A stretch of DNA of 64,000 bases, taken from assembly GCF_001314995.1 (NCBI RefSeq), contig NZ_CP012938.1, positions 1,984,001 to 2,048,000 of the forward strand. Direction: 5' to 3'. Source of the stretch: Bacteroides ovatus (GTDB lineage: Bacteria > Bacteroidota > Bacteroidia > Bacteroidales > Bacteroidaceae). Within the stretch, counting starts at the first letter, position 1; the number at the start of each line of letters is the position of its first letter. The position numbers and the translations under genes are program-made. Shown here one piece after another: positions 1 through 64,000 of the stretch. A model generated the notes under the pieces. It had not been told where the DNA came from. It ran no database searches and saw only the letters and a program-made list of their open reading frames with translations.

Positions 1-803
1 TCGAAGATTCCTTTTTTAGCACGCCCCCGTCCTAATAAAGTTCTCAAATCTTCAGCACTAGCTCCACTATCTTCAGCCTTCTCCACCGCTTCGCGGAAAG
101 CATTCTTTACCAAACGTGTCGGAGCCAGCTTTTTCAACAACAACTTAGTATCCCCTTCTCTGAGACTCAAGCAATAATCTTTAAATACCGAACTCGCTGA
201 ACTCTCTTCAGTAAGAGCAAAACGGGTTCCTATCTGCACCCCTTCGGCTCCCAACACCATAGCAGCCAATACTCCTTCCCCTGTGCCGACACCTCCTGCA
301 GCTATCAAAGGTAATGTTGTTGCCTCACGTACAGCCGGAATCAAACAGAAAGTCGTTGTTTCTTCGCGTCCATTATGCCCTCCGGCTTCGAACCCTTCTG
401 CCACTACCGCATCTACTCCAGCCTCCTCACATTTTACAGCAAAACGGGAAGAAGAAACAACATGAACAACCGTTATTCCACGCTCTTTCAACCACCCAGT
501 CCACGTTTTCGGATTTCCGGCAGAGGTAAAAACAATCTTCACTCCCTCTTCCACCACAATATTCATAATCTCTTCTATCTGGGGATACATCAAAGGAATG
601 TTTACACCAAAAGGCAATTTTGTGGCCGCATTACATTTACGGATATGCTCGCGTAAAGTGTCCGGATGCATGGAACCGGCACCTATCAATCCCAGTCCAC
701 CGGCATTGCTCACAGCAGAAGCAAGACGCCAACCGCTGCACCACACCATACCACCTTGAATAATAGGATACTGAATACCCAGAAGAGAAGTAATTCTATT
801 CAT
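1..803 (-). CDS. Nitronate monooxygenase / FabK-like flavoprotein (3' end outside window)
   Basis: Translating the minus strand from the ATG at 803 gives an open frame of about 267 codons that runs off the left edge. The N-terminus reads GIQYPIIQGGM, the usual start of the FMN TIM barrel of the 2-nitropropane dioxygenase family. Further on are AEGFEAGGHNG, with the His that FabK-type and nitronate enzymes share, and AAGGVGTGEGV, a phosphate-binding loop. Members oxidise alkyl nitronates with FMN, or reduce enoyl-ACP when they are true FabK; the sequence alone does not separate the two. About 40-50 C-terminal residues are probably missing. A 169-bp gap separates it from the next gene. The family is confident, the substrate is not. 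Confidence 0.85.
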   Translation of the reverse strand, partial: MNRITSLLGIQYPIIQGGMVWCSGWRLASAVSNAGGLGLIGAGSMHPDTLREHIRKCNAATKLPFGVNIPLMYPQIEEIMNIVVEEGVKIVFTSAGNPKTWTGWLKERGITVVHVVSSSRFAVKCEEAGVDAVVAEGFEAGGHNGREETTTFCLIPAVREATTLPLIAAGGVGTGEGVLAAMVLGAEGVQIGTRFALTEESSASSVFKDYCLSLREGDTKLLLKKLAPTRLVKNAFREAVEKAEDSGASAEDLRTLLGRGRAKKGIF

Positions 804-972
804 AACCAATAATTTATCTATGAGTTAATATACTAAGATACCAATAATAGCGACAGAGCTATATAACAATGCGCCAACATAACAACACACAAATATACTA
901 ATTATTCAATTACAAACATTCTCTAGTCAGTACATTAGCGCATTGCTACATCAACACATCATTATAACGCCT

Positions 973-1698
973 TCAACGGGCAATCTGTTCGATTGGTTTA
1001 TTTATCAACACAGTGGTAGAATCTCCATAAGTTCTCAACACTTCCAATGTGCGGGCACGGTTATCCCGTCCCGTCTTATTCCAGAAATCTTTTGTAAAGA
1101 CAGCCATCAGGTCAAGTCCGCCGATAGTTCCACCATTGATATACACTCCACTCCCACTAAACAAGGGAATAGGTGCATCCATCACTACCGTGTTCACCAT
1201 CATTCCGTTAGCACGTTCACCCAACTGACGGAAACGCACCCCACTCGCCTGTATCTCATCCAACGACTTACGCATTCCTTTTGCCATCGGATTGCGTGCC
1301 CAGTTTGAATAAGATCTTTGATGGCGTATCTCGTAGAAAGGATCACCCCGCCAGGTATTTTTATCGATCTTTATCTTCTTCTGATAGATGGGATCCCAGT
1401 TATAGCGGGTATTCGCTTTATATGGCATCAGAGTCAACATCACTTTCGGTTTAGGCAACGCTTCAGGAAGCGATTCGTCAGGCATCATCCAGCTTTTCTC
1501 CTCCGACATCCGGGGAGTACCCACTGCGCTTCCGAAATCAATCGACTTCACAGCATCCATATTTAAATGCAACTCCTGGTCACTCTCCAGCAATTTCTTC
1601 AAATGCAAAGAATCTTGCGCCGTCCATACTTGCGAATATGCAAATACAGCGGTCAGGCACAGTGCCATCGTTGTTATAACCCGTTTTAATCCATCCAT
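973..1698 (-). CDS. Secreted hypothetical protein (DUF4858-like)
   Basis: A protein of about 241 residues with a signal peptide (GLKRVITTMALCLTAVFAYS, cleavage near SQ). The start at 1698 is preferred over an in-frame ATG at 1734, because it follows a purine-rich AAAGAG and puts the signal peptide at the N-terminus. The mature part begins QVWTAQDSLHLKKLL, which resembles the Bacteroidales DUF4858 family from memory only. No catalytic motif is visible. It is the last gene of a minus-strand run that starts with an ECF sigma factor at 4002, so it may belong to that regulon. Function unknown. Confidence 0.7.
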   Translation of the reverse strand: MDGLKRVITTMALCLTAVFAYSQVWTAQDSLHLKKLLESDQELHLNMDAVKSIDFGSAVGTPRMSEEKSWMMPDESLPEALPKPKVMLTLMPYKANTRYNWDPIYQKKIKIDKNTWRGDPFYEIRHQRSYSNWARNPMAKGMRKSLDEIQASGVRFRQLGERANGMMVNTVVMDAPIPLFSGSGVYINGGTIGGLDLMAVFTKDFWNKTGRDNRARTLEVLRTYGDSTTVLINKPIEQIAR

Positions 1699-1875
1699 TC
1701 TTTTTACTCTTTCATTACCTATATTTCGGAGCACTTCATATACATTTGTACGTATAAGAGGCTATCTTTTGAGCGTAATAATCCCCCTGTCAGCAGCAAA
1801 AGACTACTGATACAAACAAATATTCCCACATGAATGTTTCCTATTTTTTACTTTCCGAAGGCTCCTCCCCCTTTA

Positions 1876-2406
1876 TTACCACCAACGATAACCCGATCCG
1901 CAAAGCGGCTCATCGTAGCACGGATCAATTGTCCATCTCGTTTTCGGATATTGGCGTTCTTCCCACCAACTACGATAACAAGCGGCTGCATCGAGTACTT
2001 CCTCATCGGTCAGGAAATAGATTGCTTCATAATTTTCAGCATTCGCCAATACCATTTTGCAACCTAATGACGGAGGTGTGCCCTGACGGATAGATTCAAT
2101 CACCCAAAGCATACACTCACCCAACCGAATCTTACCGTTGTTCATATTATAAACCGACGGAAAAGAAGGGATAATAGTCAGATCTTCTGCATATTTTAAA
2201 AGTTCGGGGATATCCTCTTCCGTGAAATGAGGAACCTCCACCACCCCTTTTTCATTCTTCATCTTGTACGTACCCGACTTCAATTGCTTCACAAAAAGAG
2301 CAACATCCGGATTGTTATAATCCATTTCTTCGCTGGTGCATCCTGTAAAGGATACGATCAGGCAAACAGCCATCCACAGCATTAGTAGTGTTTTTTTCAT
2401 TTTCAT
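1876..2406 (-). CDS. Small lipoprotein, hypothetical (DUF4943-like)
   Basis: About 176 residues. MKMKKTLLMLWMAVCLIVS followed by FTGC is a clear lipoprotein signal with a lipobox Cys, so the protein should be membrane-anchored outside the cytoplasm. I place the start at 2406 (an ATG at 2400 is equally usable); a longer frame to 2436 would bury the signal and overlap the upstream gene. The body is acidic and Trp/Tyr-rich, ending in GSGYRWW. It starts only 5 bp after the stop of the upstream membrane protein, which indicates co-transcription with the sigma factor operon. DUF4943 membership is recalled, not checked. No enzymatic motif seen. Confidence 0.7.
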   Translation of the reverse strand: MKMKKTLLMLWMAVCLIVSFTGCTSEEMDYNNPDVALFVKQLKSGTYKMKNEKGVVEVPHFTEEDIPELLKYAEDLTIIPSFPSVYNMNNGKIRLGECMLWVIESIRQGTPPSLGCKMVLANAENYEAIYFLTDEEVLDAAACYRSWWEERQYPKTRWTIDPCYDEPLCGSGYRWW

Positions 2407-2411
2407 AAGGA

Positions 2412-3461
2412 TTAATACGTCATGCGGAGTCCGCAAAGTAAATTAAAATTAGTCGGCCGTTTTGTTCGTACCGTAGCCAATTTCGAATCTGTCTTAAAAT
2501 GATGCGAAACTCCGGGTTCGGCAAAAACAGCAAGTCGGTCATTAATCTTATAGTTGATTCCAATACCGGCAGTCACTGCCAGCTGGATAGGTTCTTCTTT
2601 AAAACTGTTGTCCGGTGCACCGGCAATACATTTATCGGCTATTCCTCCTACAGTAGCGTAAAGGTCGATTTTTTTCGTATCTACCAATGTCACGTTCACT
2701 TTAACGGGGATTCCCAGATAGTGCAAGTGCTGCCCTGCAGAACGGAGGTTCGAATAGAGCAATCCGGTTTCTATGCCAAGAAAATCGTTCAACTTACGCT
2801 CTACCGTCACCCCTGCGGAAACCGGCATTTTATAAGTACCGTTATCTGCCGGAAGTGCTGTACCCACTTGAACTTTCATCGCCCAGCGATGCTTTTTCAC
2901 TGCTTTGGGTTGAGACATATCGACATTCGACTGTTCTTCCGAAGCGACAGATGATTCTGTATTACCGTTTGTTGCCTGCCAATAACCATTATGCCCCTGA
3001 TTACCATATCGGTTGCCATTTCCCGTAGAAGTAGTGGAAGAAAAAGAAAACGACATAGAGAAAGTGATTGAAAGAGAATCTTCTTCCTCCGTATATTGCG
3101 ACAGCATACCGTAAGATTTCGGAGCCGGTTTCGGCAACACCGGTTCTACCGGCAACGGCAACTGATTGACGCGTATTCCATCTCCATCCATCTGTCCTCC
3201 ATTCGTCACGGCTATCTTTGTAAATGCTTCTTCCATTTCCTCCTTTGGAGAGAAATACAAGAAAGTAGCCGACGAGGCTGCCAAAACAAGCAATACAGAT
3301 GCCGCAGCCGCTACACGGAAGAGCAGAATCCGACGACGATGCTGGCAAGCCACAGGAATTTCCTGCGAGAGCTCTTCCCAAAAGCCATCCCGTACACTCA
3401 TCCCGGCATCAGCGAGACGCGTGCGAAACAGATCGGTTATTTCATCATTTTCTTTCTTCAT
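2412..3461 (-). CDS. Single-TM protein: anti-sigma-like N-terminus joined to OMP-barrel-like domain
   Basis: 349 residues. Residues 1-43 are charged and probably cytoplasmic (ITDLFRTRLADAGMSVRDGF). A hydrophobic segment at about 45-70 (LLFRVAAAASVLLVLAASSA) is the only clear TM helix. Residues 75-190 are a low-complexity Ser/Thr/Gly/Asn linker. From about 195 to the end the protein looks like a porin-family beta-barrel domain with alternating hydrophobics and final strand FNLLCGLRMTY. It overlaps the upstream sigma factor by 17 bp, the usual position of an anti-sigma factor, so I infer it restrains that sigma factor. A barrel-like domain behind an inner-membrane helix is odd; it may instead be a periplasmic sensor domain. 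Confidence 0.75.
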   Translation of the reverse strand: MKKENDEITDLFRTRLADAGMSVRDGFWEELSQEIPVACQHRRRILLFRVAAAASVLLVLAASSATFLYFSPKEEMEEAFTKIAVTNGGQMDGDGIRVNQLPLPVEPVLPKPAPKSYGMLSQYTEEEDSLSITFSMSFSFSSTTSTGNGNRYGNQGHNGYWQATNGNTESSVASEEQSNVDMSQPKAVKKHRWAMKVQVGTALPADNGTYKMPVSAGVTVERKLNDFLGIETGLLYSNLRSAGQHLHYLGIPVKVNVTLVDTKKIDLYATVGGIADKCIAGAPDNSFKEEPIQLAVTAGIGINYKINDRLAVFAEPGVSHHFKTDSKLATVRTKRPTNFNLLCGLRMTY

Positions 3462-4002
3462 GATTTCTATACTCTTTAATTCTTTTTGCTAACAAATATT
3501 TGGCCCGGTGCAGCTGCGAAGTAGATGAATGCTCTTTAATATGAAGCATCTTGGCTATCTCCTTGTGCGATTTCTCTTCAAACACATAAAGGTTGAAAAC
3601 GGTTCGGCAACCATCCGGCAATTCGGCAATAAAAGCCATCAACTGCTCTTCGGAGATTCCAGCCCCTCCTCCCGAATCCGATATATCCGGTATATCGGGA
3701 AGCTGCTCTTCATGCACTACCAACTGGCTGACTCGCTTCTCCCGTCGCAGGAAATCGAGTGATTGAGTAACCATCACCCGGGTAATCCATGTACAAAGTG
3801 AAGACTCACCCCGGAACGAAAAGTTGGTAAAAATCTTGATGAAACCGTCATGCAGTACATCGTGCGCCGCATCCATATCGCCCGTATAGCGGAAACATAC
3901 CGCCAGCATCTGCTTGGAATAGAGAGTGTAAAGTTCCTTTCGGGCTGAATCCTTTCCTGCCCGACAGCCCTTTATCAGTTCTATCTCGTTTTCCAAAGTC
4001 AA
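3445..4002 (-). CDS. ECF-type RNA polymerase sigma factor
   Basis: 185 residues with a sigma-70 region 2 around AHDVLHDGFIKIF (residues about 45-60) and a region 4 helix-turn-helix around HKEIAKMLHIKEHSSTSQLH (residues 145-165). Region 3 is missing, as in ECF sigma factors. The start is TTG at 4002: an in-frame TAA lies immediately upstream and the next ATG would delete part of region 2, so a non-ATG start is needed. Its 3' end overlaps the next gene by 17 bp, which couples the two translationally. It is the first gene of a four-gene unit and presumably directs RNA polymerase to its own regulon after release by the membrane partner. Confidence 0.9.
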   Translation of the reverse strand: MTLENEIELIKGCRAGKDSARKELYTLYSKQMLAVCFRYTGDMDAAHDVLHDGFIKIFTNFSFRGESSLCTWITRVMVTQSLDFLRREKRVSQLVVHEEQLPDIPDISDSGGGAGISEEQLMAFIAELPDGCRTVFNLYVFEEKSHKEIAKMLHIKEHSSTSQLHRAKYLLAKRIKEYRNHEERK

Positions 4003-4135
4003 TTACTTTTTTTAAAATCGAACGTATGTCTGCGTCGTTTGCTCATTAGACGCGAGAGTTTGAGGAATGCTGCAATGGATATTGCTAAAAGAAGTTAAAG
4101 GATAGATAATAATAAACGGGAAAGAAAAAAACGAT

Positions 4136-4213
4136 GAACGATAAACGGTAAATGATGAACAAAGCTGCGCATAATCATGCTACAAAATATCCACCGTTTA
4201 CTGTTTATCGTTC
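4136..4213 (-). terminator. Long-arm inverted repeat downstream of nadC
   Basis: Two 17-nt arms (4136-4152 and 4197-4213) pair with a single G-U wobble, around a 44-nt loop. Read on the minus strand after the nadC stop, the second arm is followed within a few bases by a run of seven T, so it can work as an intrinsic terminator. Short related words (GGTGAAC, GTTTATC) recur in the loop flanks and in other gaps of the window. Confidence 0.5.
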
Positions 4214-4245
4214 ACCGCTTACAGTTCACCGCTTATTATATACTA

Positions 4246-5094
4246 TCAGCATGCTTTGAAACTCATGTCCAGCCCTTTCACTGAATGAGTCAAAGCTCCT
4301 ACAGAGATGAAGTCTACGCCACATTCGGCATACTCACGAAGAGTATCAAAGGTGATACCGCCCGAAGATTCGGTTTCGTATTTGCCTGCTACCATCTCTA
4401 CTGCTTTCTTTGTCATTTCGGGAGTGAAGTTATCAAACATGATACGGTCTACTCCGCCGAGATCAAGAACTTGTTGCAGTTCGTCGAAGCTGCGGACTTC
4501 TATTTCTATTTTCAGGTCTTTACCTTTTTCCTTGCAATATTCTTTGGCACGAGTGATTGCTTTGTCGATACCTCCGGCAAAGTCCACATGATTGTCTTTC
4601 AGAAGAATCATGTCGAACAGACCAATACGATGGTTTACTCCGCCACCGATTTTCACTGCCATTTTTTCGAGGATACGCATACCGGGAGTTGTTTTGCGGG
4701 TATCAAGCACACGGGTATTTGTACCTTCCAATACCTTTGCATATTTACGGGTCATTGTTGCAATGCCGCTCATACGCTGCATCACGTTCAACATCAGGCG
4801 TTCGGTTTGAAGTAAAGATTGCACTTTTCCTTCCACTACCATTGCTACATCACCCGGTTTCACTTCTGTTCCGTCATTGATAAACACTTCCACTTTCATG
4901 GTAGGATCAAAACGGTTGAAGATTTCTTTAGCTACTTCGATGCCAGCCAACACACCGGCTTCTTTGATAAGCAATTTTGATTTTCCCATTGCCGTAGCGG
5001 GAATACATGAAAGGGTGGTATGATCGCCATCACCTATATCTTCTGCAAAAGCAAGATCGATCAACTTGTCGATCAGTTCTTTTTCCTTATTCAT
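4246..5094 (-). CDS. nadC: Nicotinate-nucleotide pyrophosphorylase (quinolinate phosphoribosyltransferase)
   Basis: 282 residues. Converts quinolinate and PRPP to nicotinate mononucleotide, pyrophosphate and CO2 in de novo NAD synthesis; cytoplasmic. Visible family motifs are RKTTPGMRILEKMAV, GGGVNHRIGLFD, ILLKDNH and the late barrel strands EVRSFDE and DRIMFDNFTPE. The ATG at 5094 is used; a TTG at 5106 is also in frame. This ATG overlaps the stop of the upstream DUF4783 gene (ATGAATAA), so the two are translationally coupled. nadA and nadB are not in the window. Length and motifs are normal for NadC. Confidence 0.96.
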   Translation of the reverse strand: MNKEKELIDKLIDLAFAEDIGDGDHTTLSCIPATAMGKSKLLIKEAGVLAGIEVAKEIFNRFDPTMKVEVFINDGTEVKPGDVAMVVEGKVQSLLQTERLMLNVMQRMSGIATMTRKYAKVLEGTNTRVLDTRKTTPGMRILEKMAVKIGGGVNHRIGLFDMILLKDNHVDFAGGIDKAITRAKEYCKEKGKDLKIEIEVRSFDELQQVLDLGGVDRIMFDNFTPEMTKKAVEMVAGKYETESSGGITFDTLREYAECGVDFISVGALTHSVKGLDMSFKAC

Positions 5095-5479
5095 TGATCT
5101 TGTCAATTCTTATTTGATGTATTAAATATTGATTCTGCACTTTCTTCAGGAAGCAGTTCACACGAAAGTTCCCATTAGTAGTAGCCAACGTACCGATAAC
5201 GAAACTTGATTCGTCCCGTTTTCCCTGATGGTTCACGTTAAATCCGCTGACTTTATTCTTCGTAAAGAATTCCTGCATCGCAGCTGTTGCTTTCTGTTTG
5301 TCAACGTTTGTCGAGCGACCTTGGAACACCAGGTTTACCTTGTCCCCCATATACTTACTTAGCTCTTGCGAGCTTCCTCTTTTAAATGCCGTAATCACTC
5401 CTGCCGGTATCTCTTGCGCCATTAGCAACGAGAGGGAAAGAAGCAATGCGGTCATTCCTACGAGCACTCGTTTTTTCAT
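5087..5479 (-). CDS. DUF4783 family secreted protein
   Basis: 130 residues with an N-terminal signal peptide (MKKRVLVGMTALLLSLSLLM, cut near AQE). The mature part (EIPAGVITAFKRGSSQELSK, then FFTKNKVSGFNVNHQGKR) matches my memory of DUF4783, a small NTF2-like periplasmic family of Bacteroidetes. The NTF2-like fold is family knowledge, not visible directly. It sits directly before nadC with an 8-nt overlap, an association that suggests shared expression rather than a known shared function. A TACCTTTG promoter box lies about 55 bp upstream. Confidence 0.8.
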   Translation of the reverse strand: MKKRVLVGMTALLLSLSLLMAQEIPAGVITAFKRGSSQELSKYMGDKVNLVFQGRSTNVDKQKATAAMQEFFTKNKVSGFNVNHQGKRDESSFVIGTLATTNGNFRVNCFLKKVQNQYLIHQIRIDKINE

Positions 5480-5534
5480 AATTACAAGCTTTTAAGTTGA
5501 AGTTTAAAGGCTTAAACTTTCAACTAATGATAGG

Positions 5535-5542
5535 CAAAGGTA
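5535..5542 (-). promoter_or_regulatory. -7 promoter box for DUF4783-nadC
   Basis: TACCTTTG on the minus strand matches the Bacteroides primary-sigma -7 consensus TAnnTTTG, about 55 bp before the start at 5479. No good -33 TTTG is seen. Confidence 0.6.
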
Positions 5543-5550
5543 AGCATTAA

Positions 5551-5582
5551 TTGCAGAATAACATAAAAAATGCCTATTTTTG
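5551..5582 (+). promoter_or_regulatory. Promoter of rlmH
   Basis: TTG at 5551 and TATTTTTG at 5575-5582 are separated by 21 bp, fitting the Bacteroides -33/-7 pattern. The start codon at 5607 follows about 20 nt after the expected transcription start. It overlaps the divergent promoter region of the DUF4783 gene. Confidence 0.6.
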
Positions 5583-5606
5583 TGCAATAATCAGAATTGT
5601 AGACGT

Positions 5607-6080
5607 ATGAAAACAACCTTGCTCGTCGTAGGACGAACCGTAAAACAACACTATATAACTGCCATCAATGACTATATCCAGCGCACCAAACGCTATATCA
5701 CTTTTGATATGGAAGTGATTCCCGAACTGAAAAACACGAAGAGTCTTTCAATGGAAGTGCAGAAAGAAAAGGAAGGGGAACTGATATTGAAAGCTCTCCA
5801 ACCGGGCGACGTGGTGGTATTGCTCGATGAGCACGGAAAAGAAATGCGTTCTCTGGAGTTTGCCGAATATATGAAGCGAAAAATGAACACGGTCAATAAA
5901 CGACTGGTATTCATTATCGGAGGACCTTATGGCTTTTCAGAAAAGGTTTATCAAGTGGCACACGAAAAGATTTCAATGTCGAAGATGACTTTCTCTCATC
6001 AGATGATCCGGCTGATATTCGTTGAGCAGATTTATCGGGCGATGACTATATTGAATGGAGGGCCGTATCATCATGAATAA
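5607..6080 (+). CDS. rlmH: 23S rRNA (pseudouridine1915-N3)-methyltransferase RlmH
   Basis: 157 residues, the standard RlmH length, starting at the ATG at 5607 (an in-frame upstream extension to 5580 is not supported). SPOUT-class methyltransferase that methylates pseudouridine 1915 in helix 69 of 23S rRNA using SAM. The knot region shows VVVLLDEHGKEMRSLEFAEY, then FIIGGPYGFS (the SAM-binding glycine loop) and the C-terminal MTFSHQMIRLIFVEQIYRA. It is transcribed alone, divergently from the DUF4783-nadC pair. Confidence 0.96.
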   Translation: MKTTLLVVGRTVKQHYITAINDYIQRTKRYITFDMEVIPELKNTKSLSMEVQKEKEGELILKALQPGDVVVLLDEHGKEMRSLEFAEYMKRKMNTVNKRLVFIIGGPYGFSEKVYQVAHEKISMSKMTFSHQMIRLIFVEQIYRAMTILNGGPYHHE

Positions 6081-6140
6081 ACTACATCCACAAAGATGCA
6101 CCGTGAAAAATGAATTATACAATAAAGAAGATGGATATCA

Positions 6141-6776
6141 TTATCCATTCTTCTCTTCTATATAAAGTTTATTAAATACCTGCCGGAGTTCGTCTTCATT
6201 AGTAATCAAATTCCGAAGTTCTGCCAACCGTCCGGCATTATCCGATTGGGGTATCCATAACTTCAGATACCCTCCTGCTGCATATTTTTCAGTTAGATGT
6301 TTCCGAAAACGGGCATATTGCTCTTCTTTATCCATCTCCGGATAATGAGACAGCCCATATTGTACGGTACGACGTAAAGTAACTTCGGGATCAATAATTC
6401 GGTCAGCCTCGGCAACAATCATTCCATAGATTGTTCTGGGAGCCTGTTTATTGGAAGCCCGATGATCTTCTATCGCCTCTTTCATCTGCAACAGCTGCTC
6501 ATCCGTAAACCAACGCCGCAAAGTTTCGTCGGCTAACAACACTTTGCCGGAGGTTATATGATGAAATTCACGTCCTTCATACAACCCCAGGTCATGATAA
6601 GCAGCGATGACATAAACCATCGAATAATCGACTTCATAATGAGTCGCTAATTTCAGACTTTCCTCAATAACCTTTTCTACATGGTCAATTTGATGCGCTT
6701 TATCAAAGTTAGTGTATTGAGGGATAATACTTTGCCGAACATAGTTTTGCAATTCAGCAGGCACATGATGAGTCAT
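6141..6776 (-). CDS. HD-domain phosphohydrolase-like protein
   Basis: 211 residues. Metal-binding HD signatures are visible: HQIDHVEKV (first His), then AAYHDLGLY (the HD pair) and later EDHRASN and AEADRI, which fit the remaining ligands. Such proteins hydrolyse phosphate esters, often of nucleotides; the substrate cannot be read from the sequence. It begins 37 bp downstream of queF on the same strand and is probably co-transcribed, but I see no reason to link it to queuosine. Cytoplasmic: no signal peptide or TM segment. Confidence 0.85.
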   Translation of the reverse strand: MTHHVPAELQNYVRQSIIPQYTNFDKAHQIDHVEKVIEESLKLATHYEVDYSMVYVIAAYHDLGLYEGREFHHITSGKVLLADETLRRWFTDEQLLQMKEAIEDHRASNKQAPRTIYGMIVAEADRIIDPEVTLRRTVQYGLSHYPEMDKEEQYARFRKHLTEKYAAGGYLKLWIPQSDNAGRLAELRNLITNEDELRQVFNKLYIEEKNG

Positions 6777-6813
6777 ATTCGATCTTTTTAGCTAATGAAT
6801 TCTTTTATTTATA

Positions 6814-7278
6814 TTATTCCCGATTCATCAAACGATGTTCTGCCATCTGTTCGAACTTTGTTCCCGGACGACCATAATTGGCATACGGATAAATGGAAAT
6901 ACCACCACGAGGAGTAAATATTCCCGTTACTTCTATGTATTTGGGATTCATCAATCGGATAAGATCTTTCATTATGATATTCACACAATCTTCATGAAAG
7001 GCTCCATGACTGCGGAAACTGAAAAGATAGAGTTTCAAACTCTTACTTTCTACCATTTTTATATCAGGAATGTAGCTGATACGTATTTCGGCAAAGTCCG
7101 GCTGTCCGGTAATAGGACACAGACTTGTGAACTCCGGGCAGTTGAAACGTACCCAGTAATCATTTTCAGGATGCTTATTATCAAAGGCTTCCAGTACTTC
7201 AGGAGCATAATCTTGTTTATACTCGGTTTTTCTTCCTAATAAGGAAAGTTGGTCTTTTAATTCTGTCATTGCACTCAT
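6814..7278 (-). CDS. queF: NADPH-dependent 7-cyano-7-deazaguanine reductase QueF
   Basis: 154 residues, the short unimodular QueF form of the tunnelling fold. Reduces the nitrile preQ0 to the amine preQ1 with two NADPH, in queuosine synthesis. [16 protein letters not shown] carries the nucleophilic Cys that forms the thioimide, and [13 protein letters not shown] is the QueF signature that binds cofactor; [11 protein letters not shown] holds the substrate-binding His/Glu region. The start could be 7278 (AGG about 9 nt upstream) or the ATG at 7269. The related queC and VUT transporter genes lie upstream on the same strand but are separated by a 549-bp gap full of repeats, so queF probably has its own promoter. 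Confidence 0.95.
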
Positions 7279-7470
7279 TAACTACAACCTCTACTCTAAA
7301 CAAAAAAACGCATTTCTTCTTTCACCTATCACCGTCCTGCCTCAAACGCCTTATTCATCAAGGTTTTAGTGGTGAAGGATTCATTTTATAACCTATCACC
7401 GCATCTATCACCTATCACCATCAACTCTTATCCTACGTTTGCTTTCTCCTCATCTTACTTGTTACGGTGT

Positions 7471-7620
7471 GTTTCATTGCCTGAAACAATGTGTTTCCCG
7501 CCTTGAAACAAAGTGTTTCATTACTTGGAACTTATAGTTTCAAGCGTTAGAAACTTTAGTTTCCTACCGTTGAAACTTTAGTTTCTCACTGATGAAACAA
7601 CAGTTTCAAGCTGTTGAAAC
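7471..7620. repeat. Array of seven palindromes with exact 22-bp period
   Basis: Palindromes of 17-18 bp begin at 7471, 7493, 7515, 7537, 7559, 7581 and 7603, each exactly 22 bp after the last. Each has arm GTTTC, a 7-8-nt variable centre and arm GAAAC; the third has one change (GGAAC). Centres all differ, for example attgcct, cccgcct and ctaccgtt, while the arms are kept. Spacers between units are 4-6 nt, and neighbouring units can also pair across them (GAAAC-TTTA-GTTTC). A 22-bp period is not a multiple of three, so this is not coding. Function unknown. Confidence 0.9.
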
Positions 7621-7680
7621 TAATCTAAGCCAATACATTCCGGACAGAAACTACTATCATTTATTAATTAGAACTTACCG

Positions 7681-7795
7681 GTGACAATAGATGTGACGGC
7701 AAAATGTCAAATTTAGCTGCTGTCACTACTTGCTGTCACAAACTAGAAATCTTATAATCAAACATTTATCTACAACAATGTGACAGATGACAGCA
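7681..7795. repeat. Cluster of GTGAC/GTCAC inverted repeats (possible mini-element)
   Basis: GTGAC words at 7681 and 7693, GCTGTCAC at 7718 and 7732, then GTGACAG at 7780 and TGACAGC at 7787. The segment from 7731 to about 7794 begins TGCTGTCAC and ends TGTGACAGATGACAGCA, which can form nested hairpins. It may be a short decayed mobile repeat or a binding-site cluster; nothing decides between them. Confidence 0.5.
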
Positions 7796-7810
7796 AAAAA
7801 ACGCATTTTA

Positions 7811-7826
7811 ATCTCTATGTAGAGAT
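7811..7826 (-). terminator. Candidate terminator of queC
   Basis: ATCTCT-atgt-AGAGAT hairpin just after the queC stop. On the minus strand it is followed by AAAATGCG and then seven T. The stem is short and AT-rich, so it is a weak candidate. Confidence 0.4.
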
Positions 7827-7827
7827 A

Positions 7828-8487
7828 TTATTGATTCTTACTTTTTAAATACTTTTCCAATCCTTCCCGACGCAATGTACAAGCCGGGCAATGTCCGCAA
7901 CCATCTCCCTGAACGCCATTATAACAGGTCAAAGTCTCGGTGCGAATCAGTTCCAATACCCCCAGTTCGTCGGCCAATGCCCATGTTTCTGCCTTATCAA
8001 TCCACATCAAAGGGGTATGAATCACAAATTGTTCATCCATAGCCAGATTGAGAGTTACATTAAGAGATTTGATAAAGGCATCACGGCAATCGGGATAACC
8101 GCTGAAATCTGTTTGAGAAACTCCCGTTACCAAATGATTAATACCACGTTCACGGGCATATACTGCTGCGATACTTAGAAAAAACAGATTACGTCCCGGA
8201 ACAAAGGTATTAGGAACGCTATCTGCAGGTTTTTCCTGATCCATCACCATCGTAGTATCGGTCAATGAATTATGACCTAACTGTCCGATAAAGGAAACAT
8301 CCATCACATCAAATTCCACTTCCGCTTTCCGGGCTATCTCCCGTGCAAGCTCCACTTCTTTCTGATGCTTCTGACCATAAAGAAAACTCAAGGCATATAC
8401 TTTCTTAAAGTTGCGTTTTGCCCAAAACAAACAAGTGGTAGAATCCTGCCCACCACTAAACACAACCAATGCTGCTTCTCTATTCAT
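7828..8487 (-). CDS. queC: 7-cyano-7-deazaguanine synthase QueC
   Basis: 219 residues. ATP-dependent conversion of 7-carboxy-7-deazaguanine and ammonia to preQ0. The PP-loop ATPase motif [15 protein letters not shown] is at residues 8-22, and four zinc-binding Cys lie near the C-terminus in [19 protein letters not shown]. Length is typical. It starts 8 bp after the stop of the VUT-family transporter gene and is certainly co-transcribed with it. QueD and QueE are not in the window, so the pathway is completed elsewhere or from imported precursors. Cytoplasmic. Confidence 0.96.
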
Positions 8488-8495
8488 ATTCTATA

Positions 8496-9176
8496 TTAAA
8501 TATCTTTGACTTTCAATACATTATAAGAGATATTGGTATCGTAAACATCGCTACCGTCTATTTTCTTGATTGCTTTCACCACACGAATTGTCACCGGAAG
8601 GATAATAACTTCATACATGGATTTCAGCACAATCTGAATCCCCATCATGATAAGCAGTTCTTTCCAGGCAATAACTCCACCAAAAGCTACCGGGAAGAAA
8701 ATCAATGAATCGGCAGTCTCACCTACAACAGTCGACCAGATGGCACGGGCCGAAAAGTTACGCCCCTGACTGGCTACTTTCATCTTACTCATCACATACG
8801 CATTGAGAAATGAGCCTACCAGAAAAGCCATCAGACTGGCAGCCACAATACGGGGAGCCATACCGAACACAAAATTGAAATGTTCCTCGCCCTCCCAGAA
8901 AGGAGCAGCCGGAATGGCAGCAGCTATCAACCCAAGAGCAACCACGAAGAAGTTCATGGCAAAACCGCTCCAAATGATGAGCCGCGCTTTCTTGAATCCC
9001 CAAACCTCGGCGATACAATCATTAATAATATAAGAAATAGGAAAAACCAATAATCCGGCTGTCACGGTCAGACTACCTACCTGGATTACTTTTGTTTCAA
9101 GAAGATTGGCTGCAATGAGACAGACATTAAACAGAATGCCCAGCAGCATAAAGGGTACAGATACTTTTTCTTTCAT
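8496..9176 (-). CDS. Queuosine precursor transporter, VUT/YhhQ family
   Basis: 226 residues, strongly hydrophobic, with about six membrane segments (for example FMLLGILFNVCLIAANLL at residues 9-26). Family-typical stretches are VFPISYIINDCIAEVWGFKKA and the later GETADSLIFFPVAF. VUT family members import queuine or the precursors preQ0/preQ1 through the inner membrane; placement immediately upstream of queC supports that role here. It is the first gene of the unit, preceded by a clear TACCTTTG box and a leader of about 75 nt that resembles a preQ1-I aptamer (see the entry at 9181-9212). Confidence 0.92.
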   Translation of the reverse strand: MKEKVSVPFMLLGILFNVCLIAANLLETKVIQVGSLTVTAGLLVFPISYIINDCIAEVWGFKKARLIIWSGFAMNFFVVALGLIAAAIPAAPFWEGEEHFNFVFGMAPRIVAASLMAFLVGSFLNAYVMSKMKVASQGRNFSARAIWSTVVGETADSLIFFPVAFGGVIAWKELLIMMGIQIVLKSMYEVIILPVTIRVVKAIKKIDGSDVYDTNISYNVLKVKDI

Positions 9177-9180
9177 AATT

Positions 9181-9212
9181 CCTGTTTTTTACGTGGTGTT
9201 CTAGAATACACG
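9181..9212 (-). promoter_or_regulatory. Possible preQ1-I-like riboswitch in the transporter-queC leader
   Basis: Read on the minus strand: CGUG (9212-9209), loop UAUUCUAGAACAC, CACG (9195-9192), then U, six A and CAGGA, with the AUG at 9176. The order (short stem, UUCUAG-containing loop ending ACAC, closing stem, A-run, Shine-Dalgarno) closely follows the class-I preQ1 aptamer known from Bacillus queC leaders. UUCU in the loop could pair with AGGA, hiding the ribosome site. The stem is only 4 bp and the usual CUA tail is absent, so this is a candidate only. Confidence 0.4.
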
Positions 9213-9255
9213 ACCGCTATTCACGGCATCATACATTTTTTATTCTTTCGGAGTG

Positions 9256-9263
9256 CAAAGGTA
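9256..9263 (-). promoter_or_regulatory. -7 promoter box of the transporter-queC unit
   Basis: TACCTTTG on the minus strand, a perfect TAnnTTTG match, 80 bp before the start at 9176. Transcription should start near 9250, giving a leader of about 75 nt. Confidence 0.65.
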
Positions 9264-9332
9264 AAAAATAAAACTGGAATTATCACATTCATCTTACCAG
9301 AATCTGTCTTCCCGATAATTGAAGAAAAAATA

Positions 9333-9370
9333 AGCCTCCCTGTCAGTCGTCGTATTCTGACAGGAAGGCT
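9333..9370 (-). terminator. Intrinsic terminator of the ECF sigma gene
   Basis: A 14-bp stem (AGCCTTCCTGTCAG with CTGACAGGGAGGCT, one mismatch) and a 10-nt loop, followed on the minus strand by TATTTTTTC. It lies 45 bp after the stop at 9416. Confidence 0.85.
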
Positions 9371-9415
9371 CATCACTTTGACCTTAAAAACACATCACTC
9401 AATCAGGCATCCGCA

Positions 9416-9922
9416 TCAAGAGGAGAAGTCTTTCAATTCCTCTTTCAACCGCTTACGGATGAAAAACAAACGGCTCTTTACCGTTCCCATCGGCAATCCT
9501 AATTTTTCGGCAATTTCTCTATACTTAAATCCGGCTACAAACATCTGAAAAGGCACTTTCATCTCTTCCGGTATGGAATGTATCACCCGGTACAACTGTT
9601 TCATATCATACGTAAACTCGAATCTATCAGCATCTTCATCTTCTATCAGATGTTGTTGATTGATGGAGTAACTATCATCAATCAGGTTCATTTCACGAAC
9701 TGTGCGACGGTAGTTGTTCACGAAAATATTACGCATAAGCGTATACATCCATCCCTTCAGATTTTTGCTATACGTAAACTTCTCCTGATTATCTAATGCC
9801 TGCAACAAACAATCCTGAACCAAATCATTAGCAGATTCGCGGTCTGCCGTCAATTTATATGCGAAGCGATGCAAATCCGGTTGTATCGCTAATATTCCTT
9901 GAGTAAAATCAACTTTTTCCAT
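9416..9922 (-). CDS. ECF-type RNA polymerase sigma factor
   Basis: 168 residues. Region 2 is seen at ANDLVQDCLLQALDNQEKF and GWMYTLMRNIFVNNYRR, and region 4 at KYREIAEKLGLPMGTVKSRL, followed by a basic tail. Region 3 is absent. Unlike the sigma gene at 3445-4002, no membrane anti-sigma gene follows: a strong terminator comes next. The divergent neighbour is a DcaP-like porin gene, which could be a target, but no shared promoter motif is visible. It recalls the stress-related ECF factors of B. fragilis (EcfO type) by length only. ATG start at 9922. Confidence 0.9.
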   Translation of the reverse strand: MEKVDFTQGILAIQPDLHRFAYKLTADRESANDLVQDCLLQALDNQEKFTYSKNLKGWMYTLMRNIFVNNYRRTVREMNLIDDSYSINQQHLIEDEDADRFEFTYDMKQLYRVIHSIPEEMKVPFQMFVAGFKYREIAEKLGLPMGTVKSRLFFIRKRLKEELKDFSS

Positions 9923-10085
9923 CGTCGTATTTCCTTTATCTAATTAGTACGATACAAAGGTCCGTTTTTTTAGAATCATTATAAATAGCAATTCTTCCGA
10001 TTAGTTTGGCAATTTTTCCTTTGCCCCTCTCAACCATTTCTTTTTTTAGTTGTTCATTGGGCATTCACCTAAAACTTAACTGATA

Positions 10086-11375
10086 ATGAAAACAAGCTTT
10101 AAAATGGTAGCTATGCTACTGGGGATAGGAATTTTCCCCCTCTGTGCCTATGCACAACAGAAGGTAGTCATCGAAGATGAAGAACCGAATTCTATCATGT
10201 TTGTTTCGAAAAACAAAGCAGGAGATGAAATCATCCGAATCATGAACGACCGTTCGCAGATGCGTTTCCACGACCCGAATGCTCCCCGTTTCCTGCTAAC
10301 CGACCAGAAAGGGAAATTTGCCCTGGGTATCGGAGGATATGTTCGTGCAACAGCAGAGTATGACTTTAACGGTATCGTAAATGATGTCGATTTCTATCCG
10401 GCATTGATTCCACAACGCGGAAGCGGCAATATTGCCAAGAATCAATTCCAGATGGACATCTCCACTTCTACCCTATTCCTCAAACTGGTAGGACGTACGA
10501 AACATCTGGGAGACTTCGTTGTCTACACAGCCGGAAACTTCCGGGGTGACGGAAAAACCTTTGAATTGCAGAATGCTTATGCGCAATTCCTCGGTTTCAC
10601 GATCGGATACAGCTACGGTTCGTTCATGGACCTCTCCGCACTGCCTCCTACCATCGACTTTGCAGGTCCTAACGGATCAGCCTTTTACCGCACTACGCAA
10701 TTGAGCTATATGTGCGATAAGTTGAAAAACTGGAAATTCGGTGTTTCAATGGAAATGCCTTCAGTAGACGGTACAACCAACAATGACTTGTCTATCAACA
10801 CCCAACGAATGCCGGACTTTGCCACTTCCGTACAGTATAACTGGAATAGTAGCAGTCACGTTAAATTAGGTGCTATTGTCCGTAGTATGACTTACTCAAG
10901 TAACGTTCATGAGAAAGCCTATTCCGCCACCGGCTTCGGTCTGCAAGCATCTACAACTTTCAATATTACGAAGAAATTACAGGCATTCGGACAGTTTAAT
11001 TATGGAAAAGGTATCGGATCTTACCTGAACGATTTAAGTAATCTGAACGTAGATATCGTTCCCGATCCTGATAATGAGGGAAAAATGCAGGTTCTCCCAA
11101 TGCTGGGATGGTATGCAGGGCTGCAATACAACCTTTGTCCGAGCATTTTTATATCTGGTACATATAGTTTATCCAGACTTTATTCTGAAAACGGATACCC
11201 AAGTGAAAATCCGGAATCCTATCGTAAAGGACAGTATTTAGTGGCTAATGCTTTCTGGAATGTAAGCAGTAATTTGCAAGTGGGCGTAGAATATTTAAGA
11301 GGATGGCGTACTGATTTCAGTTCCGCAACCCGTCATGCCAACCGGTTGAATATGCTGGTGCAGTATTCTTTCTAA
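10086..11375 (+). CDS. DcaP-like outer-membrane porin
   Basis: 429 residues with a signal peptide of about 24 residues (ending CAYAQ). The mature protein has alternating beta-strand pattern and ends in an aromatic residue (MLVQYSF), the hallmark of an outer-membrane barrel. The region FALGIGGYVRATAEYDFNG and the later GRTKHLGDFVVYTAGNFRG match the DcaP trimeric channel family, which passes negatively charged solutes in other bacteria. The N-terminal coiled coil of proteobacterial DcaP is absent. Transcribed alone; no clear TAnnTTTG box was found in the 160 bp upstream. The substrate is unknown. Confidence 0.8.
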   Translation: MKTSFKMVAMLLGIGIFPLCAYAQQKVVIEDEEPNSIMFVSKNKAGDEIIRIMNDRSQMRFHDPNAPRFLLTDQKGKFALGIGGYVRATAEYDFNGIVNDVDFYPALIPQRGSGNIAKNQFQMDISTSTLFLKLVGRTKHLGDFVVYTAGNFRGDGKTFELQNAYAQFLGFTIGYSYGSFMDLSALPPTIDFAGPNGSAFYRTTQLSYMCDKLKNWKFGVSMEMPSVDGTTNNDLSINTQRMPDFATSVQYNWNSSSHVKLGAIVRSMTYSSNVHEKAYSATGFGLQASTTFNITKKLQAFGQFNYGKGIGSYLNDLSNLNVDIVPDPDNEGKMQVLPMLGWYAGLQYNLCPSIFISGTYSLSRLYSENGYPSENPESYRKGQYLVANAFWNVSSNLQVGVEYLRGWRTDFSSATRHANRLNMLVQYSF

Positions 11376-11416
11376 ATCAGCATATACATAAAAGATTATT
11401 TCATTGTATAAAATTG

Positions 11417-11452
11417 AAGAGGGAGACAGCCATTGAAACGCTATCTCCCTCA
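11417..11452. terminator. Hairpin between convergent porin genes
   Basis: GAGGGAGA...TCTCCCTC stem with inner AGC/GCT pairing, between the ends of the DcaP-like and FadL-like genes. A T-rich tract follows only on the minus strand, so it mainly fits the FadL-like gene. Confidence 0.55.
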
Positions 11453-11492
11453 CATCATTATTAACTTCGTATTTTATTGAGTTCTAATTTAT

Positions 11493-12863
11493 TTAGAATC
11501 TGTAGTCAATGCTAAGACCAAATACTTTGTTGGTACGGCTATATACATTGGTACCAGGCAATCCTGTACCATTATAATTGGAAAAATCTTTCGTATAATC
11601 TTCGTAAGTAGTCCACATATAGCCAACATTTAAAGCTGCTCTTTCACTCAACTTCACCTTCGCTCCAAAGCCCAATGTGTAAGAGTCACAAGAGAAACTA
11701 GTATCGCTCTGAAAGTTATCGGACAATCCGTAATCCGTAATTTGCCCACCACAACTTAACGACAATTGTTTGGTCACATCCCATTCAATACCTGCCAGAT
11801 ATTCGTTAGTCCCCTTAGTCAAGAACTTCTGCTTTCCATCTGCCATACCTGCTTTCTTATCATCATAAAAGTGATATTCTACAGATGCACGCAGTACTGG
11901 AAGAAACTCATAAGCCACTGCTACCGAAAGCATGGAAGGAATATCATTCGGAGTATTGACACCGTTTTTATAGTTGCCTATCAAAGCTTCCGCTTCGGCA
12001 GGATAGTCCAATTTATGAGTTTTATTTTCAATATTCATGTTAGCCTTGAACTCATACTTAGCTCCAATGTTCAACTTGTCCCATTTTACATCCACGCCTA
12101 TCACCGGAGTTAATCCCCAACCTGTCTGGTCACAGTCCAAAGCCAAATTCATTAAGTCTGTATCTCCCACTTTAGCATCCAGGAATCCCTCATAACCTCC
12201 TGAAAAATAATTCATACGGGCACCGGCAAAAGCCGAAAGCCAATCAGTTATTTTATAAGATAAGCCCAACTGCAAGGAATAGATGTATTGTCTGCCATCC
12301 ATAGCACTATTGATGATATATTTGTCCGGGGTCATTATCGGCCCCCCTTGCGCTACTCCGTCCAAACTCTTTTGGAATATTTTTGCCATAGCAGCCGACT
12401 CAAATATAGGTAAACCGTCATCAAACGAAGCCTTTCCACCTCCGGCAGTTATAGCGAAGAAACCGGAAATAGTCCAATCTCCTTTCTTATATGCGGCAAA
12501 CACACTGGGAATAACCGGCGCAGCAGCTTTTCCTTTATAATATTTACTATAAGGCTTATCGGAAACGGTAGGAACAGGAGCGGTAGGATTTGTTAAATCA
12601 AGACCACTATATGTCATAAAGCTAGCATCAATATTTCTCGTCTGAAAAGCACTCTGAATGCTCAATCCCACATGGAAACCGTCATTCGGCAAAAAAGCCA
12701 AACCGGCAGGATTGGACAAAGCTCCGTCTATTTCAAAGGTAGCACCACGAGATAGCATACGAAGAAAAGCAGCGTGTTGATTAGTATTTGTCAGAAGACC
12801 TCCGGCAAAAGTTGGAATTGAAACGATTAGCATTACAAATCCAATCAAGGAAATTTTTCTCAT
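11493..12863 (-). CDS. OmpP1/FadL/TodX-family outer-membrane transporter
   Basis: 456 residues with a signal peptide (MRKISLIGFVMLIVSIPTFA). After cleavage the protein begins GGLLTNTNQHAAFLRMLSRG, the plug-like N-terminus, followed by NPAGLAFLPNDGFHVGLSIQ, which is the FadL family signature (NPAG). The rest is beta-barrel with a terminal aromatic (LSIDYRF). FadL-type channels carry long-chain fatty acids or other hydrophobic compounds across the outer membrane by lateral diffusion; the substrate here is unknown. Promoter box TATCTTTG is 29 bp upstream. Convergent with the DcaP-like gene and divergent from ldhA. Confidence 0.92.
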   Translation of the reverse strand: MRKISLIGFVMLIVSIPTFAGGLLTNTNQHAAFLRMLSRGATFEIDGALSNPAGLAFLPNDGFHVGLSIQSAFQTRNIDASFMTYSGLDLTNPTAPVPTVSDKPYSKYYKGKAAAPVIPSVFAAYKKGDWTISGFFAITAGGGKASFDDGLPIFESAAMAKIFQKSLDGVAQGGPIMTPDKYIINSAMDGRQYIYSLQLGLSYKITDWLSAFAGARMNYFSGGYEGFLDAKVGDTDLMNLALDCDQTGWGLTPVIGVDVKWDKLNIGAKYEFKANMNIENKTHKLDYPAEAEALIGNYKNGVNTPNDIPSMLSVAVAYEFLPVLRASVEYHFYDDKKAGMADGKQKFLTKGTNEYLAGIEWDVTKQLSLSCGGQITDYGLSDNFQSDTSFSCDSYTLGFGAKVKLSERAALNVGYMWTTYEDYTKDFSNYNGTGLPGTNVYSRTNKVFGLSIDYRF

Positions 12864-12891
12864 CTAAATCTTTTTTTAATTATTTCGGGCG

Positions 12892-12899
12892 CAAAGATA
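12892..12899 (-). promoter_or_regulatory. -7 promoter box of the FadL-type gene
   Basis: TATCTTTG on the minus strand, 29 bp before the start at 12863; perfect TAnnTTTG match. Confidence 0.65.
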
Positions 12900-13072
12900 C
12901 GATATTATTGCACACGAAAGATACGTTTGTGCATTTATTTTCATTTAGCCTCCTATTTTAATTGAAAAAATAAACTGTTTCTAATGAAACAATCTATTTC
13001 ACAAGCAATGGATTGATTAAACAAATTCACCTGCTCCAACGTTTAATATTATATAATTTATAGAATAATATT

Positions 13073-14074
13073 ATGGCCTATACAATTGCATTTTTCGGCA
13101 CAAAGCCTTATGATGAGTCCTCTTTCAATGACAAAAACAAAGAGTTCGGATTTGAGATACGCTACTACAAAGGGCATCTGAATAAGAACAACGTACTACT
13201 GACACAAGGAGTGGATGCTGTCTGCATCTTTGTGAACGACGTTGCCGACGCAGAAGTAATCCGTGTGATGGCAGCCAACGGAGTAAAACTATTGGCACTA
13301 CGCTGTGCCGGATTTAATAATGTAGATTTAGATGCTGCCGCCGCTGCCGGAATTACCGTAGTACGGGTTCCTGCCTACTCTCCTTATGCCGTTGCAGAGT
13401 ACACCGTAGCTCTTATGCTATCGCTAAACCGGAAAATTCCCCGTGCTTCCTGGCGTACCAAAGATGGTAATTTCTCCCTGCACGGTCTGATGGGATTCGA
13501 TATGCACGGAAAAACAGCAGGCATCATCGGTACAGGAAAAATCGCGAAAATACTGATTCACATCTTAAAAGGGTTTGGAATGAACATATTGGCTTACGAC
13601 CTCTATCCGGACCATAACTTCGCCCGTGAAGAACAAATAGTTTATACTTCACTGGACGAACTATATCACAATTCGGATATCATCTCTTTGCATTGCCCGC
13701 TCACCGAAGCGACCAAGTATCTGATTAACGACTACTCTATCAGCAAAATGAAAGACGGAGTTATGATTATCAATACCGGCCGTGGACAGCTGATTCATAC
13801 CAATGCATTGATTGAAGGGTTGAAGAACAAGAAAATAGGTTCCGCAGGACTGGACGTATATGAGGAAGAAAGCGAATACTTTTATGAAGATCAATCCGAC
13901 CGCATCATCGACGATGATGTACTCGCCCGCTTACTTTCATTCAACAATGTGATAGTCACTTCTCATCAAGCTTTTTTCACACATGAAGCGATGGAGAATA
14001 TTGCGGTGACCACCCTGCAAAACATAAAAGATTTTATCAATCATAAGCCTTTGCTAAATGAAGTGAAGAAATAA
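13073..14074 (+). CDS. ldhA: D-lactate dehydrogenase-type 2-hydroxyacid dehydrogenase
   Basis: 333 residues. NAD-dependent interconversion of pyruvate and D-lactate in fermentation is the likely reaction. The Rossmann motif GIIGTGKIAK is near residues 149-158. The active-site Arg lies in NTGRGQLI, the catalytic Glu in the GSAGLDVYEEE region, and the His in VIVTSHQAFFT. Residue pattern and length are those of LdhA/fermentative D-LDH rather than glycerate dehydrogenases. It heads a same-strand run with pirin, pdxH and others. No standard promoter box was found upstream, where the sequence is very AT-rich (TATTATATAATTTATAG). Confidence 0.9.
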   Translation: MAYTIAFFGTKPYDESSFNDKNKEFGFEIRYYKGHLNKNNVLLTQGVDAVCIFVNDVADAEVIRVMAANGVKLLALRCAGFNNVDLDAAAAAGITVVRVPAYSPYAVAEYTVALMLSLNRKIPRASWRTKDGNFSLHGLMGFDMHGKTAGIIGTGKIAKILIHILKGFGMNILAYDLYPDHNFAREEQIVYTSLDELYHNSDIISLHCPLTEATKYLINDYSISKMKDGVMIINTGRGQLIHTNALIEGLKNKKIGSAGLDVYEEESEYFYEDQSDRIIDDDVLARLLSFNNVIVTSHQAFFTHEAMENIAVTTLQNIKDFINHKPLLNEVKK

Positions 14075-14137
14075 AACTTTTAAGCTCCTTTCTTTGTTTA
14101 CAAAACATATAAACAAATAAGAGAAAGGACAGATTTT

Positions 14138-14842
14138 ATGAAAAAAGTAATACATAAAGCAGATACAAGAGGACATTCCCAGTACGATTGGTTGGATAGT
14201 TACCATACTTTTAGTTTTGACGAATACTTCGACTCCAATCGTATCAACTTTGGTGCCCTTCGCGTATTGAATGATGACAAAGTTGCACCCGGAGAAGGTT
14301 TTCAGACTCACCCGCATAAGAATATGGAAATCATCTCCATCCCTCTGAAAGGACATCTGCAACATGGAGACAGCAAGAAGAACAGCCGCATCATTACTGT
14401 TGGAGAAATTCAGACAATGAGTGCCGGAACGGGAATCTTCCACAGTGAAGTGAATGCAAGCCCTGTAGAACCGGTAGAATTCCTGCAAATCTGGATTATG
14501 CCAAGAGAACGGAACACCCGTCCCGTTTATCAGGATTTCAGTATCACAGAGTTGGAACGTCCGAATGAACTGGCAGTCATCGTATCTCCCGACGGCAGTA
14601 CACCTGCTTCCCTTTTGCAAGACACCTGGTTCTCAATCGGTAAAGTAGAAGCCGGAAAGAAACTGGGTTATCACATGCATCAAAGTCATGCAGGCGTCTA
14701 TATTTTCCTCATTGAAGGAGAAATTGTAGTAGATGGCGAAGTGTTGAAACGCCGGGACGGTATGGGTGTTTACGATACCAACAGTTTCGAACTGGAGACA
14801 CTGAAAGATTCACATATTCTATTAATAGAAGTACCTATGTGA
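14138..14842 (+). CDS. Pirin-family protein
   Basis: 234 residues forming two cupin domains. The N-terminal domain keeps the metal ligands: THPHKNME (two His) and FHSEVN (His and Glu), as in iron-binding pirins. Pirins act as quercetin dioxygenases or as redox-sensitive regulators; the role in Bacteroides is not established. It starts 63 bp after ldhA and 43 bp before pdxH, so co-transcription is likely. The RBS before the ATG (GAGAAAGGACAG) is unusually strong for this genus. Confidence 0.93.
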   Translation: MKKVIHKADTRGHSQYDWLDSYHTFSFDEYFDSNRINFGALRVLNDDKVAPGEGFQTHPHKNMEIISIPLKGHLQHGDSKKNSRIITVGEIQTMSAGTGIFHSEVNASPVEPVEFLQIWIMPRERNTRPVYQDFSITELERPNELAVIVSPDGSTPASLLQDTWFSIGKVEAGKKLGYHMHQSHAGVYIFLIEGEIVVDGEVLKRRDGMGVYDTNSFELETLKDSHILLIEVPM

Positions 14843-14885
14843 TTCCATCATTAGAAATTAAGAACTAAAACTGCCAGATAATCTT

Positions 14886-15533
14886 ATGGCGAAATTAAAC
14901 ATAGCAGATATCCGACAGGAATATACGAAAGGCGGGTTGCGGGAAAATGAACTTCCGGGCGACCCGCTTTCGCTTTTCAACCGTTGGCTACAAGAAGCAA
15001 TTGACGCAGAGGTGGATGAACCAACTGCTGTCATTGTAGGAACCGTATCCCCTGAAGGGAGACCGTCCACGCGTACCGTATTATTAAAAGGGCTCCATGA
15101 TGGAAAATTTGTCTTCTATACCAATTATGAAAGCCGTAAAGGCAGGCAATTGGCACAAAATCCGTATATCTCCCTCTCTTTTGTGTGGCACGCCCTCGAA
15201 AGACAAATACATATAGAGGGAATAGCGACGAAAGTTCCTCCGGAAGAATCGGATGAATATTTCCGGAAACGTCCTTATAAAAGTCGGGTCGGTGCACGAA
15301 TTTCTCCCCAAAGTCAACCTATAACAAGCCGAATGCAATTAATACGGTCTTTTGTCAGGGAGGCAGCCCGGTGGATCGGAAAAGAAGTGGAGAGGCCCGA
15401 TAATTGGGGCGGATATGCCGTTACCCCTACAAGGATTGAATTCTGGCAAGGACGCCCCAACCGTCTGCATGACCGTTTTTTATATACCCTGCAACCGGAC
15501 GGGGAATGGAAAATCAGTCGTCTTGCTCCTTGA
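14886..15533 (+). CDS. pdxH: Pyridoxamine/pyridoxine 5'-phosphate oxidase
   Basis: 215 residues. FMN-dependent oxidation of PNP or PMP to pyridoxal 5'-phosphate with oxygen as acceptor. Motifs: GRPSTRTVLLKGL and FVFYTNYESRKGRQL (FMN binding), RPYKSRVGARISPQS, then GYAVTPTRIEFWQGRPNRLHDR (split here: substrate-binding RxNRLHDR) and the terminal RLAP. Complete and of normal length. An oxygen-using enzyme in an obligate anaerobe is notable but common in Bacteroides. It lies between pirin and a metallo-hydrolase gene. Confidence 0.96.
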   Translation: MAKLNIADIRQEYTKGGLRENELPGDPLSLFNRWLQEAIDAEVDEPTAVIVGTVSPEGRPSTRTVLLKGLHDGKFVFYTNYESRKGRQLAQNPYISLSFVWHALERQIHIEGIATKVPPEESDEYFRKRPYKSRVGARISPQSQPITSRMQLIRSFVREAARWIGKEVERPDNWGGYAVTPTRIEFWQGRPNRLHDRFLYTLQPDGEWKISRLAP

Positions 15534-15600
15534 TTTCGTCGATTTTTCTTGGCAACTCCAACTAGAATACGTAATATTGCAACTATAAAATAGTCAGCTT

Positions 15601-16332
15601 ATGACACTGGATTATATTTATCACAGCGGTTTCGCCATCGAAATGGAAGGTGTAACCGTTATCATCGATTACTACAAAGATTCTTCCGAAACGGAACATA
15701 ACCGGGGAATCGTACATGATTATCTCCTGCAAAGGCCGGGTAAACTATATGTATTGGCCACCCATTTCCATCCCGACCACTTTAACCGTGAGATATTGAC
15801 CTGGAAAGAACAACGCCCCGACATTCAATATATTTTCTCCAAAGATATCTTGAAATCCCATCGTGCCAAAGCCGAAGATGCTTTCTATATTAAAAAAGGA
15901 GAAACATACGAAGACGAGACAATTCGTATCGATGCTTTCGGCTCAACGGATGTCGGCAGTTCGTTCCTGCTTCACCTGCAAGATTGGAGTATTTTCCATG
16001 CCGGCGACTTGAACAACTGGCATTGGAGTGAGGAATCTACTGAAGAAGAGATCCGAAAAGCCAATGGTGATTTCCTTGCAGAAGTTAAATATTTAAAAGA
16101 AAAAGCGCCAAACATCGATTTAATACTATTCCCGGTGGATCGGAGAATGGGAAAAGATTACATGAAAGGGGCAAAACAGTTCATCGAACAAATAAAAACT
16201 ACTATATTTGCGCCCATGCACTTCAGTGAAGATTATGAGGGGGGAAATGCGCTTCGTAGTTTTGCTGAAAATGCCGGATGCCGTTTTATCAGCATCACCC
16301 ATCGGGGCGAAAGTTTTGAGATTACCAAATAA
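15601..16332 (+). CDS. UlaG-like metallo-beta-lactamase-fold hydrolase
   Basis: 243 residues. The metal site HFHPDHFNRE is the shortened HxHxDH motif, and HAGDLNNWHW supplies the second-metal Asp; HFSEDY near the end gives a further His. N-terminal DYIYHSGFAIEMEGVTVIIDYY is the usual first strand-turn. Such enzymes hydrolyse phosphoesters, lactones or thioesters; the substrate is not readable. Cytoplasmic. Starts 67 bp after pdxH and ends 13 bp before the DUF4468 gene, so the three are probably one transcript. Confidence 0.9.
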   Translation: MTLDYIYHSGFAIEMEGVTVIIDYYKDSSETEHNRGIVHDYLLQRPGKLYVLATHFHPDHFNREILTWKEQRPDIQYIFSKDILKSHRAKAEDAFYIKKGETYEDETIRIDAFGSTDVGSSFLLHLQDWSIFHAGDLNNWHWSEESTEEEIRKANGDFLAEVKYLKEKAPNIDLILFPVDRRMGKDYMKGAKQFIEQIKTTIFAPMHFSEDYEGGNALRSFAENAGCRFISITHRGESFEITK

Positions 16333-16345
16333 ACACATGATAATT

Positions 16346-17491
16346 ATGAATAAATTTACGATTCTGTTTCTTACCCTGTTCCTTGCATTGCCGATGGCGA
16401 TGAAGGCAGATTCTGCAAAAGAGAAGAAAGATGACACCAGGTACCTTGTAGGAGCTGTTCCTGAAGTAGATGGTAAAGTAGTATTTTCCAAAGAGTTCCA
16501 GATTCCCGGAATGAGTCAGGCACAAATCTACGACACAATGACAAAGTGGATGGACGAACGTCTGAAAGAAAATAAAAATATTGATAGCCGCATTGTTTTC
16601 TCTGACGAAGCAAAGGGAACAATTGCCGGTGTTGGAGAAGAATGGATTGTTTTCAGTTCCAGTGCTCTGTCATTAGACCGTACACTGGTCAACTATCAGA
16701 TTACCGTTACCTGTAAACCCGGCAACTGCCTAGTAGAGCTTGAGAAAATCCGTTTCACTTATCGCGAAACAGAGAAATACAAAGCGGAAGAATGGATTAC
16801 TGATAAATATGCGCTCAATAAAGCAAAGACCAAATTAGTGCGCGGCCTGGCTAAATGGCGTAGAAAAACTGTAGACTTCGCAGATGATATGTTTATGGAT
16901 GTAGCAGTAGCTTTCGGAGCACCTGATACTCGTCCGAAGACAGAGAAAAAGAAGAAAGAAGAAGAGCAACAAACTCCATCAATCGTTGCAGCCGCAGGCC
17001 CGATTATCATTGGTGGCACAGATAAAAAGACTGATATTAAAGTGACGACCGCCGAACCCGTTCAAACTACAGTTCCTGCTGCGACTCTCACTCCTGCTAC
17101 TCCAGTAGGCAAAGCTTCCACAGATATGCCGGGTTATACAGAAATTGATTTGAAACAAATTCCGGGCGAAGTATATGCCTTAATGGGAAGTGGTAAATTA
17201 GTAATCAGTATTGGAAAAGATGAGTTCAACATGACCAATATGACTGCAAATGCAGGTGGTGCATTAGGTTATCAATCAGGAAAAGCTGTTGCATATTGCA
17301 CACTTTCACCCGACCAACCTTATGAGGCAATAGAAAAGGCAGACAGCTATACACTGAAATTGTATGCCCCGAACCAGACAACTCCTTCAGCTGTTATCGA
17401 ATGTAAGAAAATGCCTTCACAGACAACTCCGCAAGCCGGACAACCCCGTACCTATGTTGGAGAAATTGTGAAACTCTTAATGAAAAAATAA
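16346..17491 (+). CDS. DUF4468 family secreted protein
   Basis: 381 residues with a signal peptide (MNKFTILFLTLFLALPMAMK, cut near ADS). The start at 16346 is preferred; ATG at 16337 adds three residues, and the longer frame to 16208 overlaps the metallo-hydrolase gene. Residues about 40-180 (VVFSKEFQIPGMSQAQIYDT, then the WMDERLKENKNIDSR region) look like DUF4468, a TBP-like-fold domain common in Bacteroidetes. A Lys/Glu-rich and Thr/Pro-rich linker (about 195-265) leads to a C-terminal region with EIDLKQIPGEVYALMGSGKL. Envelope protein of unknown function. Confidence 0.78.
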   Translation: MNKFTILFLTLFLALPMAMKADSAKEKKDDTRYLVGAVPEVDGKVVFSKEFQIPGMSQAQIYDTMTKWMDERLKENKNIDSRIVFSDEAKGTIAGVGEEWIVFSSSALSLDRTLVNYQITVTCKPGNCLVELEKIRFTYRETEKYKAEEWITDKYALNKAKTKLVRGLAKWRRKTVDFADDMFMDVAVAFGAPDTRPKTEKKKKEEEQQTPSIVAAAGPIIIGGTDKKTDIKVTTAEPVQTTVPAATLTPATPVGKASTDMPGYTEIDLKQIPGEVYALMGSGKLVISIGKDEFNMTNMTANAGGALGYQSGKAVAYCTLSPDQPYEAIEKADSYTLKLYAPNQTTPSAVIECKKMPSQTTPQAGQPRTYVGEIVKLLMKK

Positions 17492-17505
17492 GGAAAATTG
17501 CAACA

Positions 17506-17883
17506 ATGGAAATAAAAAGTAAATTTGACCATTTTAATATCAACGTTACAAATCTGGAGCGGAGTATCGCTTTTTATGAGAAAGCACTCGGCTTAAAAGA
17601 ACATCATCGGAAAGAAGCATCCGACGGTTCATTCACACTGGTTTACCTGACAGATAATGAAACTGGTTTCCTATTGGAATTGACATGGCTCAAAGATCAT
17701 ACTGCTCCATACGAACTGGGGGAAAACGAAAGTCACCTATGTTTTCGTGTAGCCGGTGATTACGATGCAATCAGGGCCTATCACAAAGAAATGAATTGTG
17801 TATGTTTTGAGAACACTGCCATGGGGCTTTATTTCATTAATGACCCGGATGATTACTGGATTGAAATACTCCCACAGAAGTGA
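17506..17883 (+). CDS. VOC-superfamily (glyoxalase I-like) protein
   Basis: 125 residues forming one pair of beta-alpha-beta-beta-beta motifs. The start is FDHFNINVTNLERSIAFYEK, with the metal-binding His, and the end is GLYFINDPDDYWIEILPQK, with the C-terminal Glu ligand; FLLELTW and ESHLCFRV carry the middle ligands. This is the lactoylglutathione-lyase-like pattern, but Bacteroides lack classical glutathione metabolism, so a detoxification or dioxygenase-type role is open. It starts 14 bp after the DUF4468 gene and is followed by a perfect hairpin terminator. Confidence 0.9.
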   Translation: MEIKSKFDHFNINVTNLERSIAFYEKALGLKEHHRKEASDGSFTLVYLTDNETGFLLELTWLKDHTAPYELGENESHLCFRVAGDYDAIRAYHKEMNCVCFENTAMGLYFINDPDDYWIEILPQK

Positions 17884-17891
17884 TTTTATAT

Positions 17892-17931
17892 AAAAAGTGG
17901 GGGCAGGATAATTATCCTGCCCCCACTTTTT
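17892..17931. terminator. Bidirectional intrinsic terminator
   Basis: A perfect inverted repeat: AAAAAGTGGGGGCAGGATAA with its complement, a 17-18-bp GC-rich stem with A and T runs on both sides. It ends the ldhA-to-VOC run. Confidence 0.9.
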
Positions 17932-18101
17932 ATGTAGAATATATGATCTATCAAACACATAGTATATATACCTAAAACAACAAATACTATAAATATGTAT
18001 CCGAAAATAAACACCACCTTGCCAGTTGCTTAATCAGAAAAAAGCCACTCCTCAATGACTAAAAGGCAACCGGATTGATGATCCGTTTATTGCTACAGCC
18101 T

Positions 18102-18287
18102 TTATTTTTTATGTCGGCTAGCTCTTTTCTTCCGGATATCTGCTTTCATCTTCGCTGCACCCGAACCATGTTGTCCACGAATATACGTCGCTTTTTTCGC
18201 TTTCGTTTTCACCTTTTCCTCTTCTTTGGGCTTATCTTTCTTACCTTTAAAAACGATACCACCCATGATTGCTTCTTCTATACTCAT
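18102..18287 (-). CDS. Small basic protein, hypothetical
   Basis: 61 residues, strongly Lys/Arg-rich (KGKKDKPKEEEKVKTKAKKA in the middle, ending KRASRHKK). Evidence that it is real: a TATCTTTG box sits 35 bp upstream on the right strand, the AT-rich leader fits, and the gene lies between two terminator-like regions with no better frame. No domain recognised. The charge suggests nucleic-acid binding, but that is inference. It is divergent from the methyltransferase gene. Confidence 0.55.
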   Translation of the reverse strand: MSIEEAIMGGIVFKGKKDKPKEEEKVKTKAKKATYIRGQHGSGAAKMKADIRKKRASRHKK

Positions 18288-18321
18288 ATAATCATTTATT
18301 AGTATTCAACATTTCCGATGG

Positions 18322-18329
18322 CAAAGATA
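18322..18329 (-). promoter_or_regulatory. -7 promoter box of the small basic protein gene
   Basis: TATCTTTG on the minus strand, 35 bp before the start at 18287. Confidence 0.6.
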
Positions 18330-18350
18330 ACCCTTTTCTACGGATTTATT

Positions 18351-18358
18351 TATCTTTG
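18351..18358 (+). promoter_or_regulatory. -7 promoter box of the methyltransferase gene
   Basis: TATCTTTG on the plus strand, 24 bp before the ATG at 18383; divergent from the box at 18322-18329. Confidence 0.6.
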
Positions 18359-18382
18359 CAAAGTTAACAATCGTAACCACCA

Positions 18383-19114
18383 ATGGCAACAACAATTCTT
18401 TCTGCAGAAAAGGACCCGATGGGAGCCGCTATTTCTGACTATTTCAACCATCATAGAGCTGATCGTTTGCGGGTATTTTCTTCTCAATTCGAAGAAGATG
18501 AAATTCCCGTCAAAGAACTGTTTCGTAGTATACAGTCTATGCCTATACTAGAGCGTACCGCCCTGCAAATGGCTACTGGACGGATTTTGGATGTAGGTGC
18601 CGGAAGTGGTTGCCATGCGCTCGCACTTCAGGAAATGGGAAAAGACGTATGCGCCATTGATATTTCTCCTTTATCTGTCGAAGTAATGAAACAACGTGGA
18701 GTGAACGATCCTCGTCTCATCAACCTTTTTGATGAAACATTTTCCGAAACATTCGATACGATCCTAATGCTCATGAATGGTTCCGGAATCATCGGACGGC
18801 TGAATAATATGCCCGAATTTTTCCAACGGATGAAACGTATTCTCCGCCCCGGTGGATGCATATTTATGGATTCCAGTGATTTGCGTTATCTTTTTGAAGA
18901 GGAAGACGGTAGCATAGTCATCGATCTGGCCGGAGATTACTACGGAGAGATCGACTTCCAAATGCAATATAAAGATGTAAAAGGAGACACATTCGACTGG
19001 TTATATGTAGATTTCCAGACTCTTAGCTTATATGCTTCCGAATGTGGTTTTAAGGCAGAATTGATAAAAGAAGGAAAGCATTACGATTACCTGGTCAAAC
19101 TTAGCATTGCTTGA
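18383..19114 (+). CDS. Class I SAM-dependent methyltransferase
   Basis: 243 residues. Motif I is GRILDVGAGSGCHALALQEM (residues about 70-89), followed by the acidic post-I loop VCAIDISPLSVEVMKQRG. Motif II is DTILMLMNGSGIIG and motif III RMKRILRPGGCIFMDSSDLR. The N-terminal 60 residues (MATTILSAEKDPMGAAISDY) likely form a lid. The acceptor is unknown. Single gene with its own promoter and a following double hairpin. No TM segment. Confidence 0.9.
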   Translation: MATTILSAEKDPMGAAISDYFNHHRADRLRVFSSQFEEDEIPVKELFRSIQSMPILERTALQMATGRILDVGAGSGCHALALQEMGKDVCAIDISPLSVEVMKQRGVNDPRLINLFDETFSETFDTILMLMNGSGIIGRLNNMPEFFQRMKRILRPGGCIFMDSSDLRYLFEEEDGSIVIDLAGDYYGEIDFQMQYKDVKGDTFDWLYVDFQTLSLYASECGFKAELIKEGKHYDYLVKLSIA

Positions 19115-19128
19115 AAATGCATCATCAT

Positions 19129-19216
19129 ATAGTGACGGTATGTACTCCGGATAGCGTCACTATATAACCAAAATAGTAACGCCATCACATCAGGATAGCG
19201 TTACTATTTTTATATA
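19129..19216. repeat. Tandem 44-bp hairpin repeat after the methyltransferase gene
   Basis: Two related hairpins, 19129-19163 (ATAGTGACG...CGTCACTAT) and 19173-19207 (ATAGTAACG...CGTTACTAT), offset by 44 bp. The second is followed by TTTTTATAT and can terminate the methyltransferase transcript. ATAG begins at 19129, 19151, 19173 and 19195, a strict 22-bp register, and GGATAGCGT(C/T)ACTAT is shared by both halves. Confidence 0.75.
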
Positions 19217-19258
19217 CTCATATATGTTCCGTTGGAAACATCTGATGAAGGTTCTCTT

Positions 19259-19861
19259 TTATTTCAGCATTTCATTAATTGCCTGCACAAGAGAAGCAAA
19301 CTCTTCCTCATTATATAAACGAGTCAGCTTTACAATTTTTCCTTCCTTATCAATCAACACGTTTCTCGTTATTCCGGATTCACGTAATGCATATTTCGCA
19401 AAGATATCAGCTCCCGGATCCAGTCCTAACGGATAAGTGACTCCGGTAGATTTTGCAAAAGCCAGTACTTTGTCAAGCGGTTCGTCACGGTCAATGCCAA
19501 TCAGAGCAAAGTCTGCATTATTTTTATGCTTCAACCAAATATCCTTCTCGATAAACGGCATTTCTTTACGGCAAACTCCACACCAGCTTGCAGTGAACTG
19601 CAACATGACAACTTTACCACGAAGGGAAGATAAACTCACTTGCTTCCCATCTGTCAAGGTAATTGTGAAATCCGGAGCCATCTCTCCTACCCGAACAATA
19701 TATCCTGTACTATCTGCCTGAACTGATTTTGCATCCGCAGTTACTTCTACACTATCTGTTGCAACTTCAACATTCGCCGTTCCTTTCTTCTGTCCGGAAC
19801 AAGCCCATATACCTATGGCTAAAAGCGCCACACTACATACATTCATAATTTTCATTTTCAT
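19259..19861 (-). CDS. TlpA-family thiol-disulfide oxidoreductase lipoprotein
   Basis: 200 residues. MKMKIMNVCSVALLAIGIWACS is a lipoprotein signal with its lipobox Cys near residue 21. After a Thr/Val/Ala-rich linker comes the thioredoxin-fold domain: VGEMAPDFTITLTDGKQVSL, then MLQFTASWCGVCRKEMPFIE with the CGVC redox pair, and the cis-Pro region GVTYPLGLDPGADIF. It probably reduces or isomerises disulfides at the membrane outside the cytoplasm. Promoter box TATATTTG lies 20 bp upstream. No partner gene is adjacent. Confidence 0.92.
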   Translation of the reverse strand: MKMKIMNVCSVALLAIGIWACSGQKKGTANVEVATDSVEVTADAKSVQADSTGYIVRVGEMAPDFTITLTDGKQVSLSSLRGKVVMLQFTASWCGVCRKEMPFIEKDIWLKHKNNADFALIGIDRDEPLDKVLAFAKSTGVTYPLGLDPGADIFAKYALRESGITRNVLIDKEGKIVKLTRLYNEEEFASLVQAINEMLK

Positions 19862-19880
19862 CTAATCATTGGTAACTTTG

Positions 19881-19888
19881 CAAATATA
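19881..19888 (-). promoter_or_regulatory. -7 promoter box of the TlpA-like gene
   Basis: TATATTTG on the minus strand, 20 bp before the start at 19861. Confidence 0.55.
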
Positions 19889-19906
19889 AAAAAAGTATGC
19901 GATGTA

Positions 19907-19937
19907 TTTGCATTTTTAAAAGAAATTCATACCTTTG
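19907..19937 (+). promoter_or_regulatory. Promoter of tRNA-Thr
   Basis: TTTG (19907-19910), 19-bp spacer, TACCTTTG (19930-19937): a near-ideal Bacteroides promoter placed 18 bp before the tRNA. Confidence 0.8.
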
Positions 19938-19955
19938 CACCCGCAAAAGAAAAAC

Positions 19956-20029
19956 GCCTCTTTAGCTCAGTTGGCCAGAGCACGTGATTTGTAATCTCGG
20001 GGTCGTTGGTTCGAATCCGACAAGAGGCT
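19956..20029 (+). tRNA. tRNA-Thr (anticodon TGT)
   Basis: Cloverleaf: acceptor GCCTCTT pairs with AAGAGGC, D arm GCTC/GAGC, anticodon loop TTTGTAA giving TGT (Thr), T arm GTTGG-TTCGAAT-CCGAC, discriminator T. CCA is not encoded. A good TTTG/TACCTTTG promoter precedes it. Confidence 0.95.
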
Positions 20030-20088
20030 CTCCAGAATGAATGCTGTTTATCACATCAGATAAGCAGCATTTTTTATTAATATCTTCT

Positions 20089-20980
20089 TTAAGATTTTTG
20101 CTTACGAAATACTACCATACCCACAGCCAACAAAATCAAAAGAATTCCAATAACACTATTCAGGGTAAACAGTTCTTTAAAAACAAAGACACCGATCACA
20201 ACGGCTGTCAGTGGTTCCATCGCACCTAAAATAGAAGTCAGTGTAGGTCCCGCATACTTAATTGCCCGTACCAAAGTTATATTGGAAATAGCCGTAGCCG
20301 GCAATGCAAGTCCTAAAATAATCAGCCATATATAACCGTCTGTCACCAGATGAAGCCCGAAAGTTGCCATAGCTCCTATCAGATAGAGAACAGCTCCCAT
20401 CCCCATAACATAACATGTCAGTACAGTGGAATTGATTTGAGCGGCTCGTGTTGTTCGAACCCCAATGATGTATCCTCCGTAAGAAAAGACAGAAATACAA
20501 GCCGCCACCAATCCTACTATTGTATCACAACTTTTCGCCTCCAACTCTCCCGATGACAGTAAAGCAGCACCAAACAAAGACATTAAAACAGCAAGCATCA
20601 CCAAAAGAGATTTCTTTTCATGAAAGAAAAACATCATTGCCAATGATACAGCCAACGGATACATAAAATGAATAGTCGATGCTACCCCCGTGGCTATATT
20701 CTGATAGGCAATGAGCAAACTGAATGAGGTGGTTGCCCGCAACAAACTTAATAAAAAAAACGACTAACAAATCTTTCTTTGCCAGCCGGAAATTACATCC
20801 CGAACACCATCCAAACAGTGTCAATACAATAGCAGCCACTCCCCAACGATAAGAAAGCACCTCGAAAGCCGAAAAACCAGCTAACAACAGAGTTATAGAA
20901 AAAAACGGAGCCAGCCCAAAAGTGGAGGAGGATACCGCCGCATAAAGTATACCTTTAATACGATTCATCGATATATTCAA
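20089..20980 (-). pseudogene. EamA/DMT-family exporter, split by a frameshift in a T8 run
   Basis: Two overlapping frames together give a normal ten-TM EamA protein of about 296 residues. The N-terminal part runs from 20980 (MNISMNRIKGILYAAVSSST) to RLAKKDLLVVFF; the rest continues in another frame as LLRATTSFSLLIAYQNIA through to MVVFRKQKS. The shift is at eight consecutive A on the plus strand (20753-20760); seven would restore VVFLLSLLRATT. Family members export small metabolites or amino acids. It may be a true pseudogene, a slippage-rescued or phase-variable gene, or a sequencing error. Confidence 0.85.
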
Positions 20981-21008
20981 CTAATTCCAGATATTCACAA
21001 TGCAAAGA

Positions 21009-24000
21009 TTATAAATATTTCTTTAATGCCACCATTAATTTCATTTTTTCAAGCGGCTTAACCAGATATTCATTACAGCCGACCTTTATTGCAGCAATCC
21101 GGTCAGAATCGAAAGCATGGGCGGTAAGTGCGACGATAGGTAAGCTAGCATTAAACTTACGTATTTCAGCTGTAGCCTTCAATCCATCCAGTACAGGCAT
21201 TTTCATATCCATCAACAACAAATCGACATGTTGGCTACGCGCTATTTCCACTGCCTTTTGCCCATTCTCCGCATGCAGTAAATCATAATGATCCTTCAGG
21301 ATAGTAGACACCAGCTGATAATTACTTTGTATATCTTCAGCTATGAGAATTGTTTTCCGACCGGCACTCTTCTCCATCACTTCGTCATTCGCATCAAACT
21401 CTCCTCCGGAGATATTCTCTTCTTTCTTCTCTTCTACCATAGAAAGTGTATCGACTTCACAAGGTAAAAATGCCCAAAACAGCGATCCTTCATTGTGTAC
21501 CGATTCAAAGCCGACTTTACCTCCCATAGCTTCTGCAATTGCCTTGCAAATAGAAAGTCCAAGTCCGGTACCTTGGGCAAACTCATCAAGTTTCTCAAAA
21601 CGCTGGAATACTTTTCCTTTTTTATCATCAGCTATACCAATACCGGTATCTTTCACATAAAAATAGACGCCTCCATCCTTACATGCATATCCCATTTTAA
21701 TAGAACCTTTTGAAGTATATTTGATAGCATTAGTGACATAATTCGTTATAATTTGTGCCACGCGATTACGGTCCAGAGTTACCTGACAACAGTGATAAGG
21801 ATTGATTTCAGTTAACACGATATCCGGATTCTTCAGGCGCTGCTTCATGGAAGTAAACATGTTTTCAAAATGTTCGGATAAGTCGAACGGTTCGTATTTC
21901 AGTTCTACCGAACCGGCTTCCAGCTTGGATAAATCAAGTATATCATTTATCAGTTTTAGCAATAACTCATTATTACTATTAATAATCTGGATATAGTCCG
22001 CCTTTTCTTCTTCTCCGGCATAAGCCATCAACTCCGAAAAACCTACAATAGCATTCAAGGGAGTACGGATTTCATGACTCATATTCGCCAGGAACGCAGA
22101 TTTCAATTTATCAGACTGCTCTGCCTGATGTTTGGCTTCCTGCAATTCCTTAATCATTTTTTCACGCTCCGTTACATCATCCACGCGAATTACAACACCA
22201 TCCACAGATCCATCTTCAAGAACTACGGGAGTGGCAAACACTTCAACGGTATGCGCACTGTCCAACGAAAACTTCATCTGTTCCGTCTGTAATGAAACAA
22301 AAGCACGTTGCATCACACAATTTTCACAGGGAGAAGTACGATTATATGTACTTTTATAGCAAAGTTCACCTTTTTTGTAGGCTTCAAAAGAAAGACTTTT
22401 TGAACATAACGAAATATTTTCCCATTGAACCATATATTCCTTCGTGATGTAGGCCAACCCTGAATTCGTATTGTTAAGAACCAGTTCATTCTGTCGTACC
22501 AAAGCGTCCTGTATTTCTTTATTCTTTAGTAAGGTCAATTCAGTCTGCTTATAGGAATCGATATTTTGCGTCATACCGAACAAATACTTATAAGGAGCAT
22601 CGTTCAAAGTTGTGGTTTCAACAAGGCCACGCGTTTCCCACCATTGATACATGCCATCTCCTTTAAAGTCAATGCGATATTCCACATCCCATACACCGCT
22701 TCCTAGTTCTACCGCCTTTTGCAAAGTTTCAGCAAACTTTTGTCGGTCATCAGGATGTACGAGAGTCAGATATTTCTCGACCGAATTAATTTCTGATGCC
22801 TTCTTCCCATTTTTATCAAAACCTTCACCGAAACTCACCCTGTTCTTAGCCGGCTCAAAAAACCAGGTGAAGGCATTCATCGCTTCCATAGTGACAGTTA
22901 ACAGCTGTGCACGACGCTTCAGTTCATTTTGTAAACTCTGATCCCAGCGGGTATTTAACAGAAAGCGTTTGCCATCATCTTCAATTATACTTTTGCGAAC
23001 AATAGTATCATAGCTGCGTCCATCCTTCAGTATAATACGTTCCATGCCGAAATAAGGGTTCCCAGTATTGTATACCTCTAAATCAGTCTTCTGAATACGC
23101 TCTACTTCTTCTTCACTCAGCACATCATAAGTAGTTTTATCTTCGCTGGTACCAAACATGAGCTTACTCTCTTCATTGCAAAAAACATAGCGGAAATCAT
23201 TCTCTACATCTTTGATATGAACAGATAACGGAAGATTATTTAATATATTATAGAAGAACTGCTCCTTTTTCTGCACCTCCGTATTATTCTTTCGGGTACC
23301 AACATATTTCAATACCTTCTTATTAGAATCAAATTCATAAGGAGCACCGCTTATCGTACAAAATTGCCAGGTTGAGCTATCCGGTAACATAACCCTGCTA
23401 TCAAAAGAAAAAGAAAAATCTTCCCCATTGCTCATTCTTTCCATTACTTCAGTAACCTGACTACGGTCATCCGGATGCAAAGTCTCCAGATATAGTGCCA
23501 TACTAACTGGCTTAGACTGATCGTATCCATTCAGCGGTTCATTATCACTATAAAATAATTTGGGCACTGCATCAAATTCCCAAAACATGATGTTGGCTGC
23601 CTTCATAGCAAGCTCCGTTTTCCGGCGACTTTGACGGAGTACCTCTTCACTTTTCACCGTTTCTGTAATATCTTCAAAGATAAAAATGTAATTAACAAAC
23701 TTGCCATCATTATCATAAAGAGGATTACCATTACATTTCAAATAGCAGGTCCGGGTACGCGTAGAGAAAAAACGTTTATCGGTTCTCTGTTTATCGAAAT
23801 CATACAAAAAACTCATCTGTACCGGAACACAACGACGAACTGCTTCCTTCACCACGTCAGGAACCACAGAATTTTCATTTATGTTGAGTTTATTACCAAG
23901 AAGCGTTTGCGAGTCAGCGCCAAAAATTCGGCAGAAGCTTTCATTGCATCTTACCAGAGTGCCATCGGCTGTGAAGAAACCTATTCCAACAGGAAGTGAA

Positions 24001-24032
24001 TTAAATACAGTTAGTAATTGTTTGTGTTCCAT
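21009..24032 (-). CDS. Hybrid sensor histidine kinase with five PAS domains and a receiver
   Basis: 1007 residues, no signal peptide or TM segment, so a cytoplasmic sensor. Five PAS-like modules lie at about 1-125, 140-255, 265-375, 385-510 and 520-635 (PAC-type endings such as FVNYIFIFEDITE and VDGVVIRVDDVTE). HisKA follows with NMSHEIRTPLNAIVGFSELM near 655-675, then an HATPase with VTNAIKYTSKG, DTGIGI and GTGLGLS, and a C-terminal receiver (LLLMDMKMPVLDGL with the phospho-acceptor Asp, KPLE at the end). The fifth PAS has clustered Cys (ELCYKSTYN, PCENC), which may bind a metal or sense redox. No output regulator is adjacent. Promoter box TATATTTG at 24083-24090. Confidence 0.93.
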   Translation of the reverse strand: MEHKQLLTVFNSLPVGIGFFTADGTLVRCNESFCRIFGADSQTLLGNKLNINENSVVPDVVKEAVRRCVPVQMSFLYDFDKQRTDKRFFSTRTRTCYLKCNGNPLYDNDGKFVNYIFIFEDITETVKSEEVLRQSRRKTELAMKAANIMFWEFDAVPKLFYSDNEPLNGYDQSKPVSMALYLETLHPDDRSQVTEVMERMSNGEDFSFSFDSRVMLPDSSTWQFCTISGAPYEFDSNKKVLKYVGTRKNNTEVQKKEQFFYNILNNLPLSVHIKDVENDFRYVFCNEESKLMFGTSEDKTTYDVLSEEEVERIQKTDLEVYNTGNPYFGMERIILKDGRSYDTIVRKSIIEDDGKRFLLNTRWDQSLQNELKRRAQLLTVTMEAMNAFTWFFEPAKNRVSFGEGFDKNGKKASEINSVEKYLTLVHPDDRQKFAETLQKAVELGSGVWDVEYRIDFKGDGMYQWWETRGLVETTTLNDAPYKYLFGMTQNIDSYKQTELTLLKNKEIQDALVRQNELVLNNTNSGLAYITKEYMVQWENISLCSKSLSFEAYKKGELCYKSTYNRTSPCENCVMQRAFVSLQTEQMKFSLDSAHTVEVFATPVVLEDGSVDGVVIRVDDVTEREKMIKELQEAKHQAEQSDKLKSAFLANMSHEIRTPLNAIVGFSELMAYAGEEEKADYIQIINSNNELLLKLINDILDLSKLEAGSVELKYEPFDLSEHFENMFTSMKQRLKNPDIVLTEINPYHCCQVTLDRNRVAQIITNYVTNAIKYTSKGSIKMGYACKDGGVYFYVKDTGIGIADDKKGKVFQRFEKLDEFAQGTGLGLSICKAIAEAMGGKVGFESVHNEGSLFWAFLPCEVDTLSMVEEKKEENISGGEFDANDEVMEKSAGRKTILIAEDIQSNYQLVSTILKDHYDLLHAENGQKAVEIARSQHVDLLLMDMKMPVLDGLKATAEIRKFNASLPIVALTAHAFDSDRIAAIKVGCNEYLVKPLEKMKLMVALKKYL

Positions 24033-24082
24033 TTCTTTATCCTTGAATAACTTAGAAATAAATATTTTATCTCCGCACTATG

Positions 24083-24090
24083 CAAATATA
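24083..24090 (-). promoter_or_regulatory. -7 promoter box of the hybrid kinase gene
   Basis: TATATTTG on the minus strand, 51 bp before the start at 24032. Confidence 0.5.
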
Positions 24091-24157
24091 TACACTTTTA
24101 CGATTATAATATGATTTTATAGCGAACATATTATTGCCAGGTTATAACATACAATAA

Positions 24158-24187
24158 GGGGCTATCCACGATATTGTGAATAACCCC
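24158..24187 (-). terminator. Hairpin after the repeat-protein gene
   Basis: A 12-bp stem with two wobble pairs (GGGGTTATTCAC with GTGGATAGCCCC) and a 6-nt loop, 46 bp after the stop at 24233. The T tract that follows is poor. Confidence 0.5.
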
Positions 24188-24232
24188 TATCTCAAATGAC
24201 ATCCCATATATTATCATTTTAAAAAGTACATT

Positions 24233-24886
24233 TTAATACTCCTCAATGACTGTATTTCCAAAAATATCCTTTTTAATAATTTTCCCATGACCGTTACCAT
24301 ATTCAATTATTTCGTTTCCAAAAATATCTTTTTTAATAGTTGTTCTATTCCCCTTATCATCCTCGATAATAGTATTCCCAAAGATATCTTTTGTAATCGT
24401 CTTTCTATTACCTTTGTCATCGCGAATAATAGTATTTCCCAGAATATCTTTCTCTATAGTTTTTCTATTACCCTTATCGTCCCGGATAATGGTATTTCCT
24501 AGAATATCTTCTTCAATAGTCTTTCTATTACCTTTATCATCACGAACAATGAAATTTCCTAAAATATCCTCTTCGATAGTCGTTCTATTGCCTCTATCAT
24601 CACGGATAATGATGTTCCCCAAAATATCCTTTTCAATAGTCTTTCTATTGCCTTTATCATCACGAATGATGATATTCCCTAAGATATCCTTTTCAATAGT
24701 CTTTCTATTACCATTATCATCACGGATAATGATATTACCTAAAATATCCTTTTCAACAGTCTCTCTCCCTTGGTCAACTCCCGAATACTCATAATTATCT
24801 TCAACAAGATTTGCACCATAGCCCTTTATTATATAAGGAGCCAAAATAAACTGGGCAACAAACAGGATAAATAAAATCTTTTTCAT
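24233..24886 (-). CDS. Secreted protein of 20-residue tandem repeats
   Basis: 217 residues. A signal peptide (MKKILFILFVAQFILAPYII) is followed by about 20 linker residues, then eight full copies and one partial copy of a 20-residue unit, KDILGNIIIRDDKGNRKTIE. Copies differ at a few positions (I/T/F after GN; K/N/R before GN; K/E at the start), and the last three are the most divergent (KDIFGN, IIE). The regular D-I-x-G-N and D-D-x-G-N turns suggest a beta-solenoid or beta-roll, with possible Ca2+ sites at the DDxGN loops; this is inference. I do not recognise the family. TACTTTTG promoter box about 24 bp upstream. The IS1182 element lies upstream of it. Confidence 0.75.
   Translation of the reverse strand: MKKILFILFVAQFILAPYIIKGYGANLVEDNYEYSGVDQGRETVEKDILGNIIIRDDNGNRKTIEKDILGNIIIRDDKGNRKTIEKDILGNIIIRDDRGNRTTIEEDILGNFIVRDDKGNRKTIEEDILGNTIIRDDKGNRKTIEKDILGNTIIRDDKGNRKTITKDIFGNTIIEDDKGNRTTIKKDIFGNEIIEYGNGHGKIIKKDIFGNTVIEEY
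24236..24777 (-). repeat. 60-bp in-frame tandem repeat
   Basis: About nine copies of a 60-bp unit inside the secreted repeat protein. Central copies are nearly identical at the DNA level, which makes copy-number change by slippage or recombination likely. Confidence 0.85.
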
Positions 24887-24909
24887 GGCGTTTTTCTTTT
24901 GGTTTAGAA

Positions 24910-24917
24910 CAAAAGTA
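24910..24917 (-). promoter_or_regulatory. -7 promoter box of the repeat-protein gene
   Basis: TACTTTTG on the minus strand, 24 bp before the start at 24886. Confidence 0.55.
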
Positions 24918-25059
24918 ACGCAGGAAAATCAGAATTAATAAGTGAATTCCATAATTGTCAGTAGGGAAAAACCTAAAATAAAAAGGATTAGCGCATGCAG
25001 TAACGGTATATCCATAATATACTACCTAATTGGTCCCCAGAATGGTCCCCCCAAAAAGA

Positions 25060-26910
25060 AATGAGGTTGTGTCAAAACGTTGGCACAACCTCTTTTATAT
25101 TTTACAGTTCTGCTATATTTTCTTTTGGCTATGCTGCTTTTTCCTCATGCATTTGGCAACAAGTTGCTATATTCCAATTATATCGGGTTATAAATAGTCC
25201 CATAAACATATATTTGGCAACTGTAATGAGCCCCTTTCCTTCTTTTATCAGTTTAGCACACATTTTTTTGATATTAAAGGCTATAGCAAAGAAAGCAAAG
25301 TCCATTGTAACCTTGTCTTCTCCCACATGCCGGAATCTTCTGTATGCCATGTTGTATTTCATTTGTCCAAACACAGCCTCTGGTTCTATACACCTCCTGC
25401 CTCTATGCTTGATACCTTCTTCTGAGAGCAACCTTTCCCGTGCCTGCCGTTTGTATTGATTTAATCGGTGGTTGACTTCTATAATACGGTTCCCCCGAGC
25501 TTTAAAACAACTGCCACGCAAAGGGCAACCTTCGCATCTTTTTGCTTTATACCGGGCACTTTCGATGATGTATCCGCTCGCTGTCTTGTCACGTTTGGTT
25601 CCTATACGGTTCATGTGCTGTCCCATAGGACAAACGTAATAATCCTCTTGGGCATTGTAATGGAGACTTTCGGCATGGAATGGGTTGGGAGTATAACGAG
25701 GACGCTGTTCTTTATGGAAGTAATTATACTTGATGAAGGCTTCTATCCCATTCTCCTGCATGAACCGGTAATTTTCTTCCGAACCGTAACCGGAGTCTGC
25801 CACACAGATATTCGGTAAACGGTTATAGCGGTACTGGAAAGAGTGGAAAAAAGGTATGAGGGTCAGTGTATCGGTAGGGTTGGGAAACAGACGGAAGTCT
25901 GTGATGAATTGGTTTTCAGTACCTATTTGCAGATTATATCCGGGTTTGGTCTGCCCGTTCTTCATGGCATCTTCTTTCATGCGCATGAATGTGGCACCAG
26001 GATCGGTCTTGGAATAGGAGTTACGTTCTCCAAGGGTATCAAGGTGATTGTCGTATTCTATCAGCTTGTCACGATACCCTTCAAGTTCCATGACCTGCTT
26101 CTTCTTTTTGCGCAGGGCTTTCTTTTCTTCCTTATCCTTTGTTGCAGGCTGGCGTTCCAGGGCTTCTTTAAGTTCATCCACTATGTCAGAGAGCCTGCAG
26201 GGAGTAAACTCCACGGATGTGTCTTTTATAGAGTTCTCCTGTGCAATGGCTTCATCCACCTGTTCCAAGAGAATACGGATTTTATCCATTAGTCTCGTAC
26301 GGTTCCGTTCGACTGTCTTGCGCCAGACAAAAGTATATTTGTTGGCTTTGGATTCAATCTTGGTGCCGTCGATATACTCCACATCAAGGCTGATGAAACC
26401 TTTATCGGCAAGGACAAGAACCAACTGGGTAAATACATTATTTATTTCCTCCTTTACACGGTTACGAAAACGGTTGATCGTGATAAAATCCGGATGCTCA
26501 TTACCGGCAAGCCAAATATAATGAATGTCACGAAGGAGGTGCTTCTCTATTTTACGGCAAGAATAGATATTATTCATGTAGGCGTAGATTATCACCTTAA
26601 GCATCATTTTAGGATGATAAGGACAACGGCCCGTTTCCTTATAAAGCTTCTTGAAACTCTCAAGATTGAGATTGTCAATAACAGCATTCACGATGCGGAC
26701 CGGGTCGGTCGCAGCTATGTTTTCATCAATTCTTTGTGGAAAAAGAACGGTTTGGTTGGGAATGTAAGGACGAAAATGTAACTTTGCCATAACGAAAAAC
26801 TTTATACCTAAAGATACGAAAACTTTGGGTAATAACAAAGCCCGGGCTTGAGAAAGTCTGGGCTTTGCGCATAAAAAAAGGCTGTGTCAGCGTTTTGACA
26901 CAACCTCATT
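25060..26910. mobile_element. IS1182-family insertion sequence
   Basis: A 1851-bp element bounded by inverted repeats: AATGAGGTTGTGTCAAAACG at both ends (20 identical bp), continuing imperfectly to about 32 bp. Each end is also a small hairpin. One intact transposase gene lies inside on the minus strand. No target-site duplication is obvious at the borders (AAGA on the left, CAAA on the right). It separates the repeat-protein gene from tRNA-Cys and appears intact. Confidence 0.9.
25129..26790 (-). CDS. IS1182-family transposase
   Basis: 553 residues, starting at MAKLHFRPYIPNQTVLFP (ATG at 26790); an in-frame extension to 26838 lacks family support. The N-terminal domain has PYHPKMMLKVIIYAYMNNIY and the first catalytic region has YIDGTKIESKANKY (DDE first Asp). 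VADSGYGSEENYRFM holds the second Asp, and EAVFGQMKYNMAYRRFRHVG is the conserved Glu region. A four-Cys-like cluster (CEGCPLRGSC) lies between. DDE-type cut-and-paste enzyme. Full length with no disruption, so the element is probably active. Confidence 0.95.
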   Translation of the reverse strand: MAKLHFRPYIPNQTVLFPQRIDENIAATDPVRIVNAVIDNLNLESFKKLYKETGRCPYHPKMMLKVIIYAYMNNIYSCRKIEKHLLRDIHYIWLAGNEHPDFITINRFRNRVKEEINNVFTQLVLVLADKGFISLDVEYIDGTKIESKANKYTFVWRKTVERNRTRLMDKIRILLEQVDEAIAQENSIKDTSVEFTPCRLSDIVDELKEALERQPATKDKEEKKALRKKKKQVMELEGYRDKLIEYDNHLDTLGERNSYSKTDPGATFMRMKEDAMKNGQTKPGYNLQIGTENQFITDFRLFPNPTDTLTLIPFFHSFQYRYNRLPNICVADSGYGSEENYRFMQENGIEAFIKYNYFHKEQRPRYTPNPFHAESLHYNAQEDYYVCPMGQHMNRIGTKRDKTASGYIIESARYKAKRCEGCPLRGSCFKARGNRIIEVNHRLNQYKRQARERLLSEEGIKHRGRRCIEPEAVFGQMKYNMAYRRFRHVGEDKVTMDFAFFAIAFNIKKMCAKLIKEGKGLITVAKYMFMGLFITRYNWNIATCCQMHEEKAA

Positions 26911-26924
26911 CAAAGTGTTACTTG

Positions 26925-26996
26925 AGGTTCCTGGCGGATTCGAACCGCCGTACACGGTTTTGCAGACCGCTGACTAAGCCACTCATCCAAGGAACC
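26925..26996 (-). tRNA. tRNA-Cys (anticodon GCA)
   Basis: On the minus strand: acceptor GGTTCCT pairs with AGGAACC; anticodon stem-loop CGGT-CTGCAAA-ACCG with GCA (Cys); T arm GGCGG-TTCGAAT-CCGCC; discriminator T. It lies 14 bp beyond the right end of the IS1182 element. Confidence 0.93.
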
Positions 26997-27047
26997 ATTA
27001 TTTCTCGTTTGCGGTTGCAAAGGTAGTACAAATTTTGAAACTACCAA

Positions 27048-27263
27048 CTATCCGCAGCAATTTTTCTTTGTACTTTTTTTCTTTACATCGCACTCTCCGC
27101 GTTTCTTATCCATCATATCCTTTAGTTCACAGCCACTTACACAGCTGTCACAAGGATTCTGATTTTCTCGCGTACGACGAAAAAAACGAAATATTCCATA
27201 TATGACGCGGGCAATGCAGAGTACAACCAGTACTCCGACTACCCAATCTTGCCAATTATTCAT
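27048..27263 (-). CDS. FeoB-associated Cys-rich membrane protein
   Basis: 71 residues. One TM helix at about 5-25 (WQDWVVGVLVVLCIARVIYG) is followed by a short cytoplasmic tail with CDSCVSGCELKDM and a terminal NCCG. This layout is the FeoB-associated Cys-rich family, thought to assist Fe2+ uptake. The ATG at 27263 overlaps the feoB stop (ATGA), giving tight coupling; a longer frame to 27353 lies inside feoB and is not supported. Confidence 0.88.
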   Translation of the reverse strand: MNNWQDWVVGVLVVLCIARVIYGIFRFFRRTRENQNPCDSCVSGCELKDMMDKKRGECDVKKKSTKKNCCG

Positions 27264-29746
27264 ACAAACAATCCTCCAATCTGATAAACAGCAAATGATA
27301 CAAGCCAAGCCAATCCCGTTGTGTAACAAGCAGCAAAAAGCGTCCATTTCCAACTACCCGATTCCTGTTTTATAGCCGCTATCGCCGCAATACACGGGAA
27401 GTAAATCAATACAAACAACATATAACAGAAAGCAACCAATGGAGTAATCGGAATTCGTTCTGCCAAACTTACTGAATCAGCATCCGGATCATCTGCATAT
27501 AAGACACCTAATGTACTTACTACCAATTCTTTCGCTCCCACACCGGAAAGCAAGCCAATACCTAGTTTCCAATCAAATCCCAGTGGTTTTATAACTGGCT
27601 CTATACCACGTCCCAACTGGCCGATATAAGAATTTTCCTGCTGCTCGGCAACTGTTTCATAAGCATCATGATTCGGATAATACCCCAAGAACCAGATTAT
27701 AATAGAAGCAATCATAATAATGCCTCCCATCTTTTTCAAATACTGCGCTCCCTTTTCCCATGTGTGACGGAAGATCGATTTTGCTGTCGGCATCCGGTAA
27801 GGTGGAAGTTCCATCACAAATGGAGTATCATCACCCTTCACCAGAAACTTGCTAAACAAGCGGGCCATTACCACAGCCAGTACAATACCAATCACATAAA
27901 TACTTAACAACACCAGACTTGCATTGTTCGGGAAGAAAGCACCCACCAACAATAAATAAATTGGCAGACGCGCACTGCAAGACATCAAAGGATTTACCAA
28001 CATTGTAATAAGACGGCTCTTCCGGTTCTCAATAGTACGGGAAGCTATAATAGCAGGTACATTGCATCCAAATCCCATAATCAAAGGAATGAATGATTTT
28101 CCGTGCAATCCCATTTTATGCATGATTTTATCCATGATAAAAGCTGCACGAGCCATATAACCCGAATCTTCCATAAGAGAAATGCAGAAATACAAAATCA
28201 AGATATTCGGCAAAAAGACAATAACCGCTCCTACCCCACCAATAATTCCATCAATCAGCAAATCTTTAAATGGACCTTCCGCCATATTATTGCGTAACAA
28301 GTCACCAATCTGCTCGACAAGCCATTCAATCCCCATCATCGGATATTCTCCAATGACAAACGTACCCTCAAACATCAGATACATAAAAAGGAAGAAAATA
28401 GGAAATCCCCAGACACGGTGAGTTACGATCGAATCCAGCACTTTTGTTGTCTGCGCCTGCTCCAAGTGATTATCTGTGAATGTCTCCTTCAGTGCACCAC
28501 TGATAAATCCATATTTAGCATCCGTAATAGCCGATTCACAATCCTCATTCATTGTGTCCTGAACACGCTTCGACATCTTATCACGGACATGGAATATCTC
28601 ATCCGCATTTGGTAATGTCCGCACAATGCGCTCAATGTCAGGATCATTCTCCAACAATTTAATGGATAGGAAACGGGTAGAATATTTATGACGGATAAAT
28701 TCGTTTTTGGACACTTCACTTTTTACAGCTTCAATCGCTTTTTCGATATCAGGACCATGATTGATATGAATATGCCGGAAGACACGCCCCGTCTTTTTAT
28801 GTTCACGTACATAATCTTCCAAATGCTCTTCCTCGTGGTTCTTACGATCTTCCAGAGAATCATGCCATTCGGTCAAATCCTTAAGAACTTCCGGATTCAT
28901 ATTTCCCTGTTTATCAAAGAAGTCTACTCCTTCATACAGATTGATAACAACATGAAACAAGGTATCCAATCCACGATTTTTCTTACTGACAGTAGGCAAC
29001 ATCGGCACCCCGAACAACTTACTCAACAGATGATAATCCAATGTATTTCCACTGGCTTCCAACTCATCATAAATATTCAGAGCTACCACCATGCGGACAT
29101 TCATATCTATCAATTGAGTAGTCAGATATAAGTTTCGCTCCAGATTAGAGGAATCGACTACATTAATAATCACGTCCGGAGTTTCATCGATAATATGACG
29201 ACGCACATAGATTTCTTCCGGCGTATAAGCAGACAAAGAATAAGTTCCCGGCAAATCGACAATACGGAAATGATAGCCTTCGAAATCAAAATAACCTTCT
29301 TTGGCATCCACGGTTACGCCGCTGTAGTTTCCAACATGCTCATGAGCACCGGATGCAAGATTAAATAAAGAAGTCTTGCCACTGTTCGGGTTTCCGACCA
29401 AAGCAACATTAATGGTACGGCGTTTACCTAACGCCAACCGTTTCATATCTTCTTCTTTTACTGAAAGGTCTTCAGGCAATCCTTCATGATAAACGGTCTT
29501 CTCGGCCAGTTTCTTTGCTTCCTCTTCGCTGATAACTTCGATCATTTCAGCTTCCTGACGACGAAGAGAAATTTCATAACCTAAAACTTTATATTTTATG
29601 GGATCTTTTAGCGGAGCATTCAACAGCACTTCAACCGTTTTACCTTTAATGAAGCCCATCTCCACAATACGTTTACGAAAACCACCGTGCCCCAATACCT
29701 TTACAATAACACCTTTTTCTCCTGTTTTTAATTCGGACAAACGCAT
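27260..29746 (-). CDS. feoB: Ferrous iron transporter, FeoA-FeoB fusion
   Basis: 828 residues. Residues 1-80 are an FeoA (SH3-like) domain (MRLSELKTGEKGVIVKVLGH). The G domain follows with GNPNSGKTSLFN (G1), DLPGTYSL (G3) and NIYDE (G4). The C-terminal half is a polytopic membrane part with paired Gate motifs: GFGCNVPAIIASR and LMSCSARLPIYLLL, the second being the known Cys-containing Gate. Imports Fe2+ across the inner membrane, GTP-dependent. The fusion is usual in Bacteroidetes. ATG at 29746 is preferred over 29791, because a TTTG-N20-TATCTTTG promoter lies between. Followed by its Cys-rich partner. Confidence 0.96.
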   Translation of the reverse strand: MRLSELKTGEKGVIVKVLGHGGFRKRIVEMGFIKGKTVEVLLNAPLKDPIKYKVLGYEISLRRQEAEMIEVISEEEAKKLAEKTVYHEGLPEDLSVKEEDMKRLALGKRRTINVALVGNPNSGKTSLFNLASGAHEHVGNYSGVTVDAKEGYFDFEGYHFRIVDLPGTYSLSAYTPEEIYVRRHIIDETPDVIINVVDSSNLERNLYLTTQLIDMNVRMVVALNIYDELEASGNTLDYHLLSKLFGVPMLPTVSKKNRGLDTLFHVVINLYEGVDFFDKQGNMNPEVLKDLTEWHDSLEDRKNHEEEHLEDYVREHKKTGRVFRHIHINHGPDIEKAIEAVKSEVSKNEFIRHKYSTRFLSIKLLENDPDIERIVRTLPNADEIFHVRDKMSKRVQDTMNEDCESAITDAKYGFISGALKETFTDNHLEQAQTTKVLDSIVTHRVWGFPIFFLFMYLMFEGTFVIGEYPMMGIEWLVEQIGDLLRNNMAEGPFKDLLIDGIIGGVGAVIVFLPNILILYFCISLMEDSGYMARAAFIMDKIMHKMGLHGKSFIPLIMGFGCNVPAIIASRTIENRKSRLITMLVNPLMSCSARLPIYLLLVGAFFPNNASLVLLSIYVIGIVLAVVMARLFSKFLVKGDDTPFVMELPPYRMPTAKSIFRHTWEKGAQYLKKMGGIIMIASIIIWFLGYYPNHDAYETVAEQQENSYIGQLGRGIEPVIKPLGFDWKLGIGLLSGVGAKELVVSTLGVLYADDPDADSVSLAERIPITPLVAFCYMLFVLIYFPCIAAIAAIKQESGSWKWTLFAACYTTGLAWLVSFAVYQIGGLFV

Positions 29747-29764
29747 AACTCTCAAAATTTTTGG

Positions 29765-29796
29765 CAAAGATAATTCATAACTTCGGAGCATGCAAA
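29765..29796 (-). promoter_or_regulatory. Promoter of feoAB
   Basis: TTTG (29796-29793), 20-bp spacer and TATCTTTG (29772-29765) on the minus strand, 19 bp before the ATG at 29746. This promoter excludes the longer feoB start. Confidence 0.75.
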
Positions 29797-29878
29797 TTAT
29801 TTAGAATGTTTTTAAATAGCAGCTTTTTTCATCCTCTAAAAGATTCAGAAAAAATAAAAAAACTTATTGATAAACTCG

Positions 29879-29886
29879 TATCTTTG
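29879..29886 (+). promoter_or_regulatory. -7 box of tilS, only 5 bp from the start codon
   Basis: TATCTTTG ends 5 bp before the ATG at 29892. In Bacteroides transcription begins about 4-7 nt after this box, so the tilS mRNA would have almost no leader. Confidence 0.55.
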
Positions 29887-29891
29887 CAGGT

Positions 29892-31172
29892 ATGATACAA
29901 CAACGCGTTACAAAATATATAGAAAAGGAACATTTATTCTCACCGGATGATAAAATCCTGGTCGCATTGAGTGGTGGTGCCGACTCGGTGGCATTACTAT
30001 ATATTCTGCATACAGCAGGCTATCATTGCGAAGCCGCACATTGTAATTTCCACCTGCGAGGCAAAGAGTCAGACCGGGACGAGTTATTTGTCCGCCAACT
30101 TTGCGAAAGAATGGAAATCCATTTACATACCATTGATTTCAACACGACCCAATATGCAACGGAAAAACATATTTCGATTGAAATGGCCGCACGGGAACTC
30201 CGCTACCAATGGTTCGAGAAAATTAGAAAAGAATGTCAGGCAGATGTTGTCGCTGTGGCCCATCACCAGGATGATAGCATAGAAACTATACTACTTAACC
30301 TGATTCGGGGAACAGGAATTACCGGTCTGTTAGGAATCCGCCCCCGTAATGGAACCATCGTACGCCCTCTGCTTTGTATCAACCGGGAAGAGATAATTCG
30401 TTACCTGCAAAACATCGGACAAGATTATGTGACAGACAGCACCAATCTGGAAGACGAATATACCCGTAATAAAATCCGACTCAACCTCCTTCCCCTCATG
30501 CAGGAAATTAATCCGTCAGTCAAAAACACTCTGATAGATACGAGTAATTATCTGAATGATGTAGCCACTATATATAATAAATGTATAGAGGAAACTAAAA
30601 AGAAAATCATTACGGCAGAAGGTATCAGAATCTGTGATTTGGTAAAGGAACCGGCACCCGAAGCCATCTTATTCGAAGTCCTGCATCCTCTAGGATTCAA
30701 TTCCGCACAAATCAAAGATATCACCCATTCGCTTCATAGCCAACCGGGCAAGCAATTCTGTAGCAAAGAATGGAGAGTGATAAAAGACAGAGAATTCCTA
30801 TTAATAGAAACAGCTGAATCTGAAAATGAGACTCTTCCTCCTTTTCAAATTATCAAAGAAGAAAAAGAATACACCCCGGATTTTCTCATTCCACGTGAAA
30901 AGGAAATTGCCTGTTTTGATGCCGACAAACTGAATGGAGAAATTCATTACCGGAAATGGCAGCCGGGAGACACTTTTATTCCTTTTGGAATGAAAGGAAA
31001 GAAAAAAATAAGCGATTATCTGACCGACCGCAAATTTTCTATCAGCCAAAAAGAACGCCAATGGGTACTCTGCTGTGGAGAACACATCGCATGGCTGATA
31101 GGCGAACGAACAGACAACCGCTTTCGTATTGATGAAACGACTAAGCGCGTCGTGATTTACAAAATAGTCTGA
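29892..31172 (+). CDS. tilS: tRNA(Ile)-lysidine synthetase
   Basis: 426 residues. Adds lysine to C34 of the tRNA-Ile with anticodon CAU, so that it reads AUA; ATP-dependent, essential. The PP-loop motif [16 protein letters not shown] is at residues 22-37. Further family motifs are [29 protein letters not shown] and [11 protein letters not shown], with a C-terminal TilS domain ending in [20 protein letters not shown] and the lysine-binding region. The start is fixed by distance to the PP-loop and by lack of other ATGs. Convergent with the EFR1-type gene (16-bp overlap of 3' ends). Confidence 0.96.
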
Positions 31173-31993
31173 GGCAACTTCTGTTTCTTGAAACAATCTG
31201 ATAACAAAGCTGCAAAAGGAGTTTCATACACCCTTGCTTTCCTAACGCAAGCTTTTACACAAGCGCAACATTTGATACATTTAGCCTCATCCGTATGTAG
31301 CTCATCCCCTTTCGTTATAGCCCCTGCCGGACAACGGACCACACATAACCCGCAATGGGTACACAAATCCTCATCTTCCACCCAAGGAACGCGGGGAAGC
31401 GGTGTACCACTTTTACGTAACTTGATGACTTTCCTCAAAAAACGGAACAAAGGAAAGAATGGTTGACTCGGACGTTTGATAGTACGTACATCCACCGGAT
31501 AAAGGGTATCCATACTATCAGCTGTCTGTATTTTTTCCATGATTTTCTTCCCAAACTCCGCAGCAAAGGCTAAATCCGATTCATCAGGACGTCCCACTGC
31601 AATCGGGTATTTGTCGGTACTATATGAATGTTCTCCAATAAAAGTTGCCCCGGCAATTACTTTAAATCCGTGAGGAATAGCAAAAGCATCCAGTTCCATT
31701 AAAGCTTTTTCATAAGCGCGATTTCCGTAAACCACTACCAAAACGGTAGGAGTATCCACTCCACGGATATACTGTAAACGTTCCATTGCCAAAGGAGCGA
31801 CATGTCCTCCATACACAGGCACTACAATAATAGCCAAAGAAGATGTAGGAATCACAATTTCATCCGCAATCTGCTGCGTCACATTAATAGGAAAAATATT
31901 TTTTATGCCCGTCCCGTGAACAATCGCCTCCGCAACTTGTTTAGATGTGTGTGTAGGCGAAAAATAAATTAAATGAGCTTCATTTACTGTCAT
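31157..31993 (-). CDS. EFR1-type flavodoxin-ferredoxin protein
   Basis: 278 residues. The N-terminal half is flavodoxin-like: [20 protein letters not shown] binds the FMN phosphate and [16 protein letters not shown] is the second FMN loop. The C-terminus has two 4Fe-4S motifs, [12 protein letters not shown] and [12 protein letters not shown]. Electron carrier of unknown partner, cytoplasmic. The start at 31993 is chosen because the family begins here; the longer frame to 32188 runs over the promoter region. Its 3' end overlaps that of tilS by 16 bp. A TATCTTTG box lies 20 bp upstream. Confidence 0.9.
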
Positions 31994-32012
31994 ACTATTT
32001 TCTTTTATGTAG

Positions 32013-32020
32013 CAAAGATA
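32013..32020 (-). promoter_or_regulatory. -7 promoter box of the EFR1-type gene
   Basis: TATCTTTG on the minus strand, 20 bp before the start at 31993; divergent from the rho promoter. Confidence 0.65.
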
Positions 32021-32073
32021 CACTTTTACGTGGAAAAAAATGTTTGATTGTTCATGAAACCAAAAAAAATTAT

Positions 32074-32081
32074 TATCTTTG
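32074..32081 (+). promoter_or_regulatory. -7 promoter box of rho, with a ~140-nt leader
   Basis: TATCTTTG is followed by a leader of about 140 nt before the rho ATG at 32230. Two small frames lie in the leader: five codons from 32145 and 28 codons from 32165, the second overlapping the rho start. The long leader fits the feedback control by Rho that is known in other bacteria. Confidence 0.6.
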
Positions 32082-32229
32082 CCCCGTTGAAACATTCTAC
32101 GATTCAACATATACATCCCTAATTCAGAATAAAAAACAAAACGTATGCTCGCATATCTGTAGCCATGAGCTGTAGTAATGCTGTCCATAATTCAGCAAAA
32201 AAAGAAATATTAATAACTTACCATACTAT

Positions 32230-34527
32230 ATGTATAACATTATCCAATTAAACGACAAAAATCTGTCGGAACTTCAAGTTATTGCCAAAGAGTTAGGCAT
32301 AAAAAAAGCAGACTCATACAAAAAAGAAGACCTTGTTTATAAAATACTCGATGAACAGGCCATTGTAGGAGCTACAAAGAAAGTAGCCGCAGATAAGCTA
32401 AAAGAAGAACGCAAAAATGAAGAACAAAAGAAAAAGCGTTCACGGGTAGCTCCTACCAAAAAAGAAGACAAAGTGGTTTCCGCAACAAAGAGTGAAGAGG
32501 CTAACAAGACAAAAGAGACCGCTCCTGTAAAAGCTGCACCACAACCTTCCAAGAAAGAAGAAAGTACAAACAAAGAAAAAGAAACTGTTGTTGTAGAAGC
32601 TAAAGCGGAAAACACTGCTACTCCCAAGCGTAAAGTAGGCCGTCCTCGTAAGAGCTCTGATGCAGAAGAGAAAAAAGAAGTAGAAAATGCAAAACCGGCA
32701 GCACCCAAAGTAGTGGAACCTAAACCTGTTGTTGCAGAGAAAGCTACTGGTGCTACGGAAAAGCCAGCTCCGGTACAACAGCAAACAGCTGAGAAGAAAG
32801 CAAAAAACAAACCAGCTGCAGAAGCAAATAAGCCTGTTGCAGAAACAAATAAACCGGCTACTGAACCTAACAAACCTGTTGTAGAGAAAAAGGTAATAGA
32901 TAAACCACAAAAGAAAGCTGCACCCGTTATCGACGAGGAAAGTAATATCTTATCCAGCGTTGACGACGATGATTTTATTCCAATCGAAGATCTGCCTTCT
33001 GAAAAAATAGAGCTTCCTACCGAATTATTCGGAAAATTCGAAGCTACTAAAACAGAATCAGCACAGACAGCACCGGAACAGCCATCTCATCCTCAACAGC
33101 AACAACAATCTCAACAGCAGCAGTCCCAGCAGCAACGTCCGCGTATTGTTCGCTCACGCGACAATAACAACGGTAATAACAATGCTAACAACAATGGAAA
33201 TAATGGCAATAACACCAATAATAATTTCCAGCGTAACAACAATAACCAGAATCAGGTTCAGAACCCAAATCAAAATCAGAACCAGAACCAAAACCAACAA
33301 CGCTCACCGATGCCACGTGCCGCTCAGCAGAACAATGCGGGTGAAAATCTTCCGGTACAACAGCAGCAGGAACGTAAGGTTATTGAACGCGAAAAGCCTT
33401 ATGAATTCGACGATATTCTCAACGGAGTAGGTGTTCTGGAAATTATGCAGGATGGATACGGATTCCTCCGTTCTTCCGACTATAACTACCTTTCTTCTCC
33501 GGATGATATTTATGTATCACAATCTCAAATCAAACTATTTGGTCTGAAAACCGGTGATGTAGTAGAAGGAGTTATCCGTCCACCCAAAGAAGGAGAAAAA
33601 TATTTCCCATTGGTAAAGGTTTCGAAGATCAACGGACGTGATGCAGCTTTCGTTCGCGACCGTGTTCCTTTCGAACATCTGACACCTCTCTTCCCGGATG
33701 AAAAGTTTAAACTTTGCAAAGGCGGTTATTCAGACTCTATGTCTGCCCGTGTCGTCGATCTTTTCGCTCCTATCGGTAAAGGCCAGCGTGCATTGATCGT
33801 TGCCCAGCCAAAGACAGGTAAGACCATCTTAATGAAAGATATCGCAAACGCTATCGCAGCCAACCACCCGGAAGTTTACATGATTATGCTGCTGATTGAC
33901 GAACGCCCGGAAGAAGTAACAGACATGGCGCGCAGCGTTAATGCAGAAGTAATTGCTTCTACTTTCGACGAACCGGCAGAACGCCACGTAAAAATTGCAG
34001 GTATCGTATTGGAAAAGGCAAAACGTCTGGTAGAATGTGGTCACGACGTAGTTATCTTCCTTGATTCTATTACTCGTCTGGCTCGTGCATACAATACAGT
34101 ATCTCCTGCATCCGGTAAAGTTCTTTCCGGTGGTGTGGATGCAAATGCACTTCATAAACCTAAACGCTTCTTCGGTGCTGCCCGTAATATTGAAAACGGT
34201 GGTTCACTGACTATTATTGCTACCGCATTGATCGATACCGGTTCTAAAATGGACGAAGTTATCTTCGAAGAATTCAAGGGTACAGGTAACATGGAGTTGC
34301 AGCTCGACCGCAACCTGTCCAACAAACGCATCTTCCCGGCAGTCAACATTACCGCATCCAGCACTCGTCGCGACGACCTGTTGCTTGATAAAACAACCCT
34401 TGACCGCATGTGGATATTGCGCAAATATCTTGCCGACATGAATCCGATCGAAGCAATGGACTTTGTTAAAGACCGTCTGGAAAAAACCAGAGACAACGAC
34501 GAATTCCTGATGAGCATGAACAGCTAA
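32230..34527 (+). CDS. rho: Transcription termination factor Rho with large disordered insertion
   Basis: 765 residues against about 420 in E. coli. Residues 1-45 are the Rho N-terminal helical domain ([20 protein letters not shown]). Residues about 55-385 are a low-complexity insertion: first Lys/Glu/Ala/Pro-rich, then Gln- and Asn-rich runs. The core follows: cold-shock RNA-binding domain ([20 protein letters not shown]), Walker [12 protein letters not shown], Walker [17 protein letters not shown], the Q-loop [14 protein letters not shown] and R-loop [11 protein letters not shown]. Hexameric RNA helicase that ends transcripts. In B. thetaiotaomicron this insertion is reported to drive phase separation and gut fitness. 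Followed by its own hairpin terminator. Confidence 0.97.
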
Positions 34528-34548
34528 TCAACAGCAAACTTATAAATG

Positions 34549-34594
34549 AACGGTGAACAAACTGCGCCATAACAAGTGCAGTTTATTCACCGTT
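34549..34594 (+). terminator. Intrinsic terminator of rho
   Basis: AACGGTGAA...TTCACCGTT outer stem plus an inner AAACTGC/GCAGTTT stem, followed by TTCTTTTTC. The arms use the GGTGAA/TTCACC words also seen in other gaps. Confidence 0.8.
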
Positions 34595-34692
34595 TTCTTT
34601 TTCGGTAACCCATTTTATGACTTATCACCTGCCGTTTATCACTTATCATTCAACTCCCATCACCGATAGTTACCCCTAACCGCTTGCCACAC

Positions 34693-34734
34693 CTTTCATT
34701 TTTGTACAAAATACTTTCATTTGCGTCCAAAACT
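34693..34734 (+). promoter_or_regulatory. 21-bp direct repeat upstream of the sulfatase, possible operator
   Basis: Two copies of CTTTCATTTnnGTnCAAAAnn begin at 34693 and 34714, 21 bp apart (two helical turns). They end about 35 bp before the TACTTTTG -7 box at 34769, a position typical of an activator site. Confidence 0.5.
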
Positions 34735-34768
34735 ACTACCTCGCCCTTTTTTACGTTTCCTTTTTTCC

Positions 34769-34776
34769 TACTTTTG
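34769..34776 (+). promoter_or_regulatory. -7 promoter box of the sulfatase gene
   Basis: TACTTTTG, 35 bp before the ATG at 34812; no good TTTG element upstream, which fits an activator-dependent promoter. Confidence 0.55.
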
Positions 34777-34811
34777 CTTCCAAATCAAATATTACTTAAT
34801 TCTAACCAGTA

Positions 34812-36278
34812 ATGAAAACTATTTATCCATTCATGGGATTAGCCCTGTGCAGCGTGACAGCGCAGGCCCAAGAAAAGCCCAATTTCCTGATTATCCAGTG
34901 CGACCATCTGACACAACGCGTTGTGGGAGCTTACGGACAAACACAAGGCTGCACCCTCCCTATTGACGAAGTCGCTTCACGAGGAGTTATCTTCTCCAAT
35001 GCTTATGTAGGCTGCCCTCTCAGCCAACCCTCACGCGCTGCTTTATGGAGTGGCATGATGCCTCATCAAACCAATGTACGTTCCAACTCCAGCGAACCTA
35101 TCAACCCACGTATTCCCGAAAATGTACCGACATTAGGAAGTCTTTTTTCTGAAAACGGTTACGAAGCCGTACACTTCGGAAAAACGCATGACATGGGTTC
35201 ACTTAGAGGATTCAAGCATAAAGAACCAGTAGCCAAGCCATTCACTGATCCGGAATTCCCGGTCAATAACGACAGCTTCCTGGATGTAGGAACATGCGAA
35301 GACGCTGTTGCTTATCTAAGTAATCCGCCGGAAGAACCATTCATCTGTATCGCAGATTTTCAGAACCCTCACAATATCTGTGGATTTGTAGGAGCGAACG
35401 AAGGAGTACATACCGACCGCCCCATTAGCGGAACCCTTCCGGAACTACCAGCCAATTTCGATGTAGAAGACTGGAGCAATATCCCTAAACCTGTACAATA
35501 CATCTGCTGCAGTCATCGCCGCATGACCCAGGCCTCTCATTGGAATGAAGAGAATTACCGTCATTACATTGCTGCTTTCCAACACTATACCAAGATGGTT
35601 TCCAAGCAAGTAGACAGCGTATTGAAAGCACTTTACTCCACTCCTGCCGGAAAAAACACAATCGTTATTATCATGGCTGACCATGGTGATGGGATGGCTT
35701 CACACCGCATGGTGACCAAACACATCAGCTTCTACGATGAAATGACCAACGTACCGTTTATCTTTGCAGGTCCCGGCATCAAACAACAGAAAAAGCCCAT
35801 AGACCAAGTATTGACACAGCCTACACTGGATCTTCTGCCTACCCTTTGTGATTTGGCAGGAATTCCTGTTCCGGCCGAAAAACCGGGAATCAGCCTTGCA
35901 CCTATATTAAAAGGAGAGAAACAGAAAAAAACTCACCCTTATGTCGTTTCCGAATGGCATAGCGAATATGAATATGTCGTTACTCCCGGACGTATGGTAC
36001 GCGGACCGAGATACAAGTACACTCACTATCTGGAAGGTAACGGAGAAGAGCTATATGATATGAAAAAGGATCCGGGAGAACGCAAGAATCTCGCCAAAGA
36101 CCCTAAATACAGTAAAGTCCTCGCCGAACACCGTGCCATGCTTGATGATTACATCGCCCGCACCAAAGACGATTACCGGAGTTTGAAAGTAGATGCCGAT
36201 CCACGATGCAGAAACCATACTCCCGGCTACCCCAACCACGAGGGCCCTGGGGTACGAGAGATACTCAAAAGAAAATAA
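34812..36278 (+). CDS. S1-family sulfatase, serine type
   Basis: 488 residues with a short signal peptide (MKTIYPFMGLALCSVTAQA). The alkaline-phosphatase-like fold starts NFLIIQCDHLTQRVVGAYGQ, with a metal Asp; the maturation motif is SQPSRAALWSG, giving Ser71 as the residue oxidised to formylglycine by an anSME enzyme. Further metal ligands are in IIMADHGDGMASH and HFGKTHDMG. Removes sulfate esters from host or dietary glycans in the periplasm; the exact linkage is unknown. A single gene with its own promoter and terminator, not next to susC/susD. No anSME gene is in the window. Confidence 0.92.
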   Translation: MKTIYPFMGLALCSVTAQAQEKPNFLIIQCDHLTQRVVGAYGQTQGCTLPIDEVASRGVIFSNAYVGCPLSQPSRAALWSGMMPHQTNVRSNSSEPINPRIPENVPTLGSLFSENGYEAVHFGKTHDMGSLRGFKHKEPVAKPFTDPEFPVNNDSFLDVGTCEDAVAYLSNPPEEPFICIADFQNPHNICGFVGANEGVHTDRPISGTLPELPANFDVEDWSNIPKPVQYICCSHRRMTQASHWNEENYRHYIAAFQHYTKMVSKQVDSVLKALYSTPAGKNTIVIIMADHGDGMASHRMVTKHISFYDEMTNVPFIFAGPGIKQQKKPIDQVLTQPTLDLLPTLCDLAGIPVPAEKPGISLAPILKGEKQKKTHPYVVSEWHSEYEYVVTPGRMVRGPRYKYTHYLEGNGEELYDMKKDPGERKNLAKDPKYSKVLAEHRAMLDDYIARTKDDYRSLKVDADPRCRNHTPGYPNHEGPGVREILKRK

Positions 36279-36288
36279 ATTATAAAAA

Positions 36289-36320
36289 AGAGTGAAGATT
36301 TCTTTGTAATCTTCACTCTT
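36289..36320 (+). terminator. Intrinsic terminator of the sulfatase gene
   Basis: AGAGTGAAGATT...AATCTTCACTCT, a perfect 12-bp stem with an 8-nt loop, followed by TTTTTAG and preceded by an A run. Confidence 0.85.
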
Positions 36321-36368
36321 TTTAGTTCTTTTGCAGATAAACTTACAAGCAAGCAATTCTTATATCAG

Positions 36369-38219
36369 GTGAAAAAACACAGACGTCATATAATTGCAAT
36401 AGTCGTAACCGCATTAATATCGGTCACCTTATATGCTGCACGTACAAATTCAGATCGTCTTTCTTTATTACAACCTTTACTTGAATACAATCATCCATTT
36501 AGTCCGGACGCCCCTGTCGACAGCATCATTGCCTGGGAAAAACTTTTAGAACCGGAATTACAAAAGGAACAACAATACCCACTCCTATTCCAGATAAATC
36601 TGCTGACCGTTCAAGCCTTAATCACAGAAGGCAACATCAGTCTCGCCATCAACCAGGCCAATCAGATATACCAGAAAGCCAGAGAAATGGACTATCCTTT
36701 GGGAACAGCACTCGCATTACACGCCATTGGAAATACCTATTTAAGTTCGTCAACACCACAAGTTGCCATCAAATCGTATAAGGAAGCATTAGAAATCATT
36801 CAGAAACTCCCTCATGCCAACCAATATATCAAAACGATCTTGTCCCAATTTATCCTGACGAAGCTCAACTATCACCAAATGACAGATATAGAAGACAATA
36901 TCCGGGAACTCGAATCTGTTATCAACAAGGATACGAATCCCCAAGACGATTTCCACCTTGTTTATTGTCAGGCATTCTATCGCATCCAGATGCATCATCT
37001 TCCGGAAGCATTAAACTATATACGACAAACCGAACAAATCAGCCGGCAACACCAGTACCCATATTTTCATTTAATGATTAAATACCTGTATTCACGCTAC
37101 TACACTGAATCCAAAGAATACACGCAGGCACTAACCACACTTGACGAATTACTTTCGCATACCAAAGCAGCCAACTCATACAGATCCCTGCAAGTACTGA
37201 AAGATCGTGCACACATACTTACACTAATGGGAAACAGCAAGGAAGCATGTGAAGCTTATGAAATATTCAATACGTACAAAGACTCTTTGGACGCAATGAA
37301 TTATATTCGCCAAATCAATGAATTGCACACCCTCTACCAAATAGATAAAAATGAACTGGACAACTTAAACAGACAGAAGACAATCCTCTACTGGAGCTGG
37401 TTCACCATCCTATTCATAGTCATACTGATTGTATTTTTCATCCTTTTGGTCAGACGAGGAAATAAAAAACTGCGCCAATCACAGCAGGAACTGGAAAAAG
37501 TGAAAAAGCAAGAAGAAAATTCCATCCGGACAAAGAGCCTTTTCCTTTCCAACATGAGCCATGAAATTCGCACGCCGCTCAATGCGTTGTCCGGCTTCTC
37601 CTCCATCCTGACGGAAGAATCCATCGACAACGAGACCCGGAAACAGTGTAGCGATATTATTCAGCAAAATTCAGAACTGTTACTCAAGCTGATTAACGAC
37701 GTAATCGACTTGTCCAGTCTCGAAGTAGGCAAGATGAAATTCAAATATGAGCGATGTGATGCAGTGGCAATATGCAGAAACGTTATCGACATGGTTGAGA
37801 AAATAAAACAAACGAATGCTAACGTCCGTTTTTCGACCTCTCTCCATTCATTAGAATTGACGACAGACAATGCAAGGTTACAACAATTATTAATCAACCT
37901 TCTCATCAATGCAACCAAATTTACTCCGCAAGGTTCCATCACCATGGAACTGGAAAAACAGACAGAAGACATAGCACTGTTTTCCGTGACCGACACCGGT
38001 TGCGGTATCTCTCCGGAGAATCAGAATAAAATATTCAACCGTTTTGAGAAACTGAATGAAAATGCTCAAGGGACAGGACTCGGTCTGTCTATCTGCCAAC
38101 TCATTATCGAGCAGCTGGGCGGCAAAATATGGATTGACTCCAATTATGAGGAAGGAGCCCGTTTCCTGTTCACACACCCCATTTACCATGAGCAACAAGG
38201 AAAGGAGGAAGCCGAATGA
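36369..38219 (+). CDS. TPR-domain sensor histidine kinase
   Basis: 616 residues, starting at a GTG. An N-terminal hydrophobic signal or anchor (IIAIVVTALISVTLYA) is followed by TPR-type helical repeats at about 60-330, a TM helix near 340-362 (TILFIVILIVFFILLV), and then a HisKA with NMSHEIRTPLNALSGFSSIL (phospho-acceptor His398). The HATPase domain keeps all boxes: INLLINATKF, DTGCGI and GTGLGLS. There is no receiver or DNA-binding domain. The TPR region should face the periplasm and sense a peptide or protein. It overlaps the next kinase gene by 4 bp (ATGA). Confidence 0.92.
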   Translation: MKKHRRHIIAIVVTALISVTLYAARTNSDRLSLLQPLLEYNHPFSPDAPVDSIIAWEKLLEPELQKEQQYPLLFQINLLTVQALITEGNISLAINQANQIYQKAREMDYPLGTALALHAIGNTYLSSSTPQVAIKSYKEALEIIQKLPHANQYIKTILSQFILTKLNYHQMTDIEDNIRELESVINKDTNPQDDFHLVYCQAFYRIQMHHLPEALNYIRQTEQISRQHQYPYFHLMIKYLYSRYYTESKEYTQALTTLDELLSHTKAANSYRSLQVLKDRAHILTLMGNSKEACEAYEIFNTYKDSLDAMNYIRQINELHTLYQIDKNELDNLNRQKTILYWSWFTILFIVILIVFFILLVRRGNKKLRQSQQELEKVKKQEENSIRTKSLFLSNMSHEIRTPLNALSGFSSILTEESIDNETRKQCSDIIQQNSELLLKLINDVIDLSSLEVGKMKFKYERCDAVAICRNVIDMVEKIKQTNANVRFSTSLHSLELTTDNARLQQLLINLLINATKFTPQGSITMELEKQTEDIALFSVTDTGCGISPENQNKIFNRFEKLNENAQGTGLGLSICQLIIEQLGGKIWIDSNYEEGARFLFTHPIYHEQQGKEEAE

Positions 38220-40171
38220 AACAAGTCCTGCTCCTGATCCTTCTATTATGCTGCACCCTCACCGGAAAAGCCAGCACCGAGATTGTTTTGGAATCCGACA
38301 GCCTGATAAAGGTGTTGGAAACATTACCGTACGATACGACACGGCTGAATGTTCTCAATCAAATCATCAGAATAGAACAAAACAACCAGCAATGTATCCA
38401 ATATTCGGATGCATTAATGAAAGAAGCATTGCAACTGGGAAATGACAAATATGCCGGTCTGGCTGCTTACTACCATATTTTATACTATTACAATCGTAAT
38501 AATCAAGACAGTGTAGCCAAATGGCTCACCATAATGGAGCCTCATGCCCGGAAATCAGATTTATGGAATTACTTCTTTGATGCCAAACGTTTCCAGATAG
38601 ACCTGTACACATTCAACGAACAATACGAACTTGCTATCAACGAATCTCAAAAGATGCAACAGCAAGCCTCCCAAATGAATAGTAACCGGGGTAGTATGGC
38701 TGCCTATCAATGCTTGAGTAATGCATATATCGGCAGCCAGCGCTGGGATAAAGGAATAGAAGCACTGGAGGCTGCCTACCAGCTACTCACTCCGACAGAA
38801 AATCCGGTGGTCCGTATCTCGGTATTGTCACAGTTAGTATCCGTTGTCAAAGAAAAGAAGGATAATAAAAAACTACTCAAATATTTGCAGGAACTGGAAA
38901 ACACTCTTCATAACCACATCAGTGCAAACCCATCCTTAAAAGCGGGATTTGCCGATGTATACCTGTTCAATGAACTGTTCTACAGCTATTATTACCTGAA
39001 TACCCATCAGCCGCAACAAGCCTATGAACATCTCGTAAAATCTAAAGAATATCTGGACGAGAATACTTATTTCATGTATAAAGTACTCTATTTCGACACA
39101 TTTGCCAAATATTACCAGGCAATTGGAGCCTACCAACAGGCATCGGATTATATCGACACGACACTGACGATGTTGAAGAAAGACTTCACAAGCGACTATG
39201 CCGAACAGCTACTCGAAAAGGCCAGAATATGGAAACAGGCAGGGCAAAGCGGAAAAGCCATCCCCCTGTATGAGCAGGCACTTGCCATCAAAGACTCGAC
39301 AGCCACTGTACTCTCAAACAATCAGATGGCACAGATACAAAGCAAATACAATATCGAAAAAACAGAACTGGATCAAAAAAGGGAAAACAACCGGATCCAG
39401 CTCACCTATCTGATCTTTATATTTGTTATCCTGATTCTGCTTTTTATCTTTATGGCACGACTCTTTATGGTACGGAAGGCACTCAAATACGCGGAAAACG
39501 AAATCCGGAAAACAACAGAAAACGTGCGGAAGACCAATGAAATAAAAAATCGCTTCCTGTCCAACATGAGCTATAACATCCGTACCCCACTCAACAATGT
39601 GGTCGGTTTCTCACAACTCATAGCCAGCGAACCCAATATAGACAAGGAAATAAGGCAAGAATACTCAAACATCATCCACAAAAGTTCGGAGAAGTTAATG
39701 AGACTTGTCAATGACGTTCTCGACTTATCCCGTTTGGAAGCTCAGATGATGAAGTTCCAGTTGCAAGACTATGATGCCACTACCCTATGCAAGGAAGCAT
39801 GCAGCATGGCGCAGATGAGGAACGAAGAAACAGGTATCCAGATTGAATTTTCCAGCGAAACGGACGCCCAAATTCATACCGATATAATGCGACTGACACA
39901 GGCCTTGATTAGCGTACTGGTGTACCCACAAGAACACCGGCAAGCACGAATCATCCGGTTCACATTAAGCCAGAATGAAAACATGCTTTGTTTCCGGATC
40001 ACTAATTCACCTTTGGCAGACCATGCATTCGTATCACAGGAAACCATCATCCGGCATGATATCAACCTATTGTTACTAAAACATTTCGGAGGAAACTATC
40101 TCGTCAACGATAAAACTCCCGAAGGTCCGGAAATTGTTTTCATCTACCCCATCGTTTCCGAATCGAAATAA
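38216..40171 (+). CDS. TPR-domain histidine kinase-like protein, predicted pseudokinase
   Basis: 651 residues with the same layout as its upstream neighbour: signal (VLLLILLLCCTLTGKAS), TPR helices to about 390, TM near 395-418 (IFVILILLFIFMARLFM), then a HisKA-like helix. The expected SHEIRTPL reads SYNIRTPL: Tyr453 stands at the phospho-acceptor His, and Asn at the next Glu. The HATPase region lacks the N box Asn, the DxGxGI box and the GTGLGLS lid. So it should neither bind ATP normally nor be phosphorylated. Coupled translation with the active kinase suggests a heterodimer partner or allosteric regulator. No frameshift is seen. Confidence 0.88.
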   Translation: MKQVLLLILLLCCTLTGKASTEIVLESDSLIKVLETLPYDTTRLNVLNQIIRIEQNNQQCIQYSDALMKEALQLGNDKYAGLAAYYHILYYYNRNNQDSVAKWLTIMEPHARKSDLWNYFFDAKRFQIDLYTFNEQYELAINESQKMQQQASQMNSNRGSMAAYQCLSNAYIGSQRWDKGIEALEAAYQLLTPTENPVVRISVLSQLVSVVKEKKDNKKLLKYLQELENTLHNHISANPSLKAGFADVYLFNELFYSYYYLNTHQPQQAYEHLVKSKEYLDENTYFMYKVLYFDTFAKYYQAIGAYQQASDYIDTTLTMLKKDFTSDYAEQLLEKARIWKQAGQSGKAIPLYEQALAIKDSTATVLSNNQMAQIQSKYNIEKTELDQKRENNRIQLTYLIFIFVILILLFIFMARLFMVRKALKYAENEIRKTTENVRKTNEIKNRFLSNMSYNIRTPLNNVVGFSQLIASEPNIDKEIRQEYSNIIHKSSEKLMRLVNDVLDLSRLEAQMMKFQLQDYDATTLCKEACSMAQMRNEETGIQIEFSSETDAQIHTDIMRLTQALISVLVYPQEHRQARIIRFTLSQNENMLCFRITNSPLADHAFVSQETIIRHDINLLLLKHFGGNYLVNDKTPEGPEIVFIYPIVSESK

Positions 40172-40176
40172 AGCAC

Positions 40177-40184
40177 TATCTTTG
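40177..40184 (+). promoter_or_regulatory. -7 promoter box of the MATE gene
   Basis: TATCTTTG six bases after the pseudokinase stop, 26 bp before the ATG at 40211. Confidence 0.65.
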
Positions 40185-40210
40185 CAAAGTGTAAACTTAA
40201 ACACTTAATT

Positions 40211-41533
40211 ATGTACACCAACAAACAGATTTGGAGTGTCAGTTATCCGATACTACTAAGCTTGCTGGCACAAAATGTCATCAATGTCACCGACACAGCA
40301 TTCCTCGGACACGTGAGTGAAGTAGCCCTTGGAGCATCAGCTATGGGCGGGTTATTCTATATATGCGTATTCACCATCGCATTCGGATTCAGTACCGGTT
40401 CGCAGATAGTCATCGCACGACGCAATGGCGAAGGACGCTATTCGGATGTCGGTCCCGTCATGATTCAAGGAATCATGTTCCTGTTCGTCATGGCCCTGCT
40501 GCTATTCGGATTCACCAAAGCATTCGGTGGAAACATCATGCGTTTGCTGGTTTCTTCAGAATCCATCTACGAAGGAACAATGGAGTTTCTGAACTGGCGT
40601 ATTTACGGATTCTTTTTCTCTTTTATCAATGTCATGTTCCGGGCATTGTACATCGGCATTACACGCACTAAAGTGCTAACCATCAATGCTATTGTCATGG
40701 CATTAACTAATGTCGTACTGGACTATGCATTAATTTTCGGAAAGTTCGGTTTGCCGGAAATGGGTATCAAAGGGGCTGCTATTGCTTCCGTATTGGCAGA
40801 AGCCTCCTCCATTCTCTTTTTCGTCATCTATACGTATGCCACGGTCGATTTAAAGAAATACGGTATGAACCGCCTGCGCACATTCGACCCAGCATTGCTG
40901 ATGCGGATTCTTAGTATCTCCTGCTTCACCATGCTGCAATATTTCCTGTCGATGGCTACCTGGTTCGTTTTCTTCGTAGCCGTAGAACGGTTGGGACAAC
41001 GGGAACTGGCGATTGCCAATATCGTCCGGAGTATTTATGTCGTATTGCTGATTCCGGTCAACGCACTGGCTACGACTACCAACAGTCTTGTCAGCAATGC
41101 TATTGGTGCAGGAGGCATCCAGCACGTGATGCCGCTCATTAATAAAATTGCGCGTTTCTCCTTTTTCATCATGCTGGGGTTAGTAGCGGTATCGGCACTG
41201 TTTCCGCAATTCCTGCTCTCCATTTACACTAGTGAAGCTGCGCTCATTACGGAATCCGTCCCCTCGGTATATGTAATTTGTTGCGCCATGCTTATCGCAT
41301 CCGTAGCCAACGTGGTGTTTAACGGTATCTCCGGAACAGGAAATACACAGGCAGCCCTGTTGCTCGAAACGATTACAATTATCATCTACGGATCATACAT
41401 CATTTTCATCGGAATGTGGCTGAAAGCACCGATCGAAATTTGCTTTACGATTGAGATTGTGTATTATAGCTTGCTGTTGATAACAAGTTATATTTATCTC
41501 AAAAAAGCAAAATGGCAGAATAAAAAGATATAA
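40211..41533 (+). CDS. MATE-family multidrug/metabolite efflux transporter
   Basis: 440 residues, twelve TM segments in two six-helix bundles. Family pattern: IWSVSYPILLSLLAQNVINV followed by TDTAFLGHVSEVALGASAMG (first bundle), then KGAAIASVLAEASSILFFVI and the second-bundle start near LLMRILSISCFTMLQYF. Uses the Na+ or H+ gradient to export cationic compounds from the cytoplasm; the substrate is unknown. Single gene, own promoter. Confidence 0.93.
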   Translation: MYTNKQIWSVSYPILLSLLAQNVINVTDTAFLGHVSEVALGASAMGGLFYICVFTIAFGFSTGSQIVIARRNGEGRYSDVGPVMIQGIMFLFVMALLLFGFTKAFGGNIMRLLVSSESIYEGTMEFLNWRIYGFFFSFINVMFRALYIGITRTKVLTINAIVMALTNVVLDYALIFGKFGLPEMGIKGAAIASVLAEASSILFFVIYTYATVDLKKYGMNRLRTFDPALLMRILSISCFTMLQYFLSMATWFVFFVAVERLGQRELAIANIVRSIYVVLLIPVNALATTTNSLVSNAIGAGGIQHVMPLINKIARFSFFIMLGLVAVSALFPQFLLSIYTSEAALITESVPSVYVICCAMLIASVANVVFNGISGTGNTQAALLLETITIIIYGSYIIFIGMWLKAPIEICFTIEIVYYSLLLITSYIYLKKAKWQNKKI

Positions 41534-41549
41534 ATACAAGAGATTTTTG

Positions 41550-41557
41550 TACATTTG
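41550..41557 (+). promoter_or_regulatory. -7 promoter box of ffh
   Basis: TACATTTG 17 bp after the MATE stop, 80 bp before the ffh ATG at 41638. The leader holds no obvious structure. Confidence 0.55.
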
Positions 41558-41637
41558 CAAGCTCAAATAAAGAGTAGACGGAAAAGTCCCTCTTTCGGCC
41601 AAGTAAATTGTAATTAGTAATTCGTAATTAAATAACT

Positions 41638-42960
41638 ATGTTCGATAATTTAAGTGAAAGACTAGAACGGTCATTCAAGATTCTGAAAGGTGAAGGCAAA
41701 ATCACCGAAATCAACGTGGCGGAGACGCTGAAAGACGTACGTAAAGCACTTCTCGACGCCGACGTAAACTACAAGGTGGCAAAGAATTTCACGGATACAG
41801 TGAAAGAAAAAGCGCTTGGCCAGAACGTTCTTACGGCTGTGAAGCCAAGCCAATTGATGGTGAAAATCGTGCATGATGAACTTACACAATTGATGGGTGG
41901 AGAGACAGCCGAGATCAACATTGACGCCCGTCCGGCAGTTATCCTGATGTCAGGTTTGCAGGGTTCGGGTAAGACCACCTTCTCCGGTAAACTGGCACGG
42001 ATGCTGAAAACCAAGAAGAACCGTAAGCCATTATTGGTGGCTTGTGACGTTTACCGTCCGGCAGCTATCGAACAGTTACGTGTATTGGCAGAACAGATTG
42101 AAGTACCGATGTACTGCGAACTGGACAGCAAGAATCCGGTAGAAATCGCACAACACGCCATTCAGGAAGCCAAAGCCAAAGGATACGACCTCGTTATCGT
42201 CGATACAGCCGGACGTCTGGCAGTAGACGAGCAGATGATGAACGAGATCGCCGCTATCAAAAAAGCAATCAACCCGGACGAAATTCTGTTCGTGGTAGAC
42301 TCCATGACCGGTCAGGACGCTGTAAACACAGCTAAAGAATTCAATGAACGTCTGGACTTCAACGGTGTGGTACTGACCAAACTCGATGGTGATACCCGCG
42401 GTGGTGCGGCTCTTTCTATCCGTTCGGTAGTGAACAAACCGATTAAATTCGTAGGTACAGGTGAAAAGCTGGAAGCAATCGATCAGTTCCACCCTGCCCG
42501 TATGGCCGACCGTATTCTCGGTATGGGTGACATCGTTTCATTGGTAGAACGCGCACAGGAACAATACGATGAAGAAGAAGCCAAACGCTTACAGAAGAAA
42601 ATTGCCAAAAACCAATTCGACTTCAACGACTTCCTTAGCCAGATTGCACAAATCAAGAAAATGGGTAATCTGAAAGACCTCGCTTCCATGATTCCGGGAG
42701 TAGGAAAAGCAATCAAAGATATTGATATTGACGACAATGCTTTCAAGAGCATCGAAGCCATCATTTATTCCATGACTCCGGCAGAACGTTCCAATCCGGA
42801 AATACTGAACGGTTCACGCCGTACGCGTATCGCCAAAGGTAGCGGAACGACTATCCAAGAAGTGAATCGCCTATTGAAACAGTTCGACCAGACACGCAAA
42901 ATGATGAAAATGGTGACTAGCAGCAAAATGGGTAAGATGATGCCTAAGATGAAAAAGTAA
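41638..42960 (+). CDS. ffh: Signal recognition particle protein Ffh
   Basis: 440 residues. N domain (FDNLSERLERSFKILKGEGK), G domain with GLQGSGKTTFSGKLA (G1), DVYRPAAIEQL, DTAGRLAVDEQMM (G3) and TKLDGDTRGGAALS (G4 region), then the M domain from about 300 with a Met-rich tail (KMMKMVTSSKMGKMMPKMKK). Binds signal peptides and 4.5S RNA and targets ribosomes to FtsY at the membrane. Length normal. Followed by a strong terminator. The SRP RNA gene is not seen nearby. Confidence 0.97.
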   Translation: MFDNLSERLERSFKILKGEGKITEINVAETLKDVRKALLDADVNYKVAKNFTDTVKEKALGQNVLTAVKPSQLMVKIVHDELTQLMGGETAEINIDARPAVILMSGLQGSGKTTFSGKLARMLKTKKNRKPLLVACDVYRPAAIEQLRVLAEQIEVPMYCELDSKNPVEIAQHAIQEAKAKGYDLVIVDTAGRLAVDEQMMNEIAAIKKAINPDEILFVVDSMTGQDAVNTAKEFNERLDFNGVVLTKLDGDTRGGAALSIRSVVNKPIKFVGTGEKLEAIDQFHPARMADRILGMGDIVSLVERAQEQYDEEEAKRLQKKIAKNQFDFNDFLSQIAQIKKMGNLKDLASMIPGVGKAIKDIDIDDNAFKSIEAIIYSMTPAERSNPEILNGSRRTRIAKGSGTTIQEVNRLLKQFDQTRKMMKMVTSSKMGKMMPKMKK

Positions 42961-42991
42961 TCATTCTGTAGATCCAAATCTAATGATAAGT

Positions 42992-43023
42992 AAAAAGAGG
43001 AAGTTTCGGCTCCCTCTTTTTTT
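42992..43023 (+). terminator. Intrinsic terminator of ffh
   Basis: AAAAAGAGG...CCCTCTTTTTTT hairpin about 32 bp after the stop; A run on the left, T7 or longer on the right. Confidence 0.85.
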
Positions 43024-43057
43024 ATCCCCCCCATCTCTTGACAAAAATTCCAATCCC

Positions 43058-43089
43058 TTTGGAGAGTTCAGTTATTTATTTTACTTTTG
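43058..43089 (+). promoter_or_regulatory. Promoter of folD-capA-like unit
   Basis: TTTG (43058-43061), 20-bp spacer and TACTTTTG (43082-43089); the folD ATG at 43117 is 27 bp further. This excludes a TTG start at 43087. Confidence 0.75.
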
Positions 43090-43116
43090 TCCATCACCAA
43101 TAAATACTCTGAAAAT

Positions 43117-43998
43117 ATGACTCTGATAGACGGAAAAGCAATTTCCGAACAAGTAAAACAAGAGATTGCAGCCGAAGTAGCCGAAATGGTGGCTCATGGC
43201 GAAAAACGCCCGCACCTGGCCGCTATTCTTGTAGGACACGATGGTGGTAGCGAGACTTATGTAGCTGCCAAAGTAAAAGCCTGTGAAGTATGTGGATTCA
43301 AGTCTTCCCTCATCCGTTATGAAAGTGACGTGACCGAAGAAGAACTGCTTGCCAAAGTACGTGAACTAAACGAAGACAACGACGTGGACGGCTTTATCGT
43401 ACAACTTCCCTTACCCAAGCATATCTCCGAACAGAAAGTAATCGAAACAATTGATTACCGTAAAGACGTAGACGGTTTCCATCCGATCAACGTAGGCCGT
43501 ATGTCCATCGGGCTTCCGTGTTATGTATCCGCTACTCCCAACGGCATCCTCGAATTGTTGAAACGTTATAACATAGAAACTTCCGGAAAAAAGTGCGTCG
43601 TACTCGGACGCAGCAATATTGTCGGCAAACCGATGGCTGCCCTGATGATGCAGAAAGCCTATCCGGGCGATGCCACAGTAACCGTATGCCACAGCCGTAG
43701 CAGAGACCTGATAAAAGAATGTCAGGAAGCTGATATTATTATCGCTGCTTTGGGACAACCGAACTTTGTAAAAGCCGAAATGGTGAAAGAAGGCGCGGCA
43801 GTTATTGACGTAGGTACTACCCGTGTGCCGGATGCAACCAAGAAATCAGGTTTTAAACTGACCGGCGACGTGAAGTTTGACGAAGTTGCACCGAAATGCT
43901 CATTCATCACTCCCGTACCGGGCGGTGTTGGACCAATGACGATTGTATCGTTAATGAAAAATACACTCTTAGCTGGTAAGAAAGCTATTTATCAATGA
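43117..43998 (+). CDS. folD: Methylene-tetrahydrofolate dehydrogenase/cyclohydrolase
   Basis: 293 residues. Bifunctional: oxidises 5,10-methylene-THF with NADP and hydrolyses methenyl-THF to 10-formyl-THF. Signatures: [16 protein letters not shown] (with the catalytic Lys), [20 protein letters not shown] and the C-terminal [19 protein letters not shown]; the cofactor loop is [14 protein letters not shown]. Cytoplasmic. Its stop overlaps the start of the CapA-like gene by 4 bp (ATGA), so the two are coupled, though no pathway link is known. Confidence 0.97.
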
Positions 43999-45143
43999 GA
44001 CATACCCTGTTTCTGATGATTTTGCTTCTCTCTTTGTCCTGCACCTCCCGGTCGCAGGCAAAGAGAGATTCTATCATTGACACCCTGTCGGACAGCCTTT
44101 CCGACAGCATCTTCCCCACCGACACCCTACGCCTCCTTTTCGTAGGTGACCTCATGCAACATCAGGGACAAATCAACGCTGCACGAACATCAACCGGCTA
44201 TGATTACTCCACATGCTTTGCGTATGTCAAAGAAGAAATAAAGAAAGCCGACCTCTCCATCGCCAACCTGGAAGTGACATTAGGAGGCAAACCTTACAAA
44301 GGTTATCCTGCTTTCAGCGCGCCGGACGAATTTCTGACCGCAATTCACGATGCAGGTTTCAATGTTTTAGTGACTGCCAACAACCACAGTCTCGATCGTG
44401 GTAAATCCGGACTGGAGAGAACCATTCAATTAATAGACTCTTTAAAGGTTCCACACGCAGGCACGTATATCAACGCTGATGAACGCGAAAAGAAATATCC
44501 TCTTTTATTAGAAAAGAACGGATTCCGCATCGCCCTGCTCAACTACACGTATGGAACAAACGGCATCCCCGTTACCCCTCCTAATATCGTGAACTATATC
44601 GATACAGCCATCATCGCCAAAGATATTGAAGAGAGTAAAGCAATGAAGCCGGATGCCATCATAGCTTGTATGCATTGGGGAATCGAATACCAGTCACTCC
44701 CGGACAAAGAGCAAAAATTCCTCGCCGACTGGCTGATTGAAAAAGGAGTAAACCATATCATCGGCTCCCATCCTCACGTAGTTCAGCCCATCGAAGTTCG
44801 CACAGACAGCCTGACGAATGACAAACATCTCGTAGTCTATTCGCTGGGAAATTATATTTCCAATATGTCCGCCCGCCGCACTGACGGAGGACTGATGGTA
44901 AGAATGGAATTAGTAAAAGACAGCACTGTCCGCCTCAATAATTGTGATTATAGTTTGGTATGGACAGCCCGTCCCATTCAATCAGGAAAAAAAAATCATC
45001 AATTGCTCCCAGTCAATTTGCCGATTGATTCAATTCCTTTACAAGCACGTAACTCTCTGAAAATCTTTGTAAATGATGCGCGAACCCTTTTCAGCAAGCA
45101 CAATCGGGGAATAAAAGAATATACTTTTTTCGAAAAAAAATAG
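43995..45143 (+). CDS. CapA-like lipoprotein (PGA_cap metallophosphatase fold)
   Basis: 382 residues. [18 protein letters not shown] is a lipoprotein signal (Cys16). The domain follows with [15 protein letters not shown] (metal-binding Asp), [14 protein letters not shown] (Asn/Glu), [11 protein letters not shown] and later MHWGIEY and [11 protein letters not shown], which together are the CapA/calcineurin-like metal site. CapA proteins take part in poly-gamma-glutamate capsules in Bacillus, but in Bacteroides their role is unknown, and capB/capC are not here. Membrane-anchored, outer side of the inner membrane or outer membrane. Confidence 0.9.
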
Positions 45144-45151
45144 CAGAATCT

Positions 45152-45182
45152 TTTGGAAATTAGAAGATAATATCTATCTTTG
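45152..45182 (+). promoter_or_regulatory. Promoter of tRNA-His
   Basis: TTTG (45152-45155), 19-bp spacer and TATCTTTG (45175-45182), 26 bp before the tRNA. Confidence 0.8.
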
Positions 45183-45208
45183 CACCGCGTTAGAGAAACG
45201 CAAACATG

Positions 45209-45282
45209 GTGGATGTAGTTCAGTTGGTTAGAGCGTCAGATTGTGGTTCTGAATGTCGCCGGTTCGAGTCCGGTCTTCCACC
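45209..45282 (+). tRNA. tRNA-His (anticodon GTG)
   Basis: Acceptor GTGGATG pairs with CTTCCAC (one T-T mismatch); anticodon loop TTGTGGT gives GTG (His); T arm GCCGG-TTCGAGT-CCGGT. The encoded G at 45208 pairs with C73, the extra G-1 that marks tRNA-His. A hairpin terminator follows. Confidence 0.95.
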
Positions 45283-45287
45283 CAACA

Positions 45288-45322
45288 AAAACCCTTGTAA
45301 GTTAAATACTTATGAGGGTTTT
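45288..45322 (+). terminator. Terminator after tRNA-His
   Basis: AAAACCCT...AGGGTTTT with inner TAAGT/ACTTA stem, six bases after the tRNA. The 200 bp beyond it holds no gene; it contains a run CTTGTTGTTGGTCTATTGTTG of unknown meaning, shortened here. Confidence 0.7.
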
Positions 45323-45481
45323 CTGCTTTCAGGAAATAGGCATCTTAGAGAGCAAATCATGCTAAATCCTACCTAATATTCCTTGTTGTTGGTCTATTGT
45401 TGACCCCCAATTAAGTAAGTTAAAATGCTAACAAATAATACATAAATCTTTCCGTTTAACCCATAAACCAAATATATTCTC

Positions 45482-45489
45482 TATATTTG
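45482..45489 (+). promoter_or_regulatory. -7 promoter box of the PspC gene
   Basis: TATATTTG, 33 bp before the ATG at 45523. Confidence 0.5.
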
Positions 45490-45522
45490 TGTAGCATTTG
45501 CATTAAAAGAACATAGTATATC

Positions 45523-45756
45523 ATGGAAAATGAAAAGAAATTAACCCGCTCTTCCAATCGAATGATTGCAGGTGTATGTGCCGGAATAGCCGAATATTTC
45601 GGATGGGATGCTACTTTATTGAGAATAGTATATATATTGGCTACATTCTTCACTGCTTTCGCCGGAGTGATTATATATATTATCTTGTGGATTGTCATGC
45701 CGGGAAGAAAACCTTCAGACGGATATGAAGACCGCATGAATCAACGCCTACATTGA
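45523..45756 (+). CDS. PspC-domain small membrane protein
   Basis: 77 residues. KKLTRSSNRMIAGVCAGIAE followed by YFGWDATLLRIVYILATFF is the classic PspC domain, with one or two TM segments up to about residue 63. PspC proteins take part in envelope-stress signalling in proteobacteria; the Bacteroides form is a short stand-alone version. It ends 1 bp before the VOC gene, so the two are co-transcribed. Confidence 0.9.
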   Translation: MENEKKLTRSSNRMIAGVCAGIAEYFGWDATLLRIVYILATFFTAFAGVIIYIILWIVMPGRKPSDGYEDRMNQRLH

Positions 45757-45757
45757 T

Positions 45758-46135
45758 ATGAAAATCAAGAATATCGACCATATCGTCATACCGGTGTCCG
45801 ATATAGATAAAAGCCTACATTTCTACACAGAAGTCCTGGGAATGGAAGCCGATACAAGCAACCAACGCTTTGCCGTCAAGTTCGGTAATCAGAAAATCAA
45901 TCTTCACGTAGGAAAAGCACAGTTCCTTCCTGCTGCTAAGCATCCTGCTTTCGGAAGTGCGGACATCTGTCTACTGACAGAAGGAAACATAGAGGAAATA
46001 AAAGTCGAAGTAGAATCCAAAGGAATAGAAATAGAAGTCGGTATAGTCCAGCGTCGAGGTGCGCAGGGTGCCATCCGGAGTATTTATTTCAGAGATCCGG
46101 ATGGTAATCTGATAGAAGTAAGTACATTAATATAA
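45758..46135 (+). CDS. VOC-family metalloprotein
   Basis: 125 residues. Start NIDHIVIPVSDIDKSLHFYT with the metal His, middle INLHVGKA, end YFRDPDGNLIEVSTLI with the Glu ligand. The pattern is that of single-domain VOC proteins (dioxygenase or glyoxalase type). Its 3' end overlaps the convergent dnaX by 9 bp. Related in fold, but not clearly in sequence, to the VOC protein at 17506-17883. Confidence 0.9.
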   Translation: MKIKNIDHIVIPVSDIDKSLHFYTEVLGMEADTSNQRFAVKFGNQKINLHVGKAQFLPAAKHPAFGSADICLLTEGNIEEIKVEVESKGIEIEVGIVQRRGAQGAIRSIYFRDPDGNLIEVSTLI

Positions 46136-47992
46136 TTCCAGCCCGAACTCATCTTTCAGTTGCATCAATGCCTGATTCTTTTGAGCCATCATCTGGAATT
46201 TCTCGACACGTCCCACAGGACGTACTGTTTCTGTTGCCTCACTTACCCGCACTGTCATCATCACTTTACTGTTCTTCAGTCTGCCGCGAAGATAATCCTG
46301 CAATTCGGGAATCAAAGCTGTAAAATCCTTTGCAGCAAACTCATTATCAACCACCACTTCAAAAGTCGTTGAGTTGTTAAGCAACGCCGGACGGAGCATC
46401 TGCATACGTTTTGCAAGAGCATCCTGTTCTTTCGGCAACTGGCCGGCATACTCCTGCCAATAATAATTCAAATCCCGGTCATTGAACATAAAATCCTCTT
46501 CCGGTTGTTGCACCTTAGGAACATAAGTTGTAGTCGCATTCTGCGATACTTGGTCACGCTGCGGATTCTTGATAGATACCCCCAAGCTGGACATCTTCAT
46601 CACGGGAATTTTTCGTTCTTCCTTGGCAGTCTGAGCAACTCCCGCTCCTTGTGACGGAGCAGACGAAGCCGCACCAGGAGAAGCCGGTGCTCCCGGTTGC
46701 ACAGCCGCAGAAGCCTGCGGATGCTGGGCAGTAGTGCCATTAGCAGCCTGTGTTGTAACTGAAGACGGAGACGAATGAACTGGAGCCTGCTGAACCTGAG
46801 TGGCAGAAGCTACCTGCGGCTGCTGTGCTGCGGCAGGCTGAGTGAATACGGGTTTTATAGTCTTCTTAGGGCCACGCCCACCACTCACGTCATCCCCCTC
46901 GGTGGTAAGCTGTGCAACCTGTATCAAGGTCAGTTCTACCAGCAAACGCTTATTTTTGCTGATGCGGTAATTCAAATCGCACTCATTACACAGCTTCATA
47001 GCCCGGTACAAGAAAGGTAACGGACATTTCTGCGCCTGTTCCTGATAACGTTGGCGTATGCTCGCTCCCACTTCCAGTAAAGGCAATGTCACCGGGTCTT
47101 TCCCGACCAACAAGTCACGGAAATGAGACGACAATCCGGTAATAAAGTGACTTCCGTCAAAACCTTTATTCAATATATCATTGAAAAGCAACAATGCGTC
47201 GCTCACCTTGTTTTCGAGGAAGCAATCCGTCAGACGGAAATAATATTCATAATCAAGTACGTTCAGATTATCAATCACACTCTTATAGGTGATATTTCCT
47301 CCGGTGAAACTAACCACCTGATCGAAGATAGACAATGCATCACGCATACCACCGTCCGCCTTCATGGCTATCACGTTCAGCGCTTCCGGCTCTGCCGTGA
47401 TTCCTTCTTTCGAAGCAACATACGACAGATGATTCACCGTATCTTCCACGCTTATCCGGTTAAAGTCATAAATCTGACAACGTGAAAGAATGGTAGGAAG
47501 AATCTTATGCTTCTCCGTCGTAGCCAGAATAAAAATCGCATGACGGGGAGGTTCTTCCAGCGTTTTCAGGAACGCATTGAAAGCAGATGCCGAGAGCATG
47601 TGCACCTCGTCGATGATATATACCTTATACTTACCAATCTGTGGCGGGATACGCACTTGCTCCACCAACTGGCGAATGTCATCCACCGAGTTATTAGAAG
47701 CAGCATCGAGTTCGTGAATATTATATGACCGCTGTTCGTTGAAAGCTACACATGACTCACACTGATTGCAAGCCTCTCCGTCAGCGGTAGGCGTCATACA
47801 ATTAATGGTTTTGGCAAAGATACGCGCGCAAGTCGTTTTTCCTACCCCGCGCGGTCCGCAAAACAAATAAGCATGAGCCAGTTTTTGGGTAGCAATTGCA
47901 TTTTTCAGCGTAGTAGTCAACGCCCGCTGCCCCACCACCGATTCGAACGTGGACGGACGGTATTTACGGGCTGAAACAATATAGTTTTCCAT
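46127..47992 (-). CDS. dnaX: DNA polymerase III subunit gamma/tau
   Basis: 621 residues. AAA+ clamp-loader subunit. RKYRPSTFESVVGQ is at the N-terminus; Walker A is GPRGVGKTTCARIF; a zinc cluster appears as CMTPTADGEACNQCESC; Walker B is YIIDEVHMLS; the sensor region is LATTEKHKILPTILSRC. Residues 390-480 are a Gln/Ala/Pro-rich linker and the tail is the tau domain. I see no slippery heptamer like the E. coli A-run, so a short gamma form is not predicted. ATG at 47992 is preferred over 48043, as TACATTTG lies between. Confidence 0.96.
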   Translation of the reverse strand: MENYIVSARKYRPSTFESVVGQRALTTTLKNAIATQKLAHAYLFCGPRGVGKTTCARIFAKTINCMTPTADGEACNQCESCVAFNEQRSYNIHELDAASNNSVDDIRQLVEQVRIPPQIGKYKVYIIDEVHMLSASAFNAFLKTLEEPPRHAIFILATTEKHKILPTILSRCQIYDFNRISVEDTVNHLSYVASKEGITAEPEALNVIAMKADGGMRDALSIFDQVVSFTGGNITYKSVIDNLNVLDYEYYFRLTDCFLENKVSDALLLFNDILNKGFDGSHFITGLSSHFRDLLVGKDPVTLPLLEVGASIRQRYQEQAQKCPLPFLYRAMKLCNECDLNYRISKNKRLLVELTLIQVAQLTTEGDDVSGGRGPKKTIKPVFTQPAAAQQPQVASATQVQQAPVHSSPSSVTTQAANGTTAQHPQASAAVQPGAPASPGAASSAPSQGAGVAQTAKEERKIPVMKMSSLGVSIKNPQRDQVSQNATTTYVPKVQQPEEDFMFNDRDLNYYWQEYAGQLPKEQDALAKRMQMLRPALLNNSTTFEVVVDNEFAAKDFTALIPELQDYLRGRLKNSKVMMTVRVSEATETVRPVGRVEKFQMMAQKNQALMQLKDEFGLELY

Positions 47993-48032
47993 ATCCGGGA
48001 TTCTCTCTGTTTTTGAAATTTCGCTTATTCTG

Positions 48033-48040
48033 CAAATGTA
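48033..48040 (-). promoter_or_regulatory. -7 promoter box of dnaX
   Basis: TACATTTG on the minus strand, 41 bp before the start at 47992. Confidence 0.55.
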
Positions 48041-48119
48041 CACAAAAAAAGTGATAAGTAATAAGGGATAAAGAGAGAAGTTTTGAAGCCGAAGCGATAA
48101 GTTTTTAAGTTATTAGTTT

Positions 48120-48127
48120 TATCTTTG
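48120..48127 (+). promoter_or_regulatory. -7 promoter box of the DivIC-like gene
   Basis: TATCTTTG, 21 bp before the ATG at 48149, followed by an AAAAGGAG ribosome site. Confidence 0.65.
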
Positions 48128-48148
48128 CAGATATTAAAAGGAGAAATT

Positions 48149-48445
48149 ATGGGTAAACTAATCAGTATCTGGAGTTTCATATGCAGACGCAAGTACCTCA
48201 TTACGGTCGTTGCATTTGCTGTTATCATTGGCTTTCTGGACGAGAACAGCCTGGTTCGTCGTTTCGGATATGAACGGGAAATCAGCCAGTTGAAAGAAGA
48301 GATAGAAAAGTACCGGGCAGATTACGAAGAGAACACCAAACGTCTCAACGAAATAAGTACCAATCCGGACGCCATCGAACAGATCGCCCGTGAAAAGTAT
48401 CTGATGAAGAAACCCAACGAAGATATTTACGTTTTTGAAGATTAA
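48149..48445 (+). CDS. FtsB/DivIC-family septum formation protein
   Basis: 98 residues: a short N-terminal cytoplasmic part, one TM (YLITVVAFAVIIGFLDENSL, residues 16-35), a coiled coil (REISQLKEEIEKYRADYEEN) and the conserved tail IEQIAREKYLMKKPNEDIYV. Members link FtsL and FtsQ in the divisome. The start after AAAAGGAGAAATT is chosen over 48125. The next gene begins 3 bp after its stop. Confidence 0.93.
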   Translation: MGKLISIWSFICRRKYLITVVAFAVIIGFLDENSLVRRFGYEREISQLKEEIEKYRADYEENTKRLNEISTNPDAIEQIAREKYLMKKPNEDIYVFED

Positions 48446-48448
48446 AGA

Positions 48449-48790
48449 ATGAAACAATTAGTACCCGCCCTTTTCACCGCAGGCGCCATAATGGCTCTCA
48501 CCGGAGCAGCTGTGTTTATTACCGGATGGATATACGCTCCTTACATATATACTGTTGGAGCCGGATGTATCGCATTGGCACAAGTGAACACACCCGTCAA
48601 AGGAAAGAGCAAAACATTGAAACGCCTGCGTGTTCAGCAGATATTCGGCGCACTGGCACTTATCCTGACCGGAGCCTTTATGTTTACCACACGAGGCAAT
48701 GAATGGATTGCCTGCCTCACAGTTGCTGCCATCCTCGAACTTTACACCGCTTTCCGTATTCCACAGGAAGAAGAAAAAGAAAGGTCATAA
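48449..48790 (+). CDS. Small membrane protein, hypothetical
   Basis: 113 residues with about four hydrophobic segments (LVPALFTAGAIMALTGAAVF, ITGWIYAPYIYTVGAGCIAL, IFGALALILTGAFMFTT, WIACLTVAAILELYTAF). No family motif recognised. Overlap-like spacing with the DivIC-like gene (3 bp) shows co-transcription and hints at an envelope or division role, which is inference only. A hairpin terminator follows 6 bp after the stop. Confidence 0.75.
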   Translation: MKQLVPALFTAGAIMALTGAAVFITGWIYAPYIYTVGAGCIALAQVNTPVKGKSKTLKRLRVQQIFGALALILTGAFMFTTRGNEWIACLTVAAILELYTAFRIPQEEEKERS

Positions 48791-48795
48791 AAAAA

Positions 48796-48827
48796 GCCCG
48801 TTCATAGCTTTTCAGTCTTGAACAGGC
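48796..48827 (+). terminator. Terminator of the DivIC-like operon
   Basis: GCCCGTTCA...TGAACAGGC stem, followed by ATCACTTTTTTT. Confidence 0.75.
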
Positions 48828-48850
48828 ATCACTTTTTTTAATTCGATAAT

Positions 48851-48877
48851 GTTCCGTCCTTTTATAAAGAACGGAAC
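48851..48877 (-). terminator. Hairpin after the OmpH-like gene
   Basis: GTTCCGT...ACGGAAC stem, extended by TTCTTTATAAAAGGA pairing, 13 bp after the OmpH-like stop at 48891. No T tract follows, so the function is uncertain. Confidence 0.45.
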
Positions 48878-48890
48878 AGTTTTATATCAT

Positions 48891-49493
48891 TTATTTCTTC
48901 ACTGGTGAATATCTTGCATTCAACCCGTCAACAATTTCTTTTGTAATATTGAAAGTGCTGTCAGCATAAAGCAGGTTATCGAAACCAGTGTTGCTGAAGA
49001 TCAGGCTATATCCGTGAGTCTTATTATATTCTTTCAGGAAAGCGTTGATAGAATCGCGGAACTGCAAGCTATTCTTGTTGTTCTCTTCCATCAAACCATT
49101 CTGAAGTTTGTTGCTCAACTCTTGCAAATCTTGTTCCAACTTCACCAGACGGTTGTACTCTTGCTGCGCTCTATCTTGTGACAGGAAAGCATTGTTTTCA
49201 ACTTTCTTCTGAAAATCTTGCTTTTCCTTGTTCAAAGAGGTAGCCTTCTGATTCAATGTCATACGAACGTTTTCGCTCTTCTTTACCATCGCCTCATTCA
49301 AGTCAATACAGAAATTGTATTTGGCAAGCAGCGTATCTATTTCAACATAGGCAATTTTCATTCCTGACAGTTCGGCATTAGCCTGCGCCGGAGCATTGGT
49401 AGTTTGATTGTCAGTTTTGCCAGCACATTGTGAAAATAAAACGATAAACGCAAGAGCAGCCAAACCGTTCATGAGGTAGTTCATTCTATTCAT
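48891..49493 (-). CDS. OmpH/Skp-like periplasmic chaperone lipoprotein
   Basis: 200 residues. The signal MNYLMNGLAALAFIVLFSQC ends in a lipobox-like SQC, so it is probably lipid-anchored. The mature part has the Skp pattern: MKIAYVEIDTLLAKYNF, a long coiled-coil hairpin (about 75-150, QDFQKKVENNAFLSQDRAQQ), then the C-terminal YSLIFSNTGFDNLLYADS. Skp-type proteins hold unfolded outer-membrane proteins. Start at 49493; an ATG at 49484 is also possible. Downstream of a 77-residue membrane protein gene on the same strand. Confidence 0.9.
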   Translation of the reverse strand: MNRMNYLMNGLAALAFIVLFSQCAGKTDNQTTNAPAQANAELSGMKIAYVEIDTLLAKYNFCIDLNEAMVKKSENVRMTLNQKATSLNKEKQDFQKKVENNAFLSQDRAQQEYNRLVKLEQDLQELSNKLQNGLMEENNKNSLQFRDSINAFLKEYNKTHGYSLIFSNTGFDNLLYADSTFNITKEIVDGLNARYSPVKK

Positions 49494-49520
49494 AATTAAT
49501 AAGTATTGTTTTTAATAAAT

Positions 49521-49754
49521 TTAATTCATACTATCGTTCAAGGCTTTTTCCAACTCGTTAATAGAAAAACGCGGTTTCTTTTGTGCTTCGCGATCCTGCG
49601 ACTGCGCGCATCCGATTCCTTTCTGACGCAACGCTTTATTCCCGCTTACGTGACCATTCGGGAACTTCCCACCCTTCGTAAAGAATACTTTCACCCCTAA
49701 TAATACCAGGGAAATAGCAACTATTAACAAAGTTATCAGTATAGTCTCAACCAT
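49521..49754 (-). CDS. Small single-TM protein, hypothetical
   Basis: 77 residues: one N-terminal TM (ILITLLIVAISLVLLGVKVF) followed by a cytoplasmic tail with the ordered stretch FPNGHVSGNKALRQKGIGCA. I recall this motif as common in Bacteroidales, as an annotated 'membrane or secreted protein', but know no function; a His and Cys in it could bind a metal. Promoter box TATCTTTG lies 20 bp upstream. It ends 27 bp before the OmpH-like gene, so both are probably one unit. Confidence 0.75.
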   Translation of the reverse strand: MVETILITLLIVAISLVLLGVKVFFTKGGKFPNGHVSGNKALRQKGIGCAQSQDREAQKKPRFSINELEKALNDSMN

Positions 49755-49774
49755 TTCTATTAATTTTGTGAGTG

Positions 49775-49782
49775 CAAAGATA
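49775..49782 (-). promoter_or_regulatory. -7 promoter box of the small-TM/OmpH unit
   Basis: TATCTTTG on the minus strand, 20 bp before the start at 49754. Confidence 0.65.
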
Positions 49783-49887
49783 GGCTTTAATGAGATATGA
49801 GTTCAGATAAGTCAATCAAATTAACCATATTTAGCAATAGAAGAAGCGAAAACAACCCTTCTATTCCTATTATAAAATAGAAACAGC

Positions 49888-51348
49888 ATGGAAAAAAAAG
49901 ACTTAAAGCCGGCTGGCGTATTCAAGTATTTCGAAGAAATCTGCCAAGTGCCACGCCCTTCGAAGAAGGAAGAGAAAATGATTGCCTACCTGAAGGCATT
50001 CGGAGCAAAACATAATCTCGAAACCAAGGTGGACGAAGCCGGTAATGTATTGATTAAAAAGCCCGCTACTCCGGGAAAAGAAAATCTTCAAACCGTCGTT
50101 CTGCAATCGCATATCGACATGGTGTGCGAAAAGAATAACGATGTTCAACATGACTTCCTCACCGATCCCATCGAAACTGAAATTGACGGTGAATGGCTGA
50201 AAGCCAAAGGCACAACCCTCGGAGCCGACAACGGTATCGGTGTAGCCACCGAACTGGCTATCCTGGCTGACGACAGCATCGAACATGGTCCGTTGGAATG
50301 TCTGTTTACTGTAGACGAAGAAACGGGGCTTACCGGAGCTTTTGCCCTACAAGAAGGTTTTATGAGCGGTGACATCCTTCTGAACCTCGATTCGGAAGAT
50401 GAAGGAGAAATCTTTATCGGATGTGCCGGAGGTATTGACTCCGTTGCAGAATTTACGTATAAAGAGGTAGAAGTTCCCGCCGGATATTTCTTCTTCAAGG
50501 TGGAAGTGAAAGGTTTGAAAGGCGGTCACTCCGGTGGTGACATTCATTTGGGACGGGGCAATGCCAACAAAATACTGAACCGTTTTCTTTCACGCATGGC
50601 TGGCAGACATGATCTGTACCTTTGTGAAATCAACGGAGGTAATCTGCGTAACGCTATTCCCCGCGAGGCTTATGCAATTTGTGCAGTTCCCGAAGATGCC
50701 AAGCATGATGTCCGCACCGAACTGAATATTTTCACCAGCGAAATGGAAGACGAATTATCTGTTGTAGAACCTGACTTAAAGTTGGTACTCGAATCGGAAG
50801 CTCCCCGTAAGATAGCTATCGACCAGGATACCACTACCCGCTTATTAAAAGCTCTGTATGCAGCTCCTCACGGTGTATATGCTATGAGCCAGGATATTCC
50901 CGGACTGGTGGAAACGTCTACCAATCTGGCATCTGTCAAGATGAAACCGAATCATATCATCCGTATTGAAACCAGTCAGCGAAGCTCGATACTATCCGCA
51001 CGCAACGATATGGCGAACACGGTTAGGGCCGTATTCCAACTGGCAGGAGCTAATGTTACGTTCGGTGAAGGTTATCCGGGATGGAAACCGAATCCACATT
51101 CGGCCATCCTCGAAGTAGCAGTTGAATCATACAAACGCTTATTTGGTGTAGATGCGAAAGTTAAAGCCATCCATGCAGGATTGGAATGTGGTCTGTTCCT
51201 TGATAAATATCCAACGCTGGATATGATCTCTTTCGGACCGACACTGACAGGTGTTCATTCTCCTGACGAACGAATGCTTATTCCTACTGTAGAAAAGTTC
51301 TGGAAACACCTGTTGGACATCCTGGCACATGTACCTGCCAAGAAGTAG
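49888..51348 (+). CDS. pepD: Aminoacyl-histidine dipeptidase (M20C family)
   Basis: 486 residues. Cleaves Xaa-His and other dipeptides with two zinc ions. Metal-site motifs: LQSHIDMVCEKN (His and Asp), LGADNGIGVA (bridging Asp), FTVDEETGLTGA (Glu-Glu pair), LNLDSEDEGEI, and the last His in ECGLFLDKYP/THSPDERM region (GVHSPDERM). N-terminus VFKYFEEICQVPRPSKKEE is family-typical. Cytoplasmic, no signal. No clear promoter box in the 130 bp upstream. Its last 20 bp overlap the frame of the next gene. Confidence 0.95.
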   Translation: MEKKDLKPAGVFKYFEEICQVPRPSKKEEKMIAYLKAFGAKHNLETKVDEAGNVLIKKPATPGKENLQTVVLQSHIDMVCEKNNDVQHDFLTDPIETEIDGEWLKAKGTTLGADNGIGVATELAILADDSIEHGPLECLFTVDEETGLTGAFALQEGFMSGDILLNLDSEDEGEIFIGCAGGIDSVAEFTYKEVEVPAGYFFFKVEVKGLKGGHSGGDIHLGRGNANKILNRFLSRMAGRHDLYLCEINGGNLRNAIPREAYAICAVPEDAKHDVRTELNIFTSEMEDELSVVEPDLKLVLESEAPRKIAIDQDTTTRLLKALYAAPHGVYAMSQDIPGLVETSTNLASVKMKPNHIIRIETSQRSSILSARNDMANTVRAVFQLAGANVTFGEGYPGWKPNPHSAILEVAVESYKRLFGVDAKVKAIHAGLECGLFLDKYPTLDMISFGPTLTGVHSPDERMLIPTVEKFWKHLLDILAHVPAKK

Positions 51349-52528
51349 CGGGCAAATAAGTCAACATAAAGAAGAGTATGGTAACAGTCAAAAAAGAATA
51401 GCTGTTATCGTACTCTTTTTTACTATGATATTATCAGGTGTAAGTTTCCTCGCTCCTTCCAATATCATTGCACAAGAGGTTCACGGCAGACAAGCCTCCT
51501 CTCAACAAGAAAGAATCTCTTTCCGTGTTGTAAGTTGGAACATAGAAAACCTGTTCGACACACACCACGACAGTCTGAAGAACGATCATGAATATCTTCC
51601 CGATGCGATACGTCATTGGAATTATAGCAGATATAAGAAAAAACTGGCTGATGTTGCCCGTGTAATTACTGCTATTGGCGAATGGAATCCTCCCGCATTA
51701 GTTGGATTATGTGAAGTAGAAAATGATACAGTGCTTCGTGACCTTACCCGTCGTTCTCCTTTAAAAGAGCTCAGCTATCGTTATGTAATGACCAACTCCC
51801 CTGATTTAAGAGGAATTGACGTAGCCTTGCTTTATCAACGGGATCTATTCAAACTATTATCTTCCCGTTCCATCTCCATTCCTCCGTTTAAGCAGCACCG
51901 TCCGACAAGAGATTTGCTACACGTCAGCGGGCTTCTACTGGCGGGAGATACACTCGACGTATTTGTCTGCCACTTCCCCAGCCGTTCGGGTGGAGCCAAA
52001 GAATCGGAACCTTATCGTTTATATGTAGCTCACATACTGCGTACGGAAGTCGATAGCATTATGAATATTCGTTCTCATCCGCAAGCCATTATCATGGGGG
52101 ATTTCAACGATTACCCGACGAATCAGTCCATTCTGAAAATACTGAAAGCCGAAGCGCCTCCTGTTAAAACCAATGACCTAGCTTCAACAACCGACTCCGC
52201 CAACGCCTCAACAGTTACCCCCTCCTCACTAAAACTATATCATCTACTTGCCCGAAAAGCAAAATCAAAAAACTTCGGTTCTTACAAATTTCGTGGTGAA
52301 TGGGGATTACTCGACCACTTGATTGTATCAGGCACGCTATTAAATCAATCAAATCACTTTTTCACTAGCGAAGAAAAAGCAAATGTATGCCTTCTCCCTT
52401 TTTTACTGAAAGACGACGAAAAATATGGTGACAAAGAACCTTTCCGCACTTATAAGGGAATGAAATATCAAGGAGGCATCAGTGACCATCTTCCTATCTA
52501 CACAGACTTTGAATTGATTGTATATTAA
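51329..52528 (+). CDS. Endonuclease/exonuclease/phosphatase-family secreted protein, start region shifted
   Basis: The open frame gives 399 residues. From residue 67 the EEP fold is clear: FRVVSWNIENLFDTHHD (metal Asn/Glu), LVGLCEVENDTV, IIMGDFNDYP (Asp/Asn) and GGISDHLPIYTDF (final Asp-His). The N-terminus is doubtful. An ATG at 51378 with a good AAGAAGAG ribosome site reads MVTVKK and then a stop; one extra A in the A6 run (51390-51395) would give MVTVKKRIAVIVLFFTMIL, a perfect signal peptide. The alternative start at 51329 overlaps pepD. This could be a -1 frameshift or slippage site, or an indel error. Confidence 0.82.
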   Translation: MYLPRSSGQISQHKEEYGNSQKRIAVIVLFFTMILSGVSFLAPSNIIAQEVHGRQASSQQERISFRVVSWNIENLFDTHHDSLKNDHEYLPDAIRHWNYSRYKKKLADVARVITAIGEWNPPALVGLCEVENDTVLRDLTRRSPLKELSYRYVMTNSPDLRGIDVALLYQRDLFKLLSSRSISIPPFKQHRPTRDLLHVSGLLLAGDTLDVFVCHFPSRSGGAKESEPYRLYVAHILRTEVDSIMNIRSHPQAIIMGDFNDYPTNQSILKILKAEAPPVKTNDLASTTDSANASTVTPSSLKLYHLLARKAKSKNFGSYKFRGEWGLLDHLIVSGTLLNQSNHFFTSEEKANVCLLPFLLKDDEKYGDKEPFRTYKGMKYQGGISDHLPIYTDFELIVY

Positions 52529-52638
52529 TTATGGCAAACGATAGTAGCCAATATTATCAGGTTATTACAAATAAAGATAGTCAACCATTATCAGAGAAGT
52601 ACAAACGCCGCTACAGCATACTCTGACAAGAGACTATT

Positions 52639-52718
52639 CTCACTACGATGAGAAAAAATACTCATCGCCATGAGAAAAATTTCTCATTATAATGAGAATC
52701 TTTTCTCATCGTAGTGAG
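52639..52718. repeat. Array of four palindromes with exact 22-bp period
   Basis: Fourteen-bp palindromes start at 52639, 52661, 52683 and 52705, exactly 22 bp apart: CTCAC-TACG-ATGAG, CTCAT-CGCC-ATGAG, CTCAT-TATA-ATGAG and CTCAT-CGTA-GTGAG. The 8-bp spacers are A/T only. Arms are kept and centres vary, as in the GTTTC/GAAAC array at 7471-7620, but the arm sequence is different. It fills part of the 295-bp gap between two genes; the rest of that gap shows nothing else. Confidence 0.9.
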
Positions 52719-52823
52719 AATACTTGAGAAATATAACGCCTCATCATAGCTTCATAAATTAAATTATCAAACAAGAGTTCCGAACTTCTATTTCTCCATG
52801 TCCTCTATGATGCAAATGATGAA

Positions 52824-53999
52824 TTAGTCCGAATACTGATAAACCTTCAAATCGAACTTCGGAACCATTGCCAGCAAATGGTCGAAGATATCCGACTGAA
52901 TACGCTCGTATTCTTTCCAGACCTTATTGCGGGAGAAGAAATAAACCTGAATAGGTACTCCGTACATCGTAGCTTCTTTCTGACTGATAATCAAATCCAA
53001 CTCCTGATTGACCACAGGCAGACTACACAAATAGCGTTCAATATATACCCTGTACACTTGAGAATTGGTAGGAACGACTCCTTCTTCCGGCTGATAATCC
53101 GCCATTAATGGAATTTCTTTCCGGTAACGGTCCAACATTTCCGGAGTACAGAATTGAAGTGTAGTCAAATCCAAAGTTATACTCTTCATCACCCGTCGTC
53201 CTCCCGACTGTGTCATTCCCCGCCAATTCTGAAAAGGACTGCTCACTAATGTATAAGGAGGAATAGTGGAAATGGTATTATCAAAATTCTGGATCTTGAC
53301 TGTATTCAGCGTTATTTCCTGTACAATGCCATTTGCGTCACCGGAAGGAAGCGTCACCCAGTCCCCCGGACGAACCATATCGTTGGCAGAAAGCTGGATA
53401 CCCGCCACAAAACCTAATATGGAATCTTTGAATACTAACATTAAAATAGCCGCTGAAGCGCCCAAGCCCGCAAACAAAGTAGCCGGAGACTTATTCACGA
53501 TAATAGCAATGATTACAATCCCGCCAACAAAGAAAAGAAGCACCTGCAACACTTGGATAAAACCTTTCATCGGGCGGTCTTTCATCGACTCTCTTCCGTC
53601 ATAGATATCCATTATCATCAACAGAATCCCATTTATAGCCAATAGTAAAGAGAAAATAATATAAATGACGCACGCCTTCTGGGAAATCAGCAACAGCTCT
53701 TTTCCACGGATAAAAGCCATCGGCAACAACGAATAAACCAGAAAAGCCGGGATGGTATGAATCAAATTATGAAATACCCTACGCTTCATCAACAATGTAT
53801 TCCATTGATGAGGTTTACGTCTCGTATACTGTTTCATACCTCCAATAAGAATTGCCTGGCAAAGATAATTCAAAACGATAGCAACCACTATCATCAGTAA
53901 AGCCATAATAGTCTCATCAAAACGATCGGCAACTGCCGGATCTATTCCCCAATTAATGAGGGTTTTATTCATCCATTTTCCTAAATCTACTACTAACAT
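52824..53999 (-). CDS. Mechanosensitive ion channel (MscS family)
   Basis: 391 residues. N-terminal TM segments (LLMIVVAIVLNYLCQAILIG and others; about five in all), then the pore helix region KSPATLFAGLGASAAILMLV and FKDSILGFVAGIQL, the MscS signature, and the beta domain DMVRPGDWVTLPSGDANGIV with VQEITLNTVKIQNFDNTIST. Opens under membrane tension to release solutes. The ATG at 53999 is chosen; the longer frame to 54101 adds 34 residues without a family match. Confidence 0.93.
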   Translation of the reverse strand: MLVVDLGKWMNKTLINWGIDPAVADRFDETIMALLMIVVAIVLNYLCQAILIGGMKQYTRRKPHQWNTLLMKRRVFHNLIHTIPAFLVYSLLPMAFIRGKELLLISQKACVIYIIFSLLLAINGILLMIMDIYDGRESMKDRPMKGFIQVLQVLLFFVGGIVIIAIIVNKSPATLFAGLGASAAILMLVFKDSILGFVAGIQLSANDMVRPGDWVTLPSGDANGIVQEITLNTVKIQNFDNTISTIPPYTLVSSPFQNWRGMTQSGGRRVMKSITLDLTTLQFCTPEMLDRYRKEIPLMADYQPEEGVVPTNSQVYRVYIERYLCSLPVVNQELDLIISQKEATMYGVPIQVYFFSRNKVWKEYERIQSDIFDHLLAMVPKFDLKVYQYSD

Positions 54000-54141
54000 A
54001 ACTTCTGTCTTTTTTTTATAAATAACAGTAAAATATTCATTTGGTTTAGAAAAAAAGAGACTAGTATCCGATTTATCAAGAATCAAGACACCGGTCTCCA
54101 CTGCTACTCTCTAAGCATATCATTTTTCGATGAGGGCTCCA

Positions 54142-55959
54142 TCAGGGAATCACCATCACCCCTATTTCATTCATATTTACTTTAGCAACGGTAGCATCAG
54201 GTGTAGTGGCCTCCAGTTTAATGAAACGTGCCTGTACTTTCTGACTGAAAGCAACCGTCTGTGGCAACGGATTATGCATAATATTGCTGAACTCTCCACT
54301 GGCAGGCACTTCTTTCCAGCTCTTACCATCCATGCTTACAAAGAATTGATAACGGAATGCCATCGTCGGCTTTACCTCCGCTTTTGAAGGCGCGTACGTG
54401 AAACTGCTCAATGTTACCGTCTTCCCCAAATCAATCGTTAATGGAGAAGCAGCAACCTGTTTCCATCCGGAACGCGGCAAATTATTCCAGTCTTCTTTCG
54501 TTGTTTCTTCCTGCAAAGGTTCTGCATAATAAGCGGCAACCTGACTAACGTAAGCAGTCAACCGGCACTCGTCTATTCTCACCCGGAGCTTATTGGCATT
54601 AACTGCCGGAAAGCGCAACATACGTTTATATCCTATCGTCGTACCTTTTCCTACTTCTTTCCAGCCATTATCCGTCAAGGCTTCCACAGTAAAAGCCTCT
54701 ACCCTCTGCCCTTTCGTTATATCTTCCTGCAACATGACCAGATTGATTTCCGATTTGGACTTCAAGGCATAGACAGCCTCACCGCCCGAAGTAGTGCTCC
54801 AGTATTTTCTTCCGTTTTTCACCCGGTTGTCAGCAAACGTTTGTTGCCGATAATCAGCAAACTCTTTCAACCGCTTGATATCAGCTTCATGAATCAGTCC
54901 CCTCCGGTCAGGTGGAATATTCAGTAGAAGCACTGAATTATATCCTACCGACTGGAAATAAATATCTGATAAATGCTTCAAAGATTTCACTTTACCATCT
55001 TCCTCCGCATGATAGAACCATCCCGGACGGATAGATACGTCGACTTCCGAAGGATACCAGAATAATTCCGTAGCTTTCTCCAATATCTTACGACTTCCCA
55101 AATCCTCTGCTTTACTGAAAACACCCAAACGTTTGTTGTTCTCTTGTGAACGGGCATATATACCGGGAGTCAACACAGTTGCGTTCCATTCCGTTTCACG
55201 GCCTACTCCTTTCTCGTTTCCGACCCAGCGGACATCATCCCCCATAATTGCCATCACAGCTTTGGGTTGGAGGCGTTGGATGGTTTGGTAAAAAGCGTCC
55301 CAGTCATACACTTGCTTCTTTCCGTTCGGACCTTCTCCATTCGCCCCGTCGAACCAGACTTCATGTACTTCACCATAATTGGTGAGCAATTCCGTCAATT
55401 GCCGAATAAAAAAATCATTGTAACGGGGAGAGTCTCCATAACATTCCGCATTCCGGTCCCAGGGAGAAAGATATACTCCAAACTTCATATCATATTTGTC
55501 ACAGGCAGCACGAAGTTCTTTCACTACATCGCCTTGTCCGTTTTTCCAAGGAGAAGAGGCCACGGAATGTTTGGTAGTAGCCGTTGGCCAAAGGCAGAAA
55601 CCGTCGTGATGTTTTGCAGTCAGAAGCACCATTTTAAAGCCGGCTTCCTTGAGGGTACGTACCCATTGTTCAGCATCCAGTTCCGAAGGATTAAAGAGCG
55701 CGGGATCTTCTTTCCCGTCCCCCCATTCACGTCCGGTAAAGGTGTTGATACCAAAATGAAGGAAAGCTGTTAATTCCATTTGTTGCCAAGCGTATTGCTG
55801 TGGAGTAGGTACCAGACGCGCTGCCATATCAACCTTCTGTTCGATAGTTGCACTTTGAGGAAATTCAACATGCTTCACATAGTAATTTTCTTTTTTCTGC
55901 GCCTGCGCTCCACTCATGAGAGTAACAGACAATAAAAGAGAGGTTAGTAGTTTATTCAT
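54142..55959 (-). CDS. Alpha-L-fucosidase, GH29, with C-terminal discoidin-type domain
   Basis: 605 residues with a signal peptide (LLTSLLLSVTLMSGAQAQ). The GH29 barrel shows FLHFGINTFTGREWGDG, LLTAKHHDGFCLWPTAT (His-His substrate site) and the nucleophile Asp204 in EVWFDGANGEG. Residues about 350-460 are a beta-sandwich; 480-605 look like an F5/8-type C (CBM32-like) module. Removes terminal fucose by retention, in the periplasm or at the surface. It has its own TATCTTTG box but follows GH2, GH20 and sulfatase genes on the same strand, so it belongs to the same glycan-degrading set. Confidence 0.95.
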   Translation of the reverse strand: MNKLLTSLLLSVTLMSGAQAQKKENYYVKHVEFPQSATIEQKVDMAARLVPTPQQYAWQQMELTAFLHFGINTFTGREWGDGKEDPALFNPSELDAEQWVRTLKEAGFKMVLLTAKHHDGFCLWPTATTKHSVASSPWKNGQGDVVKELRAACDKYDMKFGVYLSPWDRNAECYGDSPRYNDFFIRQLTELLTNYGEVHEVWFDGANGEGPNGKKQVYDWDAFYQTIQRLQPKAVMAIMGDDVRWVGNEKGVGRETEWNATVLTPGIYARSQENNKRLGVFSKAEDLGSRKILEKATELFWYPSEVDVSIRPGWFYHAEEDGKVKSLKHLSDIYFQSVGYNSVLLLNIPPDRRGLIHEADIKRLKEFADYRQQTFADNRVKNGRKYWSTTSGGEAVYALKSKSEINLVMLQEDITKGQRVEAFTVEALTDNGWKEVGKGTTIGYKRMLRFPAVNANKLRVRIDECRLTAYVSQVAAYYAEPLQEETTKEDWNNLPRSGWKQVAASPLTIDLGKTVTLSSFTYAPSKAEVKPTMAFRYQFFVSMDGKSWKEVPASGEFSNIMHNPLPQTVAFSQKVQARFIKLEATTPDATVAKVNMNEIGVMVIP

Positions 55960-55983
55960 GGTCTATTAATTATTGCAATCGTA

Positions 55984-55991
55984 CAAAGATA
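55984..55991 (-). promoter_or_regulatory. -7 promoter box of the GH29 gene
   Basis: TATCTTTG on the minus strand, 25 bp before the start at 55959, suggesting separate or extra transcription of the fucosidase gene. Confidence 0.6.
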
Positions 55992-56103
55992 AAATAAAGG
56001 TGCAGATTTCACGATCCTCATGGAATATTTTCTTACGACATTCCATCCATTCAGTGTAACCCCCACCTTTATATATAATCTAAATAACCTATTGATTTAG
56101 TAT

Positions 56104-59205
<3,102 letters not shown>

Positions 59206-59215
59206 TTATATAATA

Positions 59216-59305
59216 AATTAGGCACAGATTAAGCTGATTGACGCTATTATTTTATATACTCATCATTCTAAAAACCGTGAAATTCGTGTAATCCGTCTCT
59301 AATAA
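59216..59305. repeat. Intergenic CACGAATTTCACGG-type repeat
   Basis: The 167-bp gap between GH20 and GH2 contains AAACCGTGAAATTCGTGTAA followed by TCCGT, and GGCACAGATTAAG, words I recall as common between Bacteroides genes. Decayed repeat; role unknown. Confidence 0.35.
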
Positions 59306-59357
59306 TATAAGATTATTCTGCAAGAACACTTAATTGCTGTTTTTAACTATTTGATTA

Positions 59358-61682
59358 CTATTCTATAATCACTTCATCAAAATAGACTCTCGCTTCCTGA
59401 CCGGGACGGACATGCTCGTCGGGACATATCCCCGCACCTTCCGCCGTCACTCGGACATAACGGGCAGATACTCCGCCCATATCTATCGAATAGTCATTTC
59501 TAAAAGTTCCTTCCAGATAGATTTCTTCCGGAGAGAAGTTCAATTCTCCCATAGTATGGTAGGTTCGATTGTCATCGGAAACTTCTACGCGAATCATCTT
59601 CGGTTTATGTGCTCCCATTCCATAATTCGTAATGCAACCGATGGCAAATTTATTCAAAATCTCCCGCCCCTGCAAATCTATCGTGAAAGATATAGAATCA
59701 TTTTGATTCCAGTTACACCATTCAAAATCAGTATATTTCAGGCTTCCCCGCAATCCGTTGACTAACAACATTTCGTTCTTCTTATTGCCAAGCAAAGGTT
59801 TTGCCGTAGCTTTGTTCCATGTGAGTTGCAAGTCTAAAGTTTCTCCCATTTGCTTGCCGTTCATAAAGGTAGCGGCTTTCACCATTTGTGTCTTCGTCAC
59901 ACGGATAGGTCCGTCGTAACGATGAGAAGACATTGCCGGATTACTTCCGTTCAGTGTATAATGAATCTCTACATCCGGGCGGATACATTCCAAATTCACT
60001 TCCAAATGTCCGTCCACTGATGTCACCGTCTGTTGTATGTTATACATTGAACGGGCATAGACAATTCCTTTTTCCGCAATATGCGCGTTGTATGCGTCCA
60101 TCCGCTTCAAGAATCCAGACCAGTCCTTCGTTCCTGCGGGCGTCCATGCCACTTCTGCTAAAGCGGCCAGGCGGGGAAACAAAAGATAATCCACATCTTC
60201 GGGTTTATTACAGAACTCTGTCCACATACAAGCCTGTACTCCCATTAACAAAGACTCATATTCCGGTTTCCAATCCTTCTGTACAGGTTCGTAATCGAAA
60301 ACATCTTTCAGGGTATTGTTGCCAAAATAGGTTACCGGTTCAAACCATTGCGGTCCCTGATAACGAATCAAGTATAAGACACGCGCCGGAGTCATGATAA
60401 AACGATGTCCCTTTTCGGCAGCTTTCAGAGCAGCCGTACCCATTCCCTGCCAGCCTAGGATAATAGATTCTTCAGGAAGAAAAGAGCTGTTTGTCAACTC
60501 ATCCCAGCCAATCACTTCACGACCTTTCTTACGCAGATAATCACTGATACGTTTCATGAAGTAACCCTGCAAATCTTCTTCATTGGCCAAACGCTGTTTT
60601 TTCATCCGTTTTTGGCAAAGCGGGCATTTCTCCCAGTTTGTCTTTCGCGCCTCATCTCCACCAACATGAATATAGCGAGAAGGGAAAAGCTCTAGAATTT
60701 CGTCAAAAACATCTTGCAAGAATGTAAATACGCTATCATTTCCCGCACAGTAGATAATCTCGGAATTTCGTCCTCCCAGTCCGGGAAGTACACCGACAAA
60801 GTCTTTCACAACCGGACAGGCAAGCTGGGGATAAGCAGCCAGAGCAGAGTTACTGTGTGCCGGTACATCTATTTCGGGAATGACTTCTATCTGTCTGTCG
60901 GCTGCATAAGCTACAATTTCCCGGATGTCCTCCTGCGTGTAGAAACCGCCTATCGGAGTAGGTTCTCCCCGTTCCGGGTTACGACGTGAGTGGAAAGGCA
61001 CATCTGTACGGTCTACTCTCCACGCTCCTATTTCCGTCAAACGGGGGTATTTCTTTATTTCAATCCGCCAGCCGTTATCGTCTGTCAGATGAAAATGAAG
61101 TTTGTTTATTTTCAGCATCGCCATACAGTCAATGATTCGCAGTACATTCTTTTTAGGGATAAAACAACGTACCGGATCCAACAGTAATCCGCGGAAACCG
61201 AAACGGGGTTCATCCTGAACCGTCATTGCCGGAACTCTCCAATCGACATTCCGGACCGGTTGTTCCGATTCTATGGCAGCCGGCAGAAGTTGGCGGATAG
61301 ATTGCAGGGCATAGAAAAAGCCTTTTGTATCCGAAGCTTTAATGAGTATCTGTTCCGGCGTAATCTCCAGTAAGTAGGCTTCACTTTTTAAAGAAGAATC
61401 CGTCACAAAACGGACTTGTCCCTCTTCACGCCCGACATTCAAAGCAGGAGTTATTCCGGCAGCACGAGTAAACAAGTCAATAAAATTGCGAGCAATCACG
61501 GCTTGTTCCTGACTTTCTACCGCAAACACCGTTTGGGCTGAAAAGGTGAAGTTGCCACGGCCCGGCACAATCTGTGTCGGGCGTGGTACTATTGAAATTA
61601 AAGGGGATGTTAAGTTATCAGCCTGCAAAAACGCTGTCAGTGGCGAAAGCAGTATGAGAATGATTAAGATGTATTTTTTCAT
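59358..61682 (-). CDS. Beta-N-acetylhexosaminidase, GH20
   Basis: 774 residues with a signal peptide (LIILILLSPLTAFLQ). The N-terminal GH20b domain (about 25-150) contains LISIVPRPTQIVPGRG. The barrel shows NKLHFHLTDDNGWRIEIKKY and the catalytic Asp343-Glu344 pair in HVGGDEARKTNWEKCP. ILGWQGMG and WTEFCNKPEDVDYLLFPRLA follow. The last 130 residues are a discoidin-like module. Removes terminal GlcNAc or GalNAc by substrate-assisted catalysis. It starts 18 bp after the sulfatase stop, so the two form an operon. Confidence 0.95.
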   Translation of the reverse strand: MKKYILIILILLSPLTAFLQADNLTSPLISIVPRPTQIVPGRGNFTFSAQTVFAVESQEQAVIARNFIDLFTRAAGITPALNVGREEGQVRFVTDSSLKSEAYLLEITPEQILIKASDTKGFFYALQSIRQLLPAAIESEQPVRNVDWRVPAMTVQDEPRFGFRGLLLDPVRCFIPKKNVLRIIDCMAMLKINKLHFHLTDDNGWRIEIKKYPRLTEIGAWRVDRTDVPFHSRRNPERGEPTPIGGFYTQEDIREIVAYAADRQIEVIPEIDVPAHSNSALAAYPQLACPVVKDFVGVLPGLGGRNSEIIYCAGNDSVFTFLQDVFDEILELFPSRYIHVGGDEARKTNWEKCPLCQKRMKKQRLANEEDLQGYFMKRISDYLRKKGREVIGWDELTNSSFLPEESIILGWQGMGTAALKAAEKGHRFIMTPARVLYLIRYQGPQWFEPVTYFGNNTLKDVFDYEPVQKDWKPEYESLLMGVQACMWTEFCNKPEDVDYLLFPRLAALAEVAWTPAGTKDWSGFLKRMDAYNAHIAEKGIVYARSMYNIQQTVTSVDGHLEVNLECIRPDVEIHYTLNGSNPAMSSHRYDGPIRVTKTQMVKAATFMNGKQMGETLDLQLTWNKATAKPLLGNKKNEMLLVNGLRGSLKYTDFEWCNWNQNDSISFTIDLQGREILNKFAIGCITNYGMGAHKPKMIRVEVSDDNRTYHTMGELNFSPEEIYLEGTFRNDYSIDMGGVSARYVRVTAEGAGICPDEHVRPGQEARVYFDEVIIE

Positions 61683-61700
61683 GGCGTATGTACATTGGTA

Positions 61701-63284
61701 TTATTCCTTGTCTCTCTCCGGTGAGAAGCGGACAGGATCATTGTATTGCTCCTGAAGTTTCAGCATTTCTTCTTTTAGTTCTTTCACTACCGGTTCATAT
61801 TCAGGTTGTCCGTAGAGGTTGTGCATTTCCGACGGGTCTGCCTGCAGGTCGTAGAGTTCCCACCAGTTAATGTCATTATAGAAATGAACCAGTTTATAGC
61901 GTTCCGTACGTACACCATAATGACGTTTCACCATGTGTTCAGCGGGATATTCGTAGAAATGATAGTAGAGAGCCTTCCGCCAATCTTTCGGATGTTCGCC
62001 TTTCAGCAAGGGGACGAGGGATACACCTTGTATGTCTGAAGGAATCTCTGCTCCTGCCAATTCGAGGAAGGTAGGTGCATAATCGATGTTCTGAACCATT
62101 TCGGTGATGTCGCCCCTACGGTCGAATCCTTTCGGCAGACGCATGATGAGTGGTGTACGCATGGATTCTTCGTACATGAAACGTTTGTCGAACCAACCGT
62201 GTTCGCCCATGTAGAATCCTTGGTCGGAAGTATAGACAACAAGTGTGTTATCCAGTAATCCTTTCTCTTTCAGGTAGTCGAGTACACGACCAACATTGTC
62301 GTCCAGCGACTTCACCGTCTTCATATAATCGCGCATATAACGCTGAAATTTCCAGTTGGCTAGTTCCTTGCCTTGCAGGTTCTGTTTATAGAAGTCGTCT
62401 ATTATTGGGGTGTAGAATTTGTCCCATGCAGCACGTTGTGCTTCATCCATACGACCAATATATTTCTCATATAAGGATTTCAGACGGGTCTTTTTGTCGG
62501 GACGAAGCATTTTGAGGTCATAAATCATGTCCATGTCTTTCATAATACTCATCTCTTGTGCGGCAGCGGCAGGGCGTCCTTCGTAATCGTCAAAGAAATT
62601 GTCCGGTAGCGGGAAGGTTTTATCTTCGTACAAAGCCAGGTTGCAAGTATCTGCCAACCAATTACGGTGAATAGCCTTATGGTGAATCAAAAGACAGAAA
62701 GGTTTCTCCGGATTGCGTTTGTTTTCTATCCAGTCAATGGCGTCGTCAGTGATAAGGTTCGTGATATATCCATGTTTTTGGATAGTGTCATTGTTCTGTG
62801 TGATGAAATCCGGATTGTAGTAGTCGCCTTGTCCGGGGACAATCTGCCAGTAATCAAAACCGGAAGGCAAACTTTCAAGATGCCATTTACCTACCAGTGC
62901 TGTCTGATAACCGATTTTCTGCAACAGCTTCGGAAAAGTCTGTTGCGAACTGTCGAATACGCAAGTGGTATTATCATAGAATTTATTAGCACAACTATGT
63001 TTACCTGTTATCATGCAGGCACGACTAGGACCGCTTAATGAATTGGCTACAAAACTTTGAGTAAAGCGTACACCATCGGCAGCAATACGGTCGAGATTGG
63101 GTGTTTCCATGTAGCGTGTGTCATAACAGCTCATCATTTGAGCTGTGTGGTCGTCTGTCATAATGTAGACGATATTCAAAGGTTTCTGTTCCACAGGCTT
63201 TTGCTTGTTTGAACAGGAAGCAAAGGAAGCTACAGCTGCTACTCCTGCAAAAGGAAAGAATAAGTTTGGTTGCAATTTTTCCAT
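61701..63284 (-). CDS. S1-family sulfatase, serine type (possible N-acetylglucosamine-6-sulfatase)
   Basis: 527 residues. Signal FFPFAGVAAVASFASC ends in a lipobox Cys, so it is likely a surface or periplasmic lipoprotein. NIVYIMTDDHTAQMMSCYDT binds the metal; Ser84 in SGPSRACMITG is the residue to become formylglycine; GKWHLES and YTSDQGFYMGEHGWFDKR complete the site. The run GFDYWQIVPGQGDYYNPDF resembles subfamily S1_11 (6-O-sulfo-GlcNAc enzymes of gut Bacteroides), which is recalled, not checked. It precedes GH20 and so would expose GlcNAc for it. TACCTTTG promoter box 29 bp upstream. Confidence 0.93.
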   Translation of the reverse strand: MEKLQPNLFFPFAGVAAVASFASCSNKQKPVEQKPLNIVYIMTDDHTAQMMSCYDTRYMETPNLDRIAADGVRFTQSFVANSLSGPSRACMITGKHSCANKFYDNTTCVFDSSQQTFPKLLQKIGYQTALVGKWHLESLPSGFDYWQIVPGQGDYYNPDFITQNNDTIQKHGYITNLITDDAIDWIENKRNPEKPFCLLIHHKAIHRNWLADTCNLALYEDKTFPLPDNFFDDYEGRPAAAAQEMSIMKDMDMIYDLKMLRPDKKTRLKSLYEKYIGRMDEAQRAAWDKFYTPIIDDFYKQNLQGKELANWKFQRYMRDYMKTVKSLDDNVGRVLDYLKEKGLLDNTLVVYTSDQGFYMGEHGWFDKRFMYEESMRTPLIMRLPKGFDRRGDITEMVQNIDYAPTFLELAGAEIPSDIQGVSLVPLLKGEHPKDWRKALYYHFYEYPAEHMVKRHYGVRTERYKLVHFYNDINWWELYDLQADPSEMHNLYGQPEYEPVVKELKEEMLKLQEQYNDPVRFSPERDKE

Positions 63285-63312
63285 AAAACAACTTTATATT
63301 AGATTGTAGTGA

Positions 63313-63320
63313 CAAAGGTA
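63313..63320 (-). promoter_or_regulatory. -7 promoter box of the sulfatase-GH20 operon
   Basis: TACCTTTG on the minus strand, 29 bp before the start at 63284. It allows transcription separate from the upstream susD unit. Confidence 0.6.
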
Positions 63321-63486
63321 GAGCCCCGTCAACAAAATCCATGTTCACAAATAACCAATTAATTTCCAATATTCTCCATTTCTACCTGTTTCAGAAAGAA
63401 AAATGGTAAAAACACGATTTACAGCTCATTCCCAATCCTGCAAATCCAAGAAAATATATACAACGATTTCTATTTATAAAAGAAAA

Positions 63487-63526
63487 CCCGAATGAAGAGC
63501 AGAAACACTCCTCCTCTGCATTCGGG
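63487..63526 (-). terminator. Intrinsic terminator of the susD gene
   Basis: CCCGAATG...CATTCGGG stem with inner pairing (CAGAG/CTCTT), followed on the minus strand by TTTTCTTTTA; 32 bp after the stop at 63559. Confidence 0.8.
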
Positions 63527-63558
63527 AAATCTAAAACAACCTATTATAACTACTATTT

Positions 63559-64000
63559 TTAATAGCCGAAGTTATTTTCCGTAATAGCTATATTAGTATT
63601 CATTTCATCACGCGGAATGGGGAACAACAGATTCTTTTTCAAAAAAGTCTCATCATTCAAATTTCCATTATTATAAATGCGTTCTCCCCAAACTCCCGTT
63701 GCATTAGGATTATTTTCCTGCCACTTTTTAGTTATTGAGTGATTATTATTCACAGTAAGTGCTTTTTTCAAATATTCAGTTCCACGTAAACGCATCATTT
63801 GATACATTTCAGTTTCACCGGCACCTTCAAAAAGTCTTTCAAAGAATATCTTTTCACGTACTTGCTCCTTTGTTAATGTTGATTCCCATTTGGCTGGTTG
63901 TGCCGAAACCTTAATTCCTGACTTACGTGCACGTGCCAACACGATATCTGCTGTATTAATTGCATCGTCTTTTCTATCCAATTCATTATAGACATCAGCC
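63559..64000 (-). CDS. SusD/RagB-family glycan-binding lipoprotein (5' part outside window)
   Basis: The last 146 codons of a SusD-family gene; the frame is open to the right edge (ADVYNELDRKDDAINTADIV before the first internal TTG). Family-typical C-terminal features: TKEQVREKIFFERLFEGAGE, YQMMRLRGTEYLKKAL and the final LLFPIPRDEMNTNIAITENN, ending FGY. SusD binds glycans at the cell surface and closes on the SusC channel; susC is expected further right. It is followed by a terminator and then the sulfatase-GH20-GH2-GH29 genes, which it should serve. Confidence 0.93.
   Translation of the reverse strand, partial: ADVYNELDRKDDAINTADIVLARARKSGIKVSAQPAKWESTLTKEQVREKIFFERLFEGAGETEMYQMMRLRGTEYLKKALTVNNNHSITKKWQENNPNATGVWGERIYNNGNLNDETFLKKNLLFPIPRDEMNTNIAITENNFGY

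Follow-up and report, generated by a model that had tools for sequence, protein, structure and literature searches.

A palindrome array with a 22-bp pitch between queC and queF of Bacteroides ovatus is one copy of a dispersed intergenic family

The window, a stretch of 64,000 nucleotides (G000:C1:1984001-2048000) from the 6.47-Mb single contig of a Bacteroides ovatus genome (G000), holds between queC and queF a row of seven short palindromes, flanked on either side by further repeats (Table 1). Indeed, the GTTTC starts listed in the initial annotation (7471, 7493, 7515, 7537, 7559, 7581 and 7603) are all present, the six intervals are exactly 22 bp each, and the seven centres are all distinct, as had been claimed. 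Its description of the arms as GTTTC and GAAAC holds for six of the seven units, which are exact GTTTC-N7/8-GAAAC, while the unit at 7515 ends in GGAAC; likewise, a 4-nt spacer, which it had given for the array, is found in the last three spacers, the first three being 5 nt long. The switch from 7+5 to 8+4 (centre plus spacer) thus lies inside the queC-queF array and leaves the pitch at 22 bp. A GGAAC arm at the last 7+5 position, as in Unit 3, is also found in three other queC loci (L058, L059 and L063).

Table 1. Features of the queC-queF gap and the second palindrome array, in window positions
Feature	Position	Strand	Description
queF	6814..7278	-	Pfam PF14489; downstream neighbour of the array in the direction of transcription
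Flanking repeat A	7303..7425 (approximate limits)	.	TATCACC motifs; homologous copies near other arrays
Palindrome array	7471..7620	.	Seven units, pitch 22 bp
Unit 1	7471..7487	.	GTTTC-ATTGCCT-GAAAC
Unit 2	7493..7509	.	GTTTC-CCGCCTT-GAAAC
Unit 3	7515..7531	.	GTTTC-ATTACTT-GGAAC, right arm variant (one mismatch)
Unit 4	7537..7554	.	GTTTC-AAGCGTTA-GAAAC
Unit 5	7559..7576	.	GTTTC-CTACCGTT-GAAAC
Unit 6	7581..7598	.	GTTTC-TCACTGAT-GAAAC
Unit 7	7603..7620	.	GTTTC-AAGCTGTT-GAAAC
Flanking repeat C	7684..7803 (approximate limits)	.	TGTCAC/GTGACA motifs; homologous copies near other arrays
queC	7828..8487	-	Pfam PF06508; upstream neighbour of the array; stop codon 208 bp from the array
Second array	52639..52718	.	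Four units CTCA-N6-TGAG with A/T-rich 8-nt spacers, 22-bp pitch; member of a dispersed family

The comparison with shuffled DNA that had been proposed for this array was run, and its spacing is far more regular than that of 2000 dinucleotide shuffles of positions 7279-7827: the longest chain of equally spaced GTTTC comprises seven members against a maximum of two, and six N7/N8 palindromes are observed against a maximum of one. Over the whole window, GTTTC-N6-9-GAAAC matches seven times, six of them inside the array, and this count of seven was reached in none of 100 whole-window shuffles. A search of Rfam over the array returned no family at the gathering threshold, only miRNA and snoRNA matches with E 0.11-0.3, far under the cut-offs. 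A CRISPR array is ruled out by the spacers of 4-5 nt; the neighbours are queC and queF.

Is the array a singular structure or a common one? In G000, the pattern GTTTC-N6..9-GAAAC-N3..6-GTTTC gave 63 forward and 66 reverse matches and the reversed control none. Counting from the matches up to 5.05 Mb and from about 0.8 Mb read directly (window included), we found at least 22 array places in this genome, 19 clear and three degenerate (L029, L030 and L037), and the set of units differs from array to array. The array at 7471..7620 is therefore one copy of a dispersed, intergenic family; in 17 of the 150 arrays that were parsed, more than half of the array lies in a called ORF, which may be a spurious small one. 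Other copies adjoin uxuA, cysS, fumarase-like, epimerase and TonB-receptor genes, and the 40 neighbouring proteins that were scanned are of many different kinds. Among open-licence papers, searched by title and the start of the abstract, we found no description of these arrays.

In the genus sample, the GTTTC pattern matched 57 of 99 genomes with 0 to 123 forward matches each; the reversed control gave few matches, yet more than the pattern in G068. A pattern also admitting GGAAC arms, at 8+4 spacing, matched 44 of the 99. The order sample yielded matches in 25 of 295 genomes, 14 of them with a single match that looks like chance, and strong signals outside the genus came from two families, f87 (G285, 82+76 matches) and f105 (G202, 19+23). 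The arm pattern thus exceeds the reversed control in other genera of the order sample; since those searches used these very arms, the excess alone does not show arm conservation there. Among the matches listed by a separate scan across named taxa, for which no control was run, Bacteroides, Phocaeicola, Parabacteroides, Porphyromonas, Mediterranea, Prevotella, Chryseobacterium and a Treponema MAG are represented, together with a Deltaproteobacteria MAG whose units are irregularly spaced and a Vampirovibrionales MAG with one place.

What is kept in a unit is best seen from the lengths of its parts. Of 57 consecutive exact arm triples from G000 loci, most of which were chosen by a pattern allowing pitches of 19 to 25, 38 have centre and spacer lengths of 7+5, 12 of 8+4 and three of 7+4, with rarer combinations of 8+5 (two), 9+4 (one) and 10+5 (one). 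The sum that yields 22 bp occurs in 50 of the 57 triples, against 33.4 expected if the two lengths were independent, and this observed count was reached by none of 20000 permutations; contigs of other genomes gave 204 of 266 against 157.6 expected, in a set picked with an N8 pattern and hence biased. Centre and spacer lengths compensate each other, holding the pitch at 22 bp. The pitch is mostly 23 bp in the Treponema and Prevotella contigs and 21 bp in G208 and G377. GTTTC opens 110 of the 150 parsed arrays and GAAAC closes 114. The unit is therefore to be read as GTTTC-N-GAAAC and not as GAAAC-N-GTTTC, and the family unit is GTTYC-N7/8-GRAAC repeated at 22-bp pitch. The change from GAAAC to GGAAC makes up 65 of 125 single-arm variants, so that the tolerated arm change is concentrated on one position. 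Outside arrays, 464 kb (the window and a 400-kb stretch) contain no N7 and three N8 palindromes, no excess over other gap lengths.

Close relatives might have lacked the array entirely, a possibility that the initial annotation raised against its own reading and that was not borne out. Of the queC DNA found in 87 of 99 genus genomes, we took the 30 best-scoring loci, which were thus found through queC and not through the arms. An array lies 3' of queC in all 11 loci with a queC identity of at least 83% (G000 and ten relatives), and is absent, also with relaxed GTTYC/GRAAC arms, from the other 19, all with a queC identity of at most 81%. Over the 11 loci, 144 of 176 arms are exact. In five loci (L056, L058, L059, L060 and L063), which differ in unit number and whose MAFFT alignment was partly anchored by the arms, the mean pairwise identity is 0.962 for the arms, 0.639 for the centres and 0.744 for the spacers, compared with 0.947 for queC (60 sites only), 0.904 for queF, 0.73-0.78 for the linkers, 0.866 for repeat A and 0.793 for repeat C. 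The arms are thus more conserved than the flanks and the centres less, while the lengths compensate to 22 bp, which bears out the proposed constraint on arms and spacing. The accompanying claim that the variable centres speak against tandem duplication was not supported: in L061 and L062, adjacent units are identical to one another (TTACTGTT), the mark of a recent 22-bp duplication, and arrays can therefore grow by duplication, with the centres diverging afterwards.

Sites are shared incompletely between genomes. At least five of 12 arrays examined in G043, and at least one of nine in G029, the queC one, match an array site among the G000 loci that were fetched. At the orthologous site of L017 and L211, most interior units are without counterpart and the flanks are about 91% identical, and at the cysS-HAD gap, among 12 loci with both genes placed, G000 and G085 carry an array and the 240 bp shown of the other ten have none. 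Arms and pitch persist while the centres and the number of units change. As separate observations, two array-less queC loci, L079 and L084, contain a 22-bp-periodic repeat with GTCCGAC/GTCGGAC motifs at ~800-910 of either locus, some 600-700 bp from queC, and the cysS-HAD gap of G094 holds a 22-bp direct repeat (GTTGGGAAAGGTTAGC..., L235 1306-1393).

By blastn, the array flanks show no homology closer than ~48 bp, except for L015, L022 and L024, whose common flanks abut their arrays (some copies being inverted), and for the insertion sequence described below; apart from the latter, 16 of 19 compared G000 arrays have no array-edge sequence in common. The distance between repeat A and the array is 52 bp in the window; for homologous stretches it is 57-58 bp in L017 and 51 bp in L044. 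Homologues of repeat C are found near the arrays of L028, L018 and L025. Elsewhere in the window, positions 24315-24766 consist of 60-bp (120-bp) tandem units in 7.4 copies.

G000 carries five copies of a 2.8-kb element, distributed over four sites. Every site has one copy that ends no more than ~20 bp from an array; at L037, where two copies stand in tandem, the other one does not. With its orfA and orfB (NF033516), it is an IS3-family element, and it has an IS110-type ORF as passenger. The latter belongs to the RNA-guided transposase family, is a relative of IS621 and ISCro4 (NCBIfam IS110), is convergent with orfB in the copy at L011 2489-5310, and was seen only in the G000 copies. The IS end was found in seven of 99 genus genomes at 30 places, which represent fewer insertion events since L281 and L283 are homologous and L274 and L279 are in tandem. 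A GTTYC/GRAAC array is present in 24 of 29 scorable IS flanks, against none of 174 windows of the same loci and, as background, three of 2340 windows of the 400-kb stretch. The remaining five flanks have no such array: inspection by eye revealed CTTTCC/GGAAAG palindromes in two (L278 and L282) and none in L263, L275 and L279. An arm can be read in 23 of the array flanks (all but L271), and in every one of these the distance from the IS end to the first clear GRAAC/T arm, modulo 22, is 9-13, 21 or 0 bp; in six cases that arm is one or more units away. The IS end thus falls within an array arm or at the border of one. The outer IS ends share the trinucleotides AAA in L025, GGA in L011 and AAC around the tandem pair of L037, as for a presumed 3-bp target duplication; at L030 no trinucleotide is shared, and the IS is instead bracketed by a duplicated array segment of ~45 bp (8180-8245 and from 11066 onward), longer than a target duplication.

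At the 25 IS places outside G000, an IS3 ORF is present in 16 and an IS110 ORF in none, several of the remainder being contig ends, and the IS3 transposase is therefore the likely chooser of the target. The IS110-type protein was rejected as targeting agent, its ORF being confined to the five G000 copies. We also rejected the array as a part of the IS, as 18 of 22 G000 array places have no IS and the units are not the same in arrays next to different IS copies. No link to the arrays is apparent for an IS66 beside the array of L024, its other copies (L042/L043 and L045) not being near parsed arrays.

How do these arrays compare with known repeats? The BIME/REP arrays of enterobacteria and pseudomonads, described as targets of IS3- and IS110-family elements (PMC2817692, PMC1525189), are similar in being dispersed extragenic rows of short palindromes of variable length that serve as IS targets (PMC2817692, PMC1525189). 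In contrast, the arrays described here have a strict 22-bp pitch, 5-bp arms and free centres, and unlike BIME/REP their orientation is undefined because the unit is symmetric; by eye, no GTAG-type motif of the kind given for REP sequences in PMC2817692 stands constantly beside the palindromes in the array units. The BrickBuilt MITE of Porphyromonas gingivalis is described as a 23-nt tandem repeat with one consensus, AGAYCATARTATCCTCTCRTRTG, and no spacers, between a leader and a tail (PMC4596501); the name also appears in PMC10969869. It likewise belongs to Bacteroidales, is intergenic, has a repeat of nearly equal length (23 nt) and is tied to mobile DNA (PMC4596501), but here the pitch is 22, only arms and pitch are constant, and the consensus is unrelated to AGAYCATARTATCCTCTCRTRTG. 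The element described above finds its counterpart in IS1397, ISKpn1 and ISPsy8, IS3-family elements reported to target REP sequences, i.e. palindromic extragenic repeats (PMC1525189); here, host phylum and repeat are different, and the element lands within an arm of a 22-bp unit or at the margin of that arm.

The window holds a second array with another pair of arms (Table 1). Its CTCA pattern occurs at six G000 places and in 23 of 99 genus genomes, with the control matching as often or more in seven of the 23. Across 21 copies (window 52639-52718 and L305-L324) there are at most four units, 11 copies have all eight arms, and many have common end sequences (CAGNNTATTCTGACAAGG-like, inverted in some). 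Their gaps are convergent in ten cases, tandem in ten and divergent in one (p 0.0014 against background), and they lie mostly at the 3' ends of genes. In a periodicity scan over lags of 15-40, the GTTYC family gave lag 22 (60 cases) or 23 (eight), and the CTCA family lag 22 (11); among 14 other periodic stretches, some of which may be coding, lag 22 occurred six times (including L029, a degenerate GTTYC array) and lag 21 four times. Further 22-bp-periodic arrays with palindromic cores were seen at L038 14732 (ACTATAGT), L024 8612 (GGATATATATATCC) and L218 3810 (TATTAATA). Two unrelated arm families with one pitch raise the question of what sets the 22 bp. It is conceivable, though we consider it unlikely, that the pitch is a common chassis of several palindrome families in one genome that are unrelated in sequence (GTTYC/GRAAC, CTCA/TGAG and the single ACTATAGT/GGATATATATATCC cores). 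Each might have a dedicated half-site protein, or a single scaffolding or chromatin-like machine measuring out two helical turns might organise them all; Bacteroidota would then possess a hitherto undescribed system for organising or insulating the chromosome, with a parasitic IS homing on its lattice.

Do the arrays act as DNA or as RNA? Of the three earlier readings of the array, a DNA-binding array, an RNA with repeated hairpins and a domesticated repeat, the first fits best. Rows of hairpins in 3' untranslated RNA, which would end transcription, stabilise the mRNA or bind an RNA-binding protein, appear distinctly improbable to us. Folding is indeed much more stable for both strands than for shuffled sequences (z -6.25 and -6.78), as any palindrome row would show; the median distance from an array is 107 bp to a stop codon and 192 bp to a start codon, divergent gaps are avoided by the CTCA family (1/21), spacer ends covary, and compensation is seen in six of 17 doubly changed units. 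However, the single-mismatch units in tandem gene contexts comprise 22 G.U, 25 A.C and 15 transversions, so that G.U is not preferred over A.C and the wobble test lends the RNA reading no support on the gene strand. Moreover, the gap classes of the GTTTC arrays (24 convergent, 67 tandem and 14 divergent) do not differ significantly from those of the background (52, 190 and 65; p 0.13), as judged with a simple ORF finder on the 105 of 150 arrays that could be classed (17 overlap an ORF and 28 have a neighbouring gene on one flank only). The sense strand shows no T bias in the middle of the spacers (273 T, 311 A), no terminator-like site was found at the array, and no Rfam family reached threshold. 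A local operator regulating queF or queC would fit the position of the array between both genes in G000 and 3' of queC in ten relatives; we give it next to no credence, because unrelated genes flank the other copies, which rules out an operator of these two genes in particular, and 19 of 30 queC loci have no array. Very improbable, too, is a role as parS-like ParB sites or as core sites of a tyrosine recombinase with a variable 7-8-bp crossover region, which arms around a core of this kind resemble. The parS consensus, TGTTTCACGTGAAACA, has the same arms, GTTTC/GAAAC, around a 4-nt centre, and lies near the origin. In G000, two copies with one mismatch stand close together at 4.22-4.24 Mb, and parS is not known to form 22-bp rows, whereas the arrays are spread round the chromosome, away from these sites, and their centres are 7-8 nt long in 55 of 57 G000 triples and never 4. 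Arms of 5 bp are also short for a recombinase, and no tyrosine recombinase is found among the 40 neighbouring proteins.

A weightier alternative, which we nevertheless hold to be rather unlikely, is a non-autonomous mobile or selfish repeat, REP- or MITE-like, in which a transposase or recombination machinery reads arms and pitch and both spreads and re-amplifies units that have no function for the host. The dispersed and patchy copies, the replacement of most interior units between the well-conserved flanks of L017 and L211, the gain or loss at cysS-HAD, the common flanks abutting the arrays of L015, L022 and L024, and the short CTCA arrays with their common ends all speak for it. Against it stand the array flanks, which beyond those three loci and the IS lack close homology, and the arms kept at a fixed site in all 11 loci with at least 83% queC identity. 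A RAYT transposase (Y1_Tnp, PF01797) has a match in six of 27 genomes, including four of 15 array-rich ones (G012, G043, G285 and G202), and is absent from the other 11, G000 and G085 among them, which also speaks against the mobile reading; a REP system with RAYT was rejected on this ground. Tentatively, and with somewhat less than even confidence, we favour a BIME-like Bacteroidales element, in which rows of half-site pairs serve a putative cooperatively binding protein in a local architectural or boundary role. Each unit would present two half-sites, GRAAC and its reverse complement, to a putative dimeric DNA-binding protein, and the dimers, lined up on one DNA face at intervals of two helical turns, may bind cooperatively along the row, which would account for the constancy of arms and pitch and for the freedom of the centres. 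REP and BIME sequences bind gyrase, IHF or polymerase I. The resulting nucleoprotein rod could act between genes as a local architectural or boundary element, like BIME-2 with gyrase in E. coli.

Some observations do not follow from such a half-site lattice. The ends of the spacers (S5) are complementary in 63% against 33% expected, and positions 2-7 of the N8 centres in 48% against 36%, with z-scores that overstate the effect, as many units are related by descent; six of 17 doubly changed units are compensated. Independent half-sites do not predict this, while pairing or template switching would, and template switching or occasional cruciforms are a possible cause. The patchy distribution among species, the low sharing of sites with G043 and G029 and the pitch of 23 or 21 bp elsewhere also count against the lattice.

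In summary, some common gut bacteria carry many arrays of this kind. Since arms, pitch and centres can be altered singly, a protein lattice can readily be tested against drifting mobile DNA. The insertion sequence landing at the array arms provides a natural probe for the arrays and extends the homing of insertion sequences on extragenic palindromes to Bacteroidales.
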